From positions 1 through 64,000 of the forward strand of contig CANLRK010000007.1 in NCBI GenBank assembly GCA_947493535.1: a DNA stretch of 64,000 nt. The letters run 5' to 3'. Made by a program: the position numbers and the translations under genes. The stretch's first letter is position 1, and each line of letters opens with the position of its first letter. A model generated the notes under the pieces. The model was not told the origin of the DNA and searched no databases. It worked only from the letters and a program-made list of their open reading frames with translations. Below, piece by piece: positions 1-64,000 of this stretch. The DNA is from an uncultured Flavobacteriaceae bacterium (lineage in GTDB: Bacteria; Bacteroidota; Bacteroidia; Flavobacteriales; Flavobacteriaceae).

Positions 1-31
1 GCAATTATGTGGGAGAGTAGGTCGCCGCCTT
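1..31 (+). rRNA. rrf: 5S ribosomal RNA, 3' end (partial)
   Basis: The first bases carry the GGGAGAGTAGGTCGCCGCC tail that is typical of the 3' end of 5S rRNA in Flavobacteriia, followed at once by an intrinsic terminator. The rest of the rRNA operon lies to the left of the window. The exact mature 3' end is estimated. Confidence 0.85.
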
Positions 32-40
32 CTTTTATTA

Positions 41-77
41 AATCCTCAAGATGATATCTTCTTGAGGATTTTTTTTT
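41..77 (+). terminator. Intrinsic terminator of the rRNA operon
   Basis: A perfect ten-base stem (AATCCTCAAG with CTTGAGGATT) around a short loop is followed by a run of T. It sits just after the 5S end and ahead of the first protein gene. Confidence 0.88.
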
Positions 78-153
78 ATAATCTCACAAAGCAACTGTAG
101 AATCAACTTTTCAATTATCTTTATTTGATTTTATTTGAGTATATTTAAGTTGT

Positions 154-657
154 ATGAATGAATATTTTATTTTTTCGATTCAGCAAACCTTAAAAAAAGC
201 ATTGTTTTTGTTAGAAAAATTGAACCCTTCGATTTATAATGATGCTTCAATACCTCCATTTTATTCTAGTATAGGTTGTCATATTCGACATATTTTAGAT
301 TTCTACACATCAATTTTTAAAGCAGAGTTAACAGGCTGTATAGATTTAACAGATAGGCTTAGGGAAACAAAATTAGAGATGGACATAGTATATGCAAAAG
401 AAAAAATTGAAGAAATATTAAAGAAGTTGGAGAGCTATAAGGTTAAAAATTTAAAAAGTAATTATGAGTTAATTGATGATCTTGGTAGTGGTAAAGTGAC
501 TATTACGACAAATCTATATGCTACTTTTATACAAGCAAACTCACATACGATACATCATTTTGCCATTATTTCACAATTATTATTTGCTTTTGGCATAGCA
601 TTAGAAGACACTACTTTTGGTTACAATCCAACAAGTCCAATAAACAATAAAAGCTAA
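154..657 (+). CDS. DinB-like four-helix protein
   Basis: This 167-residue protein looks like a member of the DinB/YfiT superfamily, four-helix-bundle proteins that often bind a metal through three histidines and are linked to thiol-dependent or stress functions. Candidate ligands are H43/H46 in GCHIRHILDF and H131/H134/H135 in NSHTIHHF. The C-terminal GYNPTSP resembles the ending of Bacteroidota DinB proteins. It is monocistronic after the rRNA terminator and its stop codon overlaps the stop of the convergent downstream gene by four bases. The substrate is unknown. Confidence 0.6.
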   Translation: MNEYFIFSIQQTLKKALFLLEKLNPSIYNDASIPPFYSSIGCHIRHILDFYTSIFKAELTGCIDLTDRLRETKLEMDIVYAKEKIEEILKKLESYKVKNLKSNYELIDDLGSGKVTITTNLYATFIQANSHTIHHFAIISQLLFAFGIALEDTTFGYNPTSPINNKS

Positions 658-863
658 TCATTAAACAAGGCTTTCATTATAGTATGAAGTCCTTTCATAG
701 CCAAAAGAATTGCGGCAATACAAAAAATAGCTGCAAAACTCAGTGTTAAAAAATTACGTAGTTTAAAGCCTAAATGAAGTAGAAAAGGTCCTGAAAACAT
801 AAAAAATAGGGCAGCAGCCATATATTTTATTCCTTTTACAAGTATCGTTTTATTTGTTCTCAT
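654..863 (-). CDS. Small membrane protein (DUF6095-like)
   Basis: A 69-residue protein with two predicted transmembrane segments (about residues 13-30 and 36-55) separated by a short basic loop. I chose the ATG at 863 (MRTNKTIL); the frame stays open for twelve more codons upstream, but those lie inside murQ. It overlaps the 3' end of murQ by 14 bases, so it is probably translationally coupled to it. It resembles the DUF6095 family that sits beside murQ in flavobacteria, by recollection only. Function unknown. Confidence 0.6.
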   Translation of the reverse strand: MRTNKTILVKGIKYMAAALFFMFSGPFLLHLGFKLRNFLTLSFAAIFCIAAILLAMKGLHTIMKALFND

Positions 864-1671
864 TATTATAATACAAAGTTGCTTTACGCACAGAGCCATG
901 AGCTAACAATAACTTTTTAGCGGTTGGATGACTAATGTTTAATTCTTTCATAAGCATTTGAGTACCTCTTTCAATTAATTTTTTATTTGAAAGTTGCATA
1001 TCGACCATTTTGTTTCCTTCCACTTTACCAAGTTGGATCATTACGGCGGATGAGATCATATTAAGCACCAATTTTTGAGCAGTTCCAGCTTTCATACGAG
1101 AACTTCCAGTTATAAATTCTGGACCTACGACTACTTCGATAGGGAATTTTGCAGTTAAAGCTAAAGGACTAGTTTGATTGCAAGTGATGCAGCCTGTAAT
1201 AATATTATTTTCGTTACAAGCCTTCAAGCCTCCTATAACATAAGGTGTTGTGCCTGAAGCAGCAATACCAATAACAACATCATTTTCCGAAATTGAATGC
1301 TTTTGTAAATCTAACCAAGCTTGATTGCTATCATCTTCGGCATTTTCAACTGCTTTTCTTATAGCAGCATCACCACCAGCAATTAAACCAACCACTAAAT
1401 TATGAGGAACTCCAAAAGTTGGGGGGCATTCAGAAGCATCAACAACTCCCAAACGTCCACTAGTACCAGCGCCAATATAGAATAATCTACCGCCAGCTTG
1501 CATTTTAGGTATAATTTGATGGATTAGTTTTTCTATTTGCGGAATTGCTTTTTCAACAGCTATAGGAACAGTTTTGTCTTCACTATTCATATTTGTTACG
1601 AGCTCTAATACACTCATTTTTTCTAAATGATTGTAATTAGAATCTTGTTCAGTTGTTTTGGTAAAATTCAT
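850..1671 (-). CDS. murQ: N-acetylmuramic acid 6-phosphate etherase MurQ
   Basis: MurQ cleaves the lactyl ether of MurNAc-6-phosphate to give GlcNAc-6-phosphate and D-lactate in cytoplasmic recycling of peptidoglycan sugars. The 273-residue protein has the SIS sugar-isomerase fold with the family signature GAGTSGRLGVVDASECPPTFG split across residues near 68-88, a second AASGTTPYVIGG motif, and EFITGSSRMKAGTAQK, where the conserved glutamate and substrate-binding serines lie. The length is normal for the family. It forms an operon with the small membrane gene downstream. No MurNAc kinase or transporter gene lies next to it in this window. Confidence 0.95.
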   Translation of the reverse strand: MNFTKTTEQDSNYNHLEKMSVLELVTNMNSEDKTVPIAVEKAIPQIEKLIHQIIPKMQAGGRLFYIGAGTSGRLGVVDASECPPTFGVPHNLVVGLIAGGDAAIRKAVENAEDDSNQAWLDLQKHSISENDVVIGIAASGTTPYVIGGLKACNENNIITGCITCNQTSPLALTAKFPIEVVVGPEFITGSSRMKAGTAQKLVLNMISSAVMIQLGKVEGNKMVDMQLSNKKLIERGTQMLMKELNISHPTAKKLLLAHGSVRKATLYYNNENK

Positions 1672-1705
1672 AGGTTAAAAATACTATTTTTTGTGCTGTT
1701 TTGTG

Positions 1706-2518
1706 TTATTGAGTAGTATATATTATTTCGTCTACTTCTGATAATCTAAAATAACCTAAAGGATAATTTTCTTGATTGGTTTGATTAATACAATTACCTC
1801 TTACGGTTGCTGGTTGTGTTTCAAAGGGACCACCATCTTGTACATTTTGTTGTAATAAGATAAACATAAAGTTATAAAACTGTTCAGAAACACCATAGTT
1901 GCGTATGGTAACTTGTTGGTTAGTTGTTAAATTTTCATGAGAATAGTAACCAAAAATCTGATTACCATTTGTAAATTCATCGTTATAAACTTCTAAACTT
2001 GGTGCTAGAGTAGCAGTACTTAAAAATTCAAAGAAATAATAATTTTCTTCATTACCGGGATCCGTATAATAGGCTTTGAGTTCAATATCTTCTCCAGAAA
2101 AACCGCCCGTATTATTTTGTTCTACATGATCTATAGCTACTACTGGTTTGAGTGTTTCTGTAGCCGTATAGGTTTCACCGTTGTATTGTATGGTTAGTTG
2201 GTAGGTTTCATTAAGTATTGGTACAAAATTATTATTTCTATAATTCCCTGTGGTCCCATCTTCAGTAAAAATATAAATAGAATTTCCGCTTGTTATTTGA
2301 ACACTCGCACCTGTAGCTGGAGGAATATTTTCTTCAAAAAAAGGGGCGGTTAGACTGAGGTTTATTTCTTGTTGATTACCTGCTGTGCCTTTATACCAAT
2401 TAATAGAAGCATCAATAACCAGTTTGGGTTCGGTTGTATTTAGGTTAACTTCAATAACTTCTTCACAAGAAATGAATAGTATTAAAATAGTAATTAAATA
2501 TGTACTGATTTTTTTCAT
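1706..2518 (-). CDS. DUF4249-type outer-membrane lipoprotein
   Basis: A 270-residue protein with a lipoprotein signal peptide (lipobox LFISC, cysteine at residue 18) followed by a beta-rich region with Ig-like character (EPKLVIDASI; YQLTIQYNGETYTATETL). This matches the DUF4249 family, which in Bacteroidota is almost always encoded with a TonB-dependent receptor. It starts three bases after the stop of the receptor gene upstream, so the two form an operon. By analogy with SusCD-type pairs it probably sits on the cell surface and helps the receptor. The ligand is unknown. Confidence 0.78.
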   Translation of the reverse strand: MKKISTYLITILILFISCEEVIEVNLNTTEPKLVIDASINWYKGTAGNQQEINLSLTAPFFEENIPPATGASVQITSGNSIYIFTEDGTTGNYRNNNFVPILNETYQLTIQYNGETYTATETLKPVVAIDHVEQNNTGGFSGEDIELKAYYTDPGNEENYYFFEFLSTATLAPSLEVYNDEFTNGNQIFGYYSHENLTTNQQVTIRNYGVSEQFYNFMFILLQQNVQDGGPFETQPATVRGNCINQTNQENYPLGYFRLSEVDEIIYTTQ

Positions 2519-2521
2519 GTG

Positions 2522-4894
2522 TTAAAATTTAAAGTTATAAGATACAGAAGGTATAATACCGAAAATAGAGAGTTTTACAGCTTCGTTTCTACCAGTATCT
2601 TCATTTTCTCTGAAGCTAATAGAAGCTGCATTCTTATAATTGTATAGATTATAGATGCCAAAAACCCACTCATTTTTCCATTTTCTAGTTGATCTAGGTT
2701 TAGGGGTATACGTAGCGGCAATGTCTAAACGATGATATGCAGGAAGTCTGCTAGAGTTTCGTGCTTCATAATTGGGTATGGTAATTCCGTTGTATAGATA
2801 CTGACTGTTAGGGTAGGTGGTTGGTTGCCCAGTTTGAAACAAAAAATTACTGCTAAAAGTCCATTTTTTATTAAGATTGTAACTAGCAGTGATAGATATA
2901 TCATGTGTTTTGTCGTATGGTGTGTTGTACCAGTTTCCGTTGTTAATACCTGGTTCGCTGATGCTCCTTCCTTTGGTTTGTTGTTCTGATTTTGATAAGG
3001 TGTAAGCAATCCACCCTTTAAGTTTTCCTTTATTTTTTTTGAGTAATAACTCTAATCCATAAGCTCTTGATTTACCATTTAAAATGACTTGTTCAATGTT
3101 GTTATTTGCAATTAAATCCGCTCCATCAACATAGTCAATTCGGTTTTTAGTTTTTTTATAAAAACTTTCGGCTTCTAATGAAAATTTATTGTCTTTAAAC
3201 GATTTAAAATATCCTATAGCTATTTGATGAGATAATTGAGGTTTGATATATTTTCCACTTGGAGTCCAAACATCTAAAGGTGTAGGTGATGTTGTATTGG
3301 ATAACAAGTGTAAGTATTGCGACATTTTATGATAACTCGCTTTAATCGATGCACTTTGATTGAGCTGATATGCCATGGATAAGCGTGGTTCAAAATTAGC
3401 AAATGACTTTATAATGTCACTACGTTTATAGTGTTCAGTGTCTATAGGGTTAGCCTTTTTATAAATTTGTAAATCAGTATTAAATAGTACAGGCATATTA
3501 TTTTGATACAAACTCAATTCGTCTTGTCCTAGTCTTAAAAAAGAACTAAACCGAATTCCGTAGTTAACTGCTAACGTTGAGCTTATTTTTTGTTCAGCAT
3601 CTATATACAAAGCATTTTCTAGCGCAAACTTATTGGTCAACTTAAAAGGGTTAATTCCTGAACTTTCAGAGGTAGGTTCAATTTTTCCAGGAATAAACTT
3701 GTAATGTGTACTTTGTAAACCATATTTAAGCTTTAAATTTCTACTGATATAATGGTTAAGATCATATTTTAAGTTAAAATTATTAATTCCTGATGTCCAA
3801 TCAAACTCAACAAAATTAAGTCGCAAATCGTAATCATAATCTGAATAAATTAGGGACAGGTTAGAAAATAATTTGTTGCTAAACAGATGATTCCAACGGA
3901 AATTAATTACAGAATTCCCATAAGAGTTTTCAAAACTTTCTGCAATTTCAAACACATCTCTTCCAAAATAACCTGATAAGTAAATATTATTGTTTGTATT
4001 TAGTTTATAGCTTAGTTTGGTGTTCAAATCATAAAAATAGGCTTTGTTTTTTATCTCAAATAATGGTAAAAACAAATGAGCATAACTGCTTCTGCCACCA
4101 AATAAAAAGGAGCCTTTCCCTTTTTTTAAAGGCCCTTCAACTAAAAGTCTACTTGAAACCAATCCAATACCTCCATTGGCATGAAAAGATTCATTATTTC
4201 CTTCTTTTTGATAAATATCGAGTACTGAGGAAACACGGCCACCGTAGTTAGCAGGAATACCTCCTTTATAGAGTTTAATATTTTTGATAGCATCGGCATT
4301 GAATACTGAAAAGAATCCGAATAAATGTGAAGAGTTAAATATAGTAGCTTCGTCCAGTAAAATTAAGTTTTGATCAGCTGCGCCACCACGTACATTAAAC
4401 CCTGAAGCTCCTTCGCCAGCATTAGTAACCCCTGGAAGTAATGTAATTGATTTTATCACATCAACCTCACCTAACACAACTGGAATTTGTTTAATTGTTT
4501 TTACGGTAAGTGTGTTTACACTCATCTGTGGTTTTCGGATATTTATTTTTTCAATATCGGCAGTAATTATTACGTTATCTAGTGTTTCTGGGCTTTCCTT
4601 AAGGGATAAATTAACGGATTTGTCTTCGTTTAATTGAATAGTTTGATTAGACGTATCATAACCTAAATAACTTATTTGTATTGTATAATTTCCTTTAGGT
4701 AAGGTAATGGAATAAAAGCCATACTCATTTGTAGTTGTACCAGCTTCAATTTCAGGGATAATAATGTTAACACCTATAAGTGTTTCATTAGTATTAAAGT
4801 CAGTTATAATACCACTAAGAGTAACCTTATCTTGACTAAAAGAAAGTAATGGTAGCAGTACCATTATAAGGTTAATTTTTTTGATTAGTTTCAT
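2522..4894 (-). CDS. TonB-dependent receptor with N-terminal carboxypeptidase-like domain
   Basis: A 790-residue outer-membrane receptor. A signal peptide (about 1-20) is followed by a CarboxypepD_reg-like beta-sandwich (about 24-110: LSGIITDFNTNETLIGVNI), a plug domain (about 125-230, including NVRGGAADQNLILLDEA) and a C-terminal barrel ending in the aromatic SYNFKF typical of outer-membrane barrels. It takes up an unknown substrate using energy from TonB. The DUF4249 lipoprotein gene follows after three bases. The terminator of icd ends only about 19 bases upstream of the start codon, which leaves little room for a separate promoter. Confidence 0.9.
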   Translation of the reverse strand: MKLIKKINLIMVLLPLLSFSQDKVTLSGIITDFNTNETLIGVNIIIPEIEAGTTTNEYGFYSITLPKGNYTIQISYLGYDTSNQTIQLNEDKSVNLSLKESPETLDNVIITADIEKINIRKPQMSVNTLTVKTIKQIPVVLGEVDVIKSITLLPGVTNAGEGASGFNVRGGAADQNLILLDEATIFNSSHLFGFFSVFNADAIKNIKLYKGGIPANYGGRVSSVLDIYQKEGNNESFHANGGIGLVSSRLLVEGPLKKGKGSFLFGGRSSYAHLFLPLFEIKNKAYFYDLNTKLSYKLNTNNNIYLSGYFGRDVFEIAESFENSYGNSVINFRWNHLFSNKLFSNLSLIYSDYDYDLRLNFVEFDWTSGINNFNLKYDLNHYISRNLKLKYGLQSTHYKFIPGKIEPTSESSGINPFKLTNKFALENALYIDAEQKISSTLAVNYGIRFSSFLRLGQDELSLYQNNMPVLFNTDLQIYKKANPIDTEHYKRSDIIKSFANFEPRLSMAYQLNQSASIKASYHKMSQYLHLLSNTTSPTPLDVWTPSGKYIKPQLSHQIAIGYFKSFKDNKFSLEAESFYKKTKNRIDYVDGADLIANNNIEQVILNGKSRAYGLELLLKKNKGKLKGWIAYTLSKSEQQTKGRSISEPGINNGNWYNTPYDKTHDISITASYNLNKKWTFSSNFLFQTGQPTTYPNSQYLYNGITIPNYEARNSSRLPAYHRLDIAATYTPKPRSTRKWKNEWVFGIYNLYNYKNAASISFRENEDTGRNEAVKLSIFGIIPSVSYNFKF

Positions 4895-4913
4895 AACACT
4901 AAAATACTAAAAT

Positions 4914-4947
4914 AAAAAAGCTTCTAATTTTAGTTAGAAGCTTTTTT
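4914..4947 (-). terminator. Intrinsic terminator after icd
   Basis: A 14-base stem (AAAAAAGCTTCTAA with TTAGAAGCTTTTTT) provides T-runs on both strands. It lies between the icd stop codon at 4969 and the TonB receptor start at 4894, both on the minus strand. Confidence 0.82.
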
Positions 4948-4968
4948 AGGTTGTAATAAAATTTCTAT

Positions 4969-7215
<2,247 letters not shown>

Positions 7216-7267
7216 TTAAACGATGTGTTATGTGTTTGTCTTGATTTATAAAAAAATCTGACGAACA

Positions 7268-7275
7268 CAAATATA
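7268..7275 (-). promoter_or_regulatory. Candidate Bacteroidota -7 promoter element of icd
   Basis: Read on the minus strand the sequence is TATATTTG, a full match to TAnnTTTG, the -7 element recognised by Bacteroidota sigma-ABfA. It lies about 70 bases upstream of the icd start. No clear -33 TTTG is seen at the expected distance. Confidence 0.45.
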
Positions 7276-7456
7276 CCATTTTAGAAAGGAAAATTTAAAG
7301 GATAAAGAGCTTAGTTTTTATAATCTAAAAATAATTTCTAATGTGATAATTTTAGCTTCTATTTTTTTAGAAGTCAATAATTATGAGCTGCTTTTTTTGT
7401 TACTTTAGGAGTGTTAACACGGCATACTTATTGCTAATATTAGCGTGAACAACTAA

Positions 7457-7777
7457 ATGAAATATATGACAACAGAAAATTATAAAAGAGAAAAATATAA
7501 AAAATTAGCCTTAGGAATTGTGTTGGATGCTATAGGTATGATAACTTTTACACTACCTTTTGTAGGAGAGTTCGGAGATGTAATTTGGGCTCCTTTGTCT
7601 GCTATAATAATGACTAAAATGTATAAGGGAAAAACAGGTAAAATAGCTGGTTTAGCAAGTTTACTTGAGGAGTTAGCACCGGGATTAGATATAGTTCCTA
7701 CATTTACGTTAACATGGGTATACTATTATATAGTTAAAGGAGACAAAAAAGAAGAAGAAATAATAGATATAAGTTAA
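7457..7777 (+). CDS. Small hydrophobic protein of unknown function
   Basis: I do not recognise a named family. The 106-residue protein has a basic N-terminus (YKREKYKKLALG), a hydrophobic segment at about 17-35, a semi-polar middle with GKTGKIAGLASLLEE, and a second hydrophobic segment (about 78-93, FTLTWVYYYIV) before an acidic tail. Two transmembrane segments seem likely. A second in-frame ATG nine bases downstream (MTTENYKRE) could be the true start. The gene stands alone, divergent from icd and convergent with the TonB receptor gene, and ends at a bidirectional terminator. Confidence 0.65.
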   Translation: MKYMTTENYKREKYKKLALGIVLDAIGMITFTLPFVGEFGDVIWAPLSAIIMTKMYKGKTGKIAGLASLLEELAPGLDIVPTFTLTWVYYYIVKGDKKEEEIIDIS

Positions 7778-7778
7778 A

Positions 7779-7810
7779 ATTAAAGGCTTCTATTTTTAGA
7801 AGCCTTTAAT
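7779..7810. terminator. Bidirectional terminator between convergent genes
   Basis: A stem of about 13 bases (ATTAAAGGCTTCT paired with AGAAGCCTTTAAT) directly follows the stop codon at 7777 and ends a few bases before the stop codon of the convergent receptor gene at 7819. Confidence 0.75.
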
Positions 7811-7818
7811 TGTATATG

Positions 7819-10041
7819 TTATAAACTTATAGTTGCGCCTACTATAATATTTCTACCTTGATTATAAATACCATCTGTTTTTAAACGTGATAAATGATTG
7901 ATATATTCTTTGTCAAAAACATTGTTAATTCCAAGGTTTACTTGAAAGTTAGCTTTTGATGTTTTAATACTGGTATTAACACCAAGATTAACTAAATTGT
8001 AAGCGTTAGTATTTGTCTCAAAAGGATTTGTTTTATGTTGCTTAAATACATTTTTAACACCAACAAATGCTTTGGTAATATTTTTTTTGGTATTAGCAAT
8101 TGTTAAATCAAGATTAGTATGAATTGAATTAGCTGGGATTAACGGTAAATAATCACCCGCACTTAGTTTTCCTGTTACAGTTTCAAAACTACTAGTAATG
8201 TGTAACCAATCAAGAGGGTGAGGGTGTAAATGAAAACCTAACTCACCACCATATAGATATGCATTTTCTTGTAAGTATAAAAATACTTTAGCATTATCAA
8301 TAAACATTTCAGTAGGGCTAATATATATGTAATTATTTATATTGTTATAAAAACCATTTACAAAAAATTCAAAATGTTCACTTTTATAATTCAGATTTAA
8401 ATCGAGTTGCATATTCTGCTCTTCTTTTAAATTGATGTTTCCAATTTCATACCTATTACTTCCTTCGTGCTCGCCGTCTGAAGTTAATTCTGCTAAATTA
8501 GGAGCTCTAAAACCACTCGCTAAGTTGATGCGCCCAGTAATTTTGGGTGTAATATCAATTTTGTAGCCTAAAGCACCGTTAAAACTGTTGTATTGTTTGT
8601 TAGCTTTTTCACGTAATAATTGAATTTTTCGGTAATCATATCGAAAACCAAATTGTAATGCTTGATTTTTCCAATGATAATGCGTGGTGGAAAACACTCC
8701 AAAATCTGTAGTGTTGGCATCAGGGATAAGTATTTCTTCTCCAAAGTTTTTGTTTTTCTGAAACATTCCTTGTGTACCAATAATTATTTCAAAGTTATTC
8801 ACTTCTGGCAATTCATACTTAAAATTATAGTTAAGTGTACTTAAATGCATTTCTAATGTAGGATCATCATTATGCTCTTCGTGCTCTTCTTCATGTTCTT
8901 CTTCCTCCTCCTCATCATGGTGTTCATGTGCGTCTTCATATTCCTTACGTTGATTATGTGTGTAGCCAACTGTCATATCAAGTTTTCCGTAATTTAGCTT
9001 AGCTTTTGTATTAGCACTTAGTACATGGTTTTCTATTGATTGGTTAGGAAGTAATGGTTTTATGTGGTTGTTTTGAATTCCAATTTCTTCAGGAATTCCA
9101 ATGCGACTAAAATTTAAGTTATAGCGGATGTCGTTTGTTATATTATCAGAGCCAAACCCAATACCAGCTTTTAAATCATACTCAGAAAATCGAGTATTGG
9201 TAACTCGAGTGTTTTTGTATTTATAATCTGCATGTTGTTGCATAGCAAATCGGGTTAAAAACTTAAAATTATCTGTAGAGCTTTTCACTCCTAAATTAGT
9301 ATTTATACCATTAGTGTTAGAAAAATATTGTGCAGAAATGTCTGTTTGTAGTGAATCAATTGGAGCATATAACTCTGGGTTTAAAAAAAGAACTCCACCA
9401 ATGGCGTCCGAGCCATACAATAGAGAAGCAGGGCCTTTAATAATTTCTACACTCTCAACTCCTGCAGCGCTTACGCCAATTCCATGTTCTTCTCCAAATT
9501 GTTGGTTTTCTAACCTAACTCCCTGTATATAAACTAAAACTCGGTTACTGCTTAAACCTCTAATTACTGGTTTGCCTATTCCGCTACCAGTACTTATTTG
9601 ATTAATTCCTGGTACTTGGCTTAGCTGTTCTGTTATGGTGTTAGCTTTACTTAGATTTTCAGTTTTAACTTTTTCAACCTTCATTACATTATCTTTTTGA
9701 AGTTTGTGAAAAGGTGCAGAAATTAGCACTCCTTCTAGTTCTAAAGCAGTAGGTTGTAACTGTAAGTTTAGCACAGTATTTGTGGTTACTTGTATTTTTT
9801 TGTGAATTTCTTGATAACCTAACACAGAAAAGAAAATATCATAATTTCCAGGTTTTAGGTTGGGAATACTATAGGTGCCATCAGCAGCAGTTGTTGTTCC
9901 TTTGTTATTAGCTTTAATATATATATTAACATCCGCTATAGGCGTATTTGTTTTTGCGTCTGTAATTGTACCCGAAATAGTGTGTTGGGCAAATAGGGTA
10001 GTGCTAGATAAAAATAACACTACATATAAAAATAATTTCAT
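7819..10041 (-). CDS. TonB-dependent receptor with His/Glu-rich loop, probable metal uptake
   Basis: A 740-residue outer-membrane receptor. I chose the ATG at 10041 because it gives a clean signal peptide (MKLFLYVVLFLSSTTLFA); the frame opens 15 codons earlier. A CarboxypepD_reg-like domain (about 20-105), a plug (about 115-220, with RGLSSNRVLVYIQGVRLENQ) and a 22-strand-type barrel follow. Residues of about 369-392 form an extremely acidic, histidine-rich run (HEHHDEEEEEEH and following), most likely an extracellular loop. Such loops occur in receptors for zinc and other divalent metals, so metal uptake is the inferred role. The gene follows a His-rich small protein gene and a membrane protein gene in the same direction. 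Confidence 0.86.
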   Translation of the reverse strand: MKLFLYVVLFLSSTTLFAQHTISGTITDAKTNTPIADVNIYIKANNKGTTTAADGTYSIPNLKPGNYDIFFSVLGYQEIHKKIQVTTNTVLNLQLQPTALELEGVLISAPFHKLQKDNVMKVEKVKTENLSKANTITEQLSQVPGINQISTGSGIGKPVIRGLSSNRVLVYIQGVRLENQQFGEEHGIGVSAAGVESVEIIKGPASLLYGSDAIGGVLFLNPELYAPIDSLQTDISAQYFSNTNGINTNLGVKSSTDNFKFLTRFAMQQHADYKYKNTRVTNTRFSEYDLKAGIGFGSDNITNDIRYNLNFSRIGIPEEIGIQNNHIKPLLPNQSIENHVLSANTKAKLNYGKLDMTVGYTHNQRKEYEDAHEHHDEEEEEEHEEEHEEHNDDPTLEMHLSTLNYNFKYELPEVNNFEIIIGTQGMFQKNKNFGEEILIPDANTTDFGVFSTTHYHWKNQALQFGFRYDYRKIQLLREKANKQYNSFNGALGYKIDITPKITGRINLASGFRAPNLAELTSDGEHEGSNRYEIGNINLKEEQNMQLDLNLNYKSEHFEFFVNGFYNNINNYIYISPTEMFIDNAKVFLYLQENAYLYGGELGFHLHPHPLDWLHITSSFETVTGKLSAGDYLPLIPANSIHTNLDLTIANTKKNITKAFVGVKNVFKQHKTNPFETNTNAYNLVNLGVNTSIKTSKANFQVNLGINNVFDKEYINHLSRLKTDGIYNQGRNIIVGATISL

Positions 10042-10116
10042 AGTATGATTTATTAAATAGTTTACCAAAGTGAATAGAAAGCTCACTTGGGTATTAAATT
10101 TCTTTTTTTAAAATGA

Positions 10117-10461
10117 TTAACTATTTAATAAAGGAGGACCTCTTTTTTGTTTATTGTTTACAAGAGTTTTCGAGAAAAAACCTTGAGTATAAGTAATTGA
10201 TGGAATTTTGAAAAAATGATGTGTTTTTTCAAATTCAAAGTTTATGGTGTTACTGTAAAATTGAGGGGTAGCATATAGTTGTATATAGCTACATGTAAAG
10301 TCTATTTCATGTAAATGTACTTGCTCTTGGTTTTCACATTTTATGCGATGTTCTTCATGTTCAAAAGAATGAAATAAGTTTAAAACAGAAGGGAGCATTA
10401 AGGCTATAACAAGACTTAATATCGTAGAAGTTTTAACTATGTTACGCAACAATTTAGTCAT
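10117..10461 (-). CDS. Exported His/Cys-containing small protein, possible metal binding
   Basis: A 114-residue protein with one N-terminal hydrophobic segment (about 12-30), probably a signal anchor, followed by a histidine-rich stretch (FHSFEHEEHRIKCENQEQVHLHEIDFTC) and a C-terminal basic KQKRGPPLL. Histidine, glutamate and cysteine spacing suggests divalent metal binding outside the cytoplasm. It overlaps the upstream membrane protein gene by eight bases and precedes the TonB receptor by 75 bases. I know no named family with certainty; similar small proteins precede metal-type TonB receptors in Bacteroidota. Confidence 0.65.
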   Translation of the reverse strand: MTKLLRNIVKTSTILSLVIALMLPSVLNLFHSFEHEEHRIKCENQEQVHLHEIDFTCSYIQLYATPQFYSNTINFEFEKTHHFFKIPSITYTQGFFSKTLVNNKQKRGPPLLNS

Positions 10462-10960
10462 TAAAAAATGTTTTAAAACCTAAGCGACGCAACATTTTCT
10501 TTTCAAAGCTCCAGAAAAAGTTAAACTGTCCAAAAAACCAACCGATAGCCACAAGTAACACTTGATATATAGGGAAAACAATTAAAAGACGAATGGTCCA
10601 AAAAAGGAAAGAATTATTAAAATATTCATGCAAATGTAAAAGTTTTACAAGCGGACCAGACAACTTTGCTGCCGATGATCCAGTAATAGCAAACACTAAA
10701 AATATAGCTATGAGTTCCCATCGGTAGGTAATGTTCCATTTTTTTTCAAGAGAGTTGAATAGTTTTAGAGTTACATTTAAGATGCCGTAAGACAGAATAA
10801 AAGTAAGAAATACTAAAAGAATTGTATTGTTAGCTGAAAAGTTTGAAAGTACAACTTTAGCAAGTGTATAACCACAAAAAACTAATGCTAAAACACCTAA
10901 AAAGGGATGGATAAGCTGCCAGTTTTTTTGTATTTCCCAACGAGTCTTAAAGTTGTGCAT
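10454..10960 (-). CDS. Membrane protein (DUF6787-like)
   Basis: A protein of about 168 residues that starts with RWEIQKNWQLIHPFLG and has about four transmembrane segments (roughly 20-40, 46-65, 82-100, 122-145). It resembles the DUF6787 family of flavobacterial membrane proteins. I prefer the ATG at 10960 (MHNFKTRW); an ATG three codons earlier at 10969 is also possible. It is first in an operon with the His-rich exported protein and the TonB receptor. Function unknown. Confidence 0.65.
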   Translation of the reverse strand: MHNFKTRWEIQKNWQLIHPFLGVLALVFCGYTLAKVVLSNFSANNTILLVFLTFILSYGILNVTLKLFNSLEKKWNITYRWELIAIFLVFAITGSSAAKLSGPLVKLLHLHEYFNNSFLFWTIRLLIVFPIYQVLLVAIGWFFGQFNFFWSFEKKMLRRLGFKTFFND

Positions 10961-11042
10961 AGCTAACAAAGTAATTACGAAAGCTAAAATACGTTTTTGT
11001 TTTCTATTGTTAGTTGTTTTGCATTAATTTTAACGTATGTAC

Positions 11043-11435
11043 TTAATATAAATCCTGCCTGTATTTTTGTTGAAAATAAGTAAAGTATTGAAATAATAGA
11101 TAATTTACCTCCATACCATAGTCAATACTAGCATCATAATTTATCTGCATTTCATACAAATTGGGGTTAAAATTATAGGGCTGTAATACGCGTCTATTCC
11201 ATTCGCTTACCCAACGACGATTTTTAATTTCTAAGGCAGTTTGTGTGTAAAAATTTTGAGGAGGTTGCGTTACTAACCAACTATTAAATCCAGGTTCAAT
11301 AATGATAACTTCATATTCAAGTTCATCATTTTTAATTACTACCTTATCATCTTCAGTAGGAGTAGGGCTTTGTTTAGGAGAACTTCCACAGGAAAATAAA
11401 AAGAAGCATAAATAAAATAGGTAGGTGAATTTCAT
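11043..11435 (-). CDS. Small lipoprotein (DUF6146-like)
   Basis: A 130-residue protein with a lipoprotein signal (CFFLFSCGS, cysteine at residue 16), a Pro/Thr-rich linker and a compact domain beginning EYEVIIIEPGFNSWL and including RWVSEWNRRVLQPYNFNP and a tyrosine-rich end. This fits the flavobacterial DUF6146 family. It lies downstream of the DUF937 gene but a terminator separates the two, so it probably has its own promoter. Function unknown. Confidence 0.68.
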   Translation of the reverse strand: MKFTYLFYLCFFLFSCGSSPKQSPTPTEDDKVVIKNDELEYEVIIIEPGFNSWLVTQPPQNFYTQTALEIKNRRWVSEWNRRVLQPYNFNPNLYEMQINYDASIDYGMEVNYLLFQYFTYFQQKYRQDLY

Positions 11436-11469
11436 GATTCATATACTTAAGTGATTAAATTAAAGATAC

Positions 11470-11494
11470 AAAAAAGCCGAGTAAAACTCGGCTA
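11470..11494 (-). terminator. Intrinsic terminator after the DUF937 gene
   Basis: On the minus strand GCCGAG-TTTTA-CTCGGC is followed by TTTTTTG. The stem is short but GC-rich and starts 24 bases after the stop codon of the DUF937 gene. Confidence 0.82.
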
Positions 11495-11517
11495 ATTATA
11501 TGTTAAAAACTATAATA

Positions 11518-12156
11518 TTATCTTCCAAAAAGCCCGCCTAATAAACCACCTAGACCTCCTTTTTTCTTAGAACCTCCTAATACCATTCCTGCAACATCAT
11601 CTAAAATACTTCCATCACCATCGCCATCTAATAAAGATTCTATTAATGTTTGTTGGCTGTTAGCATTTGCACCTCCACCAAGTAAACCGCCTAACAAACT
11701 TTCAATACCACTTGAGTTTGATATATTTTGTTGTTTAGTTTGTTTTCCTAAATAGCCCATAACAATAGGGGCAGCTACTTTTAGAATTTGCATTACGGAA
11801 TCACTATCCATACCAGACTTTTGAGACAAAGCATTGGTTACATTACTTTGCGAGTTTCCTAATATATGACCAAGTATACCTGCACCATCTTGTTTAACAT
11901 CATTGTCAACTCCACCAGCAAATAAGCCACCTAAGTTATCTAAAATAGATCCATCATGTTTATTTGATAATGCACCAATTAATCCAGCAGCCCCTTCTGG
12001 AGTGTTGGCATTTCTTTTCATGGCTCCCATTAAAACTGGTAAAGCCATTGTTAATACTGAAGATGTTTTATCCTCTGGTTGGTTAGCTTCATTGGCTAAA
12101 CCATTAATAATGGTTTTACCCATATCACTATTTAATAATTCTAAAATTCCTGACAT
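11518..12156 (-). CDS. DUF937 domain-containing protein
   Basis: A 212-residue protein of the DUF937 (YidB-like) family: helical repeats with PVLMGAMKRNANTPEGAAGLIGAL near residue 40 and PIVMGYLGKQTKQQN near residue 130, then a glycine-rich low-complexity C-terminus (SLLGGLLGGGANA; a repeated LGGLLGG motif near the end). It is cytoplasmic by appearance with no signal peptide. It lies downstream of the serA-like gene, separated by about 80 bases, and ends at a terminator. The family has no firm function. Confidence 0.82.
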   Translation of the reverse strand: MSGILELLNSDMGKTIINGLANEANQPEDKTSSVLTMALPVLMGAMKRNANTPEGAAGLIGALSNKHDGSILDNLGGLFAGGVDNDVKQDGAGILGHILGNSQSNVTNALSQKSGMDSDSVMQILKVAAPIVMGYLGKQTKQQNISNSSGIESLLGGLLGGGANANSQQTLIESLLDGDGDGSILDDVAGMVLGGSKKKGGLGGLLGGLFGR

Positions 12157-12236
12157 TACTATTATTGTTAAAGATTTAATATTGAATTACAATTTACAAA
12201 ATAAAGTTGATTATAACTACGCGATGTAGTAAAAGC

Positions 12237-13178
12237 TTATTTTAATAAACCTATTATTTGCTTAGCTAAAGTCATGCCAATTTTTTCAGTAGCTTCAATA
12301 GTAGTTGTTGCTATGTTAGGACTTAATGAAATTTCAGGGTTCATTAAGAGTTGAACTTCTGGGTTTGGTTGGTTTTCAAATACATCTAACGCAGCATATT
12401 TAACATGTTTTGCTTCAATAGCATTCACAAGTGCTACTTCATCAATAATACTTCCATGGGCAACATTTACTATTCCTATGCCTTTTTTCATCATTCCAAA
12501 TTCCTTTTCTGTGATACAGTATTGCTCTTGCTTAGGTAAGTTTACTACAATTATATCGGACTGGGTGAGTACTTCATGAACTGGTTGAGCTTTAATAACA
12601 AAACTAACTGATTGCTTATTGAAAAAACGGAGGGTGCTTGTTATAGATTTTGTGGTGCTACATGTACCTATAACGTTCATACCAACTCCAAAAGCTATTC
12701 TTGCAATATCTTCAGCAGCGTTCTTTAAACCAATTATACCAATTGTTTTTCCTTGTAGTTCCAAACCATTTGAAAATTGCTTTTTCAATTCATTAAACCT
12801 ACTATCACCCTCTAGTGGCATTTCTCTATTAGCTTGGTGTAAAAACCTTACCATTCCAAATACATGTGCAAAAACCAGCTCGGCAATAGCATTTCTTGTT
12901 GCTTCCTCAGCATTTATTACATGTATGTTTTTCTCCTTAGCATAAGAAGTATCTATATTCTGATTCCCTGCGTACCCTATTAGTTTGAGTGTAGGGCATG
13001 CATCAATAAAAGCTTTGTTAATACGGGTTGTTTTTACAAGTAATATAGAAATGTTATTTGTATTGATGTAGTTTACAAGTTGATTATCAGCTACTGTAGT
13101 TGTATTAACAGTAAATCCGTTTTGCTCAAGTAATTCAATGGAATATTGAGTTGTGTTATAGGTTATTAATACATTCAT
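12237..13178 (-). CDS. SerA-family D-2-hydroxyacid dehydrogenase homologue lacking the catalytic and NAD motifs
   Basis: The 313-residue protein aligns over its full length with flavobacterial short SerA (D-3-phosphoglycerate dehydrogenase) and follows serC by one base, the usual serCA arrangement. Yet every key site is changed. The catalytic Arg of the NxARG motif is H241 (VNVAHGSIID), the catalytic Glu of the ExEP motif is Q270 (DVFENQP), and the catalytic His of PHIG is N288 (SPNIA). The GxGxxG dinucleotide motif reads GLKNAA (150-155), and the substrate loop GVGxDNID reads YAGNQNID. The frame is open with no stop, so it is not an ordinary pseudogene. Loss of dehydrogenase activity is inferred; a new or structural role is possible. 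I therefore withhold the serA symbol. Confidence 0.85.
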   Translation of the reverse strand: MNVLITYNTTQYSIELLEQNGFTVNTTTVADNQLVNYINTNNISILLVKTTRINKAFIDACPTLKLIGYAGNQNIDTSYAKEKNIHVINAEEATRNAIAELVFAHVFGMVRFLHQANREMPLEGDSRFNELKKQFSNGLELQGKTIGIIGLKNAAEDIARIAFGVGMNVIGTCSTTKSITSTLRFFNKQSVSFVIKAQPVHEVLTQSDIIVVNLPKQEQYCITEKEFGMMKKGIGIVNVAHGSIIDEVALVNAIEAKHVKYAALDVFENQPNPEVQLLMNPEISLSPNIATTTIEATEKIGMTLAKQIIGLLK

Positions 13179-13179
13179 T

Positions 13180-14253
13180 CTAACTTACTTTTTCAAATTG
13201 TTGCATAACATCAACTAATACTTCTACACTTTCTAACGGCATGGCATTGTACATTGATGCACGATATCCGCCCACACTACGATGTCCTTTCAAGCCGCTA
13301 ATTCCTGCTTTTTCCCATGCAGAATCAAAAGCAGTTGTAAGCTTTTCATTTGTTAAAGTAAAGGTAGCATTCATGACACTTCTATCTTCCACAGCTGTGG
13401 TTCCTTTAAATAGAGGGTTACGATCAATCTCATTGTATAAAAGTTTAGCTTTGGCGTTATTGATTTTTTCAATAGCAGGAATACCTCCTAAATCTTTTAA
13501 CCATTGTAGGGTTAACATTGACACATATATAGGAAATACCGAAGGAGTATTAAACATACTATCTTTAGCAATATGTAATTGATAATCTAACATAGAAGGA
13601 ATTTTACGTCCTGTTTTACCTAAAATATCATTTTTAACAATCACAAGTGTTGTTCCGGAAGGACCCATATTTTTTTGAGCTCCAGCATAAATTAAGTCGA
13701 ATTGTGAAAAATCTAGCTGGCGAGAAAAAATATCTGAACTCATATCACACACAGTAATTCCGTCATGTTTAGGAAAACTTTTCATTTGTGTTCCTGCAAT
13801 GGTGTTATTGCTAGTGTAGTGCAAATAATCAATATCATTAGGAATATGATAGTTTTTAGGAATATAGGAGTAATTTTTTTCTTCTGATGACGCAATAATC
13901 CTAGTTTCTCCAAAGAGTTGAGCTTCTTGGATGGCTTTTTTAGCCCAAGTACCGGTGTTTATATATGCTGCTTTCCCATTATTAACATTCATTAAATTGT
14001 AGGGAGTCATTAAAAACTCAGTACTTGCTCCGCCATGTAAAAATAAAGCAGAGTACCCTTTATTAGTAAGTCCTAAATGTTCTAAGGCTAAAGCTCGTGC
14101 TTTTTCAATAACACTAACAAAGTTTTTGCTTCGGTGTGAAATTTCGATTAAAGATAAATTTAAATCATCAAAATTAATAACAGCATTAGCTGCTTGTTGT
14201 AATACTTCTTGTGGTAAAATACATGGGCCAGCACTAAAGTTATGTTTTTTCAT
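13180..14253 (-). CDS. serC: Phosphoserine aminotransferase
   Basis: SerC transfers an amino group from glutamate to 3-phosphohydroxypyruvate in serine synthesis and also acts in PLP synthesis. The 357-residue class-V aminotransferase has the expected N-terminus (KHNFSAGPCILPQEVL), the PLP lysine K194 in YAGAQKNMGPSG and the C-terminal HRSVGGYRASMYNAM that holds phosphate-binding arginine. Length and motifs are normal, so this enzyme looks active, unlike its serA-like partner one base downstream. The LuxC-like reductase gene lies 26 bases upstream in the same direction. Confidence 0.95.
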   Translation of the reverse strand: MKKHNFSAGPCILPQEVLQQAANAVINFDDLNLSLIEISHRSKNFVSVIEKARALALEHLGLTNKGYSALFLHGGASTEFLMTPYNLMNVNNGKAAYINTGTWAKKAIQEAQLFGETRIIASSEEKNYSYIPKNYHIPNDIDYLHYTSNNTIAGTQMKSFPKHDGITVCDMSSDIFSRQLDFSQFDLIYAGAQKNMGPSGTTLVIVKNDILGKTGRKIPSMLDYQLHIAKDSMFNTPSVFPIYVSMLTLQWLKDLGGIPAIEKINNAKAKLLYNEIDRNPLFKGTTAVEDRSVMNATFTLTNEKLTTAFDSAWEKAGISGLKGHRSVGGYRASMYNAMPLESVEVLVDVMQQFEKVS

Positions 14254-14279
14254 GGTTGTGTTGTAGTAAGTAGTTTTGG

Positions 14280-15338
14280 CTAAAGGTTAGTTAAAAAATC
14301 AAGTGTATTGACATTATCAGCAAAGTCAGTAAGTGTTGGTTTTTGGGTTTGACCAAAAGCTATTTCTCCATCAATAATATTTTTAGCTACAATACATTGA
14401 ATTTTATGTTTGTCGTTGTTTAGTTTTTTCTTTAATTCGTCAATGTCGGTATAATACTCATAAAATACCGATGAAATAGGAGAGGAGTAGCTTTCATCTT
14501 CTTTTAACATTAAAAAGCCATTTTCTAATAAATCAAATAAGCTCATCAAATAAACAGCCTTATTATAATCATAATTATTAGCGTATTTTGCATTGTTTAT
14601 AATGTCCTTATGTGTAAAAACGGCTTTAAAAAAGGCATCAAAATTATAATCTTTAGGAACAAAAAGTTTTGATACACTTCGGCAACCTAGTCCAAAATAT
14701 TTAAAAATATCGTCAGCTAAAGCAGTTAGTTCTTCTGTAGTTTCATTACCGGTTAGTATGGCAACCGAGTTTCTGTTTTCTCTAATTATTGATGGATATT
14801 TACCGAAGTAATATTCAAAATAACGTGCAGTATTGGAGCTACCTGTAGCAATAACAGCATCAAAATTGTTTAGTTTCTCTTGAGTAAAAGTTATTTTGTT
14901 TTTAAAATCATCACAAACATACTGTAAGTATTTTGCCAAAATTGGTAATAGGTGTTTATCGTTAGATGATTGCTTTACGAGTATAGAATGTCCTGAAATT
15001 AATACGGATAAAAAATCATGAAAACCTACTAAAGGTATGTTTCCTGCCATTATTACTGCAATAGTTTTATGTGAAACATTACTAGTAATTCCTGTAGTAA
15101 AATTAGTAAGTTTAGCTGTTGTTAATGAATTACTCCAACCCTCACATGCAAACAAAACGTTTTCGAGGGTAAACCAACCGTTAAATTCTTCAGCACGTTC
15201 TACTTGTAGTTTAAATGCCTCAAAAAAAAGCTCATTATGCGGGATATCTTCTTTTTTAAGAATTCCTTCAGTAGTAAACTGGCTTAAAAAATCACCTAAA
15301 AGTGAAAAAGCTTTAATCCTGGTGCTTAAATTGTTCAT
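14280..15338 (-). CDS. LuxC-like acyl-CoA reductase
   Basis: A 352-residue protein of the acyl-CoA reductase (LuxC/aldehyde dehydrogenase-like) family. It would reduce acyl-CoA or a related thioester to an aldehyde with NAD(P)H. Family stretches are VIMAGNIPLVGFHDFLSVLISGH (about 92-114), a NAD-site-like ATGSSNTARYFEYYFGKYP (about 164-182), the RENRNSVAILTG segment and FGLGCRSVSKLFVPKDY with the probable nucleophile C218. In flavobacteria it sits stably between a ferredoxin gene and serC, as here. The true substrate is not known. Confidence 0.82.
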   Translation of the reverse strand: MNNLSTRIKAFSLLGDFLSQFTTEGILKKEDIPHNELFFEAFKLQVERAEEFNGWFTLENVLFACEGWSNSLTTAKLTNFTTGITSNVSHKTIAVIMAGNIPLVGFHDFLSVLISGHSILVKQSSNDKHLLPILAKYLQYVCDDFKNKITFTQEKLNNFDAVIATGSSNTARYFEYYFGKYPSIIRENRNSVAILTGNETTEELTALADDIFKYFGLGCRSVSKLFVPKDYNFDAFFKAVFTHKDIINNAKYANNYDYNKAVYLMSLFDLLENGFLMLKEDESYSSPISSVFYEYYTDIDELKKKLNNDKHKIQCIVAKNIIDGEIAFGQTQKPTLTDFADNVNTLDFLTNL

Positions 15339-15467
15339 TTATCTTGTATCTAAATAGTTTTGGCGTTATTTTTGTGCCATGAAACATTAATTTGTTTTGT
15401 GTTTTGGCAAAGATAATCATTGTGTTAAAAGCGAAACGAATTATTTTTAATTAAAAAGAGAATAGCT

Positions 15468-15821
15468 ATGGCAATTATTATAACGGATGAATGTATTAAC
15501 TGTGGGGCTTGTGAGCCGGAATGTCCAAATACAGCAATTTATGAAGCTTCTGATGATTGGAGGTATTCTGATGGTACATTATTACAAGGAGATTTAGTAT
15601 TAACCAATGGAAAAACTGTTAATGCAGATGAAGCGCAAGAGCCAGTTAGTGATGAAATATATTATATAGTTCCTGATAAGTGTACTGAGTGTAAAGGGTT
15701 CCATGAAGAACCTCAATGTGCTGCGGTTTGTCCAGTAGATTGTTGTGTGCCTGATGATAATGTTGTGGAAACAGAAGAAGAACTTTTAGCAAAGCAATCT
15801 TTTATGCATCCTGAAGGATAA
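15468..15821 (+). CDS. Two-cluster [4Fe-4S] ferredoxin
   Basis: A 117-residue ferredoxin. The first cluster motif is C9-C12-C15-C19 ([12 protein letters not shown]). The second is C72-C75 with C84-C88 ([22 protein letters not shown]) and carries an eight-residue insertion between the second and third cysteine, as in the Allochromatium-type 2[4Fe-4S] ferredoxins. It transfers electrons in the cytoplasm. It is divergent from the acyl-CoA reductase gene with 129 bases between start codons and is followed by a terminator. Confidence 0.92.
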
Positions 15822-15847
15822 AATTACTTAAATATATTAAAGAATAT

Positions 15848-15874
15848 AAAGAGCTTTTTTAAGCTCTTTTTTGT
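15848..15874 (+). terminator. Intrinsic terminator after the ferredoxin gene
   Basis: AAAGAGCTT and AAGCTCTTT form a stem around a T-rich loop, followed by T residues, 27 bases after the ferredoxin stop codon. Confidence 0.75.
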
Positions 15875-15948
15875 TAAAAAAAGTTAATAAATTTACTATT
15901 AGGAATAATAAATTGTAAATTAGCACTCGTAACAATAACTAGTTCAAA

Positions 15949-16020
15949 ATGAATATTATATTTAAATATGCTATTTCTGTTTTAATAGGGGTTTGTGTTA
16001 TTATCTTAGCTCTTTTTTAA
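15949..16020 (+). CDS. Possible 23-residue single-span membrane peptide
   Basis: In the otherwise empty spacer between the ferredoxin terminator and ychF there is an ATG followed by 22 codons and TAA. The peptide (MNIIFKYAISVLIGVCVIILALF, shown as two parts: MNIIFKYAIS and VLIGVCVIILALF) would be one transmembrane helix with a short N-terminal tail holding one lysine. Short open frames arise by chance in AT-rich DNA, so only the strongly hydrophobic, well-delimited composition argues for it. Confidence 0.25.
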   Translation: MNIIFKYAISVLIGVCVIILALF

Positions 16021-16082
16021 CAGTAATTTTCTTATCTAACAATTTATACCATATTTTTCCAGCTGAGAACAAATAAAATATG

Positions 16083-16090
16083 TAGTTTTG
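16083..16090 (+). promoter_or_regulatory. Candidate -7 promoter element of ychF
   Basis: TAGTTTTG matches the Bacteroidota TAnnTTTG element and lies 29 bases upstream of the ychF start codon. The -33 region is T-rich but has no exact TTTG. Confidence 0.45.
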
Positions 16091-16119
16091 CAAACTTAAT
16101 ATTTTAGTCTTATATCATC

Positions 16120-17211
16120 ATGAAAGCAGGAATTGTAGGATTACCTAATGTTGGTAAATCAACTTTATTTAATTGTTTATCAAATGCCAAAGCACAGAGT
16201 GCTAATTTCCCTTTTTGTACTATTGAACCAAATGTTGGTGTTGTAAATGTACCTGACTCGCGAGTAGCAAAGCTTGAAAGCATGGTTAATCCTGAACGTG
16301 TTGTGCCTGCAACCGTTGAAATTGTTGATATTGCAGGGTTAGTAAAAGGTGCTAGTAAAGGAGAAGGGCTAGGGAATAAGTTTTTAGCTAATATTAGAGA
16401 ATGTGATGCGATTATTCATGTATTGCGTTGTTTTGACAATGATAATATCGTACACGTTGATGCCTCGGTTAATCCAATTCGTGATAAAGAAACTATAGAT
16501 TTTGAATTGCAATTAAAAGATTTGGAATCAGTAGAAAAAAGATTAGAAAAAGTAAATAGAGCTGCAAAAACCGGTAATAAAGATGCGCTTTTAGAACAAG
16601 CATTGCTTGTAAAATTAAAAGAGACTTTAGAAGAAGGACAGTCGGTACGTTCGTTAACATTTAATGAAAAAGAACAGGTTTTAGTTGATGAGTTTCAAAT
16701 GCTTACAGCAAAACCAATATTATACGTATGTAATGTAGAGGAGGCGTCGGCTAAAAATGGAAATGCTTATGTAGAAAAAGTTCGTGAAGCTGTGAAAAAC
16801 GAAGGTGCAGAAATTATTGTTTTGGCTGTAGCTACCGAATCTGATATTGCTGAGTTAGAAGACTATGAAGAGCGTCAAATATTTTTAGAAGATATTGGGT
16901 TAGAAGAACCAGGATCTGCACGTTTAATAAGAGCTGCCTATAAATTATTAAACTTACAAACGTATTTTACTGTTGGTGTAAAAGAAGTAAGAGCATGGAC
17001 AGTTTCAATAGGAGCAACTGCACCACAAGCTGCAGGAGTGATTCATACCGATTTTGAAAAAGGATTTATTAGAGCTGAAGTGATGCAGTATGATACTTTT
17101 GTAGAATATGGTAGTGAAGCTAAAGTAAAAGAAGCTGGTAAACTTGGTGTTGAAGGTAAAGAATATATTGTTAAAGATGGCGATATAATGCATTTCCGTT
17201 TTAACGTGTAA
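16120..17211 (+). CDS. ychF: Ribosome-associated ATPase YchF
   Basis: YchF (OLA1-type) is an Obg-family P-loop protein that prefers ATP and binds ribosomes. The 363-residue protein has G1 GLPNVGKST (7-15), G3 DIAGLVKGASKGEGLGNKFL (about 68-87), a coiled-coil insertion (about 130-160) and a C-terminal TGS domain beginning near residue 275 (LQTYFTVGVKEVRAWT) and including KGFIRAEV. Length is standard. It has its own promoter candidate and a terminator, so it is monocistronic. Confidence 0.96.
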   Translation: MKAGIVGLPNVGKSTLFNCLSNAKAQSANFPFCTIEPNVGVVNVPDSRVAKLESMVNPERVVPATVEIVDIAGLVKGASKGEGLGNKFLANIRECDAIIHVLRCFDNDNIVHVDASVNPIRDKETIDFELQLKDLESVEKRLEKVNRAAKTGNKDALLEQALLVKLKETLEEGQSVRSLTFNEKEQVLVDEFQMLTAKPILYVCNVEEASAKNGNAYVEKVREAVKNEGAEIIVLAVATESDIAELEDYEERQIFLEDIGLEEPGSARLIRAAYKLLNLQTYFTVGVKEVRAWTVSIGATAPQAAGVIHTDFEKGFIRAEVMQYDTFVEYGSEAKVKEAGKLGVEGKEYIVKDGDIMHFRFNV

Positions 17212-17232
17212 AATAACAAGATAAACAATATT

Positions 17233-17270
17233 AAAAAGCCTTAGCAAAAACAGATTGTTAAGGCTTTTTT
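17233..17270 (+). terminator. Intrinsic terminator after ychF
   Basis: AAAAAGCCTTA pairs with TAAGGCTTTTT around a 15-base loop, 22 bases after the ychF stop codon. Confidence 0.82.
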
Positions 17271-17367
17271 GATGCTTAAAAAGCTGTTACTAACTTTCTG
17301 TAAACCTCCTTTTATTTTTTTACAGTTTATGCTATATTAGCAACATATCCTAATAGTTACAATTTTA

Positions 17368-19221
17368 ATGGCACAAGAAACAAAATACACCGAAGATAAT
17401 ATTCGTTCATTAGACTGGAAAGAACACATTCGTATGCGTCCAGGAATGTATATTGGTAAACTCGGCGATGGTTCTTCTGCAGATGATGGTATATATATTC
17501 TTTTAAAAGAAGTGCTGGACAATTCTATAGATGAGTTTGTTATGGGGTCTGGTAAAACTATCGAAATTACAACAAAAGAAGGCAAGGTAACTGTGCGTGA
17601 TTACGGTAGAGGAATTCCTTTAGGTAAGGTAAAGGATGTAGTGTCTAAAATGAATACCGGAGGAAAGTATGACTCTAGAGCCTTTAAAAAGTCAGTTGGA
17701 CTTAATGGAGTAGGTACAAAAGCAGTAAATGCTTTATCAACCTATTTTAAAGTTGAATCTAACCGAAACAACCAACGCAAGGCGATTGAGTTCTCGAAAG
17801 GAGAAGTAACAGAAGATTTTCCTGTAGAAGATGTGGTTTCCCGTAAAGGAACAAAAGTAAGTTTTATACCAGACGCAAGTATATTTAAAAACTACAAATA
17901 TCGCTCAGAATATGTAGTTAAAATGCTTAAAAACTACGTATATCTTAACCCAGGGCTGACTATTGTTTATAACGGTGAAAAGTTTGTTTCGGAAAATGGA
18001 TTAAAGGATTTATTAGAAGATAATAACAGTAAAGATGATATGCTGTATCCTATCATTCATTTAAAAGGAGATGATATTGAAGTAGCAATAACCCATAGTA
18101 AAACACAGTATTCTGAAGAGTATCATTCCTTTGTAAACGGACAACATACCACACAAGGAGGAACGCATCAAGCAGCTTTTAGAGAAGCTATAGTAAAAAC
18201 AATACGTGACTTTTACGGCAAAAACTACGATGCTTCTGATGTACGTAAATCAATAATTTCTGCCATTGCTATTAAAGTGATGGAACCCGTTTTTGAGAGT
18301 CAAACCAAAACAAAGTTAGGGTCGGTTGAAATGGGTGGAGATCTGCCAACAGTACGTACTTATATAAACGATTTTATAAAAAAATATCTTGATAATTTTT
18401 TACATAAAAACCCAGAAACTGCTGAAGCCATACAACGTAAAATTTTGCAGGCCGAACGTGAACGTAAGGAGTTATCAGGAATAAGGAAGTTAGCTAAAGA
18501 TCGTGCTAAAAAAGCGTCATTACATAATAAAAAATTACGCGATTGTAGGGTGCATTTAGGTGATATGAAAAAAGAACGTCGTTTAGAATCAACGCTGTTT
18601 ATTACCGAGGGGGACTCAGCTAGTGGATCAATTACCAAATCAAGAGATGTAAACACACAGGCAGTTTTTAGTTTACGTGGTAAACCCCTGAACTCATACG
18701 GAATGTCAAAAAAGATTGTGTATGAAAATGAAGAGTTTAACCTGTTACAAGCTGCACTAAATATTGAGGAATCGTTGTCGGATTTGCGTTATAATAATAT
18801 TGTTATCGCTACGGATGCAGATGTTGATGGAATGCATATTAGATTATTATTAATAACATTTTTCTTACAGTTTTTTCCAGAATTGATAAAGGAAGGGCAT
18901 TTATATATTTTAGAAACACCATTGTTTAGAGTTAGAAATAAGAAAGAAACGATTTATTGTTATTCTGAAGAAGAGCGTGTTGCAGCAATTAATAAACTGA
19001 AAGGGAAACCTGAAATAACCCGATTTAAAGGACTTGGGGAAATTTCACCAGATGAATTTCAGTTTTTTATTGGTGAGGATATGCGTTTAGCTCCTGTAAT
19101 GTTAGACACAGCTACTTCCATAGAAAACTTATTGCAATTTTACATGGGGAAAAACACACCGGACCGACAAAAGTTTATTATTAATAATTTAAAAGTAGAG
19201 CTAGATATTGTTGAAGATTAA
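17368..19221 (+). CDS. parE: DNA topoisomerase IV subunit B
   Basis: The ATPase and TOPRIM subunit of a type IIA topoisomerase that decatenates daughter chromosomes. The 617-residue protein has the GHKL ATPase ([14 protein letters not shown] near 28; DNSIDEF; the glycine-rich [10 protein letters not shown] near 115), transducer domain, and TOPRIM motifs TEGDSASGS (about 414-422) and DADVDGMH (about 489-496). The paired parC-like subunit follows after one small membrane gene, and the absence of an N-terminal gyrase-type feature supports ParE over GyrB. Confidence 0.94.
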
Positions 19222-19239
19222 TTTACCCGAACAACACTC

Positions 19240-19713
19240 ATGAAATTTACTAATAAAAGAAACGTACCCCTATTAAAGGCAGGATATATACTGTTACTGA
19301 CAAGTATGTTAGCTTTTTTTACATATCATTTTTTTGTTGTAAATACTACAGTTTTAAACAACTATCAACTAACAATATTACTAATCTGTTATTTAGTTTT
19401 TTTTGTGTATTGGTATATTAATGCCAAGTACATTGAATATGATAGTAAAGGCTTAGGGGTAGTATTTGTTACCAAAGGTATAGTATTAAACGATATATCT
19501 AATTATAGAGAGCAACGTATAGAAATACCTAAAAACAAATTAACTAATTATAAGTTAGTTAATAGGGTATTATATAAAAAGGTATATCTATATATAAAAG
19601 GGAGTAGCGGTATAAAAAAGGTAGGTATAAATATATCTTTTTTAAAAACACATAAAGTAAAAGCGTTAAGAGCATCATTAGATAAAATAGTACGTGAAAA
19701 TTCATCAAAATAA
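19240..19713 (+). CDS. Membrane protein of unknown function between parE and parC
   Basis: A 157-residue protein with two transmembrane segments (about 12-32 and 42-60), then a soluble region of about 95 residues (EYDSKGLGVVFVTKGIVLNDIS; basic lysine-rich strands) that may have a pleckstrin-like fold. I do not recognise a specific family. It lies 18 bases after parE and its TAA directly abuts the parC ATG, so the three genes are co-transcribed. Use of the operon position does not prove a role in topology. Confidence 0.7.
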   Translation: MKFTNKRNVPLLKAGYILLLTSMLAFFTYHFFVVNTTVLNNYQLTILLICYLVFFVYWYINAKYIEYDSKGLGVVFVTKGIVLNDISNYREQRIEIPKNKLTNYKLVNRVLYKKVYLYIKGSSGIKKVGINISFLKTHKVKALRASLDKIVRENSSK

Positions 19714-22341
19714 ATGAGTACAGAAGAAAACGAAAATTTAGAAGAACAAAATTTAACAAATCATTCAGAAGCTGAAACTATAACCAAGGTTACAGGAATG
19801 TATAAAGATTGGTTTTTAGATTATGCTTCATATGTAATATTAGAGCGTGCTGTTCCTGCTATTGATGATGGATTTAAGCCTGTACAACGTCGTATAATGC
19901 ACTCTTTAAAAGAAAAAGATGATGGGCGTTATAATAAAGTTGCAAATATAGTAGGGCATACCATGCAATACCACCCACACGGTGATATGAGTATTGCTGA
20001 TGCCATGGTGCAAATTGGTCAAAAAGATTTGTTAATAGATACCCAGGGAAACTGGGGTAATATTTTAACAGGCGATCGAGCTGCTGCCTCGCGTTATATT
20101 GAAGCGCGCTTAAGCAAGTTTGCTTTAGATGTTGTTTTTAATCCTAAAATAACGGCCTGGCAACAATCTTATGATGGAAGAAATAAAGAACCTATAAACC
20201 TTCCTGTAAAATTCCCATTACTTTTAGCACAAGGAGGGGAAGGTATTGCAGTTGGATTATCAACAAAGATTCTCCCACATAATTTTATAGAATTGATAGA
20301 TGCTTCAATTAAACATTTAAAAGGGAAAAAGTTTACATTATTTCCCGACTTTCCTACAGGGGGGAGTGCTGATATTTCCAATTACAATGATGGTAAAAGA
20401 GGGGGGAAAGTACGTATTAGAGCTAAAATTAATCAGTTAGATAAAAACACTTTAGTAATTACTGAAATACCTTTTTCAACTACTACTTCAAGTTTAATTG
20501 ATTCCATATTAAAAGCTAATGATAAAGGGAAAATAAAAATTAAAAAAATTGAAGACAATACCGCTGCTGAGGTTGAAATTTTAGTACACCTACCATCAAG
20601 TATTTCACCAGATAAAACAATTGATGCTTTATACGCTTTTACAAATTGCGAAACCTCAATATCTCCTTTAGGATGTGTAATTGATGATAATAAACCTGTG
20701 TTTATTGGGGTTTCAGAAATGTTACGTCGTTCCACAGACCACACAGTATCATTGTTAAAAAATGAATTGGAAATTCAATTAAATGAATTGCAAGAGCAAT
20801 GGCACTTTGCTTCTTTAGAGCGCATTTTTATTGAAAATAGAATTTACCGCTTAATTGAAGAAGAAGAAACCTGGGAAGGTGTAATTTCTGCTATTGATAA
20901 AGGATTACAGCCACATATAAAACACTTGAAAAGAGCTGTTGTTGAGGATGATATTGTGCGCTTAACAGAAATTAGAATTAAACGTATTTCAAAATTTGAT
21001 ATTGATAAAGCACAACAAAAAATAGAGGCTTTAGAAGATCAAATAGCAGAAACCAAACATCATTTAGAACACTTAATTGATTTTGCGATAGACTATTTTA
21101 CACGCTTAAAAAAAGAATATGGTAAAGGAAAAGATCGTAAAACAGAATTGCGCTTGTTTGATGATGTTGATGCTACTAAAGTGGTAATACGTAACACTAA
21201 GTTATATGTAAACAGAGAAGAAGGTTTTATTGGGACTTCGTTACGTAAAGATGAATATGTTACTGATTGTGCCGATATTGATGATATAATTGTGTTTACT
21301 CGCGATGGTAAAATGATGGTTACAAAAGTTGATAACAAAATCTTTATAGGTAAAAATATTATCCATGTAGCTGTATTTAAAAAGAAAGATAAACGGACTA
21401 TTTATAATGTTATTTATAAAGATGGTATTTCAAAAGCATCTTATATAAAACGTTTTGCGGTAACTAGTATAACACGGGATAAAGAATATACAATTACACA
21501 AGGTTCTAAAGGCTCAATAATAACGTATTTTTCAGCAAACCCAAATGGTGAAGCTGAAGTTGTAACTATTAATCTGCGTCAAGTAGGAAGTGTTAAAAAG
21601 TTAAAGTGGGATTTAGATTTTAGTGATGTATTAGTAAAAGGAAGAGCTTCTAAAGGAAATATTGTTACCAAATACGCGGTAAAGCGTATTGAGTTAAAAG
21701 CTAAAGGGGTGTCAACATTAAAACCAAGAAAAATTTGGTTTGATGATGCTATACAACGCCTAAATATAGATGGAAGAGGAGAGTTGTTAGGAGAGTTTAA
21801 AGGTGATGATAAGTTGTTAATTATAACCCAACAAGGAATAGCAAAAACGGTAACTCCTGAGGTTACATTGCATTTTGATGATGATATGATTGTGTTAGAA
21901 AAATGGGTGCCATCAAAACCTATTTCAGCCATTTATTACGACGGAGAAAAAGAACGTTATTACCTTAAAAGGTTTTTAATAGAACAAGAAAATAAAGAAG
22001 AGAAATTTATTTCAGACCATGCTAAGTCACAGCTAGAAATAGTAGCTGTAGATTATAAACCTGTAGTAGAATTAGTATTTGCTAAACAACGAGGAAAAGC
22101 TCAAAAAGAAAATCAAGAAGTTGATGTTGAGCAGTTCATTGCAGTTAAAGGAATCAAAGCACTTGGTAATCAGTTAACTACAGACAAGTTAAAGCAAATT
22201 AATTTACTGGATCCATTACCGTATGAGGTTGAGGAAGAGCAACCTGTTGAGGAAATTGAGGTTATAGAAGAAAAAGAACTTGATATTGATCTTAAAAAAG
22301 AAGATTTTGGTAGTGACGGTGAACAAACGTCTCTTTTTTAA
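19714..22341 (+). CDS. parC: DNA topoisomerase IV subunit A
   Basis: The DNA-cleaving subunit of topoisomerase IV. The 875-residue protein has the winged-helix domain with ERAVPAIDDGFKPVQRRIMHSL, the active-site tyrosine in AAASRYIEARLSKFA (Y about 129), a tower and coiled-coil region (about 400-460), and a C-terminal domain with degenerate pinwheel blades. The C-terminus is acidic (EEVEEEQPVEEIEVIEEKE, about 828-850). It starts immediately after the stop of the small membrane gene. The pairing with parE makes ParC more likely than GyrA. Confidence 0.93.
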   Translation: MSTEENENLEEQNLTNHSEAETITKVTGMYKDWFLDYASYVILERAVPAIDDGFKPVQRRIMHSLKEKDDGRYNKVANIVGHTMQYHPHGDMSIADAMVQIGQKDLLIDTQGNWGNILTGDRAAASRYIEARLSKFALDVVFNPKITAWQQSYDGRNKEPINLPVKFPLLLAQGGEGIAVGLSTKILPHNFIELIDASIKHLKGKKFTLFPDFPTGGSADISNYNDGKRGGKVRIRAKINQLDKNTLVITEIPFSTTTSSLIDSILKANDKGKIKIKKIEDNTAAEVEILVHLPSSISPDKTIDALYAFTNCETSISPLGCVIDDNKPVFIGVSEMLRRSTDHTVSLLKNELEIQLNELQEQWHFASLERIFIENRIYRLIEEEETWEGVISAIDKGLQPHIKHLKRAVVEDDIVRLTEIRIKRISKFDIDKAQQKIEALEDQIAETKHHLEHLIDFAIDYFTRLKKEYGKGKDRKTELRLFDDVDATKVVIRNTKLYVNREEGFIGTSLRKDEYVTDCADIDDIIVFTRDGKMMVTKVDNKIFIGKNIIHVAVFKKKDKRTIYNVIYKDGISKASYIKRFAVTSITRDKEYTITQGSKGSIITYFSANPNGEAEVVTINLRQVGSVKKLKWDLDFSDVLVKGRASKGNIVTKYAVKRIELKAKGVSTLKPRKIWFDDAIQRLNIDGRGELLGEFKGDDKLLIITQQGIAKTVTPEVTLHFDDDMIVLEKWVPSKPISAIYYDGEKERYYLKRFLIEQENKEEKFISDHAKSQLEIVAVDYKPVVELVFAKQRGKAQKENQEVDVEQFIAVKGIKALGNQLTTDKLKQINLLDPLPYEVEEEQPVEEIEVIEEKELDIDLKKEDFGSDGEQTSLF

Positions 22342-22363
22342 ATGTCATAATTAGTACCTTAAG

Positions 22364-23215
22364 ATGTTTGATATTAACGATTTTTTTAATTTAAATAGCG
22401 GTCTTGGAATTACCATATATTCACTGGTAGTAATTTTAATTTGTTGGATTTTTTCAAGAATTTCAAGAGCTGTTGTTATACTTTTTTTAAGGAAAAGATT
22501 AACTAAGGAAAAGTTTGGGGTAACAAGATTAAAATTTACAAGAAACTCACTTCGATTTATATTTGGCTTACTAGGTTTCTTAATTATTATTTTTACAGTT
22601 CCAGTTTTCAGAAAACAAGCAGGCTATATTTTTTCTGGGGCAGGAATATTAGCTGCTATAGTGGGTTTTGCCGCAAAGGATGCTATTTCAAATTTAATTG
22701 GGGGGCTATTTATTGTTTTATTCAGACCTTTTAGAGTAGGTGACTATGTAAAGCTTAATGATGAACGTATGGGTATTGTTGACGATATTACACTTCGACA
22801 TACAGTAATTACTACGTTTGAAAACACCCGATTAATTATTCCGAATTCGGTTATTAGCACAGAGTCTGTAGTAAATTTCACGATACACGAAACAAAAATT
22901 TTGAGTTTTAATAACTTTTCTATTGGTTTATATTCAGATATAGACTTAGCAAAGAATATTATTAAGGATGAAATTTCAAAACTTGATTATGTAATTGATA
23001 ACCGTACCCCTGAAGAAATTTTAGAAGGAAAATCAGAATTTGATGTTAGATTAGTAAATATTACTGAAAATGCTATATTTATTCGTGCATATATTTGGTT
23101 GAGCGATCCTTTAAAAGAGTTTCAGATGAAAAGTAATTTAAGGGAATCGGTTCATAAAAGATTTATAGAAGAGAATATTGGTTTACCAATACCTATGCGA
23201 AAAATAGTAAATTAA
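22364..23215 (+). CDS. MscS-family mechanosensitive channel
   Basis: A 283-residue inner-membrane channel of the small-conductance mechanosensitive family, which releases solutes under osmotic downshock. Three transmembrane segments occur at about 13-35, 63-83 and 90-110; the last is the pore-lining helix, followed by KDAISNLIGGLFIVLFRPFRVGDYVKL (about 104-130), the family signature, and the cytoplasmic beta and alpha/beta domains. It lies 22 bases after parC and overlaps the stop of the convergent kinase gene by four bases. Confidence 0.9.
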   Translation: MFDINDFFNLNSGLGITIYSLVVILICWIFSRISRAVVILFLRKRLTKEKFGVTRLKFTRNSLRFIFGLLGFLIIIFTVPVFRKQAGYIFSGAGILAAIVGFAAKDAISNLIGGLFIVLFRPFRVGDYVKLNDERMGIVDDITLRHTVITTFENTRLIIPNSVISTESVVNFTIHETKILSFNNFSIGLYSDIDLAKNIIKDEISKLDYVIDNRTPEEILEGKSEFDVRLVNITENAIFIRAYIWLSDPLKEFQMKSNLRESVHKRFIEENIGLPIPMRKIVN

Positions 23216-25143
23216 TCTTCACTAAAAGTAATGGTAAAGCTAGTAATATCGCTATTACTTTCTATATTAAGAGTACCATTGAGTTGCTTTACAAAGTTAT
23301 TAATTAAGCGTTGTCCAAGCGATTCTGAATTATGTAGTTTATCAAAATTAATTTTGCTACCGTTATTGGTAACCTGCAAAATATATTGATTAACATTTTT
23401 TTTAGTGATGCTAATATGTAAGAAACCATTTTCTTGCTTGTTAAAAGCATGTTTTAATGAGTTTGTTATTAGCTCGTTAATAAGTAAACCTAAATATAAA
23501 ATAGTCTCTGTTTTAAACCCTATATTTTCTATCGATAGCGAATATTTTACTTTTTTCTCATTATTATAAATATCCAGTAAATCGTTAATTACATTTGAAA
23601 CATACTCTTTAATATTTATTGAAATAAGATTATCAGACTGATACATTTTTTCATGCAATAATGCCATGGTATGTATTCTTCTTTCAACTTCTTTTAAAGA
23701 GTCTGAGGTGTTTTCTTTATTCAAGTAACGAGATTGTAAGCGAACCATGCTATTAATCATCTGTAAATTGTTTTTTACACGATGATGTATTTCACGCATC
23801 ATGATAGATTTTTCTTCATTTTTCTCGCTAATCATTTTATTTCGAGACTCTAATTTTTTAGTACGTTCTTTTACCAGTCGTTCTAAAATAAGGTTTTGAT
23901 TTTCAATAATATCCTTCTTTTCTTCAATAAGATTTATGGTTTTTTCTTGTGATAATTCTTTTTCACGTTTTAATTCGTTAATTCGGTAGGCTAAACCAAG
24001 AGAAAGTAAAAAAACTTCAATTAACGACCCTATCTCTAATGAGTTATCTGTGATAGGAAAGTAAGGAATAATACCTAAGTTACTCAAGTTAAATTGAATT
24101 ATAGAAAATAGAAGTACACACCAAGCAATTAAAAAATATTTAGCTGGTTTAAACCCTTTGTTTAGTATTATTATGGCAAGCGCAAGTGTATATAGTGATG
24201 TAAATAGTGTGGTGATGTTTATAAACTTAAATGAAAATTCATTACTGTTTTTTATAAAAGGAATTAAAAAACTAAATACAAGTATAGCTATAATGTAATT
24301 ATACAACTTATCCATTTTAGGGGTATGCACTTTTGTTTGTAAGAAATCTCTCACAAAAAAAATAGCAGTAATACAGGTAATATTGGGTAATATTTTTAGA
24401 GCAATATCATATAACTCAGGTTGCTGATACCATAAATATTTATACGCATACCCCAACTCGTTAAATTGAAAAAGTAAGAACGAAAAAATATAAATTACGT
24501 AAAGTATATAGCTCTTGTCACGTATAGAAAAATAGATAAAAAGATTATAGAAAACCATAATAAATAAAATACCTATATAGCCTCCTTTTATAAGTTCTTC
24601 ATTAAATATTTTATGAAGCATTTTGTCGCGAGTACTTACTTTTATAGGAAAAGTTGTTCCCCAATTTGATTTGAATTTTACATATAGTTCTGTTGTTGAA
24701 CCAGGCGGTACTTTAAAATCAAAAATAAAAAGTCTACCAGAGTATTTTTTTGATTTATTGCCTGCATGCTGAGAGTAGTATAAACTGTCATTTTTATTAA
24801 TTTTATAGTAAAGAGAGAGTTCTTCAGCTGTGATTTTTTCAAATTCTAATGTAAAATCTTCTGTGTTTGTAGCGTTATGAACTTTAAATTTTGCCCAATA
24901 GGCACTTTTAGTCATACCAAAATTAGGGATATCTTCTTTTGAGAGTGTGAAATTTTTAGAATTAACTACATCTTCTAATGTGAGTGTATTTGATGTATCT
25001 TCAAGTGTGCTAATAAATTTACCTACTCTTACAATACTTTTTTCTGGTGTGATTATAATAGAATCTTGCTCAAGTTGAATTTTAGCAAAAACAGAAAAAG
25101 TACATAGGATAAAAAAGTATGTAAGTTTTATTTTCAAGAACAA
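23212..25143 (-). CDS. 7TM-DISM sensor histidine kinase (HisKA_2 type)
   Basis: A 643-residue membrane sensor. A signal peptide (1-20) is followed by an extracellular 7TMR-DISMED2 sensory domain (about 30-170), a seven-helix 7TMR-DISM region (about 185-390), a coiled coil (about 395-440) and a HisKA_2 dimerisation domain with the phospho-acceptor in MREIHHRVKNNLQMINSMVRLQ (His near 450). The ATPase N-box is LINELITNSLKHAF. The G1 box, usually DNGIGL or similar, reads NNGSKI here, while the later SLGQRLI motif is kept, so ATP binding may be weakened. No response regulator gene is adjacent. The gene stands alone after the TerC terminator. Confidence 0.88.
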   Translation of the reverse strand: MFLKIKLTYFFILCTFSVFAKIQLEQDSIIITPEKSIVRVGKFISTLEDTSNTLTLEDVVNSKNFTLSKEDIPNFGMTKSAYWAKFKVHNATNTEDFTLEFEKITAEELSLYYKINKNDSLYYSQHAGNKSKKYSGRLFIFDFKVPPGSTTELYVKFKSNWGTTFPIKVSTRDKMLHKIFNEELIKGGYIGILFIMVFYNLFIYFSIRDKSYILYVIYIFSFLLFQFNELGYAYKYLWYQQPELYDIALKILPNITCITAIFFVRDFLQTKVHTPKMDKLYNYIIAILVFSFLIPFIKNSNEFSFKFINITTLFTSLYTLALAIIILNKGFKPAKYFLIAWCVLLFSIIQFNLSNLGIIPYFPITDNSLEIGSLIEVFLLSLGLAYRINELKREKELSQEKTINLIEEKKDIIENQNLILERLVKERTKKLESRNKMISEKNEEKSIMMREIHHRVKNNLQMINSMVRLQSRYLNKENTSDSLKEVERRIHTMALLHEKMYQSDNLISINIKEYVSNVINDLLDIYNNEKKVKYSLSIENIGFKTETILYLGLLINELITNSLKHAFNKQENGFLHISITKKNVNQYILQVTNNGSKINFDKLHNSESLGQRLINNFVKQLNGTLNIESNSDITSFTITFSED

Positions 25144-25170
25144 GAAAAATTAGTATAATTTAAATATACA

Positions 25171-25207
25171 AAAAATAAGCAACCTTGGTTTAGATTGCTT
25201 ATTTTTT
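25171..25207. terminator. Bidirectional-looking terminator after terC
   Basis: AAAAATAAGCAA pairs with TTGCTTATTTTT around a 12-base loop, with T-runs on either strand. It lies between the terC stop codon (25232) and the kinase start (25143), both minus strand. Confidence 0.8.
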
Positions 25208-25231
25208 TATGGATATAATTAATAGTTATGG

Positions 25232-26020
25232 CTACTTTTTATTTTTACGCATACGCATGTTTAAAAACTCTATAAACATTGAAAATGTGATGGTAAAGTA
25301 TAAGTATCCTTTTGGTATTGCACCAATTGAAGCATCAAAAATTTTCAAATGTGATAAATGTGCAGCTTCAGCAATAAGCATAAAACCAATTAATATTAAA
25401 AATGATAAACCTAAAACTTGTATTGATGGATGTTTGTTAACAAACTGCCCTATAGGATGAGCAAATGCCATCATGATTACTACAGATATAACTACAGCAA
25501 TAATCATTAGTATTAAAGCATCATTTGGGTTGTTACCTATACCATTAGTCATTCCGATAGCGGTTAAAATTGAATCGAATGAAAATACAATGTTAATTAA
25601 CATAATTTGAATAATTGCGTTAGATAGAGAAGCAGAACTTTGTTTTTCAACCTCTTCTTTATCGTGCTCAGGTTCTTCAACTTTTTCATGAATTTCCTTA
25701 GTACTTTTATAAATAAGGAATAACCCTCCTGCAAATAAAATAACAGCTTGTCCTGAAATTCCAGCTTCTATCCAAGGTAAGTTAAAATGCCAAAAAGGTG
25801 CGTTTAGTGCGGTTAAATAAGAAATACCAAACAACAAAATAATCCGCAATACCATAGCTAAAATTAACCCAATATTAGTAGCTTTTTTTTGTTGATTAGC
25901 AGGTAATTTAGAGGAAGCTATAGAGATGAAAATAATATTATCAATTCCTAAAACAATTTCTAAAAAAGTTAGTGTTAATAGTGCTCCCCAAGCACTAGGA
26001 TCCATTAAAATATCAAACAT
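25232..26020 (-). CDS. TerC-family membrane protein
   Basis: A 262-residue integral membrane protein of the TerC family, linked to tellurium resistance and, in characterised members, to manganese export or metal loading of exported proteins. About seven transmembrane segments are visible. The family acidic motifs are LTFLEIVLGIDNIIF (about 17-31) and NIVFSFDSILTAIG (about 124-137), whose Glu and Asp residues probably bind metal. A charged loop (EKVEEPEHDKEEVEKQ, about 93-108) lies between. It starts one base after the small lipoprotein gene and forms an operon with it. Confidence 0.9.
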   Translation of the reverse strand: MFDILMDPSAWGALLTLTFLEIVLGIDNIIFISIASSKLPANQQKKATNIGLILAMVLRIILLFGISYLTALNAPFWHFNLPWIEAGISGQAVILFAGGLFLIYKSTKEIHEKVEEPEHDKEEVEKQSSASLSNAIIQIMLINIVFSFDSILTAIGMTNGIGNNPNDALILMIIAVVISVVIMMAFAHPIGQFVNKHPSIQVLGLSFLILIGFMLIAEAAHLSHLKIFDASIGAIPKGYLYFTITFSMFIEFLNMRMRKNKK

Positions 26021-26021
26021 A

Positions 26022-26396
26022 TTACTTTATTTTGGTTACTGTCCCTCTTGTTTTACGTTGTTGAGGATCGTTAATAATTTTTGATTCAAAAGTATAAGTG
26101 TTTTCTTTTGTACTAAGTATTTTTATATGTATGGCTTTTTGCTGTGCTAAAGTTTTTGGATTTATTGTTTTTAAAACATACTCACAGTCATTAATCCAAC
26201 GAACTGCAACAGAATCTACATGTTTACCATGATAATCAATCTCTAAAGTATCATTTCGAGTAAAAGTAGATGTTGTTGTTTTTCCATTAACTTCATAAAT
26301 ATATTCAAATTCACCAGTTTTGAAATTCGCACAATTCCGCTCTGTTGTTAAACAAGAACAGCATATAAAAAATAAAGATAGGTAAATAAATTTCAT
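26022..26396 (-). CDS. Small lipoprotein, often mislabelled topoisomerase IV
   Basis: A 124-residue protein with a short signal peptide and a cysteine-rich lipobox region (FFICCSCLT; lipidation probably near residue 13-15). The mature domain is beta-rich with NCANFKTGEFEYIYEVNGK and RWINDCEYVLKTINPKTLA. Close relatives in flavobacteria are often called DNA topoisomerase IV in databases, by recollection; nothing in this protein resembles a topoisomerase. It precedes terC by one base. A GTATACAAT motif, also found near the adjacent XRE gene, lies 19 bases upstream of its start. Confidence 0.72.
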   Translation of the reverse strand: MKFIYLSLFFICCSCLTTERNCANFKTGEFEYIYEVNGKTTTSTFTRNDTLEIDYHGKHVDSVAVRWINDCEYVLKTINPKTLAQQKAIHIKILSTKENTYTFESKIINDPQQRKTRGTVTKIK

Positions 26397-26414
26397 TAAT
26401 TATTTTCTGGATTA

Positions 26415-26424
26415 GTATACAATA
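26415..26424. promoter_or_regulatory. GTATACAATA motif upstream of the lipoprotein-terC operon
   Basis: GTATACAATA shares nine of ten bases with the motif in the XRE/M14 intergenic region. It lies 19-28 bases upstream of the lipoprotein start codon. Binding by the XRE protein is inferred. Confidence 0.35.
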
Positions 26425-26459
26425 GCAAAGAAACAAAAAATCTAAATAGGTTTAGGAAA

Positions 26460-26873
26460 TTAATTCTTATAAGCTTCAAAACTACCATCACTATATAGTA
26501 TAATTATTTTTGCGATTTCTTTATTAGTATTATTAGCTACAGGTTTTTTATCAATTAGAGTGTTTAAATCTTTTTTAGGCTTTTCAATGTCATTTACTTC
26601 TGAATAACTTTTTTTTGAATTTATAATTGGTGGAGCAGAAGAAGTTGATTTTGGAAAAGAGCCTTTCCCATCCATAAGCCAATCAATGCTAACTTCCTGA
26701 AAGGTGTGTAAAATTTTCATTACAAAATCTAAACTGGGTTTATTTCTTCCTGATAAAATATGTGAAATACTTGAACGCTGAACACCAATTTTTGTAGCAA
26801 AACCTGAAGCAGATAAATCATAATAATCAAGTAACTTTTGTAAACGAGTAGTGAAAGCTGTGGTGTTATCCAT
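26460..26873 (-). CDS. XRE-family transcriptional regulator
   Basis: A 137-residue helix-turn-helix regulator. I chose the ATG at 26873 (MDNTTAFTTRLQ): a TAnnTTTG promoter element at 26894-26901 would leave the earlier ATG at 26906 outside the transcript. The HTH spans about 6-62 (GFATKIGVQRSSISHILSGRNKPS), followed by VSIDWLMDGKGSFPKS and a charged linker; the last 20 residues form a short hydrophobic strand region (EIAKIIILYSDGSFEAYKN). It probably binds the GTATACAATTGTATAC palindromes in the divergent spacer and regulates itself. Confidence 0.85.
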   Translation of the reverse strand: MDNTTAFTTRLQKLLDYYDLSASGFATKIGVQRSSISHILSGRNKPSLDFVMKILHTFQEVSIDWLMDGKGSFPKSTSSAPPIINSKKSYSEVNDIEKPKKDLNTLIDKKPVANNTNKEIAKIIILYSDGSFEAYKN

Positions 26874-26893
26874 GTTGTTAATTTTCATGTTTA

Positions 26894-26901
26894 CAAAAGT
26901 A
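26894..26901 (-). promoter_or_regulatory. Candidate -7 promoter element of the XRE gene
   Basis: On the minus strand TACTTTTG matches TAnnTTTG. It lies about 20 bases upstream of the chosen start and overlaps a GTATAC half-site, an arrangement suited to autorepression. Confidence 0.45.
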
Positions 26902-26908
26902 TACAATT
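26899..26908. promoter_or_regulatory. GTATACAATT operator candidate at the XRE promoter
   Basis: GTATACAATT matches the left part of the 16-base palindrome found at 27068. It overlaps the XRE promoter element. Confidence 0.45.
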
Positions 26909-27067
26909 AATAAATAATAGCATAAATATAATGTAAAAATAAAGTATCTTACATAAATAAATACATTAATTAAAGAATACAAAATACCTGAAAACCAATT
27001 AATTACAAATATTGATGAATTCGTATTATAGATTCGTCACTTATACAGTCTACTGTGTGATTACATT

Positions 27068-27083
27068 GTATACAATTGTATAC
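27068..27083. promoter_or_regulatory. Perfect 16-bp palindrome, operator candidate
   Basis: GTATACAATTGTATAC is a perfect inverted repeat. It lies in the 280-base spacer between the XRE regulator and the M14 peptidase, 70 bases upstream of the peptidase start and 35 bases from a second near-copy. A homodimeric HTH protein such as the adjacent XRE regulator is the obvious candidate binder. Confidence 0.6.
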
Positions 27084-27102
27084 GAAATGGTGTTTTTTCT
27101 TT

Positions 27103-27118
27103 GTATACAATTGTAAAT
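27103..27118. promoter_or_regulatory. Second GTATACAATTGTA operator candidate
   Basis: GTATACAATTGTAAAT repeats 13 of 16 bases of the palindrome at 27068, with a start-to-start distance of 35 bases. It overlaps the expected -33 region of the promoter of the M14 peptidase. Confidence 0.55.
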
Positions 27119-27129
27119 TCTTTATTGTT

Positions 27130-27137
27130 TACATTTG
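27130..27137 (+). promoter_or_regulatory. Candidate -7 promoter element of the M14 peptidase gene
   Basis: TACATTTG matches TAnnTTTG and lies 16 bases upstream of the start codon. A TTG at 27111-27113 may serve as the -33 element and falls within the second operator candidate. Confidence 0.45.
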
Positions 27138-27153
27138 TAGAAACACAAAAAAA

Positions 27154-28296
27154 ATGATTCAATATAGTTTATATAAAGAGCAAAAGTTATTTGGTAGGTA
27201 TGTAACAAATAAACATATTGAACCGGTTATTGAAGCTTATAAAAAAGACATAGAGGTTGAAGTTGAAGGTGTTTCTGTTGAAAAAAAGTCAATCTATTCG
27301 TTAAAAATAGGAACTGGTAAAAAGAAAGTTTTAGCCTGGTCACAAATGCATGGTAATGAAAGTACAACGACCAAGGCTGTTTTTGATTTTTTAAATTTTT
27401 TAAAATCTGAAGATGAGTTAGCTTCTAAATTGCGTTCCGAATGTGTTTTTTGTGTTATTCCAATTTTAAACCCTGATGGAGCTGATCGTTATACGCGATT
27501 TAATGCTAATGAAGTAGATTTAAACCGAGATGCGCAGCAATTATCTCAACCAGAAAGTAAAGTATTGCGAAATATATATGATAGTTTTAAACCTGATTAT
27601 TGTTTCAATTTACACGGACAACGTACTATTTTTAGTGCAGGATACTCAAGTAATTCATCTGTAATGTCATTTTTATCTCCAGCGGAAGATGAGCAAAGAG
27701 CCGTAACTAAAACGAGAAAAATTGCTATGCAAATAATCACTGCTATTGGGAAAGGGTTGAACTCATATATACCTGATCAAGTTGCGAGGTATGATGATGG
27801 GTATAATGTTAATTGTGTGGGAGATACTTTTCAAGGGCTACAAACACCAACCTTATTATTTGAAGCTGGACATTATCCTGATGATTATAAGCGTGAAAAA
27901 ACAAGAGAAATGGTTTTTTATGCTTTGTTTCATGCGGTTAATGAGTTGGTATTTAATGAAATAGAGGGTAGTGTTTATCAGGGGTATTTTAAATTGCCTG
28001 AAAATCAAAAACTGTTTTATGATGTTATTATCAGAAATGTGATTGGTAAATTTAATGAATTAATGGATGTGGCTATTCAATATGAGGAAAAATTAATAGA
28101 AGAAGAAGTTCGTTTTTTGCCAAAGGTTGTTAAGGTTGGAGATTTGACAGAGTTTTTTGGGCATAAAGAAATTGACGGGGGCGGTTACCCTATATTGATA
28201 AATAATTCAAGTAAAATAGTAGAATCATTATCAATAATTAGTCAAATCTCAATAAACGGAGAGAATTTCGTAAAAAAAATAGAGGTAACTTCATAA
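27154..28296 (+). CDS. M14-family zinc carboxypeptidase
   Basis: A 380-residue metallopeptidase. The ATG at 27154 (MIQYSLYKEQ) is preferred over an earlier in-frame ATG at 27076 because the upstream part is a cysteine/phenylalanine-rich unlike sequence running through the promoter and operators. Zinc ligands are H66 and E69 in QMHGNES and H154 in NLHGQR; the general base is probably E237 in LFEAGHY. R123-like substrate-binding NRDA follows the usual pattern. No signal peptide is seen, so it may act in the cytoplasm, for example on peptides or amidated amino acids. The substrate is unknown. The divergent XRE regulator probably controls it. Confidence 0.87.
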   Translation: MIQYSLYKEQKLFGRYVTNKHIEPVIEAYKKDIEVEVEGVSVEKKSIYSLKIGTGKKKVLAWSQMHGNESTTTKAVFDFLNFLKSEDELASKLRSECVFCVIPILNPDGADRYTRFNANEVDLNRDAQQLSQPESKVLRNIYDSFKPDYCFNLHGQRTIFSAGYSSNSSVMSFLSPAEDEQRAVTKTRKIAMQIITAIGKGLNSYIPDQVARYDDGYNVNCVGDTFQGLQTPTLLFEAGHYPDDYKREKTREMVFYALFHAVNELVFNEIEGSVYQGYFKLPENQKLFYDVIIRNVIGKFNELMDVAIQYEEKLIEEEVRFLPKVVKVGDLTEFFGHKEIDGGGYPILINNSSKIVESLSIISQISINGENFVKKIEVTS

Positions 28297-28336
28297 AAAA
28301 TGTATATTTGTTAACTTAAAAAATAAAGTAACATAA

Positions 28337-28816
28337 ATGGCGAAGTTTAAACTAGACGAAATTGATCACCAGATATTGGATATGTTAATCCAAAACACAA
28401 GAACTCCTTTTACGGATATAGCAAAAAAACTATTAATATCTGCGGGTACAGTACATGTTCGTGTTAAAAAAATGGAAGAAGCGGGTATTATTATGGGGTC
28501 TTCTTTAAGTGTAGATTATGAAAAGTTAGGATATTCGTTTATTGCATATGTAGGCGTGTTTTTACAAAAAACATCAATGACAAAATTTGTATTGGAAAGA
28601 ATAAACGAGATACCTTTTGTAACGGTTGCGCATATTACCACAGGTAAGTTCAATATTTTTTGTAAAATTCGTGCTAAGGATACCCAACATGCTAAAGATG
28701 TAATTTTTATGATAGATGATATTGATGGAGTATACAGAACCGAAACGATGATTTCTTTAGAAGAAAGTATTAACGATAAAAAGCGCTTAATGAGTACTAT
28801 TTTTAAAGAAATTTAA
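28337..28816 (+). CDS. Lrp/AsnC-family transcriptional regulator
   Basis: A 159-residue regulator with the N-terminal winged HTH (about 6-60: DHQILDMLIQNTRTPFTDIAKKLLISAGTVHVRVKKM in parts) and the C-terminal ligand-binding RAM/ActD domain (about 70-150, with HITTGKFNIFCKIRAKD). Members sense amino acids or feast/famine state. It lies 40 bases after the M14 peptidase gene in the same direction and ends at a terminator. Targets are not evident. Confidence 0.92.
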   Translation: MAKFKLDEIDHQILDMLIQNTRTPFTDIAKKLLISAGTVHVRVKKMEEAGIIMGSSLSVDYEKLGYSFIAYVGVFLQKTSMTKFVLERINEIPFVTVAHITTGKFNIFCKIRAKDTQHAKDVIFMIDDIDGVYRTETMISLEESINDKKRLMSTIFKEI

Positions 28817-28838
28817 AAGTAGCTAATGAATTCGCTAA

Positions 28839-28871
28839 GAAGCCTTTTGTTTTGTAATAAGAGGCTTTTTT
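28839..28871 (+). terminator. Intrinsic terminator after the Lrp gene
   Basis: AAGCCTTTT pairs with AAGAGGCTT with one wobble around a loop and is followed by TTTT, 23 bases after the stop codon. Confidence 0.7.
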
Positions 28872-28889
28872 AGTTTAAAACAATAAAAA

Positions 28890-29411
28890 ATGGAAAAAGT
28901 AACAGGTTTAAATTCAAATGAATATGTTCCTTATCAAAAAATGTATCTTGATTTGGTAGAGGAAGTAGGAGCAATTGAACAATTGAAAACTTCTTTATCA
29001 GAACTTGAAACATTTTTCAATACTCTTCCTGATGAAAAATTAAATTTCACTTATGCAAAAGGTAAATGGACTATAAAAGAGTTGTTGTTACATATTATTG
29101 ATACAGAGCGTATTTTCCAATACCGTGCACTAAGGTTTGTAAGGGAAGACAAAACGGAATTGCCTGGTTTTTCTGAAAATGAGTACGTAACAGCTGTTGA
29201 TGTTAGTAAGAGAAAACTAGCCTCCTTACTAAACGAATATAGAGTTGTTAGGCTATCTACAATAAGTTTGTTTGAAACATTTAGTAACGAGGAGTTGTTG
29301 CGTATTGGTGTTGCTTCTGGTTTTACAACAAGTGTACGCGCTATTGCGTATTTATTAATAGGTCACCAAAGACATCATATAAATATTATAAAACAACGCT
29401 ACTTAATTTAA
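28890..29411 (+). CDS. DinB-family metal-binding protein
   Basis: A 173-residue four-helix DinB-like protein. Metal ligands are probably the histidine in KGKWTIKELLLHIIDTERIFQYRALR (about 59-84) and the histidines of GHQRHHINIIKQRY at the C-terminus (about 157-170), the classic spacing of this family. It is a distinct and more canonical member than the DinB-like protein at the window's left end. Its stop overlaps that of the convergent aroB by four bases. Function in detail unknown; related enzymes use thiol cofactors. Confidence 0.85.
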   Translation: MEKVTGLNSNEYVPYQKMYLDLVEEVGAIEQLKTSLSELETFFNTLPDEKLNFTYAKGKWTIKELLLHIIDTERIFQYRALRFVREDKTELPGFSENEYVTAVDVSKRKLASLLNEYRVVRLSTISLFETFSNEELLRIGVASGFTTSVRAIAYLLIGHQRHHINIIKQRYLI

Positions 29412-30475
29412 TTTTCGTAGTATTTGAAAGCCTCGTAGATTAAGTTATTTGTAACTTTTTGATCAATAATAGGCGTACCAATTTTTTGTAACAATACAAA
29501 ATTAATGTTGCCATGAGAATTTTTTTTATCAAACTTCATTAGTTTGATAATAGGTTCAATATCCTCTTGGTTAAACTGTATTTTTTCATAAATGTTTAAT
29601 AGAGTTTTTTTTATATTATCACATGTGTCTTTATTAAAACTGGTTAGTTTTGATGATAGATAACAAGCTAATATCATTCCTATAGCGATAGCTTCTCCGT
29701 GCAGGAGTGTGGTTTTATTTTTGTTTTCTAAAAAATACGATTCAATGGCATGACCTAAGGTGTGTCCGAAGTTTAAAGTTTTTCTTAATCCTTGTTCGTT
29801 TGGGTCCTGAGTTACAATGGTGTTTTTTATTAATACAGACTCATAAATTAGAATATCTAAATCAGCAACTGTTAATTGTGACAAGTCACTCATTCTTTTC
29901 CAGTAAGCTTCATCATAGATTAATCCATGCTTTAACATTTCTGCTAAGCCGGAACGCATTTCGTTTTGTGGTAAAGTGTTTAGGTAATTGGTGTCAATAA
30001 GTACCATTATAGATGAGTTTATTACTCCAATTTGGTTTTTTAAACTGCCTAAATCTACACCTGTTTTACCGCCAACAGAAGCGTCAACCATAGCTAATAG
30101 GCTAGTAGGTATGTTTATATAGTCAATTCCGCGTTTATATGTGGAGGCTACAAAACCTCCTAAATCAGTAATAACACCACCTCCTAAATTAATAATAAGT
30201 GCTTTTCGGTCAATATCTAGTTCAGATAAAGCTTCCCATACATTTAAGCAGGTTTCAATTGTTTTAAAGGTTTCTCCAGCTTCTAATTGTATTACTTCTA
30301 TGGTGGCACTAGTTGTAAGTTGTTGTATGAAAACTGGATAACAATGCTCAAAAGTATTAGTGTCACATAATAGAACTATTTTTGAATAGTTGGAGTTTGC
30401 AATATGAGTATTTAGAGCGGTATAACATTCGTTATTAAAATAAACAGTTGAATTTCCTGAAGATATAGCTTTCAT
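29408..30475 (-). CDS. aroB: 3-dehydroquinate synthase
   Basis: AroB converts DAHP to 3-dehydroquinate, the second step of the shikimate pathway that also feeds tyrosine to the pigment cluster. The start at 30475 (MKAISSGNSTVYF) gives 355 residues; the frame opens twelve codons earlier. Motifs: NAD-binding and substrate region NLGGGVITDLGGFVASTYKRG (about 92-112), PTSLLAMVDASVGGKTGVDL (about 117-136), and metal-site NFGHTLGHAIESYF (about 235-248). It is divergent from the proline dehydrogenase gene with 124 bases between starts. Confidence 0.95.
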   Translation of the reverse strand: MKAISSGNSTVYFNNECYTALNTHIANSNYSKIVLLCDTNTFEHCYPVFIQQLTTSATIEVIQLEAGETFKTIETCLNVWEALSELDIDRKALIINLGGGVITDLGGFVASTYKRGIDYINIPTSLLAMVDASVGGKTGVDLGSLKNQIGVINSSIMVLIDTNYLNTLPQNEMRSGLAEMLKHGLIYDEAYWKRMSDLSQLTVADLDILIYESVLIKNTIVTQDPNEQGLRKTLNFGHTLGHAIESYFLENKNKTTLLHGEAIAIGMILACYLSSKLTSFNKDTCDNIKKTLLNIYEKIQFNQEDIEPIIKLMKFDKKNSHGNINFVLLQKIGTPIIDQKVTNNLIYEAFKYYEN

Positions 30476-30570
30476 AATATGGTTAAAATGCAAATTACTT
30501 TGTGGTAACAAAGAAACAAGATTTAATTAATACTGTTGTAAAAAATGAGTAGTATTACTGAAAAAAGAAT

Positions 30571-30578
30571 TAAATTTG
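30571..30578 (+). promoter_or_regulatory. Candidate -7 promoter element of the proline dehydrogenase gene
   Basis: TAAATTTG matches TAnnTTTG and lies 21 bases upstream of the start codon. No exact -33 TTTG is seen. Confidence 0.4.
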
Positions 30579-30599
30579 TTTGCCTTAAACACAAAATGA

Positions 30600-31766
30600 A
30601 TGAATAAACTTTTCAATAATACTGAGGTTGCTTTTTCTCTTAAAAAAGATTCAGAATTAGAGCGTGCGTATTTTTTATTTAAAATGATTGCTAATGAACC
30701 TTTAGTTCGTATAGGGACAGCTATGACAAATTTTGCTATAAAAGCAAAGTTACCTGTAGATGGATTGATAAGAGCTACGGTGTTTGATCATTTTTGTGGA
30801 GGGGTGTCGGAAACTGATTGTATACCTGTAATAGATAAAATGTATACTAAAAAGGTGTGTAGTGTATTGGATTATTCAGTGGAAGGAAAAGAAGATGAAG
30901 CTCAGTTTGATGCGGCATTAGCAATGACTATTAAGTTGTTGGATTTTGTGAAAGAAAAAGAAGCGATTCCTTTTGCAGTTTTTAAACCTACTGGTTTTGG
31001 AAGAATTGCGTTGTATGAAAAGGTAGGTGAAGAGGAAGAGTTGTCACCTGACGAACAAGCAGAATGGAATAGAGTAGTGGATCGATATGATAAAGTTTGT
31101 GCTTTGGCTAAAAAAAAGGACGTCAGGTTATTAATTGATGCTGAAGAAAGTTGGATGCAAGATGCTGCTGATGATTTAGTTAAAATGATGATGCGAAAAT
31201 ATAATACTGAAAAAGCAATTGTATTCAATACTCTGCAAATGTATCGCTGGGACAGGTTGGATTATTTACAAGAATTGCATAAAGAAGCCGAAAAAGACGG
31301 TTTTCATATTGGTATGAAGTTAGTTCGAGGAGCTTATATGGAAAAAGAAAATGAACGGGCTGAAGCCAACGATTATACATCACCAATTTGTGAAAATAAA
31401 GCAGCTACGGATAGAAATTTTGATGCTGGTGTTAAATATATGATTGAGAATTTAGGGCGTTTATCACTTTTTGCTGGAACACATAATGAAGATAGTTCAT
31501 ATTTAGTAATGCAGTTAATGCAGAAAAATAACATACCTACAAGCTCAGATAATATATGGTTTGGGCAATTGTATGGAATGAGTGATCATATTAGTTATAA
31601 CTTAGCAAAAGCTGGGTATAATGTAGCTAAATATTTACCATTCGGACCTGTAAAAGATGTTATGCCGTATTTGATTAGAAGAGCAGAGGAAAATACATCT
31701 GTAGCTGGACAAACTACACGAGAATTAAATTTATTGAAAGAAGAACGTAAAAGGCGTAAATTATAA
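30600..31766 (+). CDS. Proline dehydrogenase
   Basis: A 388-residue stand-alone FAD-dependent proline dehydrogenase (TIM barrel) that oxidises proline to pyrroline-5-carboxylate and passes electrons to the quinone pool. Family stretches include FAVFKPTGFGRIALYEKV (about 120-137), RLLIDAEESWMQDAADDL, GMKLVRGAYMEKEN (about 237-250), LFAGTHNEDSS and the C-terminal YLPFGPVKDVMPYLIRRAEEN with substrate-binding arginines. The partner pyrroline-5-carboxylate dehydrogenase is not in this window. It is monocistronic with a strong terminator. Confidence 0.94.
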   Translation: MNKLFNNTEVAFSLKKDSELERAYFLFKMIANEPLVRIGTAMTNFAIKAKLPVDGLIRATVFDHFCGGVSETDCIPVIDKMYTKKVCSVLDYSVEGKEDEAQFDAALAMTIKLLDFVKEKEAIPFAVFKPTGFGRIALYEKVGEEEELSPDEQAEWNRVVDRYDKVCALAKKKDVRLLIDAEESWMQDAADDLVKMMMRKYNTEKAIVFNTLQMYRWDRLDYLQELHKEAEKDGFHIGMKLVRGAYMEKENERAEANDYTSPICENKAATDRNFDAGVKYMIENLGRLSLFAGTHNEDSSYLVMQLMQKNNIPTSSDNIWFGQLYGMSDHISYNLAKAGYNVAKYLPFGPVKDVMPYLIRRAEENTSVAGQTTRELNLLKEERKRRKL

Positions 31767-31786
31767 GATTAAATAGGGTTAAGGGT

Positions 31787-31826
31787 AAAGCTGCAAACAA
31801 TTCAAATTGTTTGCAGCTTTTTTTTT
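31787..31826 (+). terminator. Strong intrinsic terminator after the proline dehydrogenase gene
   Basis: A perfect 14-base stem (AAAGCTGCAAACAA with TTGTTTGCAGCTTT) around a six-base loop is followed by a T-run. Confidence 0.9.
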
Positions 31827-31875
31827 GGCATAAAGCTTGCTTATTTTAAAGAATAAACAGTTAAAAAGTAAAATT

Positions 31876-32802
31876 ATGAAACGAGTAAAGTTAATTTTTG
31901 CAAGTATTCTCTTTTTAGGGTTTGCAGCAATAGTAAAGGCCGATGAGTTGGTAATAAAGAAACATTATGCAAATAGCTATGGAAGCTCGTTCATTTTTCA
32001 AGAACAAGGAATTGAGTTTTCTATATTTCCTGATGGCCAATTTGATTTTTATATGTTAAACGCTCGTTCTGGAGTGTCAGTTTCAGTTAATAATAGATAT
32101 AGTTCTTTCAGTTTTAATACAGGATATAATTACGATGCTTATGTGCAATATGATGAATTTGGTGCAGTAGTTCAGGTTGAGCACGTACCTGTGTACTATG
32201 ATCATTTTGGGAGAATAACTAGGGCTGGAAATGTGTTTATTTCGTATAATAATTACGGTTATGTATCAAGAGTTGGAGGCTTGTATGTGTACTATAATAA
32301 TTATCATCGGTTTTCACATTGTTCTGGATTTATTAACGTACATAATAGACACTATGAATTTAGACCATGGCATAGATATTATGTAATACCACCTTCAAAC
32401 TATTGTGTTGTATATAATAGACCATATAGGAAGTTTTACAAACCTAAACGCTTTCATTATAACGGATATTATAAAAACAATCATCGCCGTACTACAGCAG
32501 TAGCTAATAGAAGAGGAAGTGAGGTTAGAAGAAATATGTCTTACGCAACAGTTAAGAGAAGTAGAGGTGCTACAGTAAGAAATAGGAATAATACAGCTGT
32601 TTCAACACATAGAAAAAGAGGGAATAATATTAGCTCTCGAAGAGGCGATTCTCGAAACATGAGGAGTGTTAATGAGAGAGGAGGTAGAGTTGTAGCTTCA
32701 TCAAACAAAAAAGCTACATCAAATAAATCTTATAAAAGAGGTAGTGGATTAAAAAGAAATAATGTAAAATCTTCTACGGTTAATAGAGGAAGAAGAAGGT
32801 AG
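31876..32802 (+). CDS. Secreted Tyr/Asn-rich protein with long basic tail
   Basis: A 308-residue protein. The ATG at 31876 gives a clean signal peptide (MKRVKLIFASILFLGFAAIVKA). Residues of about 55-170 contain three to four degenerate repeats of the type YYxxFGRhxRhGxhhh (YDEFGAVVQVEHVPVYYD, YYDHFGRITRAGNVFISY, YNNYGYVSRVGGLYVYY). The last 110 residues are low complexity, very rich in Arg, Lys, Ser and Asn with almost no acidic residues. I do not recognise a named family with certainty. It is probably exported and may bind a polyanion through the tail. It has its own terminator. Confidence 0.72.
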   Translation: MKRVKLIFASILFLGFAAIVKADELVIKKHYANSYGSSFIFQEQGIEFSIFPDGQFDFYMLNARSGVSVSVNNRYSSFSFNTGYNYDAYVQYDEFGAVVQVEHVPVYYDHFGRITRAGNVFISYNNYGYVSRVGGLYVYYNNYHRFSHCSGFINVHNRHYEFRPWHRYYVIPPSNYCVVYNRPYRKFYKPKRFHYNGYYKNNHRRTTAVANRRGSEVRRNMSYATVKRSRGATVRNRNNTAVSTHRKRGNNISSRRGDSRNMRSVNERGGRVVASSNKKATSNKSYKRGSGLKRNNVKSSTVNRGRRR

Positions 32803-32816
32803 GGATTTGGATTAGT

Positions 32817-32847
32817 AAAAAAGCGTGAGAATATTTCACGCTTTTTT
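32817..32847. terminator. Bidirectional terminator between convergent genes
   Basis: AAAAAAGCGTGA and TCACGCTTTTTT form a stem that serves both the secreted-protein gene (+) and, overlapping its stop codon, the halogenase-like gene (-). Confidence 0.85.
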
Positions 32848-34072
32848 ATTGCATGTCAATTAAATGTGCCATAGATCTTACGGCACGATTGTGTTTTTTA
32901 ACAAAAGTATTTTCTTTATCCCAAACATAACCTGCTAAAACAGCGCATATTTTGGATTTTACTTCAAGGTTTTCGGGTCTGTGAAAGAATAATTTTTGTA
33001 GGTTTCCGGTATACCATTCTTTAACATAAGTAGCGAAAACATCAACCCCTTCTTTGATGTATTGTGTGTATTCGGTTTCCCAGTTTACTGTTTCGTTTTG
33101 TAGTTCTTTAGCAATTAGTTTTGCTGCTAAAATAGCCGATTCAGTAGCAAAAGATACTCCTGAAGAAAAAACAGGGTCTAAAAACTCGGCACTATTACCT
33201 GTTAAAGCAAAGCCTTTGCCGTATAGTTTGGTAACCGATTTTGCGAAATTCTGTATTTTTATAGGTTGAAACAGAAAATCTACTTCCTCAAGACGGTTTT
33301 TATAATAATCTGATAATTGTAATAGTTTTTTTAACGCAGTTGCTGTATCTTCTCCATAAGAATTGATAAATTCTGTTGGACCTACAAAGCCAATACTAGT
33401 TTTTCCGTTAGAAAAAGGAATAACCCAAAGCCAAACTTTTTCTTTTACAATATCAAAACTAATTAACGTCCCTTCAGTTCCTTCTGGACGATTAATGTCT
33501 TCTATATGTGTGAAAATTGAGGAGTTGTCTGGTATTTCAGAAGGTTTTTCTAAGTTAAGTAAGCGAGGTAAAACTCTACCATATCCGCTAGAATCAATAA
33601 TAAACTTGGCTTTTATATCGTTAAAGTTACCATTTTTGTCTTTAGTTGTAGTTACTGAATAGTTTTCATGAAAAGTAACATTGGTAACTTCGGTTTCAAA
33701 ATTTACTTCAACTCCTTTTTTGATGATTTCTTGAGCAAGAGCGTTATCAAAATCAGCTCTAGGAACTTGCCAAGTCCAATCCCATCCTTCAGTAAATTTT
33801 TTACTAAAATCAAAATTACATATTATATCACCTTTTATAAATCTGGCACCGCGTTTTATTTCAAAATTCATTTCTTTTAAGCAGTTCAATAAGCCTGCTT
33901 CTTCAAAATGATCCATACAACGAGGAATAAGGCTTTCGCCTATAACAAACCTTGGAAATAACGCCTTTTCAACAACTTTAACTCGAAATCCATTGTTGTG
34001 TAAATATGATGCGGCAACACAGCCTGAAGGACCGGCACCTATTATTAAAACGTCTACCAATTCTTTATTCAT
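32846..34072 (-). CDS. Flavin-dependent halogenase/monooxygenase-like enzyme of the flexirubin locus
   Basis: A 408-residue FAD enzyme of the tryptophan-halogenase / geranylgeranyl-reductase superfamily. It has the N-terminal FAD motif GAGPSG (12-17), GESLIP (45-50), a lysine K73 in NFEIKRGARF at the place of the catalytic lysine of flavin halogenases, and WLWVIP (214-219), matching the WxWxIP halogenase signature. It is divergent from the 30-gene pigment operon with 96 bases between starts. The likely substrate is the aromatic ring of the pigment or a carrier-bound precursor. Ring chlorination or hydroxylation cannot be told apart from sequence alone. Confidence 0.75.
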   Translation of the reverse strand: MNKELVDVLIIGAGPSGCVAASYLHNNGFRVKVVEKALFPRFVIGESLIPRCMDHFEEAGLLNCLKEMNFEIKRGARFIKGDIICNFDFSKKFTEGWDWTWQVPRADFDNALAQEIIKKGVEVNFETEVTNVTFHENYSVTTTKDKNGNFNDIKAKFIIDSSGYGRVLPRLLNLEKPSEIPDNSSIFTHIEDINRPEGTEGTLISFDIVKEKVWLWVIPFSNGKTSIGFVGPTEFINSYGEDTATALKKLLQLSDYYKNRLEEVDFLFQPIKIQNFAKSVTKLYGKGFALTGNSAEFLDPVFSSGVSFATESAILAAKLIAKELQNETVNWETEYTQYIKEGVDVFATYVKEWYTGNLQKLFFHRPENLEVKSKICAVLAGYVWDKENTFVKKHNRAVRSMAHLIDMQ

Positions 34073-34103
34073 AATTTATATAGGTTTTTTTAACTCAAAA
34101 TTT

Positions 34104-34111
34104 TAAATTTG
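34104..34111 (+). promoter_or_regulatory. Candidate promoter of the flexirubin operon
   Basis: TAAATTTG matches TAnnTTTG, 57 bases upstream of the TAL start codon, with a T-rich stretch about 16 bases further upstream. It would drive the long + strand operon. Confidence 0.5.
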
Positions 34112-34114
34112 CAT

Positions 34115-34122
34115 CAAAGTTA
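34115..34122 (-). promoter_or_regulatory. Candidate promoter of the divergent halogenase-like gene
   Basis: On the minus strand TAACTTTG matches TAnnTTTG, 42 bases upstream of the start codon. It is only three bases from the opposing -7 element of the operon, so the two promoters would compete for RNA polymerase. Confidence 0.42.
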
Positions 34123-34168
34123 ACCAAATTATTTTCAAGTTTCTCGGAAATAATCCTAATATTTATCA

Positions 34169-35698
34169 ATGAAAGTAACCGTTAAAGAAGATCTAAGTTT
34201 AAAAGATTTTTACAATGTTGTATTTAGAAAAAATGAAGTTGTTTTAGATAATGAATTTTTAAAACGAGTTGAGGAAAGTTTTGATTTTTTAAAAAAATTT
34301 TCTGCTAACAAGGTAATTTACGGTGTAAACACAGGTTTTGGACCTATGGCACAATATAAGATTGATGAAAAGGATACCATACAACTACAATATAATTTGA
34401 TAAGAAGTCATTCATCAGGAACAAGTAATCCTTTAACAGAAAAGTATGTAAAAGCAGCTATGTTAGCGCGATTAAATACATTGGGATTAGGAAACTCTGG
34501 TATTCATGCATCTGTAGTGAAGTTAATGCGTGATTTGTTAAACAATGATGTTGTTCCGTTAATTTATGAGCACGGAGGTGTAGGGGCAAGTGGTGATTTA
34601 GTACAGTTGGCACATTTAGCTTTAGTGTTAATTGGTGAAGGAGAGGTGTTTTATAAAGGAAAAAGGCAAGCTACCGAAAAAGTGTTTGAACAACTCGGAT
34701 TGTCCCCAATAAAGGTGAAACTTAGAGAAGGTTTAGGTTTAATGAATGGAACTTCAGTGATGACGGGTGTAGGTATAGTTAATACTATTTATACTAACCG
34801 TTTGTTAAGTTGGTCTATAAAATGTTCTTCTGCAATTAATGAGATAGTTGAAGCGTATGACGATCATTTATCTGTAGAACTAAATGCATCTAAAAAACAT
34901 AAAGGACAAATTGAAGTAGCACGTTTAATGAGAAATCATTTATCGGATAGTTCTTTAGTAAGAAATAGAGATGAACATTTATATTCAGGTACAAACACAG
35001 AAAAAGTTTTTAAAGAAAAAGTGCAAGAATATTACTCTTTAAGGTGTGTGCCACAAATATTAGGTCCGGTTTATGATACAGTAGAAAATGTTTCTAAAGT
35101 ATTAATAGAGGAGGTAAACTCTGCAAATGATAACCCTATTATTGATGTAAAGAAGAAGCATGTGTATCATGGAGGTAATTTTCATGGCGATTATATTTCT
35201 TTAGAAATGGACAAACTAAAATTAGTTGTCGCAAAACTATCTATGTTGGCAGAAAGGCAATTAAACTACTTATTAAATTCTAAACTTAATGATAAGTTAA
35301 CTCCGTTTGTAAATTTAGGAACTTTAGGTTTGAATTTTGGTATGCAGGGAGCGCAGTTTACGGCAACATCTACAACTGCAGAAAACCAAATGTTGGCCAA
35401 TCCTATGTATGTGCACAGTATACCGAACAACAACGATAATCAGGATATAGTTAGTATGGGGACTAACTCAGCTTTGATAACAAAAAAAGTTATTGAAAAT
35501 GCCTTTGAGGTATTGGCTATTGAAATAATAACAATTGTACAGGCTATAGAGTTATTAGGCTTTTCTGATAAAGTTTCTACAGCAACTAAAAAAATGTATG
35601 ATGACATTAGAGCTATTGTGCCTGCATTTAAAGAAGATTTAATTATGTATCCATTTGTTAATGAGGTTAAAGAATTATTGATAAATACTGAAGAGTAA
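34169..35698 (+). CDS. Tyrosine ammonia-lyase (aromatic amino acid lyase family)
   Basis: The 509-residue MIO-dependent lyase removes ammonia from tyrosine to give 4-coumarate, the aryl starter of flexirubin. The MIO triad A140-S141-G142 lies in GGVGASGDLVQLAHLAL, the catalytic Tyr51 in YGVNTGFGPMAQY, and the ring-binding pair S80-H81 in LIRSHSSGT, where histidine fits a hydroxylated ring as in known TALs and HALs. By memory the sequence is very similar throughout to the characterised TAL of Flavobacterium johnsoniae. It opens the pigment operon, which makes histidine degradation (hutH) unlikely. Confidence 0.88.
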   Translation: MKVTVKEDLSLKDFYNVVFRKNEVVLDNEFLKRVEESFDFLKKFSANKVIYGVNTGFGPMAQYKIDEKDTIQLQYNLIRSHSSGTSNPLTEKYVKAAMLARLNTLGLGNSGIHASVVKLMRDLLNNDVVPLIYEHGGVGASGDLVQLAHLALVLIGEGEVFYKGKRQATEKVFEQLGLSPIKVKLREGLGLMNGTSVMTGVGIVNTIYTNRLLSWSIKCSSAINEIVEAYDDHLSVELNASKKHKGQIEVARLMRNHLSDSSLVRNRDEHLYSGTNTEKVFKEKVQEYYSLRCVPQILGPVYDTVENVSKVLIEEVNSANDNPIIDVKKKHVYHGGNFHGDYISLEMDKLKLVVAKLSMLAERQLNYLLNSKLNDKLTPFVNLGTLGLNFGMQGAQFTATSTTAENQMLANPMYVHSIPNNNDNQDIVSMGTNSALITKKVIENAFEVLAIEIITIVQAIELLGFSDKVSTATKKMYDDIRAIVPAFKEDLIMYPFVNEVKELLINTEE

Positions 35699-35736
35699 TT
35701 AATGTAAATAACACTAACCAATTAATTAGTAATATT

Positions 35737-36858
35737 ATGAAAAAAATAGCTTTTATAATCGCGTTATTTTATACAGTAACTAGTGTTGCTCAAGAGTTAG
35801 CTTTGGCTAATGAAAGTGGTAAATATGGTTATATTAATAAAAAAGGTGAATGGTATATAAAACCTCAATTTAAAGTAGCAAAAAACTTCGCAGAAGATTT
35901 CGCTATTGCTATAGAAGGAAAAAAGGTTGGTTATATAAACAGGCAAGGTAATTGGGTTATTAAACCTCAGTTCGATAAAGCTAAAGATTTTAATTCAGGG
36001 ATTGCTGTAGTATTAAAAGAAAAGCGCTGGTTTTATATTAACACCAATGGAGAAGAGGTTTTAAAAGATGTTAAAACGGATAAGGTATATGATTTTAATC
36101 ATAGAGTTGCCTTTATAAAAACTCAGGATAAAATAGGTTTAATTGATGTAGAAGGAAATGTTTTGGTGGCCCCAAAGTTTCAAAAAGTACTAAAATTTGT
36201 CAATGGATATGCTAAAGCTATGGAAAATGACAAATGGGGGCTTATTGATACTAAAGGAAATTATTATGTTCAGCCAGAATACAATAGTATTAGTAATGTG
36301 TACCACGATAATATAGTTGCAAAAAAAGATGAAGTAAGTGGGATGATTATTGAAGGGAAGTTTGTGGAAGTTAATAATGTGGAAAAAATTTGGGATTTTT
36401 CCTATAATAAAGATTTAACTTACGCTAAAAAAGAAGGGAAAGTAGGCTTCGTCAATGCTTCTGGTAAATGGGTTATAGATCCAACTTATGATAAAGTTAG
36501 GGCTTTTAGAAATGGATTAGCGCCTGTATGCAAAAATAAAAAATGGGGATATATTAATAAAGAAGGTGAGGTTGTAATACCATTGCAATATAGAGATGCT
36601 GAAGTATTTAGTAACGATGGCTTGGCGCCAGTTAAAACAGATAAACTTTGGGGGTTTATAAATAAAGAAGGCATACTAGTGATTGAAATGAAATATGATA
36701 TTACTACTGGAGGTTTTGGTATATTTAAGAAAAATAACGATAAAGGATTTAAAAACGGATTAGCAAGAGTAAAACACAAAAAAAAGTGGGGGTTTATTAA
36801 CACTAAAGGAGAATTACTTGCTGATATGTGGTTTATTAATTTAGAAGATTTTAACTAA
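35737..36858 (+). CDS. Exported WG-repeat protein
   Basis: A 373-residue protein with a signal peptide (about 1-18, ending SVAQE) followed by about nine WG-type repeats of 40-odd residues (KYGYINKKGEWYIKPQF; KVGYINRQGNWVIKPQF; KWGYINKEGEVVIPLQY; KWGFINTKGELLADMWF). WG repeats form beta-structure of unknown role and may bind partners. It lies 38 bases after the lyase gene and overlaps the FabG start by one base, so it is part of the pigment operon; its role there is not known. Confidence 0.82.
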   Translation: MKKIAFIIALFYTVTSVAQELALANESGKYGYINKKGEWYIKPQFKVAKNFAEDFAIAIEGKKVGYINRQGNWVIKPQFDKAKDFNSGIAVVLKEKRWFYINTNGEEVLKDVKTDKVYDFNHRVAFIKTQDKIGLIDVEGNVLVAPKFQKVLKFVNGYAKAMENDKWGLIDTKGNYYVQPEYNSISNVYHDNIVAKKDEVSGMIIEGKFVEVNNVEKIWDFSYNKDLTYAKKEGKVGFVNASGKWVIDPTYDKVRAFRNGLAPVCKNKKWGYINKEGEVVIPLQYRDAEVFSNDGLAPVKTDKLWGFINKEGILVIEMKYDITTGGFGIFKKNNDKGFKNGLARVKHKKKWGFINTKGELLADMWFINLEDFN

Positions 36859-37589
36859 TGAAATGCGCATTAATTACAGGAGGTTCAAGAGGGATAGGTA
36901 GAGCTATTTGTGACAAGTTATCTCAAGACTCGGACTATCATATACTAATTAACTATCAATCAAATGAGCAAGCTGCTCAGGAAACCTTGGCGATAGTTCA
37001 AGCCAATGGAAATACCGGAGAGCTGTTGCAGTTTAATGTGTCTGACGAAGCACAGGTAAAAGCTACGTTAGATACTTGGCAAGAAAATAACCCTGATGCT
37101 GTTGTAGAAGTTATTGTAAACAACGCTGGTATTACAAGAGACGGTTTGTTTATGTGGATGCCTTCTGAAGATTGGCACGATGTAATTAATACTTCGTTAA
37201 ATGGTTTCTTTAATGTAACCAACCATTTGATACAAAGGTTGTTACGTAATAAATATGGTAGAATAGTAAATTTAGTTTCTGTTTCTGGGGTAAAAGGTAC
37301 TGCAGGGCAAACAAATTATTCTGCAGCAAAAGGAGCTTTAGTAGCAGCAACAAAAGCATTAGCTCAAGAAGTTGCTAAACGAAAAATAACAGTTAACGCT
37401 GTAGCGCCAGGGTTTATACGTTCTGATATGACAGCAGAGTTAGATGAAAAGGAGTTGAAAAAAATGATTCCAGCAAACCGTTTTGGAGAAGCCGAGGAAG
37501 TAGCAGATTTGGTATCGTTTTTAACGTCAAAAAAAGCGGGATATATCACGGGAGAAATTATTAATATTAATGGAGGTATTTATTCATAA
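36858..37589 (+). CDS. 3-ketoacyl-ACP reductase (FabG-like)
   Basis: A 243-residue short-chain dehydrogenase that reduces the beta-keto group after each polyene elongation step with NADPH. It has TGGSRGIGRAI (7-17), NNAGITRDGL (about 87-96), the Ser and YSAAKGALVAATKAL (Tyr about 154, Lys about 158), and a C-terminal GGIYS. It is the only ketoreductase in the cluster, so it should serve all polyene extension cycles. It overlaps the preceding gene by one base (TAATG) and directly abuts the next ketosynthase. Confidence 0.92.
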   Translation: MKCALITGGSRGIGRAICDKLSQDSDYHILINYQSNEQAAQETLAIVQANGNTGELLQFNVSDEAQVKATLDTWQENNPDAVVEVIVNNAGITRDGLFMWMPSEDWHDVINTSLNGFFNVTNHLIQRLLRNKYGRIVNLVSVSGVKGTAGQTNYSAAKGALVAATKALAQEVAKRKITVNAVAPGFIRSDMTAELDEKELKKMIPANRFGEAEEVADLVSFLTSKKAGYITGEIININGGIYS

Positions 37590-38816
37590 GTGGATAATAG
37601 AGTAGTTATAACAGGAATGGGTATTTACTCTTGTATAGGTGAAAACTTACAAGAAGTAAAGGAGTCTTTATATCAAGGAAAATCAGGTGTTGTTTTTCAG
37701 CAAGAACGAAAAGATTTTGGTTATCGTTCTGGTTTAACTGGAGTGGTGAAAGTACCAAATCTGAAGAAAGAATTGTCAAGGCGCCAACGTATATCTATGG
37801 ATGACGAATCTCTTTTTGCATACGTAGCTACTAAAGAAGCACTTGAAAATGCAAAACTAGACGAAGATTTTTTAGAGAAAAATGATGTTGGTATTTTATA
37901 CGGTAATGATAGTACTGCAAAAGCTGTAGTAGAGTCTACTGATATTGTTCGAGAAAAAAAGGATACGACATTGGTTGGTTCTGGAGGTATTTTTAAAGCG
38001 ATGAATTCTACAGTAACCATGAATTTATCTACAATCTTCAAACTAAAAGGAGTTAACTTTACAATAAGTGCTGCTTGTGCTAGCGGATCGCACTCCTTAG
38101 GAGTAGGTTATATGATGATAAAAAACGGACTACAAGATACTGTTATTTGTGGTGGTGCTCAAGAAATAAACTTATTCGCGACAGCAAGTTTTGATGGTTT
38201 AGGTGTTTTTTCAACTAATGAAGCTAACCCTACACAAGCTTCTCGTCCTTTTGATATGTCAAGAGATGGGCTAATACCAAGTGGAGGAGCAGCTACATTA
38301 ATTTTAGAGAGTTACGAATCCGCTATTAAGCGTGGTGCACCAATTATAGCTGAATTAGTTGGGTATGGGTTCTCTTCAAACGGAGGTCATATTTCAACCC
38401 CCAATGTAGATGGGCCTTCAAAAGCAATGAAAAAAGCTTTACAACAAGCAGGGGTTCACCCAGATGAAGTTGATTATGTAAACGCACATGCTACTTCTAC
38501 GCCTTTAGGCGATGCTAATGAAGCAAAAGCTATTTATGAGGTTTTTGGTGAAAATGGTCCAGCGGTTAGTTCAACAAAATCAATGACAGGTCATGAGTGT
38601 TGGATGGCTGGTGCTAGTGAAGTTATATATTCGTTATTAATGATGCAAAATTCATTTGTAGCTCCCAATATTAATTTAGAAAACCCAGACGAAGATGCCG
38701 CTAAGTTAAATTTAATAAAGACTACGGTAAATAAAAAAATAGATGTATTTTTGTCGAACTCTTTCGGGTTTGGTGGTACAAACTCGGCGTTAGTAGTCAA
38801 AAAATATAAAGGATAA
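37590..38816 (+). CDS. Beta-ketoacyl-ACP synthase (KAS II-like)
   Basis: A 408-residue condensing enzyme. Start is GTG at 37590, directly after the fabG stop; no nearby ATG fits. The Cys-His-His triad is complete: C163 in ISAACASGSHSLG, H300 in NAHATSTPLGD and H335 in TGHECWMAGASE. It should extend malonyl-ACP-derived chains for the aryl polyene or the alkyl chains. The cluster has two further active-looking KAS II-type proteins, so the exact step is open. ACP follows after three bases. Confidence 0.9.
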   Translation: MDNRVVITGMGIYSCIGENLQEVKESLYQGKSGVVFQQERKDFGYRSGLTGVVKVPNLKKELSRRQRISMDDESLFAYVATKEALENAKLDEDFLEKNDVGILYGNDSTAKAVVESTDIVREKKDTTLVGSGGIFKAMNSTVTMNLSTIFKLKGVNFTISAACASGSHSLGVGYMMIKNGLQDTVICGGAQEINLFATASFDGLGVFSTNEANPTQASRPFDMSRDGLIPSGGAATLILESYESAIKRGAPIIAELVGYGFSSNGGHISTPNVDGPSKAMKKALQQAGVHPDEVDYVNAHATSTPLGDANEAKAIYEVFGENGPAVSSTKSMTGHECWMAGASEVIYSLLMMQNSFVAPNINLENPDEDAAKLNLIKTTVNKKIDVFLSNSFGFGGTNSALVVKKYKG

Positions 38817-38819
38817 AGT

Positions 38820-39065
38820 ATGCTAATAGAAGAAATAATAGAAAAAACAAATCTTATTTTTGTTGATGAATTTGAAGTAGATGAAGATGAGTTGTCTCCA
38901 GAGGCAATTTTGCGTGATGCTTTAGAGTTAGATAGCTTAGATTATGTTGATTTGGTGGTAGCTATTGAATCATGTTTTTCTGTTAAACTAGTAGCGGAAG
39001 ACTTTAAAGAAGTTGATACACTTCAGAGTTTTTATGATCTATTAGCTAAAAAAATTAATGGCTAA
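38820..39065 (+). CDS. Acyl carrier protein
   Basis: An 81-residue acidic carrier. The phosphopantetheine attachment serine is S39 in LELDSLDYVDL. It sits between the ketosynthase and an LpxL-like acyltransferase, overlapping the latter by eight bases. It is one of two ACPs in the cluster; one may carry the polyene and the other the alkyl precursors. No phosphopantetheinyl transferase gene is seen in the window. Confidence 0.92.
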   Translation: MLIEEIIEKTNLIFVDEFEVDEDELSPEAILRDALELDSLDYVDLVVAIESCFSVKLVAEDFKEVDTLQSFYDLLAKKING

Positions 39066-39939
39066 ATGGACAGGGAAATCTAAAGGTACGCCTCTAGGCT
39101 ATCAAATATTTATATTTTTTATAAAAAATATAGGTGTTAGATTTTCTTATTTTATACTTTCATTTGTAGCGTTATACTATTTACTCTTTTCAAAAGAAGG
39201 ACGTAGTTCTGGGATGTTATACTTTCATAAACGCTTAGGGTATTCTAAGTTTAAAAGTTTTATTAAAGTATATAAAAATAATTTTGTTTTTGGACAAACA
39301 ATTATTGATAAGTATGCAATTCGTCTTGGTCTTAGAAATCAATTTACATATGAGTTTGACGGAATAGAAATACTTCACCAACTATTAAAAGAACAAAAGG
39401 GAGGTATTTTAATAAGTGCTCATGTAGGTAATTTTGAAATAGCAGAATTCTTTTTAGGAGAAATTGATGAGTTTTCACAAATAAATTTAGTCACTACAGA
39501 TAACGAACATAAGGCTATTAAAAAACAGTTAGAGACTTTAGCAATAAAATCAAGTATTAAGTTTATTATTGTTAAAGATGATATGTCGCATATATTCGAT
39601 ATCAATACAGCATTAGGTAATAATGAGTTAATTTGTTTTACTGGTGATCGTTATTTTGAAGGAACTAAAACACTAACAGCAGATTTGTTAGGGGCTCCTG
39701 CTGATTTTCCAGCAGGTCCTTTTCTTATAGGTTCTCGTTTAAAAGTTCCTGTAGTGTTTGTATATGTAATGAAAGAAACAACTAAGCATTATCATTTATA
39801 TGCAAGAAAGGCAATGTTTAAAAACCGTGATGCAAATGATTTGTTAAATCAATATACGGAAAGTGTAAGTTGGATTCTTAAAAAATACCCTTACCAGTGG
39901 TTTAACTACTTTGATTTTTGGAACGAAAAAGATAAATAG
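39058..39939 (+). CDS. LpxL/HtrB-like acyltransferase
   Basis: A 293-residue membrane-associated acyltransferase of the lysophospholipid/lipid A acyltransferase family. It has an N-terminal hydrophobic segment (about 30-45) and the catalytic HX4E motif H122-E127 (SAHVGNFEIAEF), then PADFPAGPFLIGSRLKVPVVFVYV (about 214-238). Acyl donors in this family are ACP-bound. In the pigment cluster it might transfer a polyene or fatty acyl group, making it one of three candidates for ester formation. It overlaps darA by one base. Confidence 0.85.
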   Translation: MAKWTGKSKGTPLGYQIFIFFIKNIGVRFSYFILSFVALYYLLFSKEGRSSGMLYFHKRLGYSKFKSFIKVYKNNFVFGQTIIDKYAIRLGLRNQFTYEFDGIEILHQLLKEQKGGILISAHVGNFEIAEFFLGEIDEFSQINLVTTDNEHKAIKKQLETLAIKSSIKFIIVKDDMSHIFDINTALGNNELICFTGDRYFEGTKTLTADLLGAPADFPAGPFLIGSRLKVPVVFVYVMKETTKHYHLYARKAMFKNRDANDLLNQYTESVSWILKKYPYQWFNYFDFWNEKDK

Positions 39940-40859
39940 TGAAAAAAGTTTTAGTTGTACATTACTCTCAATCAGGACAATTAACAGAAATTGTGAATAA
40001 TATTTGCCAACCATTAGAAGATGCTGATGTTTGTGTAGATTATTATAAAATAGAAATGGAAGACGAATTTCCGTTTCCTTGGACAAAGCCTCAGTTTTTT
40101 GATGTATTTCCTGAATCATTTCTACAAAAACCTAAACCGATAAAACCATTCCCAGAAAAAATTTTAACAACTAATTACGACTTGATAATTTTAGGGCATC
40201 AAGTGTGGTATTTGAGTCCGTCTATACCGATAAATTCATTTTTAAAACACCCTCAAGCTAAAAACATACTTAGTAATACTCCTGTAGTAACAGTTATAGG
40301 CTGTAGAAATATGTGGATAATGGCTCAGGAAAAAGTAAAAAAGCTCCTAAAGGAGAATAACGCCAAACTAGTAGGGAATATAGCTTTAGTTGATCGACAT
40401 ATAAATCATATTAGTGTTATAACTATTGTGCGATGGATGTTTACTGGGGTAAAGAAAAAGTTTTTAGGGATTTTTCCTAAGCCAGGGGTTTCTCAGAAAG
40501 ATATTGACGAGTCAGTAAAATTTGGAAGAGTTATATTAGATAGTTTAGCATTAAATGATTTTGAGGGTTTGCAGGTTAATTTGCTTAAAAATAATGCGGT
40601 AAGGATAAAGCCATTTTTAGTGTTAGCAGACAAACGAGCTAATGTTTTGTTTGGGAAATGGGCAAATCTAATTTCTAAAAAAGGAAACTCAGGAAGTAAA
40701 GAAAGAGCTGTTTGGTTGAAAATATTTAATTATTATTTATTATTTGCTATTTGGGTTATTGCACCTATAGTTTTTATTCTATTTTTGTTAACTTACTTAC
40801 CTTTTTTAAGTAAGATTAATAAAGAAAAAAAATACTATTCATCAATTGAATTAAAGTAA
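39939..40859 (+). CDS. darA: Dialkylresorcinol aromatase/condensing enzyme DarA
   Basis: DarA works with DarB to make the 2,5-dialkylresorcinol half of flexirubin; it is considered the aromatase acting after DarB-catalysed condensation and ring closure. The 306-residue protein begins with GTG at 39939 and has a flavodoxin-like N-terminus (VVHYSQSGQLTEIV, about 5-18), a conserved DLIILGHQVWYLSPS region (about 80-95) and a C-terminal transmembrane segment (about 264-290). darB follows after three bases, the usual pairing. Confidence 0.9.
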   Translation: MKKVLVVHYSQSGQLTEIVNNICQPLEDADVCVDYYKIEMEDEFPFPWTKPQFFDVFPESFLQKPKPIKPFPEKILTTNYDLIILGHQVWYLSPSIPINSFLKHPQAKNILSNTPVVTVIGCRNMWIMAQEKVKKLLKENNAKLVGNIALVDRHINHISVITIVRWMFTGVKKKFLGIFPKPGVSQKDIDESVKFGRVILDSLALNDFEGLQVNLLKNNAVRIKPFLVLADKRANVLFGKWANLISKKGNSGSKERAVWLKIFNYYLLFAIWVIAPIVFILFLLTYLPFLSKINKEKKYYSSIELK

Positions 40860-40862
40860 AAT

Positions 40863-42008
40863 ATGAGCAGATTATCGAATGTGTTTATTAACAGGGTTTC
40901 AAAATTTTTACCAAATAAACCAATATCTAATGAAGAGATGGAGGAGGTGTTGGGTATGATTGCTGGAATTCCTTCAAAAGCTAGAAGGATAGTTTTGAGA
41001 AATAACGGTATTAAGGAACGTTATTATGCTTTAGATAAAAATGGCAATGTAACACATTCAAATGCAGAGCTTTCAAAATTAGCTATAGAAAAGTTATTTG
41101 ATAGTAATTTTACAAAAAATGATGTATCACTATTATCTTGTGGAACATCTACACCTGATCAATTATTACCTTCTCACGCAGCTATGGTACATGGCGAATT
41201 GGCGAATAGAAATTTAGAGCTGAATTCATCATCAGGTGTGTGCTGTGCAGGGATGAATGCGTTAAAATATGGTTATATGTCAGTAATGACTGGTAATAGT
41301 GCTAATGCAATTTGTACTGGATCTGAACGGGTATCCACTTGGATGCAAGCTGATAAATTTACTAGTGAAATAGAAAATATATCAACGCTAGAAGAAAAAC
41401 CTATAATAGCCTTTAAGAAAGATTTTTTGCGTTGGATGCTATCGGATGGGGCTGGAGCTCTGTTGTTAGAAAATACACCAAATGCTCAAGGGGTATCTTT
41501 ACGTATAGATTGGATGGAGTCCTATTCTTATGCTCATGAAATGGAAACCTGTATGTATGCAGGAGGGGAAAAACAAGAGGATGGTAGTATAAAACCATGG
41601 AGTGATTATCAAACAGAGGATTGGTTAAATCAATCTATTTTTTCATTAAAACAAGATGTGAAATTATTAGACAAGAATATACTTGTTAAAGGGGTTGAAA
41701 GTTTAAAGTTAGCATTTGAAAAAAATCAAAAAGACTCATCGGAAATAGATTATTTTTTACCACACATTTCATCATATTATTTTGAAGAAAAATTAAAAGA
41801 GTTGATCAAGGAAGAAGGGCTGCTAATACCAGAAACTAGTTGGTTTACAAATCTTAACAAAGTTGGTAATGTAGGTTCTGCATCAATTTATTTAATGTTA
41901 GAAGAATTGTTTAACTCAGGGAAGTTACAGAAAGGTCAAAAAATAGTATTGTCAGTTCCTGAAAGTGGCCGTTTTTCATATGCTTACGCTCATTTAACAG
42001 TTTGTTAG
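40863..42008 (+). CDS. darB: Dialkylresorcinol synthase DarB (KAS III-like)
   Basis: A 381-residue ketosynthase III-type enzyme that joins two acyl units and cyclises them to a cyclohexanedione, later aromatised by DarA. The nucleophile is C128 in SSGVCCAGMNAL (C127 is the preceding residue); the histidine is in FLPHISSYYFEE (about 298) and the asparagine in NLNKVGNVGSAS (about 336). The 3' end is followed two bases later by a hotdog dehydratase gene. Confidence 0.92.
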   Translation: MSRLSNVFINRVSKFLPNKPISNEEMEEVLGMIAGIPSKARRIVLRNNGIKERYYALDKNGNVTHSNAELSKLAIEKLFDSNFTKNDVSLLSCGTSTPDQLLPSHAAMVHGELANRNLELNSSSGVCCAGMNALKYGYMSVMTGNSANAICTGSERVSTWMQADKFTSEIENISTLEEKPIIAFKKDFLRWMLSDGAGALLLENTPNAQGVSLRIDWMESYSYAHEMETCMYAGGEKQEDGSIKPWSDYQTEDWLNQSIFSLKQDVKLLDKNILVKGVESLKLAFEKNQKDSSEIDYFLPHISSYYFEEKLKELIKEEGLLIPETSWFTNLNKVGNVGSASIYLMLEELFNSGKLQKGQKIVLSVPESGRFSYAYAHLTVC

Positions 42009-42010
42009 GT

Positions 42011-42439
42011 ATGAATATATTAAAAGAAGTAATAACAGATATCACTGAGCTAATACCACAAAAGAACCCTTTTGTTATGGTAGATGCATTAAGTTATTTT
42101 TCTGAAACTGAAGTAGTATCACAGCTAACAATTACTTCAGATAATTTGTTTTGTAGCAAGGGTAAGTTTACCGAGCCTGGTTTAATAGAAAATATGGCGC
42201 AAACAGTCGCCTTACATACAGGGTATGATTTTTTTAGAAAAGGAGAAAAAGCTCCTACGGGCTACATAGGCTCTGTAAAAAAAGCCATAGTTAACGAATT
42301 GCCATTATTAGGAGAAACGATAACTACAAAAGCAACAATCTTACAAGAGTTTATGGGAGTAACTATGGTTTCCGTTACTGTGACACTTAATAATAAAGAA
42401 ATAGCAGCTTCAGAAATGAAAACTGTTATAGCTAGCTAA
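42011..42439 (+). CDS. Hotdog-fold dehydratase-like protein lacking the FabZ histidine
   Basis: A 142-residue protein (ATG at 42011 preferred to an upstream TTG) with the FabZ/FabA-like hotdog pattern LIPQKNPFVMVD and EPGLIENMAQT. The FabZ catalytic His of GHFPxxP is missing: the loop is shortened to KGKFTEPG. The glutamate of the second half-site is kept (E60 in LIENMAQ). It overlaps the next, similar gene by one base. It may complement the His-bearing hotdog protein encoded at 52974. Confidence 0.82.
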   Translation: MNILKEVITDITELIPQKNPFVMVDALSYFSETEVVSQLTITSDNLFCSKGKFTEPGLIENMAQTVALHTGYDFFRKGEKAPTGYIGSVKKAIVNELPLLGETITTKATILQEFMGVTMVSVTVTLNNKEIAASEMKTVIAS

Positions 42440-42894
42440 TGATTGATTTACAAAAAATAGATATTAGCGATTTCCTTCCACATAGGAAGCCTTTCTTAAT
42501 GGTAGATAAAGTGATTAACCTAACAGATGATTATGTAGAGACACTTTTTACCATAAAGCAAGATTGTATTCTAGTTGATGAAAATCAGTTTTTAGAAACA
42601 GGTTTAATAGAAAATGCTGCACAAACATGTTCAGCTATTGTTGGGAAAAGTTATTTTGATGATGATGATACGAAAGGTGAAAAAAATAAGTTAATAGGCT
42701 TTATAAGTGCTATAAAAAAAATAACAGTATTCGATTGTCCAAATGTTGGGCAAACAATCACTGCTAAAGCTAAGTTAATTTCACGTTTTGATACTGACGC
42801 ATATAGCATTTGTACTTTGCAGTGCAAAACCTATGAGCACACTACTGAGTTAGCATCTTTTGAAATGAATTTGGTAATCCAAGAAGTAAATTAA
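42439..42894 (+). CDS. Second hotdog-fold dehydratase-like protein lacking the FabZ histidine
   Basis: A 151-residue paralogue-like protein with LPHRKPFLMVD (13-23) and ETGLIENAAQT (53-63). As in the gene before it, the GHFPxxP histidine is absent while the glutamate (E58 in LIENAAQ) is present. It probably pairs with another hotdog subunit to dehydrate 3-hydroxyacyl-ACP during polyene extension, or acts as a non-catalytic partner. It starts on the stop of the preceding gene. Confidence 0.82.
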   Translation: MIDLQKIDISDFLPHRKPFLMVDKVINLTDDYVETLFTIKQDCILVDENQFLETGLIENAAQTCSAIVGKSYFDDDDTKGEKNKLIGFISAIKKITVFDCPNVGQTITAKAKLISRFDTDAYSICTLQCKTYEHTTELASFEMNLVIQEVN

Positions 42895-42898
42895 CTAT

Positions 42899-43306
42899 AT
42901 GCAAAAAAATGATGTACCTCAAGACAATAGTTCTTTAAAGTCAAAAAACTTTAAAGAATTATGTTATGCAGTTAATGAAGATGGAGAGTATGTTACTGCA
43001 AAAAGTTCAGGATGGGACCCTAAAACAATCGCTTTAAATAATGCAATTGAGGATATTAATGAGCGTGTAGCTGCCGCAAAAATCAAAGTGCTAGCAAATG
43101 AGGTGAGTCCTTTAGTGTATTACATGGAATTGCATAAGATGGACTTGGGAATTTTAGCAAGTTATGTAAGTATGTGGAAGTGGCGTGTAAAACGTCATTT
43201 TAAACCAAATGTATTTCAAAAATTATCTTTGAAAACTTTACAAAAATATGCCGATACATTTGATGTATCAATAGATCAATTAAAAAATATTAACCATGAA
43301 AATTGA
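42899..43306 (+). CDS. Conserved-looking protein of unknown function in the pigment operon
   Basis: A 135-residue soluble basic protein with no signal peptide. Its N-terminal half is polar (ELCYAVNEDGEYVTAKSSGWDPK) and the C-terminal half holds helices including LGILASYVSMWKWRVKRHFKP and LSLKTLQKYADTFDVSIDQL, the last resembling an XRE-type helix-turn-helix end. It overlaps the BtrH-like gene by 11 bases, which suggests coupled translation and a joint function. I do not recognise the family; regulator or acyltransferase helper are both possible. Confidence 0.62.
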   Translation: MQKNDVPQDNSSLKSKNFKELCYAVNEDGEYVTAKSSGWDPKTIALNNAIEDINERVAAAKIKVLANEVSPLVYYMELHKMDLGILASYVSMWKWRVKRHFKPNVFQKLSLKTLQKYADTFDVSIDQLKNINHEN

Positions 43307-44291
43307 TTTTACACATCATCAATCTGCTCACTGTGAAAATGGTGTGGTAGCAAACCTAATGCGCTACAATGGCTTTAAAATAAGTGAGCCAATGGTGTTT
43401 GGTATTGGTTCAGGGTTAATGTTTTGTTATATTCCATTTTTGAAAATAAATCATGGGCCTGCAATTACGTATAGATCTATGCCCGGAACTATTTTTAATA
43501 GGTTTGCTAAACGTGTTGGGGTAAAGATAAAACGTGAAAAGTTTAAGAATAAACAAGTAGCTCAACAACGTTTAGATGAAAACTTGAATAAGAATAATCC
43601 TGTAGGGTTGCAGGTAGGTGTGTATAATTTAACTTATTTTCCTGATGAGTATCGCTTTCATTTTAACGCACACAATTTAGTGGTGTATGGTAAAGAGGGA
43701 GATAAGTATCTTATAAGTGACCCTGTGATGGAAACCGTTACAGAACTTACTGAAAAAGAGCTTGAAAAGGTACGTTTTGCTAAAGGACCATTAGCGCCAA
43801 AAGGCCATATTTATTATCCTATAAATTTTCCTAAACAGATTCAATTAGAAAAAGCAATTGTTAAAGGAATTAAACATACCTGTAATGATATGCTGGCGCC
43901 AGTGCCAATAGTTGGCGTTAAAGGAATAAAAACCGTAGCTGGGTTAATACGTAAATGGCCAAAGAAAAAAGGAGTAAAAGTTACTAACCATTACCTAGGT
44001 CAGATTGTTCGTATGCAGGAAGAAATAGGAACTGGTGGTGGAGGTTTTAGGTATATTTATGCCGCTTTTTTACAAGAATCAGGTAAATTACTAAAGAATG
44101 AAACTTTGTTAGAATTATCAAAGGACATGACACTTATTGGTGATTTATGGCGTGATTTTGCCGTAGATGCATCACGGATATATAAAAATAGAAGTGCTAA
44201 AGAAGACGCCTATAATGCTATTGCTAACCAGTTAGATATAATAGCAGATAAAGAGAAAGTGCTTTTTAAGGCTTTAAAAAAAGCTATATAG
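43296..44291 (+). CDS. BtrH-like acyltransferase (papain-like fold), candidate ester synthase
   Basis: A 331-residue protein with a BtrH N-terminal-type domain. BtrH in butirosin synthesis transfers an acyl group from an ACP to an acceptor amine. Candidate Cys/His/Asp catalytic residues are C13 (QSAHCENGVVANLM), H126 (FHFNAHNLVVYG) and D142 (LISDPVME). The C-terminal half (about 180-331) is helical. Joined in an operon with ACPs and dialkylresorcinol enzymes, it is a strong candidate for moving the aryl-polyene acyl group from ACP to the resorcinol hydroxyl. That role is inferred. Confidence 0.78.
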   Translation: MKIDFTHHQSAHCENGVVANLMRYNGFKISEPMVFGIGSGLMFCYIPFLKINHGPAITYRSMPGTIFNRFAKRVGVKIKREKFKNKQVAQQRLDENLNKNNPVGLQVGVYNLTYFPDEYRFHFNAHNLVVYGKEGDKYLISDPVMETVTELTEKELEKVRFAKGPLAPKGHIYYPINFPKQIQLEKAIVKGIKHTCNDMLAPVPIVGVKGIKTVAGLIRKWPKKKGVKVTNHYLGQIVRMQEEIGTGGGGFRYIYAAFLQESGKLLKNETLLELSKDMTLIGDLWRDFAVDASRIYKNRSAKEDAYNAIANQLDIIADKEKVLFKALKKAI

Positions 44292-44295
44292 TTTT

Positions 44296-45039
44296 ATGAT
44301 TGAAATTCAGCAATTATCAAAAAAATATAAAGATGCCGAGTCTTTTTCGGTATCTAATTTAGACTTGTCAATTGCTGAAGGAGAAATTTTTGGATTATTA
44401 GGACCTAATGGAGCTGGAAAAACAACATTAATATCAATGTTGTGTTCACTTATAAAACCTACATCAGGAAATTTTTTAATTGACGGTTTAACTTATAAGA
44501 AAAGTAAAAATCAATTAAAAAAGATAATTGGTATTGTTCCGCAAGAATACGCGTTGTACAATTCGTTAACTGCTACGGAAAATCTCATATATTTTGGTAG
44601 CATGTATGATATAAAAGGGAAACTATTAAAAGAGCAAATAGCTTTGGCGTTAAAAAATCTTGGATTAGAAAAGTTTGCAAATAAAAAAATTGGCACTTTT
44701 TCTGGAGGTATGAAACGTAGAGTAAATTTAATAGCTAGTATTTTACATCAACCTAAAGTTTTATTTCTAGATGAACCTACAGTTGGAGTAGATGTGCAGT
44801 CAAAAAATGTAATTATTGAGCATTTAAAAGAATTAAATAGAAAAGGAACTACAATTATCTACACCTCTCATCATTTAAATGAAGCTGAGCATTTTTGTAC
44901 TAGAGTAGGAATAATTGATCACGGTAGCATCATTTCTTTAGGAAAACCAAAAGAGTTAATACAAGGCTTTGCAGAAGCAAATAACTTAGAGGATGTGTTT
45001 ATAACATTAACAGGAAAAGCTCTTCGTGATCATGCATAA
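44296..45039 (+). CDS. ABC transporter ATP-binding protein
   Basis: A 247-residue ABC ATPase with Walker A GPNGAGKTT (35-43), Q-loop VPQEYALY, signature FSGGMKRRV (about 136-144), Walker B VLFLDEPTVGVD (about 155-166) and the H-loop TSHHLNEAEHF. It forms an exporter with the membrane protein encoded by the overlapping next gene and probably moves flexirubin or a lipid precursor across the inner membrane. Confidence 0.94.
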   Translation: MIEIQQLSKKYKDAESFSVSNLDLSIAEGEIFGLLGPNGAGKTTLISMLCSLIKPTSGNFLIDGLTYKKSKNQLKKIIGIVPQEYALYNSLTATENLIYFGSMYDIKGKLLKEQIALALKNLGLEKFANKKIGTFSGGMKRRVNLIASILHQPKVLFLDEPTVGVDVQSKNVIIEHLKELNRKGTTIIYTSHHLNEAEHFCTRVGIIDHGSIISLGKPKELIQGFAEANNLEDVFITLTGKALRDHA

Positions 45040-46297
45040 GTTATGGGCTTCTACATATAAAGAAATTTTATTGCTCATTAGAGATTTTGGAGGCTTAGTA
45101 ATCTTGTTTGTTATGCCGTTGGTGTTAATCATAACTATAACTTTAATTCAAGACAGTACCTTTAAAACGGTTAATGATACTAAAATACCTATTCTTATAG
45201 TAGACCAAGATAAAGGAGTAATTTCAGAAACCATACTGAGTGATTTGAAAGCGTCAGAAAGTTTTGAAATTATACTTGAAAAAGATGAAGCTGATGCAAA
45301 AGAATTAGTTTTTAAAGGAGATTACCAATTGGCAATAGTAATTCCAGAAAATTTATCTATTGATTTAACTAAAAAGATCGATCAAAACGTTGAAGGTATT
45401 TTGGCTAAATTCGGAATAGAAGAAGAGGAGGTTAAGCAAGTACAAGAACTTACCAAAAAAGAAGTGATGCTGTTTTTTGACCCTGCTACACAGCAAGCGT
45501 TTAAAACATCAGTTAAAAATGGTATTGATAAGATGATATCAAAAATTGAAACAGCTGCGGTATATAAAGCGTTTCAGCAGCAATTAACAGATGATGCTTC
45601 TGAAGTTATTTTTGAAACTGATAGTTTTATTAGTTTTAAAGAAATTATGCCAGTTAAAAACGATAAAGAACTCGTGCCAAATTCGGTACAACATAATGTA
45701 CCAGCCTGGACATTGTTCGCTATATTTTTTATTATAGTTCCGTTATCAATTAATATAGTTAAAGAGAAAAGTCAAGGTACCTTTGTACGCTTACGTACTA
45801 ACCCTGTTTCTTACGCTACAGTTTTAGGAGGTAAAACCATTGTGTATTTAACAGTGTGCTTACTTCAGTTTGTTTTTATGTTGTTAATAGGAGTGTACCT
45901 TTTCCCAGAGTTGGGTTTACCTAGATTAGACATAGCCAATAGATTACCTATGCTTTTGTTAGTTACAGTGTTTTCTGGTTTGGCAGCTATTGGATTAGGG
46001 CTATTGTTGGGGACTGTAGCAAAAACACAAGAACAATCTGCTCCTTTTGGGGCAACTTTTGTTGTGATTTTAGCTGCAATGGGAGGAGTATGGGTGCCAG
46101 TTTTTGCAATGCCAAAAGTAATGCAAGCACTTTCAAATTTATCACCCATGAACTGGGGGCTTAATGCCTATTATGATGTATTTTTGCGTAACGTAACTTT
46201 TGTTGAAATAGTTCCTGAAATAAGTTTATTACTTTTATTTTTTATAAGTACCACATTAATAGCTATTGTTTATAATGAAAAGAAAAACGCAGTTTAA
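45032..46297 (+). CDS. ABC-2 type exporter permease
   Basis: A 421-residue membrane protein of the ABC-2 (DrrB/YhgE-like) class. TM1 is at about 17-36; a long extracytoplasmic domain (about 37-225) follows, then five transmembrane segments (about 227-250, 268-295, 305-330, 337-360, 392-412). I chose ATG 45032 over GTG 45026. It overlaps the ATPase gene by eight bases and the thioesterase gene by 23 bases. It is the partner of the ATPase for export of the pigment or precursor. Confidence 0.9.
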   Translation: MHKLWASTYKEILLLIRDFGGLVILFVMPLVLIITITLIQDSTFKTVNDTKIPILIVDQDKGVISETILSDLKASESFEIILEKDEADAKELVFKGDYQLAIVIPENLSIDLTKKIDQNVEGILAKFGIEEEEVKQVQELTKKEVMLFFDPATQQAFKTSVKNGIDKMISKIETAAVYKAFQQQLTDDASEVIFETDSFISFKEIMPVKNDKELVPNSVQHNVPAWTLFAIFFIIVPLSINIVKEKSQGTFVRLRTNPVSYATVLGGKTIVYLTVCLLQFVFMLLIGVYLFPELGLPRLDIANRLPMLLLVTVFSGLAAIGLGLLLGTVAKTQEQSAPFGATFVVILAAMGGVWVPVFAMPKVMQALSNLSPMNWGLNAYYDVFLRNVTFVEIVPEISLLLLFFISTTLIAIVYNEKKNAV

Positions 46298-46724
46298 TAC
46301 TAAAAAAGAAATTTGCTTTTCAAGTGATGTACGAGTACGTTTTACTGAAACTGATCCTTTAGGTATTGTGTGGCATGGTAATTATATCCAGTACTTTGAA
46401 GATGGTAGAGAGGCCTTTGGAAGGTATCATGGTATATCTTACCTAGATCAAAAAGCGCAAGGGTACACTACACCAATAATTAAATCTAGTTGCGAACACA
46501 AAGCATCTTTACGTTATGGTGATATTGCAACTATTAAAACCTATTTCATAGATAGTCCTGCGGCAAAAATGATTTTTAGATATGAAATTTATAATCAGGA
46601 AAATCAATTAGTTTGTACAGGAGAAACTATTCAAGTTTTCGTAGATGATTCAGGAGAATTATCGTTAACTATTCCAAGTTTTTTTATGAAGTGGAAACAA
46701 AAAGTAGGTTTATTAGATGAGTAA
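46275..46724 (+). CDS. Hotdog thioesterase (4-hydroxybenzoyl-CoA type)
   Basis: A 149-residue acyl-thioesterase of the YbgC/4HBT family, with the catalytic region RFTETDPLGIVWHGNYIQYFEDGREAFGRYHG (about 20-51; Asp in TDPLGIVWHGNY). The nucleophile-like aspartate and the histidine are conserved. ATG at 46275 is preferred to TTG at 46266. In aryl polyene clusters similar thioesterases release or proofread chains on ACP. It overlaps both neighbours. Confidence 0.85.
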   Translation: MKRKTQFNTKKEICFSSDVRVRFTETDPLGIVWHGNYIQYFEDGREAFGRYHGISYLDQKAQGYTTPIIKSSCEHKASLRYGDIATIKTYFIDSPAAKMIFRYEIYNQENQLVCTGETIQVFVDDSGELSLTIPSFFMKWKQKVGLLDE

Positions 46725-47862
46725 GGTTTACGCAACATATAATAATATTATTTCATCATTAGGGTTTACCAGTAGTGAGGTGGTAGCAAATATACACCAA
46801 CAAAAATCTGGTTTACGTTTAATTGATAATTCAGAAATTTTTTCACAACCATTTTACTCTTCACTAATACCAGGTAAAAAATTAAATGAAGTATACTCAA
46901 GTATTGCTACTAAAGAGAAACACACTCGATTAGAGCAAATGATGATTACTTCACTGAATGCTATTATAAAAGATTCGGCTCTATCTATCACAAATGAAGT
47001 AGGGTTAATTATTGCTACTACAAAAGGTAATATAGATGTTTTGGAGGACAAGAGTTCGTTTCCTAAAAAACGCGCATATTTAAGTGAACTAGCAAAGCAA
47101 GTAGCCAATTATTTTGGGTTTATAACTGAACCAATTGTGGTTTCAAACGCATGTGTTTCAGGTATTTTGGCTATAGCCATAGCTAAACGTTATATAGAAC
47201 AAGGAGTTTACAAACATGTTTTTGTTGTAGGTGCCGATTTAGTTACAGAGTTTATACTGTCTGGGTTTAATTCTTTTCAAGCTATGAGTAACAAGCCTTG
47301 TAAACCTTACTGTAAAAACCGAGAAGGAATAAATATAGGAGAAGTAGCAGCGAGTGTTTTAATTACTTCTGATGAGAAATATTTAAATGAAGAGGCAGTT
47401 GAAATTCTTGGGGAAGGCTCATGTAATGACGCTAACCATATTTCCGGGCCATCACGTACAGGGGAAGGTTTATATAGAAGTATTGCTTCTGCTTTACAAC
47501 AAGCAAACATCAATGCTTCTGAAATAGATTATATTTCGGCACATGGTACAGCAACAAATTATAATGACGAAATGGAAGCTATAGCTTTTAATAGACATCA
47601 GTTAAGTAAGGTTCCGTTAAATAGTTTAAAAGGTTATTTCGGACATACATTAGGGGCTTCAGGCTTGTTAGAAACTATTGTAGGAATGCATTCCTTGAAG
47701 AATAATATGTTATATGCTTCATTAGGTTTTGAAGAACTGGGAGTATCAGAACCGATCAATGTAATAAAAGAAACTACGCCTAAGCAGTTAACTGCATTTT
47801 TAAAAACTGCTTCAGGTTTTGGTGGGTGTAATACCGCAGTATTGTTTAAGAAAGTGAAGTAA
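46717..47862 (+). CDS. Beta-ketoacyl-ACP synthase (second)
   Basis: A 381-residue KAS with a complete triad: C146 in SNACVSGILAI, H276 in SAHGTATNYND and H310 in GYFGHTLGASG. It overlaps the thioesterase gene by eight bases and is followed two bases later by a short KS-like protein, which may be its non-catalytic partner. It probably extends the aryl polyene; which of the three complete ketosynthases starts and which extends is not clear. Confidence 0.88.
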   Translation: MSKVYATYNNIISSLGFTSSEVVANIHQQKSGLRLIDNSEIFSQPFYSSLIPGKKLNEVYSSIATKEKHTRLEQMMITSLNAIIKDSALSITNEVGLIIATTKGNIDVLEDKSSFPKKRAYLSELAKQVANYFGFITEPIVVSNACVSGILAIAIAKRYIEQGVYKHVFVVGADLVTEFILSGFNSFQAMSNKPCKPYCKNREGINIGEVAASVLITSDEKYLNEEAVEILGEGSCNDANHISGPSRTGEGLYRSIASALQQANINASEIDYISAHGTATNYNDEMEAIAFNRHQLSKVPLNSLKGYFGHTLGASGLLETIVGMHSLKNNMLYASLGFEELGVSEPINVIKETTPKQLTAFLKTASGFGGCNTAVLFKKVK

Positions 47863-47864
47863 TC

Positions 47865-48485
47865 ATGAAGAAGGAGGATAATTTTTACATAACATCATAT
47901 TGTAGTATTGCAAAAGGGAAATTGCATTTGAATGGTGAATTGTTATATGAAAACGATAACTCTGACTTTAAAGAGTTTATTAAAGAAGTTTATAAACAAC
48001 AAGGGGGAAAATACGCCAAGTTTTTCAAAATGGATAATTTGAGTAAGCTAGCTTTTTTAGCGAGTGATGTATTGTTAATGAATGAAAATCTAAATTCTGA
48101 AGAGAATGATATAGCTATTGTGTTTTCTAACAATGCTTCTAGTTTAGATACCGATAGGAAACATCAAAAATCGATACAAAATAAAGATAATTATTATCCA
48201 AGCCCTGCTGTTTTCGTTTATACCTTACCAAATATCTGTATTGGAGAAATAAGTATTAAACATAAACTGTATTCGGAAAATAGTTTTTTTATCTTTGACA
48301 CCTTTAATGCTGAAAAATTGCATGCTTATGCCAATAGTTTACTTTTAAATAATAAGGCAGAACAAGTGCTTTGTGGATGGGTAAACTATGATGAAGATAC
48401 GTATGAAGCATTTTTATATTTAGTAAGCAAAAAAGGAACAAAAACACATAGTATAAAAGAAATAATAACATTATATACAACATAA
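47865..48485 (+). CDS. Short ketosynthase-like protein without catalytic residues
   Basis: A 206-residue protein that resembles the N-terminal half of the ketosynthase fold (AFLASDVLLMN; DIAIVFSNNASSLDTD; YYPSPAVFVYTLPNICIGEISIKHKL; EQVLCGWVNYDEDTYEAFLYLV). The active-site Cys/His/His set is absent. Similar half-length KS-like proteins occur in aryl polyene clusters and may act as chain-length factors. The gene is intact, spaced two bases from the KS before it and one base from the ACP after it, so it is not a decay product by appearance. Confidence 0.72.
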   Translation: MKKEDNFYITSYCSIAKGKLHLNGELLYENDNSDFKEFIKEVYKQQGGKYAKFFKMDNLSKLAFLASDVLLMNENLNSEENDIAIVFSNNASSLDTDRKHQKSIQNKDNYYPSPAVFVYTLPNICIGEISIKHKLYSENSFFIFDTFNAEKLHAYANSLLLNNKAEQVLCGWVNYDEDTYEAFLYLVSKKGTKTHSIKEIITLYTT

Positions 48486-48486
48486 A

Positions 48487-48744
48487 ATGGACGCTTTAAA
48501 ACAAGAATTAAAAGAAAATATTATAGAGCAATTAAACTTAGAAGATGTATCTGTTGATGAAATAGGTGATAACGATCCCTTATTTGGTGATGGTTTAGGA
48601 CTAGATTCAATAGATGCTTTAGAGCTTATCGTTATGCTTGATAAAGATTACGGTATTAAATTAACCGATCCAAAAGAAGGGAAAGCTATTTTTGAGTCGG
48701 TTGAAGTAATGGCTAATTATATTGCTGCAAATAGAACAAAATAA
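48487..48744 (+). CDS. Second acyl carrier protein
   Basis: An 85-residue acidic carrier with the pantetheine serine S41 in GDGLGLDSIDALELIVML. It lies between the short KS-like gene and a complete ketosynthase, the arrangement seen in aryl polyene clusters, so it probably carries the growing polyene. Confidence 0.93.
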   Translation: MDALKQELKENIIEQLNLEDVSVDEIGDNDPLFGDGLGLDSIDALELIVMLDKDYGIKLTDPKEGKAIFESVEVMANYIAANRTK

Positions 48745-48747
48745 TTT

Positions 48748-49950
48748 ATGAGTAAAGGAGTAGCCATAACTGGAATGGGAATTATTTCTGCTATAGGAAA
48801 TAATGTTTCAGAAAACTATACTGCATTGATTAATGAAGCTAAAGGAATTTCTAGAATTTCTAAAATAGATACTATTCATAAAGATGCAATAATGGTAGGC
48901 GAAATAGACTTTACTAATAATGAACTTGCAGGTTTACTTAATTTACCAGCTAACAACAATTATTCCAGAACAGCAATGTTGGGAGCAATAGCAGCAAAGG
49001 AGGCTGTTAAAAATGCGGGTATTACTAAAATTAGTAAGTATAAAACAGGTTTAATATCATCTACTAGCGTAGGAGGTATGGATATGACCGAAAAGTATTA
49101 CTATGAGTATTTAGAAGATACTAGAAAGCAAAAATATATAGAAAGCCATCATGCAGGTGATGCTACTCAAAAAATAGCTGAACAATTAGGTATTAAACAA
49201 AGTTTAGTAACTACAATAAGTACTGCATGCTCTTCTGCAGCAAACGCAATTATGTTAGGAGCAAGACTTATAAAGTCTGGTGAATTGGATAGAGTAATTG
49301 TTGGGGGTAAAGATTGTTTGTCGAAATTTACCATTAATGGGTTTAAAACCTTAATGATACTTTCAGACACATACAACACTCCTTTTGATGAAAACCGTAA
49401 AGGTTTAAATTTAGGCGAAGCTGCTGCGTATTTGGTATTAGAATCTGATAAAGTTGTTCAAGCAGAAAATAAAAAAGTATTAGGCTACGTAAAAGGATAT
49501 GGTAATGCAAACGATGCTTACCACCAAACAGCTTCATCGGAAAATGGAGATGGTGCTACCTTAGCCATGCAACAGGCTTTAAAAGTAGCTAATTTACAGC
49601 CAAGTCAAATAGATTATGTAAATGCTCATGGTACTGCAACAGCCAATAATGATTTGTCTGAAGGAAGAGCTTTGTTACGTGTTTTTGAAAATAATGTACC
49701 TGATTTTAGTTCAACTAAGGCTTATACGGGTCATACGCTGGCAGCAGCTGGAGCTATAGAAGCAGTATATTCAATTTTTGCAATTCAGAATAATGTGGTT
49801 TTCCCAAATTTAAACTTCAAAACTCAAATGAAAGAGTTTGCTATAACACCACAAACTGACTTTAAATACAAGCCAGTAAATACCGTTTTATCTAATTCTT
49901 TAGGTTTTGGAGGAAATTGTTCAACACTTATATTTTCGAAAAATCAATAA
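48748..49950 (+). CDS. Beta-ketoacyl-ACP synthase (third), partner of a chain-length factor
   Basis: A 400-residue KAS II-like enzyme with the full triad C161 (ISTACSSAANAI), H294 (NAHGTATANND) and H329 (YTGHTLAAAGA). The stop codon overlaps the start of the next gene, which encodes an inactive KS homologue; such KS/chain-length-factor pairs form heterodimers that set polyketide or polyene length. It is the best candidate for the iterative aryl polyene synthase of the cluster. Confidence 0.9.
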   Translation: MSKGVAITGMGIISAIGNNVSENYTALINEAKGISRISKIDTIHKDAIMVGEIDFTNNELAGLLNLPANNNYSRTAMLGAIAAKEAVKNAGITKISKYKTGLISSTSVGGMDMTEKYYYEYLEDTRKQKYIESHHAGDATQKIAEQLGIKQSLVTTISTACSSAANAIMLGARLIKSGELDRVIVGGKDCLSKFTINGFKTLMILSDTYNTPFDENRKGLNLGEAAAYLVLESDKVVQAENKKVLGYVKGYGNANDAYHQTASSENGDGATLAMQQALKVANLQPSQIDYVNAHGTATANNDLSEGRALLRVFENNVPDFSSTKAYTGHTLAAAGAIEAVYSIFAIQNNVVFPNLNFKTQMKEFAITPQTDFKYKPVNTVLSNSLGFGGNCSTLIFSKNQ

Positions 49951-51011
49951 TGAAAAAAGTATATATAAATAGTGTTGCTTCAATAGCTGCTCAAAAAACT
50001 TTTGACAATACAACTTTTCTAGAAGATGTAACTCATTATACAGAAACAGTCCTTCCACTAATTGATCCGAATTACAAAGAGTTTATTCCTCCTGCAGCAG
50101 CAAGACGTATGGCTAAAGGTATTAAAATGGGGGTTGTAGCGTCTAGATTAGCTCTTCATGAAGCTAATTTAGAAAATGTTGAGGCTATTATTACCGGAAC
50201 AGGAATGGGCTGTGTGCGTGATTCTGAAAAATTTGTAAGTGCTATAATTGATAACAATGAACAATACCTTACACCAACATCTTTTATTCAATCTACACAC
50301 AATACTGTTGGTGGACAAATAGCTTTAGGTTTAAACTGTAAAGGATATAATTTCACCTATGTACATTCAAGTACATCATTTGAGTCTGCTTTATTAGATG
50401 CAAAGCTGATGCTTGCTTGTGATGAAGCTAAAACTGTTTTAGTTGGTGGTGTAGATGAGTTAGGTGATCATACGGTAAAAATTCATCGGTTAATTAAGCA
50501 TATAAAACAAGTGCCGGTAAATTCTGCTCAATTGTTAGAATCTAAAACTGAAGGAGCGGTTTTTGCTGAAGGGGCTAATTTTTTTGTTTTAGCAAATGAA
50601 CTACAAAAAACAAGTTATGCAGAAGTTGTAGCGGTTAAAACATATAATACTACTACTAGTACAGTTACTCAAGTTGTTGAGCAGTTTATAGCGGATAATA
50701 ATTTGTTAATTAACGATGTAGATGCTGTGGTTTTAGGATGTAACGGTGATGTAACGTATGATTTGCCTTATGATGAATTGCAAAATCAATTGTTTGCTAA
50801 CATCCCACAATTGTATTACAAGCATTTATGTGGTGAGTTTAATACGGCATCTTCATTTGGTTTTTGGCTTGGGGCAAGAGTATTAAAAGAACAAAGAGTT
50901 CCTGTTGCGGTGCAGCTAAATGCGCAAACAAAAAAAGAGTATAAAAATATTTTACTATACAACCAATATAGAGGTAAAGACCATAGCTTAACATTGTTGC
51001 GTAAATGTTAA
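49950..51011 (+). CDS. Ketosynthase chain-length factor (Cys replaced)
   Basis: A 353-residue KS homologue that begins at ATG 49950, on the stop of the preceding gene (the frame is open 11 codons earlier). The nucleophile position is a serine (S140 in VHSSTSFESALLDA), and neither HGT/A nor the second GH motif is kept (GCNGDVTYD and GEFNTASSFG instead). This pattern is typical of a chain-length factor that pairs with the active KS encoded just upstream. Confidence 0.84.
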   Translation: MKKVYINSVASIAAQKTFDNTTFLEDVTHYTETVLPLIDPNYKEFIPPAAARRMAKGIKMGVVASRLALHEANLENVEAIITGTGMGCVRDSEKFVSAIIDNNEQYLTPTSFIQSTHNTVGGQIALGLNCKGYNFTYVHSSTSFESALLDAKLMLACDEAKTVLVGGVDELGDHTVKIHRLIKHIKQVPVNSAQLLESKTEGAVFAEGANFFVLANELQKTSYAEVVAVKTYNTTTSTVTQVVEQFIADNNLLINDVDAVVLGCNGDVTYDLPYDELQNQLFANIPQLYYKHLCGEFNTASSFGFWLGARVLKEQRVPVAVQLNAQTKKEYKNILLYNQYRGKDHSLTLLRKC

Positions 51012-51769
51012 AATTTAACATTATAAATAGTATAGCTATTGTGCTACTACTTGTTGTAGTAGCTTTTAAGGTACATTATAGCTATGCAGTGTTTATATTA
51101 ATTTGTTGGTTGATTTTAACAATAATAGGTTCGTTTCATATACGCTGGAATTACCATGTAAATTCATTAAATGCTAATGGTGAAATTACTAAAAAGTATG
51201 TGGCACTAACATTTGATGATGGACCAAACAAAGAGTTTACACCTTTAGTTTTAGGTTTATTAAAAAAGTATAATGCTAAGGCTACATTTTTTTGCATAGG
51301 AAAAAACATTAAAAAACATCCAGAGCTGTTTAAGAAAATTATTGCAGATGGACATACAGTTGGGAATCACACCTATTCACATAACGCTCAATTTGGTTTT
51401 TATTCAGTAAAAAATGTGATTAATGAAATAAAGATTACTAATGAGTTGATAGCTGAATTAACAGAAAAAAAAAATAAATTATTCAGACCTCCTTTTGGGG
51501 TAACTAACCCATCAATAAAAAAAGCATTAAAGTTAACGGATATGCAATCAATAGGGTGGAATATTCGTTCTTTGGATACTACTTCAAAATCAAGCAAAGC
51601 TATTATTTCTCAAATAAAAAAGAAGGTAAAAAGAGGAGATGTAATTTTATTACATGATACAAGTGAAAAATCTATAGCAGTTTTGGAACAGTTATTGGTA
51701 TATTTAAACCAACAAGAATTAGAGTCGGTTACTATTCCAACATTATTCAATATAAAAGCATATGCATAA
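51005..51769 (+). CDS. Polysaccharide deacetylase-family protein
   Basis: A 254-residue NodB-fold hydrolase with an N-terminal transmembrane anchor (about 7-38). Motifs: FDDGPNK (about 68-74) with the two catalytic/metal Asp residues, HTYSH (about 124-128) metal ligands, PPFG (about 160) and LLHD near the end. It is periplasmic by topology. Its role in a pigment operon is unclear: it may modify an envelope glycan or remove an acyl group from a precursor. It overlaps genes on both sides by seven or eight bases. Confidence 0.87.
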   Translation: MLKFNIINSIAIVLLLVVVAFKVHYSYAVFILICWLILTIIGSFHIRWNYHVNSLNANGEITKKYVALTFDDGPNKEFTPLVLGLLKKYNAKATFFCIGKNIKKHPELFKKIIADGHTVGNHTYSHNAQFGFYSVKNVINEIKITNELIAELTEKKNKLFRPPFGVTNPSIKKALKLTDMQSIGWNIRSLDTTSKSSKAIISQIKKKVKRGDVILLHDTSEKSIAVLEQLLVYLNQQELESVTIPTLFNIKAYA

Positions 51770-52379
51770 TATTTTAGGAGTATTTTTTTTATTGGTTAGC
51801 CTTTCTTATGGGCAAACAAAAATGCAGCAACAAGAAATTGTAATTTTAAAAGCTAAGGTAAAAGAACAAGCAAAACAAACTCAAACTATAGCTAGTGATT
51901 TTATTCAATACAAGCATTTAGATTTTTTAACAGATGATATTGTTACAAGTGGAAAACTAGCTTTTAAAGCTCCCGATTTAGTTAAATGGGAGTATGTAAA
52001 ACCTTTTGAGTATTCTGTGATATTTAAAAACGAGAATCTTTATATTAATGATGAGGGTAAAAAAAGTGATGTAAACTTAAGCTCTAGTAAATTATTTAAA
52101 AAGTTAAATCACCTCATTATTAATAGTGTAAAAGGCGATATGTTTAATGATAATGAATTTAACATAATATATTATAAAACTGGTGAAAACAGTGATGTGC
52201 ATTTTAGTCCAAAAAATGAAAAAATAGCGAAGTATATAAAGCAGTTTCAAATTTTATTTAATAAAAAAGGGGAGGTGCAACAAATAAAAATGGTTGAACC
52301 TAGTAATGATTATACAAAAATTGTTTTTGAGAACAGAGTGCTTAATAAAAAAATATCCGATGCGGTTTTTGCTCATTAG
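51762..52379 (+). CDS. LolA-like outer-membrane lipoprotein/lipid carrier
   Basis: A 205-residue periplasmic carrier with a signal peptide (about 1-17, SLSYGQ) and the LolA fold pattern (IASDFIQYKHLDFLTDDIVTSGKLAFKAP; VKWEYVKPFEYSVIFKNENLYIND; SPKNEKIAKYIKQFQILFNKKGEV). Members bind acyl chains in a half-barrel. In aryl polyene and flexirubin loci a LolA homologue probably carries the hydrophobic pigment or a lipid anchor through the periplasm. It overlaps the next gene by 20 bases. Confidence 0.85.
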   Translation: MHNILGVFFLLVSLSYGQTKMQQQEIVILKAKVKEQAKQTQTIASDFIQYKHLDFLTDDIVTSGKLAFKAPDLVKWEYVKPFEYSVIFKNENLYINDEGKKSDVNLSSSKLFKKLNHLIINSVKGDMFNDNEFNIIYYKTGENSDVHFSPKNEKIAKYIKQFQILFNKKGEVQQIKMVEPSNDYTKIVFENRVLNKKISDAVFAH

Positions 52380-52974
52380 TTCATTTCTAATTCTTATTTC
52401 ATGTAAATCGTATCCTTTAAAAAATGGATTTGATCAGCCTACAAAAAAGGTACAGGCTGTAGTTAATCCATATTTTTCTAATGAAAATAAAGATTATGTT
52501 TACAAGGCTAGTATAGCTGTTTATGACAAATCTTTTGGGGGTGTTTTTATTGTAAAAAAGTTAGCTCCAGAAACTCATCGAATTGTTTTTACTACAGAAA
52601 TGGGTAATAAAATATTTGATTTTTCTTTATATAATGATGAGTTTAAAATAAATTTTATTTTAGAAGAATTGGATAAGAAATTGCTTATCAATATTTTAAA
52701 AAAAGACTTTAAATTATTGGTTAAAGAAAATATTGTTACAAGTGAAAAATCAATTCAAGCAAACCAAACGCTTTATAAAACCAATGTAGCTAATAAAAAA
52801 GTGTTTTATAAGTATGTTGAAAGCCAGTTAATTAGTATACATCGGATAGGAGGGGTGAGCAATAAAGAAAAGGTCAATATCATATTCTCTAAAAAAGAAG
52901 AGGATACTGCAAAAAATATTCAGATATTGCACCAGAATATACAGTTAAATATAACTTTAAAAGCAATAAATTAA
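52360..52974 (+). CDS. Lipoprotein of unknown function in the pigment operon
   Basis: The ATG at 52360 inside the lolA-like gene gives a 204-residue protein with a clear lipobox (SFLILISCKS, cysteine at about residue 15). The mature part is beta-rich (YVYKASIAVYDKSFGGVFIVKKL; RIVFTTEMGNKIFDFSLYND). It probably sits at the outer membrane and may be the acceptor for the LolA-like carrier encoded just upstream, as in LolA-LolB, but this is inferred from order only. It overlaps the next gene by one base. Confidence 0.7.
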   Translation: MRFLLISSFLILISCKSYPLKNGFDQPTKKVQAVVNPYFSNENKDYVYKASIAVYDKSFGGVFIVKKLAPETHRIVFTTEMGNKIFDFSLYNDEFKINFILEELDKKLLINILKKDFKLLVKENIVTSEKSIQANQTLYKTNVANKKVFYKYVESQLISIHRIGGVSNKEKVNIIFSKKEEDTAKNIQILHQNIQLNITLKAIN

Positions 52975-53339
52975 TGTTGTTAAAAGATTTTTATACCGTA
53001 AAAGCTATAAATACAGTTGAAAATAGTACAACTGCCGCAATAACTATAAATAATAACCATGAAGTGTTTAAAGGGCATTTTCCAAATAATCCTGTTACAC
53101 CAGGTGTTTGTATGATGCAAATTATAAAAGAAATTACTGAGACGGTTGTTGGTGAAAAATTATTTATGACTTCTTCTAGTAATGTGAAGTTTATGGCAAT
53201 TATAAACCCTGAAGTTACCCCAGATTTAGAGTTAAGTATTGTCATTACTAAAAATGATGATGGGTATAAAATTAAAAATGTGTCAAAGTTTAACGACACG
53301 ATAGCTTTAAAACTATCTGCTACATATAAAGTAATTTAA
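52974..53339 (+). CDS. FabZ-like hotdog protein with His but without Glu
   Basis: A 121-residue hotdog protein. It keeps the FabZ loop KGHFPNNPVTPGVCMMQ with catalytic H35, but the glutamate that completes the active site (E in PGVxxxE) is glutamine, Q49. Two other hotdog proteins in this operon show the opposite: glutamate present, histidine absent. FabZ active sites are formed across a dimer interface, so a mixed dimer would rebuild one complete site. Role: dehydration of 3-hydroxyacyl-ACP in polyene formation. Confidence 0.83.
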   Translation: MLLKDFYTVKAINTVENSTTAAITINNNHEVFKGHFPNNPVTPGVCMMQIIKEITETVVGEKLFMTSSSNVKFMAIINPEVTPDLELSIVITKNDDGYKIKNVSKFNDTIALKLSATYKVI

Positions 53340-53341
53340 AC

Positions 53342-53887
53342 GTGAAAACTATTTTAGCATTACTATTTATTTTATTAAATAGCTCTGGAACATTCATAAA
53401 ACAAGATTCTAGTGTTAATCAGCGTGAAATTTTGTTACAAACTGTAGATCTAAAATTGGTTCGTAATGATTATAAAACTGCTGCAACTGATAACACAAGG
53501 CTCCCTTCTTTTAATAAATTATTGTCTCGTGTAACCAAAAAGGATAGGGTTGAATTAATAGCTTATAAGGGAGCTGGTATAGCTTTAAAAGGGAAGTATG
53601 CGAAAAAAATAAAGGAGAAGAGAGATTTTTTTATTGAAGGAGTAAGCTTAGTTGAATATGCAATAACTAAAGCACCTGAAAATATAGAGTTACGCTTTAT
53701 ACGTATTGGAATACAAGAAAATACTCCTAAACTATTAAAATATAAAGCTAATATTGAAGCAGATAAAGCTTTTATATTAGCAAATTACAATACTATTAAA
53801 GAAAAAGATTTAAAAAATCATATAGTAGCATACATTCAACAATCAACTGTTTTTACAGCTCAAGAAAAGCAAAAAAATGCTCAATAA
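53342..53887 (+). CDS. Exported protein of unknown function in the pigment operon
   Basis: A 181-residue protein with GTG start at 53342 and a signal peptide (about 1-18). The mature protein is helical and lysine-rich (KLLSRVTKKDRVELIAYKGAGIALKGKYAKK; FFIEGVSLVEYAITKAPENIELRFIRIGIQENTP), resembling one or two TPR-like helix pairs. I do not recognise the family. It ends the first block of genes; the following gene is separated by the largest gap of the operon (88 bases). Confidence 0.68.
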   Translation: MKTILALLFILLNSSGTFIKQDSSVNQREILLQTVDLKLVRNDYKTAATDNTRLPSFNKLLSRVTKKDRVELIAYKGAGIALKGKYAKKIKEKRDFFIEGVSLVEYAITKAPENIELRFIRIGIQENTPKLLKYKANIEADKAFILANYNTIKEKDLKNHIVAYIQQSTVFTAQEKQKNAQ

Positions 53888-53935
53888 TTAGTTTTTAAAT
53901 TGGCTAAAAATATAGCTTTACTACAATAAAAAAGG

Positions 53936-53943
53936 TATTTTTG
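53936..53943 (+). promoter_or_regulatory. Possible internal promoter of the pigment operon
   Basis: TATTTTTG matches TAnnTTTG in the 88-base gap, 32 bases upstream of the glycosyltransferase start. It is weakly supported since no -33 element is clear. Confidence 0.3.
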
Positions 53944-53975
53944 AATTTCAAATTTTTGAACGAAATACTCGTATA

Positions 53976-55157
53976 GTGAATACAAATGTAATTACTCAAA
54001 AAATTGCAGCATTAAAAATATGCGTTCTTATACCAACTTATAATAATGAACGCACATTAGCTCGTGTAATTGAAGGGGTTCAAGTTTATACTAATAATAT
54101 AATTGTTGTAAACGATGGGGCTACCGATAGTACCTCTAAAATTCTTAAAAAGTATACAAACCTTACTCTAATTCATTTTTCTAAAAACAAAGGCAAAGGT
54201 AAAGCCTTACAAGTTGGGTTTAAAAAAGCGTACGAGTTAGGGTATACTTACGCCATTACAATAGACTCTGATGGGCAGCACTATCCGTCAGATATAATTA
54301 AATTTATTACAGAAATAGAACAATCCCCTAATAGCTTATTAATAGGAGATAGGAATATGACTCAAGAAGGCATACCTAAAAAAAGTAGTTTTGGTAATAA
54401 GTTTTCTAATTTTTGGTTTCAATTTGAAACGGGTGTAAAACTTAACGATACCCAATCTGGTTACCGCTTATATCCCTTAAAGCAATTAGCAAATTTGACA
54501 TATTTCACAAATAAATTTGAATTTGAAATAGAAGTTATTGTTCGTGCAGCTTGGAAAGGGATTGAAGTTAAAAATGTACCTATTCAAGTATTGTATGATG
54601 AGTCAGAGCGTGTTACTCATTTCAGGCCAGTTAAAGATTTTTCACGTATAAGTGTTTTAAATACAGTATTAGTATTAATTACGTTGCTATATATTAAACC
54701 ACGTGATTTTTTAAAAAAGCTAAAAAAAAAAGGGGTTAAACGTTTTTTTTTAGAAGACTTCCTTCAAAACTCCGATTCAAAAGAAAAAAAGGCATTATCC
54801 ATTGCTTTAGGAGTTTTTATTGGTGTAGCGCCTTTTTGGGGTTTTCAAACTATATTGGTTATTTTTTTAGCAATGCTATTGAAACTTAATAAAGTTATTG
54901 CATTTACCTTTTCAAATATTAGCATACCAATATTTATCCCTTTTATTGTGTATGGAAGTATTCGTTTAGGGGCTTGTATGCTTCAAGATACACCAGCTGT
55001 AACTACTATAAGTGCTATTGATGTAAACAATTTAAACTTGAAAGCACATTTATTACAGTATCTGGTAGGCAGTTTTTCTTTAGCTATTTTATTAGCTTTG
55101 TTTTTCGGTTTTTTAGGGTACATGATTCTATTCATTTTTAGCAAAAAGAAGCAATAG
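53976..55157 (+). CDS. Glycosyltransferase family 2 fused to DUF2062
   Basis: A 393-residue two-domain membrane enzyme with GTG start. The GT2 domain (about 15-230) resembles dolichyl-phosphate-mannose synthase: VLIPTYNNERTLARVI, VVNDGATDSTSKI, and DSDGQHYPSDI. It is followed by a DUF2062 membrane domain (about 265-390: ALSIALGVFIGVAPFWGFQTILVIFL and two more hydrophobic segments). Aryl polyene and flexirubin loci usually hold this fusion. It may glycosylate the pigment or a lipid carrier; the acceptor is unknown. It overlaps the MMPL gene by one base. Confidence 0.87.
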   Translation: MNTNVITQKIAALKICVLIPTYNNERTLARVIEGVQVYTNNIIVVNDGATDSTSKILKKYTNLTLIHFSKNKGKGKALQVGFKKAYELGYTYAITIDSDGQHYPSDIIKFITEIEQSPNSLLIGDRNMTQEGIPKKSSFGNKFSNFWFQFETGVKLNDTQSGYRLYPLKQLANLTYFTNKFEFEIEVIVRAAWKGIEVKNVPIQVLYDESERVTHFRPVKDFSRISVLNTVLVLITLLYIKPRDFLKKLKKKGVKRFFLEDFLQNSDSKEKKALSIALGVFIGVAPFWGFQTILVIFLAMLLKLNKVIAFTFSNISIPIFIPFIVYGSIRLGACMLQDTPAVTTISAIDVNNLNLKAHLLQYLVGSFSLAILLALFFGFLGYMILFIFSKKKQ

Positions 55158-58100
55158 TGGAGCATTTTTTCTATAATATTTATAAAAGAATACAAGCAAA
55201 TAAGGCAATTACATTTTGTAGTGCTTTAATAGTGTTGCTCTTTTTTTTATTCCTTTCCTCTCAATTAAAATTTGAAGAAGATATTACTAAGCTTATTCCT
55301 GAAAATGAAAAAGCCGTTACCTTAAATAAAGTGTTGAGTCAAGTTGACTTTGCAGATAAAATTGTTGTTAGGATAGCAGTAGAAGATAGTATAGATGTAA
55401 ATTTATTAACTACAGTTGCTGCAGATTTTATACAAGAAACAACAAATAAATGTGATGATTATGTAGAAGAAATCCAAGGTGTCGTTTCGGATAATGATTT
55501 AGAAGAAACCATGAACTTTGTATATGAAAATTTGCCTCAGTTTCTAACAGAAGAAGATTATAATGTAATTGAAAATAGGTTAAACCAAGAAACAATTCAA
55601 AAAAACATAGCAGATAATTATAAAGCATTAATATCTCCCTCAGGTTTTGTAACTCGAAAAACAATTTTGCAAGACCCTTTAGGACTTACTTTTCTTGGAC
55701 TCGAAAAGTTAAAAGAACTACAAGTAGGAGAGGGGTTTACAATTCAGAATGGTTTTATAATTACAGAAGATAATAAAAACTTATTATTATTTATTAAGCC
55801 TAAATTAGCATCAAACGAAACAGATAAAAACACAAGGTTTGTAAATAAATTGTATGAAATACAAACAGAGTTAAATGAAAAATATGGTAAAAAATTAGTT
55901 AATTACTACGGAGCTACAGTAATTGCTGTAGCTAATGCAAATCAGATAAAAACAGATATACAATTAACAGTTAGCATAGCGTTAGGTGTATTATTTATTA
56001 TACTAATATTATTTTATAAGAGGTTAATTATACCAATTATATTATTTATACCTACGTTATTCGGAGCTTTATTAGCGGTTGCAGCATTATATATTATCCG
56101 AGGGACAATTTCAGCAATTTCTATAGGTATAGGCTCTGTACTATTGGGGATTACATTGGATTTTTCATTACATATTCTTACGCATTATAGAAACAACCCA
56201 AATATTTTAAAATTGTATAATGATGTAACAAAACCAATAGTTATGAGTAGTATTACAACAACTATGGCTTTTTTGTGTTTGGTGTTTGTAAACTCAAGAG
56301 CATTACAAGATCTGGGTATTTTCGCTGCAATTAGTGTGTTAGGAGCTTCTTTCTTTGCATTAATTTTTATTCCGCATTTGTATAGTAATAAAACACCTGT
56401 TCAAAGTGTCAAAAATAATATTCTTGATAGTATTGCGGCTTATTCCTTTAGTAAAAATAAAGTGATAATATCCATTTGCTTATTAATCAGTTTGGTTGCT
56501 ACGCTTACGTATTCTAAAGTAATTTTTGATAAAGATATTTCAAAGATGAACTATCAAACAGAAACGTTACTTAAAGAAGAAAAAGTGTTAAGTAATTTGC
56601 TGAATACTGATTCTAAATCATTGTATATAGTAACCTATGCCAATAGCTTAAATGAAGTATTGCATGAAAATGAAAAGGTATATAATTCGTTTAAATCATT
56701 AAAAGATAATGATGATATAGCTAGCTATAGTTCGCTAGCAGGGATTATTACAAGTGATGAAATTCAAAAGCAACGACTTAGTAATTGGAGAGCATTTTGG
56801 ACAAAAGAAAAAAAAGCTAACCTACAAGAAACATTCATTAAAGAAGGTGAAAAGTATGGTTTTAAATCAACCACATTTAATACATTTTATAAAAAGATAG
56901 CTCATAATCATGCTGTAATTCCTTTTACTAACTACACTGCTATAAAAGCTTTAAATACAAATGAATTTATTGCTAATAAAGATAGTTTTTATACCGTGTT
57001 ATCTTCCTTGAAAGTACCAACAGATAAACTTAAAAAAGTTAAAGAACATTTTAGCGCTCATAAGCAAGTTGTTGTTATCGACAGGCAAGCTATGAATGAA
57101 GCTTTTTTAAATACATTTAAAGATGATTTTAATAATTTACTTGGATATTCATTTATAGCAGTTGTAATAGTATTATTAATATTTTTCAGACGAATTGAAT
57201 TAGTGCTAATAACAGTTACTCCTATAGCGTTAACTTGGTTAATTACGATGGGACTTATGGGCATATTCGGCTTATCGTTTAATATTTTTAATATTATTAT
57301 TTCTACATTTATTTTTGGTTTAGGTGTTGATTACGCCATATTCATGACTAATGGTTTAATAAAAGAATATGAAACGGGGAAAAAATATTTACCTGTTTAT
57401 AGAACATCAATATTATTATCAGTAATAACTACTATACTCGGAGTTGGAGTTTTGATTTTTGCTAAACATCCTGCGTTACACTCTATAGCTTCAGTGTGCT
57501 TAATAGGAATAGGAACTGCATTAATAATTACATTTGTAATACAACCAATTGTATTTAAAGCGTTAATAACCAATCGCGCTAAAAAAGGTTATGCTCCATT
57601 AGAGTTAAGGAAAACAATTCATTCTTTCATATCTTTTGCATTTTATGGAATAGGAGGTATGCTATTATCGTTGGTAGCTATAACACTACTAAAAATATTG
57701 CCAATAAGTAAAAAAATTAAATTTAAGTGGTTGCATAGCGCTATGGCAAAATTGGCTACTTCGGTATTATATTCTAATCCTTTTGTAAGTAAAGAAGTAA
57801 TTTTAAATAAAGAAACCTTTAAAAAGCAAGCTGTTATAATTGCTAATCACACCTCATTTTTAGATACATTAGCAATTGCATTAGTAACTCCAAAAGTTGT
57901 TTTTTTAGTAAATGATTGGGTGTATAAATCTCCAATTTTTGGTCAGTTAGCTAAAGTTGCAGGTTATTATCCTGTTTCTAGTGGTGTAGACGGTAGTTTA
58001 GATCATTTAAAAAAGAAAATGAATCAAGGATATTCCTTGGTGGTGTTTCCGGAAGGAAAAAGAATGTACACTAATAAAATAGGTAGATTTCATAAGGGAG

Positions 58101-58825
58101 CGTTCTTTTTAGCAGAAAAGTTGGACTTAGAGATTTTACCACTATATATTCATGGAAATTCAGAGGTATTACCAAAAGGCGATTTTATTATATACGATGG
58201 TTCTATAACTGTTAAAGTTGGTGATAGATTATCAATGGATGCTCCAGAATTAGGGAATTCTATTAAAGAGAAAACAAAAGCAATTAGCTCAATTTTTAAA
58301 AACGAATTTCAACGCATTCGTAAAGAAATTGAAACACCAATATATTTTAAAAAACGAATACTTAGTAATTTTATTTTCAAATCTGATGAAATCTATAATA
58401 CTGTAAAAAAAGATATAGACGCTAATATAAAATTATATGCAAAAGTGTCTAACAGTATACCTATTGATGCAGTAATATTGCATATCGCAAACGATTATGG
58501 GCAGCTAGATTTACTCTTAAACTATTATAGTAATAGTCGTAAAATAAGTACATTTATTGCTGAAATAGAAAAAAGAACAATTGCTGCTAACAATTTTATT
58601 GGCAAAGAACGGGAAATTGATTATTTAGAAAAGTTAGCAATAACAAAAAAAACAGATACAATAATTTTCTCTACAGCTATAGAAGAACTACAATTTGAAT
58701 ATATATTAGCATGTAATATCATTATTTTAAATAATTGTATAGCTATTCAAACATTTATAAAAAATGATTATGAAGTTGTATGTCAAGAAGAAAACATTAT
58801 ACTATTGAAAAGAAGCAAAAAATAA
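55157..58825 (+). CDS. MMPL/RND exporter fused to acyltransferase and a methyltransferase-like tail
   Basis: A 1222-residue fusion with GTG start. Residues of about 1-830 form an MMPL-type RND exporter: TM1 near 17-37, an extracytoplasmic loop, five clustered TMs (about 270-415), a second loop, and a second TM cluster (about 660-805) with GLGVDYAIFMTNGL. About 880-1085 is a PlsC-like acyltransferase with ANHTSFLDTLAIAL (H about 897) and FPEGKRMY (about 963). About 1090-1200 looks like a degenerate Rossmann methyltransferase (DAVILHIANDYGQLDLLLNY), with the glycine-rich SAM motif eroded. It may acylate and export the pigment. Confidence 0.88.
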   Translation: MEHFFYNIYKRIQANKAITFCSALIVLLFFLFLSSQLKFEEDITKLIPENEKAVTLNKVLSQVDFADKIVVRIAVEDSIDVNLLTTVAADFIQETTNKCDDYVEEIQGVVSDNDLEETMNFVYENLPQFLTEEDYNVIENRLNQETIQKNIADNYKALISPSGFVTRKTILQDPLGLTFLGLEKLKELQVGEGFTIQNGFIITEDNKNLLLFIKPKLASNETDKNTRFVNKLYEIQTELNEKYGKKLVNYYGATVIAVANANQIKTDIQLTVSIALGVLFIILILFYKRLIIPIILFIPTLFGALLAVAALYIIRGTISAISIGIGSVLLGITLDFSLHILTHYRNNPNILKLYNDVTKPIVMSSITTTMAFLCLVFVNSRALQDLGIFAAISVLGASFFALIFIPHLYSNKTPVQSVKNNILDSIAAYSFSKNKVIISICLLISLVATLTYSKVIFDKDISKMNYQTETLLKEEKVLSNLLNTDSKSLYIVTYANSLNEVLHENEKVYNSFKSLKDNDDIASYSSLAGIITSDEIQKQRLSNWRAFWTKEKKANLQETFIKEGEKYGFKSTTFNTFYKKIAHNHAVIPFTNYTAIKALNTNEFIANKDSFYTVLSSLKVPTDKLKKVKEHFSAHKQVVVIDRQAMNEAFLNTFKDDFNNLLGYSFIAVVIVLLIFFRRIELVLITVTPIALTWLITMGLMGIFGLSFNIFNIIISTFIFGLGVDYAIFMTNGLIKEYETGKKYLPVYRTSILLSVITTILGVGVLIFAKHPALHSIASVCLIGIGTALIITFVIQPIVFKALITNRAKKGYAPLELRKTIHSFISFAFYGIGGMLLSLVAITLLKILPISKKIKFKWLHSAMAKLATSVLYSNPFVSKEVILNKETFKKQAVIIANHTSFLDTLAIALVTPKVVFLVNDWVYKSPIFGQLAKVAGYYPVSSGVDGSLDHLKKKMNQGYSLVVFPEGKRMYTNKIGRFHKGAFFLAEKLDLEILPLYIHGNSEVLPKGDFIIYDGSITVKVGDRLSMDAPELGNSIKEKTKAISSIFKNEFQRIRKEIETPIYFKKRILSNFIFKSDEIYNTVKKDIDANIKLYAKVSNSIPIDAVILHIANDYGQLDLLLNYYSNSRKISTFIAEIEKRTIAANNFIGKEREIDYLEKLAITKKTDTIIFSTAIEELQFEYILACNIIILNNCIAIQTFIKNDYEVVCQEENIILLKRSKK

Positions 58826-60364
58826 ATGGGGGAAAATAATTATGATATAGTTGTTGTAGGAAGTGGTTTAGGAGGTTTAGTCTCTGCTTTAATTTTTGCT
58901 AAAGAAGGGAAAAAAGTATGTGTGCTTGAAAAGAACAACCAATTTGGAGGTAATTTACAAACTTTTGTTCGAGATAAAAGTATTTTTGATACTGGAGTAC
59001 ATTACATAGGTGGGTTAGATGAAGGTGAAAATTTACATCAATACTTTAAGTATTTAGGCATCATGGATGATCTTAAACTTAAAAAAATGAATGAAGATTG
59101 TTATGATGTAATTACTTTTGAAGGAGATGAAATTAAATATCCTCATGCACAAGGGTATGAAAACTTTATAGAACAATTAGCAAAAATATTCCCAGAGGAA
59201 CGTAATGTTATTGAAACCTACTGTGAAAAAATAAAAGAAACATGTAATAGTTTTCCTTTATACAATTTAAAAATTGGTGATGCTTATTATGATAAAACAG
59301 ACTTATTATCATTAAAGGTTAAAGATTATATTGAAAGTATTACTGATAATAAAAAACTACAAGCCGTTTTAGTTGGCTCTAATTTTTTATATGCAGGTGA
59401 AGAAAACACACCTTTTTATGTCCATGCATTATCAATAAATTCCTACATACAAAGCTCATGGCGTTGTGTAAATGGAGGAAGCCAAATATCAAAACTATTA
59501 ATTAGAAAAATTCGTAACCTAGGAGGTAAAGTACTAAAATATAAAGAGGTTACAGGGTTTGGTTTTGACAACGGTAAGTTAGTTAGCGCTCAAACAAAAG
59601 ATGGTTGTGAGTACTATGGGAAGCAATTTATTTCTAATATTGAACCCAAGTATACCTTAAAGATGATTGGCGAAAATAAAATGCGTAAGGCTTATACCAA
59701 GCGTATTGAAAATATAAAAAGTGTTATATCAGCATTTAGTGTCTATTTTGTGTTCAAACCAGAAAGCTTTAAGTATATAAACCATAACTTCTATCATTTT
59801 AAAAATGAAAACCGTGTATGGCTTGCACAGGAATACACACAAGATTCTTGGCCAGAAGGGTATATGTTGTCTGTTGGCGCTAAAAAAAATCAAACGGAAT
59901 GGGCAGAAAACATGACCTTCATAACGTATATGCGCTATGATGAAGTTAAAGAATGGGAAAACACGTTTAATACTGTAGCAGAGGAAGATGAGCGTGGAGC
60001 TGCATATGAGGCGTTTAAAAATGTAAAAATTGAACAAGCTATTTGTGAAATTGAAAAGAAATTTCCCAATTTCCGCTCGTGTATAAAGTCTGTACATTCA
60101 TCATCTCCTTTGTCATACAGAGATTATATAGGTGTAAATGAAGGTTCAATGTATGGGTATGTAAAAGATGCCGATAGCCCAATGACATCATTTTTATCGC
60201 CAAGAACAAAGTTGAAAAATTTATTTTTCACAGGACAAAGTATTAACATGCACGGACTATTAGGAGTTACTATTAGTGCTGTGCTTACATGTTCAGAAAT
60301 GCTAGGGAGAGATTATTTAATTAATAAAATTAACGCTGAGTTGGAGGCGAAGGTAGCGAAGTAA
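58826..60364 (+). CDS. Phytoene desaturase/CrtISO-like FAD oxidoreductase
   Basis: A 512-residue FAD-dependent enzyme. The N-terminal dinucleotide motif is VVVGSGLGGLVSALIFAKEGKKVCVLEK (about 7-34), followed by FGGNLQTF and FDTGVHYIGG, typical of carotenoid isomerase, retinol saturase and phytoene desaturase relatives. The C-terminal LFFTGQSINMHGLLGVTISAVLT (about 469-491) fits the family. It probably acts on the polyene, for example on double-bond geometry or reduction. It directly abuts the MMPL gene and overlaps the C45 gene by one base. Confidence 0.87.
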   Translation: MGENNYDIVVVGSGLGGLVSALIFAKEGKKVCVLEKNNQFGGNLQTFVRDKSIFDTGVHYIGGLDEGENLHQYFKYLGIMDDLKLKKMNEDCYDVITFEGDEIKYPHAQGYENFIEQLAKIFPEERNVIETYCEKIKETCNSFPLYNLKIGDAYYDKTDLLSLKVKDYIESITDNKKLQAVLVGSNFLYAGEENTPFYVHALSINSYIQSSWRCVNGGSQISKLLIRKIRNLGGKVLKYKEVTGFGFDNGKLVSAQTKDGCEYYGKQFISNIEPKYTLKMIGENKMRKAYTKRIENIKSVISAFSVYFVFKPESFKYINHNFYHFKNENRVWLAQEYTQDSWPEGYMLSVGAKKNQTEWAENMTFITYMRYDEVKEWENTFNTVAEEDERGAAYEAFKNVKIEQAICEIEKKFPNFRSCIKSVHSSSPLSYRDYIGVNEGSMYGYVKDADSPMTSFLSPRTKLKNLFFTGQSINMHGLLGVTISAVLTCSEMLGRDYLINKINAELEAKVAK

Positions 60365-62043
60365 TGTTGAAATTGTTCTTTCAAAAAAATAGTATTGTAG
60401 TACTTTGTTTTATCACGATTTTAGTTTCCTCATGTGGTACATCAAAATCAATTAAGCATAAACCAATTTTAACGGGTTATACCAACAAAATTGCTGAGCG
60501 TAAAATACACTCTGACTCTTTAATAACAATTGAAAAAAATAAATTAAAACTTTCTAAATATGGTCATTGGCAATTGTTCGTTTCAGGAGATCCGTTAGAA
60601 AGAGGTTTACTAACAGGTAGTTTAACCAGAGAATTATTACAATATCAAGACCGTGTTTTTTTAGACAAAATTGAAGAAATTGTTCCATCGAAGTTTAAAC
60701 AAAAACTATTACGATCATTTTTAAAATGGTTCAATCGGAAATTATATTTAAATGTTAAAGAAGAATATAAAACAGAAATTTATGGTGTATCACGTTTTGC
60801 TTCTGATAAGTATAATCATATTGCTCCTAAATACTTAAGGAGTTTATACTTACATGGTGCACATGATATTGGTCATGCATTACAAGATTTAGCTTTAGTT
60901 GGCTGTTCCTCTTTTGCTGCATGGGGAAACAAAACATCTGACGGAAAACTTTTATTGGCTAGAAATTTTGATTTTTATGCAGGAGATGATTTTGCTAAGA
61001 ATAAGCTTATTTCATTTGTAAAACCAACGGAAGGAATTCCTTTTGTTTCTGTAGCTTGGGGAGGAATGGTTGGTGCTGTTTCTGCAATGAATAAAAAGGG
61101 GTTGACAGTTACTTTAAATGCAGGAAAGTCATCTGTTCCTCTTGTAGCTAAAACACCTATCTCTTTAGTAGCCCGTGAAATAATTCAATATGCTTCAACA
61201 ATTAATGAAGCTATTGCTATTGCTAAAAAACGAACTGTTTTTGTAGCAGAGTCAATTATGGTAGGTAGTGCTGCCGATAATAAAGCAGTACTTATAGAAG
61301 TTTCTCCTAGTAATTTTGGGGTTTATGATGTTACTAATAGCAATCAGTTAATATGCTCAAACCATTTTCAGAGTAAACCATATAAAACGGACAAGAATAA
61401 TTTAAAACATATAAAAGAAAGTCACTCTCAATATCGGTTTGAAAAAATGGAAGAATTGCTTGAGCAAACCGAAAAACTAAGCCCTGAAAAAGCTGTAGCT
61501 ATATTACGTGATAGAAGTGGTTTAAAAAGTAAATCTATAGGGTATGGAAATGAAAAGGCTTTAAATCAGCTTTTGGCACACCATGGAGTGGTTTTTAAGC
61601 CTTCTGAAAAACAACTGTGGGTATCAACAAATCCGTATCAATTAGGAGCTTTTGTTGCCTATGATTTGGATGAAATTTTTAGTGAGTCGTTTAATGAAAA
61701 AGTAACCTTTGAAAAGGAATCATTAACTATTGCCGCTGATTCTTTTATAAATTCTCAAGCATACATAAACTATGAAAACTATAGAATAATTGATAGACAT
61801 ATTGATGTTGTTTTATCAAATCCAGAAACACAAATTTCATCAGAAGAGTTAATGCAATACATAGCTCTAAACTCAAATCTATGGATACCTCATTATAAAG
61901 TAGGAAAGTACTATTATCAGAAAAAATGGTATACTAAAGCTATTCCATACTTTGAGGCTGCATTACAAAAAGAAGTAACGACAATTCCAGATAAAAAAGC
62001 AATTGAAAAACACTTAAAAAAGTGTTTGCGTAAAATAAATTAA
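60364..62043 (+). CDS. Lipoprotein C45-family acyltransferase/hydrolase
   Basis: A 559-residue Ntn-type protein of the C45 family (acyl-CoA:6-aminopenicillanate acyltransferase-like). It has a lipobox (ITILVSSCGT, cysteine 24) and the self-processing nucleophile C181 in ALVGCSSFAAWGNK, followed by LLARNFDFYAGDDF. The C-terminal part (about 480-559) is helical with TPR-like features (NLWIPHYKVGKYYYQKKWYTKAIPYFEAAL). It should act outside the inner membrane on an acyl ester or amide. It is a second candidate for joining or trimming the pigment ester. Confidence 0.83.
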   Translation: MLKLFFQKNSIVVLCFITILVSSCGTSKSIKHKPILTGYTNKIAERKIHSDSLITIEKNKLKLSKYGHWQLFVSGDPLERGLLTGSLTRELLQYQDRVFLDKIEEIVPSKFKQKLLRSFLKWFNRKLYLNVKEEYKTEIYGVSRFASDKYNHIAPKYLRSLYLHGAHDIGHALQDLALVGCSSFAAWGNKTSDGKLLLARNFDFYAGDDFAKNKLISFVKPTEGIPFVSVAWGGMVGAVSAMNKKGLTVTLNAGKSSVPLVAKTPISLVAREIIQYASTINEAIAIAKKRTVFVAESIMVGSAADNKAVLIEVSPSNFGVYDVTNSNQLICSNHFQSKPYKTDKNNLKHIKESHSQYRFEKMEELLEQTEKLSPEKAVAILRDRSGLKSKSIGYGNEKALNQLLAHHGVVFKPSEKQLWVSTNPYQLGAFVAYDLDEIFSESFNEKVTFEKESLTIAADSFINSQAYINYENYRIIDRHIDVVLSNPETQISSEELMQYIALNSNLWIPHYKVGKYYYQKKWYTKAIPYFEAALQKEVTTIPDKKAIEKHLKKCLRKIN

Positions 62044-62046
62044 TTT

Positions 62047-63339
62047 ATGAATATTCCAGAAATAGAACAATCTTCAAATGATGAAATATTAAAATTTCAG
62101 AATGCTAAATTAATTGATTTACTCAGCTATTTAAACAAGAATTCTGCATTTTATCAAAAGAAATTTGCTAATGAAAATATTAATATTTCAAGCATTAAAA
62201 CCATAAGTGACTTACAAAAAATATCTTTAACAACTAAAGATGATTTACAGCAGTATAATGATGATTTTATATGCGTAGATAAATCAAAAATAGTTGATTT
62301 TGTCACTACTTCTGGTACTTTAGGAAAACCAGTAACATTTGCATTAACAGACAAAGATTTAGACCGTTTAGCTTATAATGAAGCTATTTCATTTGCTTGT
62401 GCTGGTGTTAGTGAAAATGACGTTGTGCAACTTATGACCACTATGGATAGGAGGTTTATGGCAGGATTAGCATATTTTTTAGGGATAAGAAAGTTAGGGG
62501 CTGGAATAATAAGAGTAGGAGCCGGAATACCAGAATTGCAATGGGATTCTATTTTAAAATTTAATCCTACATATTTAATAGCTGTACCGTCTTTTTTATT
62601 AAAGTTAATACAGTATGCGGAGGCTAACGGAATTGATTATAACTCTTCAAGTGTGAAAGGAGTTATATGTATTGGTGAATCTTTAAGGAATAGTGACTTT
62701 AGTTTAAATACACTATCTGAAAAAATAACGAATAAATGGAATGTCCAATTATATTCTACTTATGCATCAACAGAAATGGGGACTGCTTTTACTGAATGTG
62801 ATCAGTTTAAAGGAGGGCATCACCATCCTGAATTAATTATTACAGAAATTATTGATGAAGATGGAAACGTAGTTAAAGATGGAGAAGAAGGGGAGTTGGT
62901 GGTAACTACTTTAGGTTTTGAAGCAATGCCTTTACTGCGGTTTAAAACTGGTGATATTATAAAAGCGCATTATGGTGCTTGTGAATGTGGAAGAAATACT
63001 ATGCGATTAGGACCAGTTGTGGGAAGGAAAAAGCAAATGGTAAAGTATAAAGGAACTACATTATATCCACCAGCTATGCATGATTTACTTAATAAGTTTG
63101 ATGATGTAGAGTGTTATATTATTGAAATAAACACTAATGATATAGGGACTGATGAAATTTTAATTAAAATTGCAGCTAATGATACATCTTTTGATTTTTT
63201 GTCAAAAATAAAGGATCATTTTAGAGCAAAACTACGTGTAGCACCTGTTATAGAGTTTCACGATGCAAAAGAAATCAACAAACTTCGTTTTCCTAAAATG
63301 AGTAGGAAACCAGTTGATTTTATTGATAAAAGAGTGTAA
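62047..63339 (+). CDS. PaaK-like adenylate-forming ligase (coumarate activation)
   Basis: A 430-residue member of the phenylacetate-CoA ligase subfamily of adenylate-forming enzymes. Motifs: FVTTSGTLGKPVTF (about 79-92), the ATP-binding STYASTEMGTAFTECD (about 236-251), and LLRFKTGDIIKAHYGACECGRNTMRLGPVVGRKKQMVKYKGTTLYP in parts (about 297-343). It lies last in the operon. It probably activates 4-coumarate from the ammonia-lyase and loads it on CoA or directly on an ACP as the polyene starter. Confidence 0.86.
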   Translation: MNIPEIEQSSNDEILKFQNAKLIDLLSYLNKNSAFYQKKFANENINISSIKTISDLQKISLTTKDDLQQYNDDFICVDKSKIVDFVTTSGTLGKPVTFALTDKDLDRLAYNEAISFACAGVSENDVVQLMTTMDRRFMAGLAYFLGIRKLGAGIIRVGAGIPELQWDSILKFNPTYLIAVPSFLLKLIQYAEANGIDYNSSSVKGVICIGESLRNSDFSLNTLSEKITNKWNVQLYSTYASTEMGTAFTECDQFKGGHHHPELIITEIIDEDGNVVKDGEEGELVVTTLGFEAMPLLRFKTGDIIKAHYGACECGRNTMRLGPVVGRKKQMVKYKGTTLYPPAMHDLLNKFDDVECYIIEINTNDIGTDEILIKIAANDTSFDFLSKIKDHFRAKLRVAPVIEFHDAKEINKLRFPKMSRKPVDFIDKRV

Positions 63340-63346
63340 TCAGTAA

Positions 63347-63718
63347 TTATTGTATAATAACTTGTTTGATAAGAGCAATACTATCGCAATTTTCTACTAA
63401 AAACTCGTAGGATTTTTCTTTATAATTATTCTCTATAGTATAGGTTTTACACGATTTCTTTTTTGTGTTACTTCTTGAAAAATCAACAGTTCCATTATTG
63501 TAAGCAGCTGTAATAGCAGCAGTATCTAAAGTTTTAGTAGTAATAAGTTCTTGTACAGTAGGGGTAAAAGCTCTTTTTTTAAGTCGGATATCTTTTAAGA
63601 TCCTACAGTTGGGTAAATAACAAAAAGAAGTTTTTTTCTTGTCTAGTACAAAAAAAACTACAATACTACCCAGTGCCAATCCAACTAGATAATACCCAAA
63701 ACGTTGAATAAAATTCAT
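63347..63718 (-). CDS. DUF4258-like protein
   Basis: A 123-residue protein with an N-terminal transmembrane segment (RFGYYLVGLALGSIVVFFVLD, about 5-25) followed by KKTSFCYLPNCRILKDIRLK and a short alpha/beta domain (about 60-123). It resembles the DUF4258 protein found next to alanine dehydrogenase genes in flavobacteria. It is convergent with the pigment operon with only seven bases between the stop codons, and 14 bases downstream of the ald-like gene. Function unknown. Confidence 0.68.
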   Translation of the reverse strand: MNFIQRFGYYLVGLALGSIVVFFVLDKKKTSFCYLPNCRILKDIRLKKRAFTPTVQELITTKTLDTAAITAAYNNGTVDFSRSNTKKKSCKTYTIENNYKEKSYEFLVENCDSIALIKQVIIQ

Positions 63719-63732
63719 TTAATTATAGATGA

Positions 63733-64000
63733 TTAAAATATTAACAAATTAGCGTCGTTATATGGCAATCCGTACCAGTCTGATACTGATTTACTCGTCA
63801 AAACGCCGTGGTAAAAATACAAACCATTTTTCAAACCTTTATCAAAACGTATCGCATTTTCTATGCCTCCATCTTCAGCTATTTTTAAAAGATAAGGTGT
63901 AAAAATATTACTTATTGCGTTAGAGGCTGTTTTAGAGTACCTTGAAGGAATATTTGGCACACAATAATGTATAACATTGTGCTTTACAAAAGTATGTTCG
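63733..64000 (-). CDS. ald: Alanine dehydrogenase, C-terminal part
   Basis: The 3' end of a gene that runs past the right edge. The visible part (about 88 residues) shows HTFVKHNVIHYCVPNIPSRYSKTASNAISNIFTPYLLKI in parts, RFDKGLKNGLYFYHGVLTS and a C-terminal LPYNDANLLIF, matching the end of flavobacterial alanine dehydrogenase, which converts alanine and pyruvate with NAD. The N-terminal catalytic residues lie outside the window. Confidence 0.82.
   Translation of the reverse strand, partial: EHTFVKHNVIHYCVPNIPSRYSKTASNAISNIFTPYLLKIAEDGGIENAIRFDKGLKNGLYFYHGVLTSKSVSDWYGLPYNDANLLIF

Follow-up and report, generated by a model that had tools for sequence, protein, structure and literature searches.

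The closest described system to the gene studied here is the type IIIH phosphoglycerate dehydrogenase (PGDH), a short SerA represented by the Pyrococcus horikoshii enzyme (structure 1wwk), which resembles our protein in length, in its two-domain fold, and in having no regulatory domain, and whose motifs are carried by intact orthologues at the same locus, but whose catalytic Arg, Glu, and His, phosphate-binding arginines, and two P-loop glycines are gone from our protein. A review of 2-hydroxyacid dehydrogenases describes how, in SerA, the Arg of an Arg-Ser motif and a further Arg in a loop bind the substrate, the former its phosphate (PMC6303947). A superfamily member without catalytic residues is already known, as the review also describes plant ANGUSTIFOLIA (CTBP_ARATH), a CtBP-related relative of the 2-hydroxyacid dehydrogenases that lacks them (PMC6303947). 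ANGUSTIFOLIA is like our protein as a retained superfamily member without catalytic residues and unlike it in being eukaryotic, in belonging to a sister clade of CtBP rather than to SerA, and in having neither an operon nor repeats within one bacterial family. The SerB-like/SerA/ACT fusion (type II PGDH) belongs to the same superfamily as well and, unlike our protein, has complete motifs, ACT-like and HAD domains, and a length of 631 aa. HisZ is a bacterial pseudo-subunit, an inactive paralogue retained because it regulates an active enzyme of its pathway; our gene would be alike as a dead paralogue that was kept, with a partner and a regulatory role that are putative. In the open-access literature, we found no report of a bacterial SerA pseudoenzyme at serC.

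The gene lies at 12237..13178 (-) of the window, by which we mean the whole 64,000-nt stretch analyzed, from contig CANLRK010000007.1 of an uncultured Flavobacteriaceae bacterium. A sequence-only reading had taken it for an intact serA-like gene, which is confirmed by an ORF that runs without interruption for 313 aa, by two Pfam domains above their cut-offs (2-Hacid_dh_C, PF02826, 115 bits vs 25.1; 2-Hacid_dh, PF00389, 53.6 bits vs 24.6), and by an alignment over the length of the protein to 1wwk, its best sequence match among solved structures (E 6e-35) and also its best structural match in Foldseek. Scores against TIGR01327 (175.9 vs 454 bits) and NF008759 (117 vs 404 bits) fall short, and both models describe longer SerAs. 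The AlphaFold model has the full two-domain fold (mean pLDDT 85), and its best VIA-align scores, at a Z of about 30, are to PGDHs (first seven rows: Z 30.1-30.4, 291-294 residues, rmsd 3.7-4.9); an intact orthologue, L017, modeled with the same sequences, reached pLDDT 86 with the same low-confidence stretch at ~110-140. Upstream, serC (phosphoserine transaminase, 13180..14253 (-)) ends with a stop codon 1 nt ahead of the start of our gene, its product scoring 463 bits against a cut-off of 253 in one curated model and narrowly missing another (435.1 vs 443.6). Beyond serC on its upstream side, a gene resembling acyl-CoA reductase (LuxC) (14280..15338 (-)) is also the neighbor in several of nine relatives examined, and the downstream DUF937 gene (11518..12156 (-)) is common to some of these nine, others having there what we take to be a DUF1015-like gene.

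The protein is without the catalytic Arg, Glu, and His and without the GxGxxG motif of active 2-hydroxyacid dehydrogenases. Codons and orthologue alignment agree with the sequence-only reading that H241 (CAT, 12456..12458 (-)), Q270 (CAA, 12369..12371 (-)), and N288 (AAC, 12315..12317 (-)) stand where intact orthologues have the catalytic Arg, Glu, and His, respectively, and that GLKNAA (residues 150-155, 12714..12731 (-)) replaces GxGxxG. Only one of the three P-loop glycines remains, and a Cys takes the place of the NAD-specifying Asp. The substrate loop YAGNQNID (Y69-D76, 12951..12974 (-)) is present as reported, but the place-for-place match to GVGxDNID proposed for it gives way in the alignment to a two-residue deletion (RGGVGMDNID to YAG--NQNID), which leaves the loop two residues shorter and its Arg replaced by Tyr. 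To these changes we add the substrate-binding arginines: R49 and R70 (numbering of L010, an orthologue from the window's genus with an intact triad) have become K49 and Y69, the former (13032..13034 (-), from codons and orthologue alignment) replacing the phosphate-binding Arg, with the result that K49-T50 occupies the place of the Arg-Ser motif of SerA and type IIIH PGDH. Since the catalytic Arg, Glu, and His are all present in 219 of 252 orthologue sequences, the residues in the window are exceptional. A frameshift or sequencing artefact in the window gene is excluded by the open ORF and by the same types of loss in other assemblies. From these motifs, we infer that the short SerA at the window no longer oxidizes 3-phosphoglycerate, and a "serA" annotation at the serC locus is no proof of phosphoglycerate dehydrogenase activity.

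Three 2-hydroxyacid dehydrogenases of the window genome score above 100 bits, and five further matches are weak. The second SerA is a 631-aa fusion of HAD (SerB-like), SerA, and ACT-like domains, whose SerA part passes the curated PGDH model NF008759 (644.8 bits, cut-off 404) and keeps the Arg, Glu, His, and glycines by eye, and whose N-terminal part is SerB-like, yet under the SerB cut-off (79.7 vs 144); the third of the three is a 311-aa paralogue with complete motifs. It had been proposed that serine would now need another SerA or uptake, and the first half of this stands, with uptake not needing to be invoked because another SerA is encoded in the genome. The fusion probably carries out the reaction lost by the window protein. 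Our best explanation, which as a whole we consider probable though far from secure, is that the window gene descends from the type IIIH (short, serC-linked) PGDH of Flavobacteriaceae and is a pseudoenzyme, catalysis having passed to another SerA and the dimer having been kept for a non-catalytic role, probably in the SerC/serine branch. The fusion, perhaps aided by the 311-aa paralogue, would have taken over the 3-phosphoglycerate chemistry, so the pocket of the short SerA would have been free to decay, while selection would hold the fold and the subunit-contact region for the second, non-catalytic job of the dimer. The likeliest job would be structural or regulatory, exerted on the SerC/serine branch through contact with SerC or the fused SerA; as the gene directly follows serC, its partner would be sought first in SerC or the serine branch. 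The suggestion in the sequence-only reading of a SerC partner or regulator has tight gene linkage alone in its favor. That the short serC-linked SerA always had a hidden non-catalytic role, exposed whenever another SerA takes over the chemistry, is a tentative extension to which we give slightly less than an even chance.

The serC-linked short serA is near universal in the family (384 of 396 genomes, E 1e-45). The 252 orthologue sequences that we gathered, which include two duplicates, one sequence that a frameshift divides, and one truncated where its contig ends, form a non-random sample made up of best hits to the window gene and L022, one densely sampled genus (a match in 55 of 58 genomes), fusion genomes (90 of the 92 in the family), and low-scoring genomes without the fusion. 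The catalytic Arg is missing in 32 of the 252, in six genera, and its loss defines what we call the lost type. This set comprises the window gene and L012 (two of the four genomes of their genus), 21 genomes of g131, five across g164, g174, and g100, two of g54, and the named records L018 and L022, of which L022 (titled Tenacibaculum) is 91% identical in short serA to G321 of g131. All 32 are full length (309-323 aa), and their spacing to serC is -20 to +117 bp, with a median (57 bp) equal to that of intact genes. Active-site loss is a recurrent state in this family, and the window gene no lone oddity. On a SerC tree (237 tips, FastTree), the lost-type sequences form 11 pure-lost clades, a count taken from one tree in which several supports beside lost clades are weak (0.11-0.94). 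Losses in g1, g131, and g164 are certainly independent because these genera hold intact congeners, and the independence of those in g54, g100, and g174 rests on the SerC tree. A QPNP DNA pattern matched only the window genome among the 396, being too narrow because other lost-type genes carry other residues.

On the SerA tree, the window gene falls together with L018/L022 (support 0.95), whereas the SerC tree places the window with L010 and L012 (0.995) and L018/L022 with L041 (0.96). Transfer of one pseudo-gene between genera is rejected, as the SerC tree separates the window from L018/L022, and the SerA-tree grouping is read here as long-branch attraction, which is not proven. The window gene and L012, though from one genus, may represent separate losses, because their residues differ and the trees disagree on the partner of L012, which is the intact L010 on the SerA tree (0.66) and the window on the SerC tree (0.47). 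L010 already lacks the NAD-specifying Asp, in a stretch (residues 168-181, IGMKVIATSSSIKK) that is identical in L012, though L012 is of the lost type.

The residues that accompany the catalytic Arg into loss do so at different frequencies. None of the 32 lost-type genes keeps the loop Arg or the loop Gly; 29 have lost the Arg of the Arg-Ser motif, 24 the middle P-loop Gly (G155), 19 the catalytic His (replaced by Asn in 16 and by Lys in one), and 15 the catalytic Glu, only ever to Gln; the first P-loop glycine is kept in all 32, all three glycines in eight, and the NAD-specifying Asp in 24. In six more genes, all from g131 and all from genomes with the fusion, the triad is kept and one or both phosphate-site arginines are changed. 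These six genes, together with the counts, suggest a rough order of decay in which substrate binding goes before the cofactor loop and the Glu-His pair goes last: the phosphate-binding arginines, loop glycine, and catalytic arginine would be the first losses, followed by the NAD glycine loop, and then by the replacement of Glu by Gln and of His by Asn. The main rival to the pseudoenzyme reading, that the pocket has been rebuilt for another ligand or reaction and is held by selection as a new enzyme, draws on the non-randomness of these same changes (Gln as the only substitute for Glu, Asn as that for His in 16 of 19 cases, the first glycine always kept and the Asp mostly). We judge it unlikely, as the lineages share no new pocket: the catalytic Arg has been replaced by H, K, Q, N, Y, or G and the loop Arg by C, N, S, V, Y, K, A, T, or I. 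An alternative active site of the kind found in type IIIK PGDH, which the same review places in Bacteroidetes with an Arg plus a Lys instead of the Arg/His/Glu triad (PMC6303947), has next to no probability, given that type IIIK keeps the active-site Arg that the 32 lack by definition, that His has become Lys in one of the 32, and that the window protein has neither residue (H241, N288). The protein might instead serve as a non-catalytic sensor of NAD(H) or of a metabolite, an option that the retained glycines and Asp of some lost-type genes would suit, as would CtBP, whose co-repression is thought to need an NAD-dependent conformational change (PMC6303947); we hold it to be decidedly unlikely, and by its motifs (GLKNAA, and Cys for Asp) the window protein itself would be a poor NAD binder.

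Conservation was compared over 110 columns that are conserved in intact genes. In 12 representatives of the lost type, 49% of these columns are retained in the pocket motifs, 80% outside them, and 93% in region 101-150, and in the 12 intact genes that have diverged most the figures are 91%, 87%, and 91%, respectively; the pocket set was taken from family motifs but drawn up after the decay had been seen, with residues 94-100 added for that reason, which makes the p-values optimistic. Conserved pocket columns are thus those least kept, against the expectation for a new enzyme. According to the review, a cross-subunit residue sits in the alphaB'-betaA' loop (PMC6303947), which by our own mapping falls in 101-150, presumed here to be the subunit-contact region.

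Selection on the lost-type genes was assessed with a pairwise codon model written for this analysis, applied to sister genes in which the catalytic Arg has given way to the same residue (12 usable pairs from seven groups, and hence not all independent). Values of dN/dS were 0.017-0.055 in 11 of the 12 pairs and 0.20 in L301/L302, and neutrality (dN/dS = 1) was rejected in all 12 (2dlnL 21 to 287), although some pairs have a high dS (L022/L084, 6.1). The eight intact pairs that could be used gave 0.013-0.099, a range that contains 11 of the 12 lost-type pairs, as a new enzyme would also have it, and SerC of the 12 pairs gave 0.010-0.112. Purifying selection after loss of the catalytic Arg is thus seen in the lost-type relatives, in line with the earlier proposal of a pseudoenzyme kept in the serC operon, since all 32 genes are open and beside serC; of the signs of decay named at that time, neither frameshifts nor a dN/dS near 1 appeared in the 32 genes and 12 usable pairs. 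For the window gene, pairs with L012 and L018 have saturated dS, and no relative near enough to give a clean estimate is among the collected sequences; neutrality (omega = 1) is rejected on its branch (2dlnL 50), which, however, is saturated and also spans pre-loss time, so that the claim for the window gene rests on its relatives and its open frame. That the lost-type family consists of pseudoenzymes is, on these motif and codon data, well supported, and that the window gene is one is supported only indirectly.

The same data bear on the view that the gene is a relic, redundant and decaying neutrally, with an ORF open by chance or for translational coupling. Faster protein change would fit it (window and L012 are 50.8% identical in short SerA vs 79.8% in SerC), as would two fusion genomes that have lost the short serA, but the rejection of neutrality, the full-length ORFs, and the window branch, for all its saturation, speak against it, and when random draws were simulated at 0.2 per site, the frame stayed stop-free in only 0.35% of runs; we rate it as improbable. 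The two genomes in question, G066 and G281 of genus g64, are small (1.6-1.7 Mb), with the fusion present and no match to the short serA, which would make the second job dispensable in some lineages. If the pseudoenzyme reading is right, a change from enzyme to non-enzyme would have happened several times in a single syntenic gene and be caught at various stages, with sister species that keep the enzyme intact as a control, making it testable whether a central metabolic enzyme has a second function. If the hidden role were also true, the family would be a natural experiment in which two roles of one protein come apart, in six genera and with certain independence in at least three of them.

Whether loss follows the fusion is less clear. 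The fusion is patchy, occurring in 92 of 396 family genomes and in 53 of 58 g131 genomes (one copy truncated), and it is present in 26 of the 30 lost-type genomes with a handle. The four others are G003 and G426, incomplete genomes (82% and 53%) in which no fusion was found, and G056 and G275, of one genus and 99% complete, which have a paralogue like the 311-aa one. Loss of the loop Arg was seen in 31 of 141 genomes with the fusion vs 4 of 93 without (p 0.0001), a link that leans on the dense sampling of one genus and is therefore not relied on; an even draw across the family gave no significant association (7 of 90 with the fusion and 2 of 90 without it, p 0.17). That redundancy with another SerA permits the loss is plausible, not proven. 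SerC also works in B6 synthesis, and the short SerA, adjoining serC, could accordingly be the erythronate-4-phosphate dehydrogenase of that route, lost where B6 is not made; we find this very improbable, as PdxJ is present in 37 of the 38 genomes searched, including all 21 lost-type ones, so that the route is retained where the pocket is gone and B6 offers no explanation.

Several further loci were noted in the survey. A reciprocal case is found in G454 (C3:257540-258511, L092), where the fusion is truncated (match to 6-330 of 631, frame of 430 aa) and the active site of the short serA is whole. Two of the 92 fusion genomes, G176 (C12:47890-49125) and G350 (C39:73978-75213), both of genus g174, have a SerA-ACT protein without the HAD/SerB part, in frames of 415 and 425 aa. 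The short serA of G135 (L303; genome 99% complete and without the fusion) lies in two overlapping frames, from a frameshift or an assembly error. Finally, two records titled Woesearchaeota (L034 and L035) hold proteins of 630-631 aa with fusion-type motifs.
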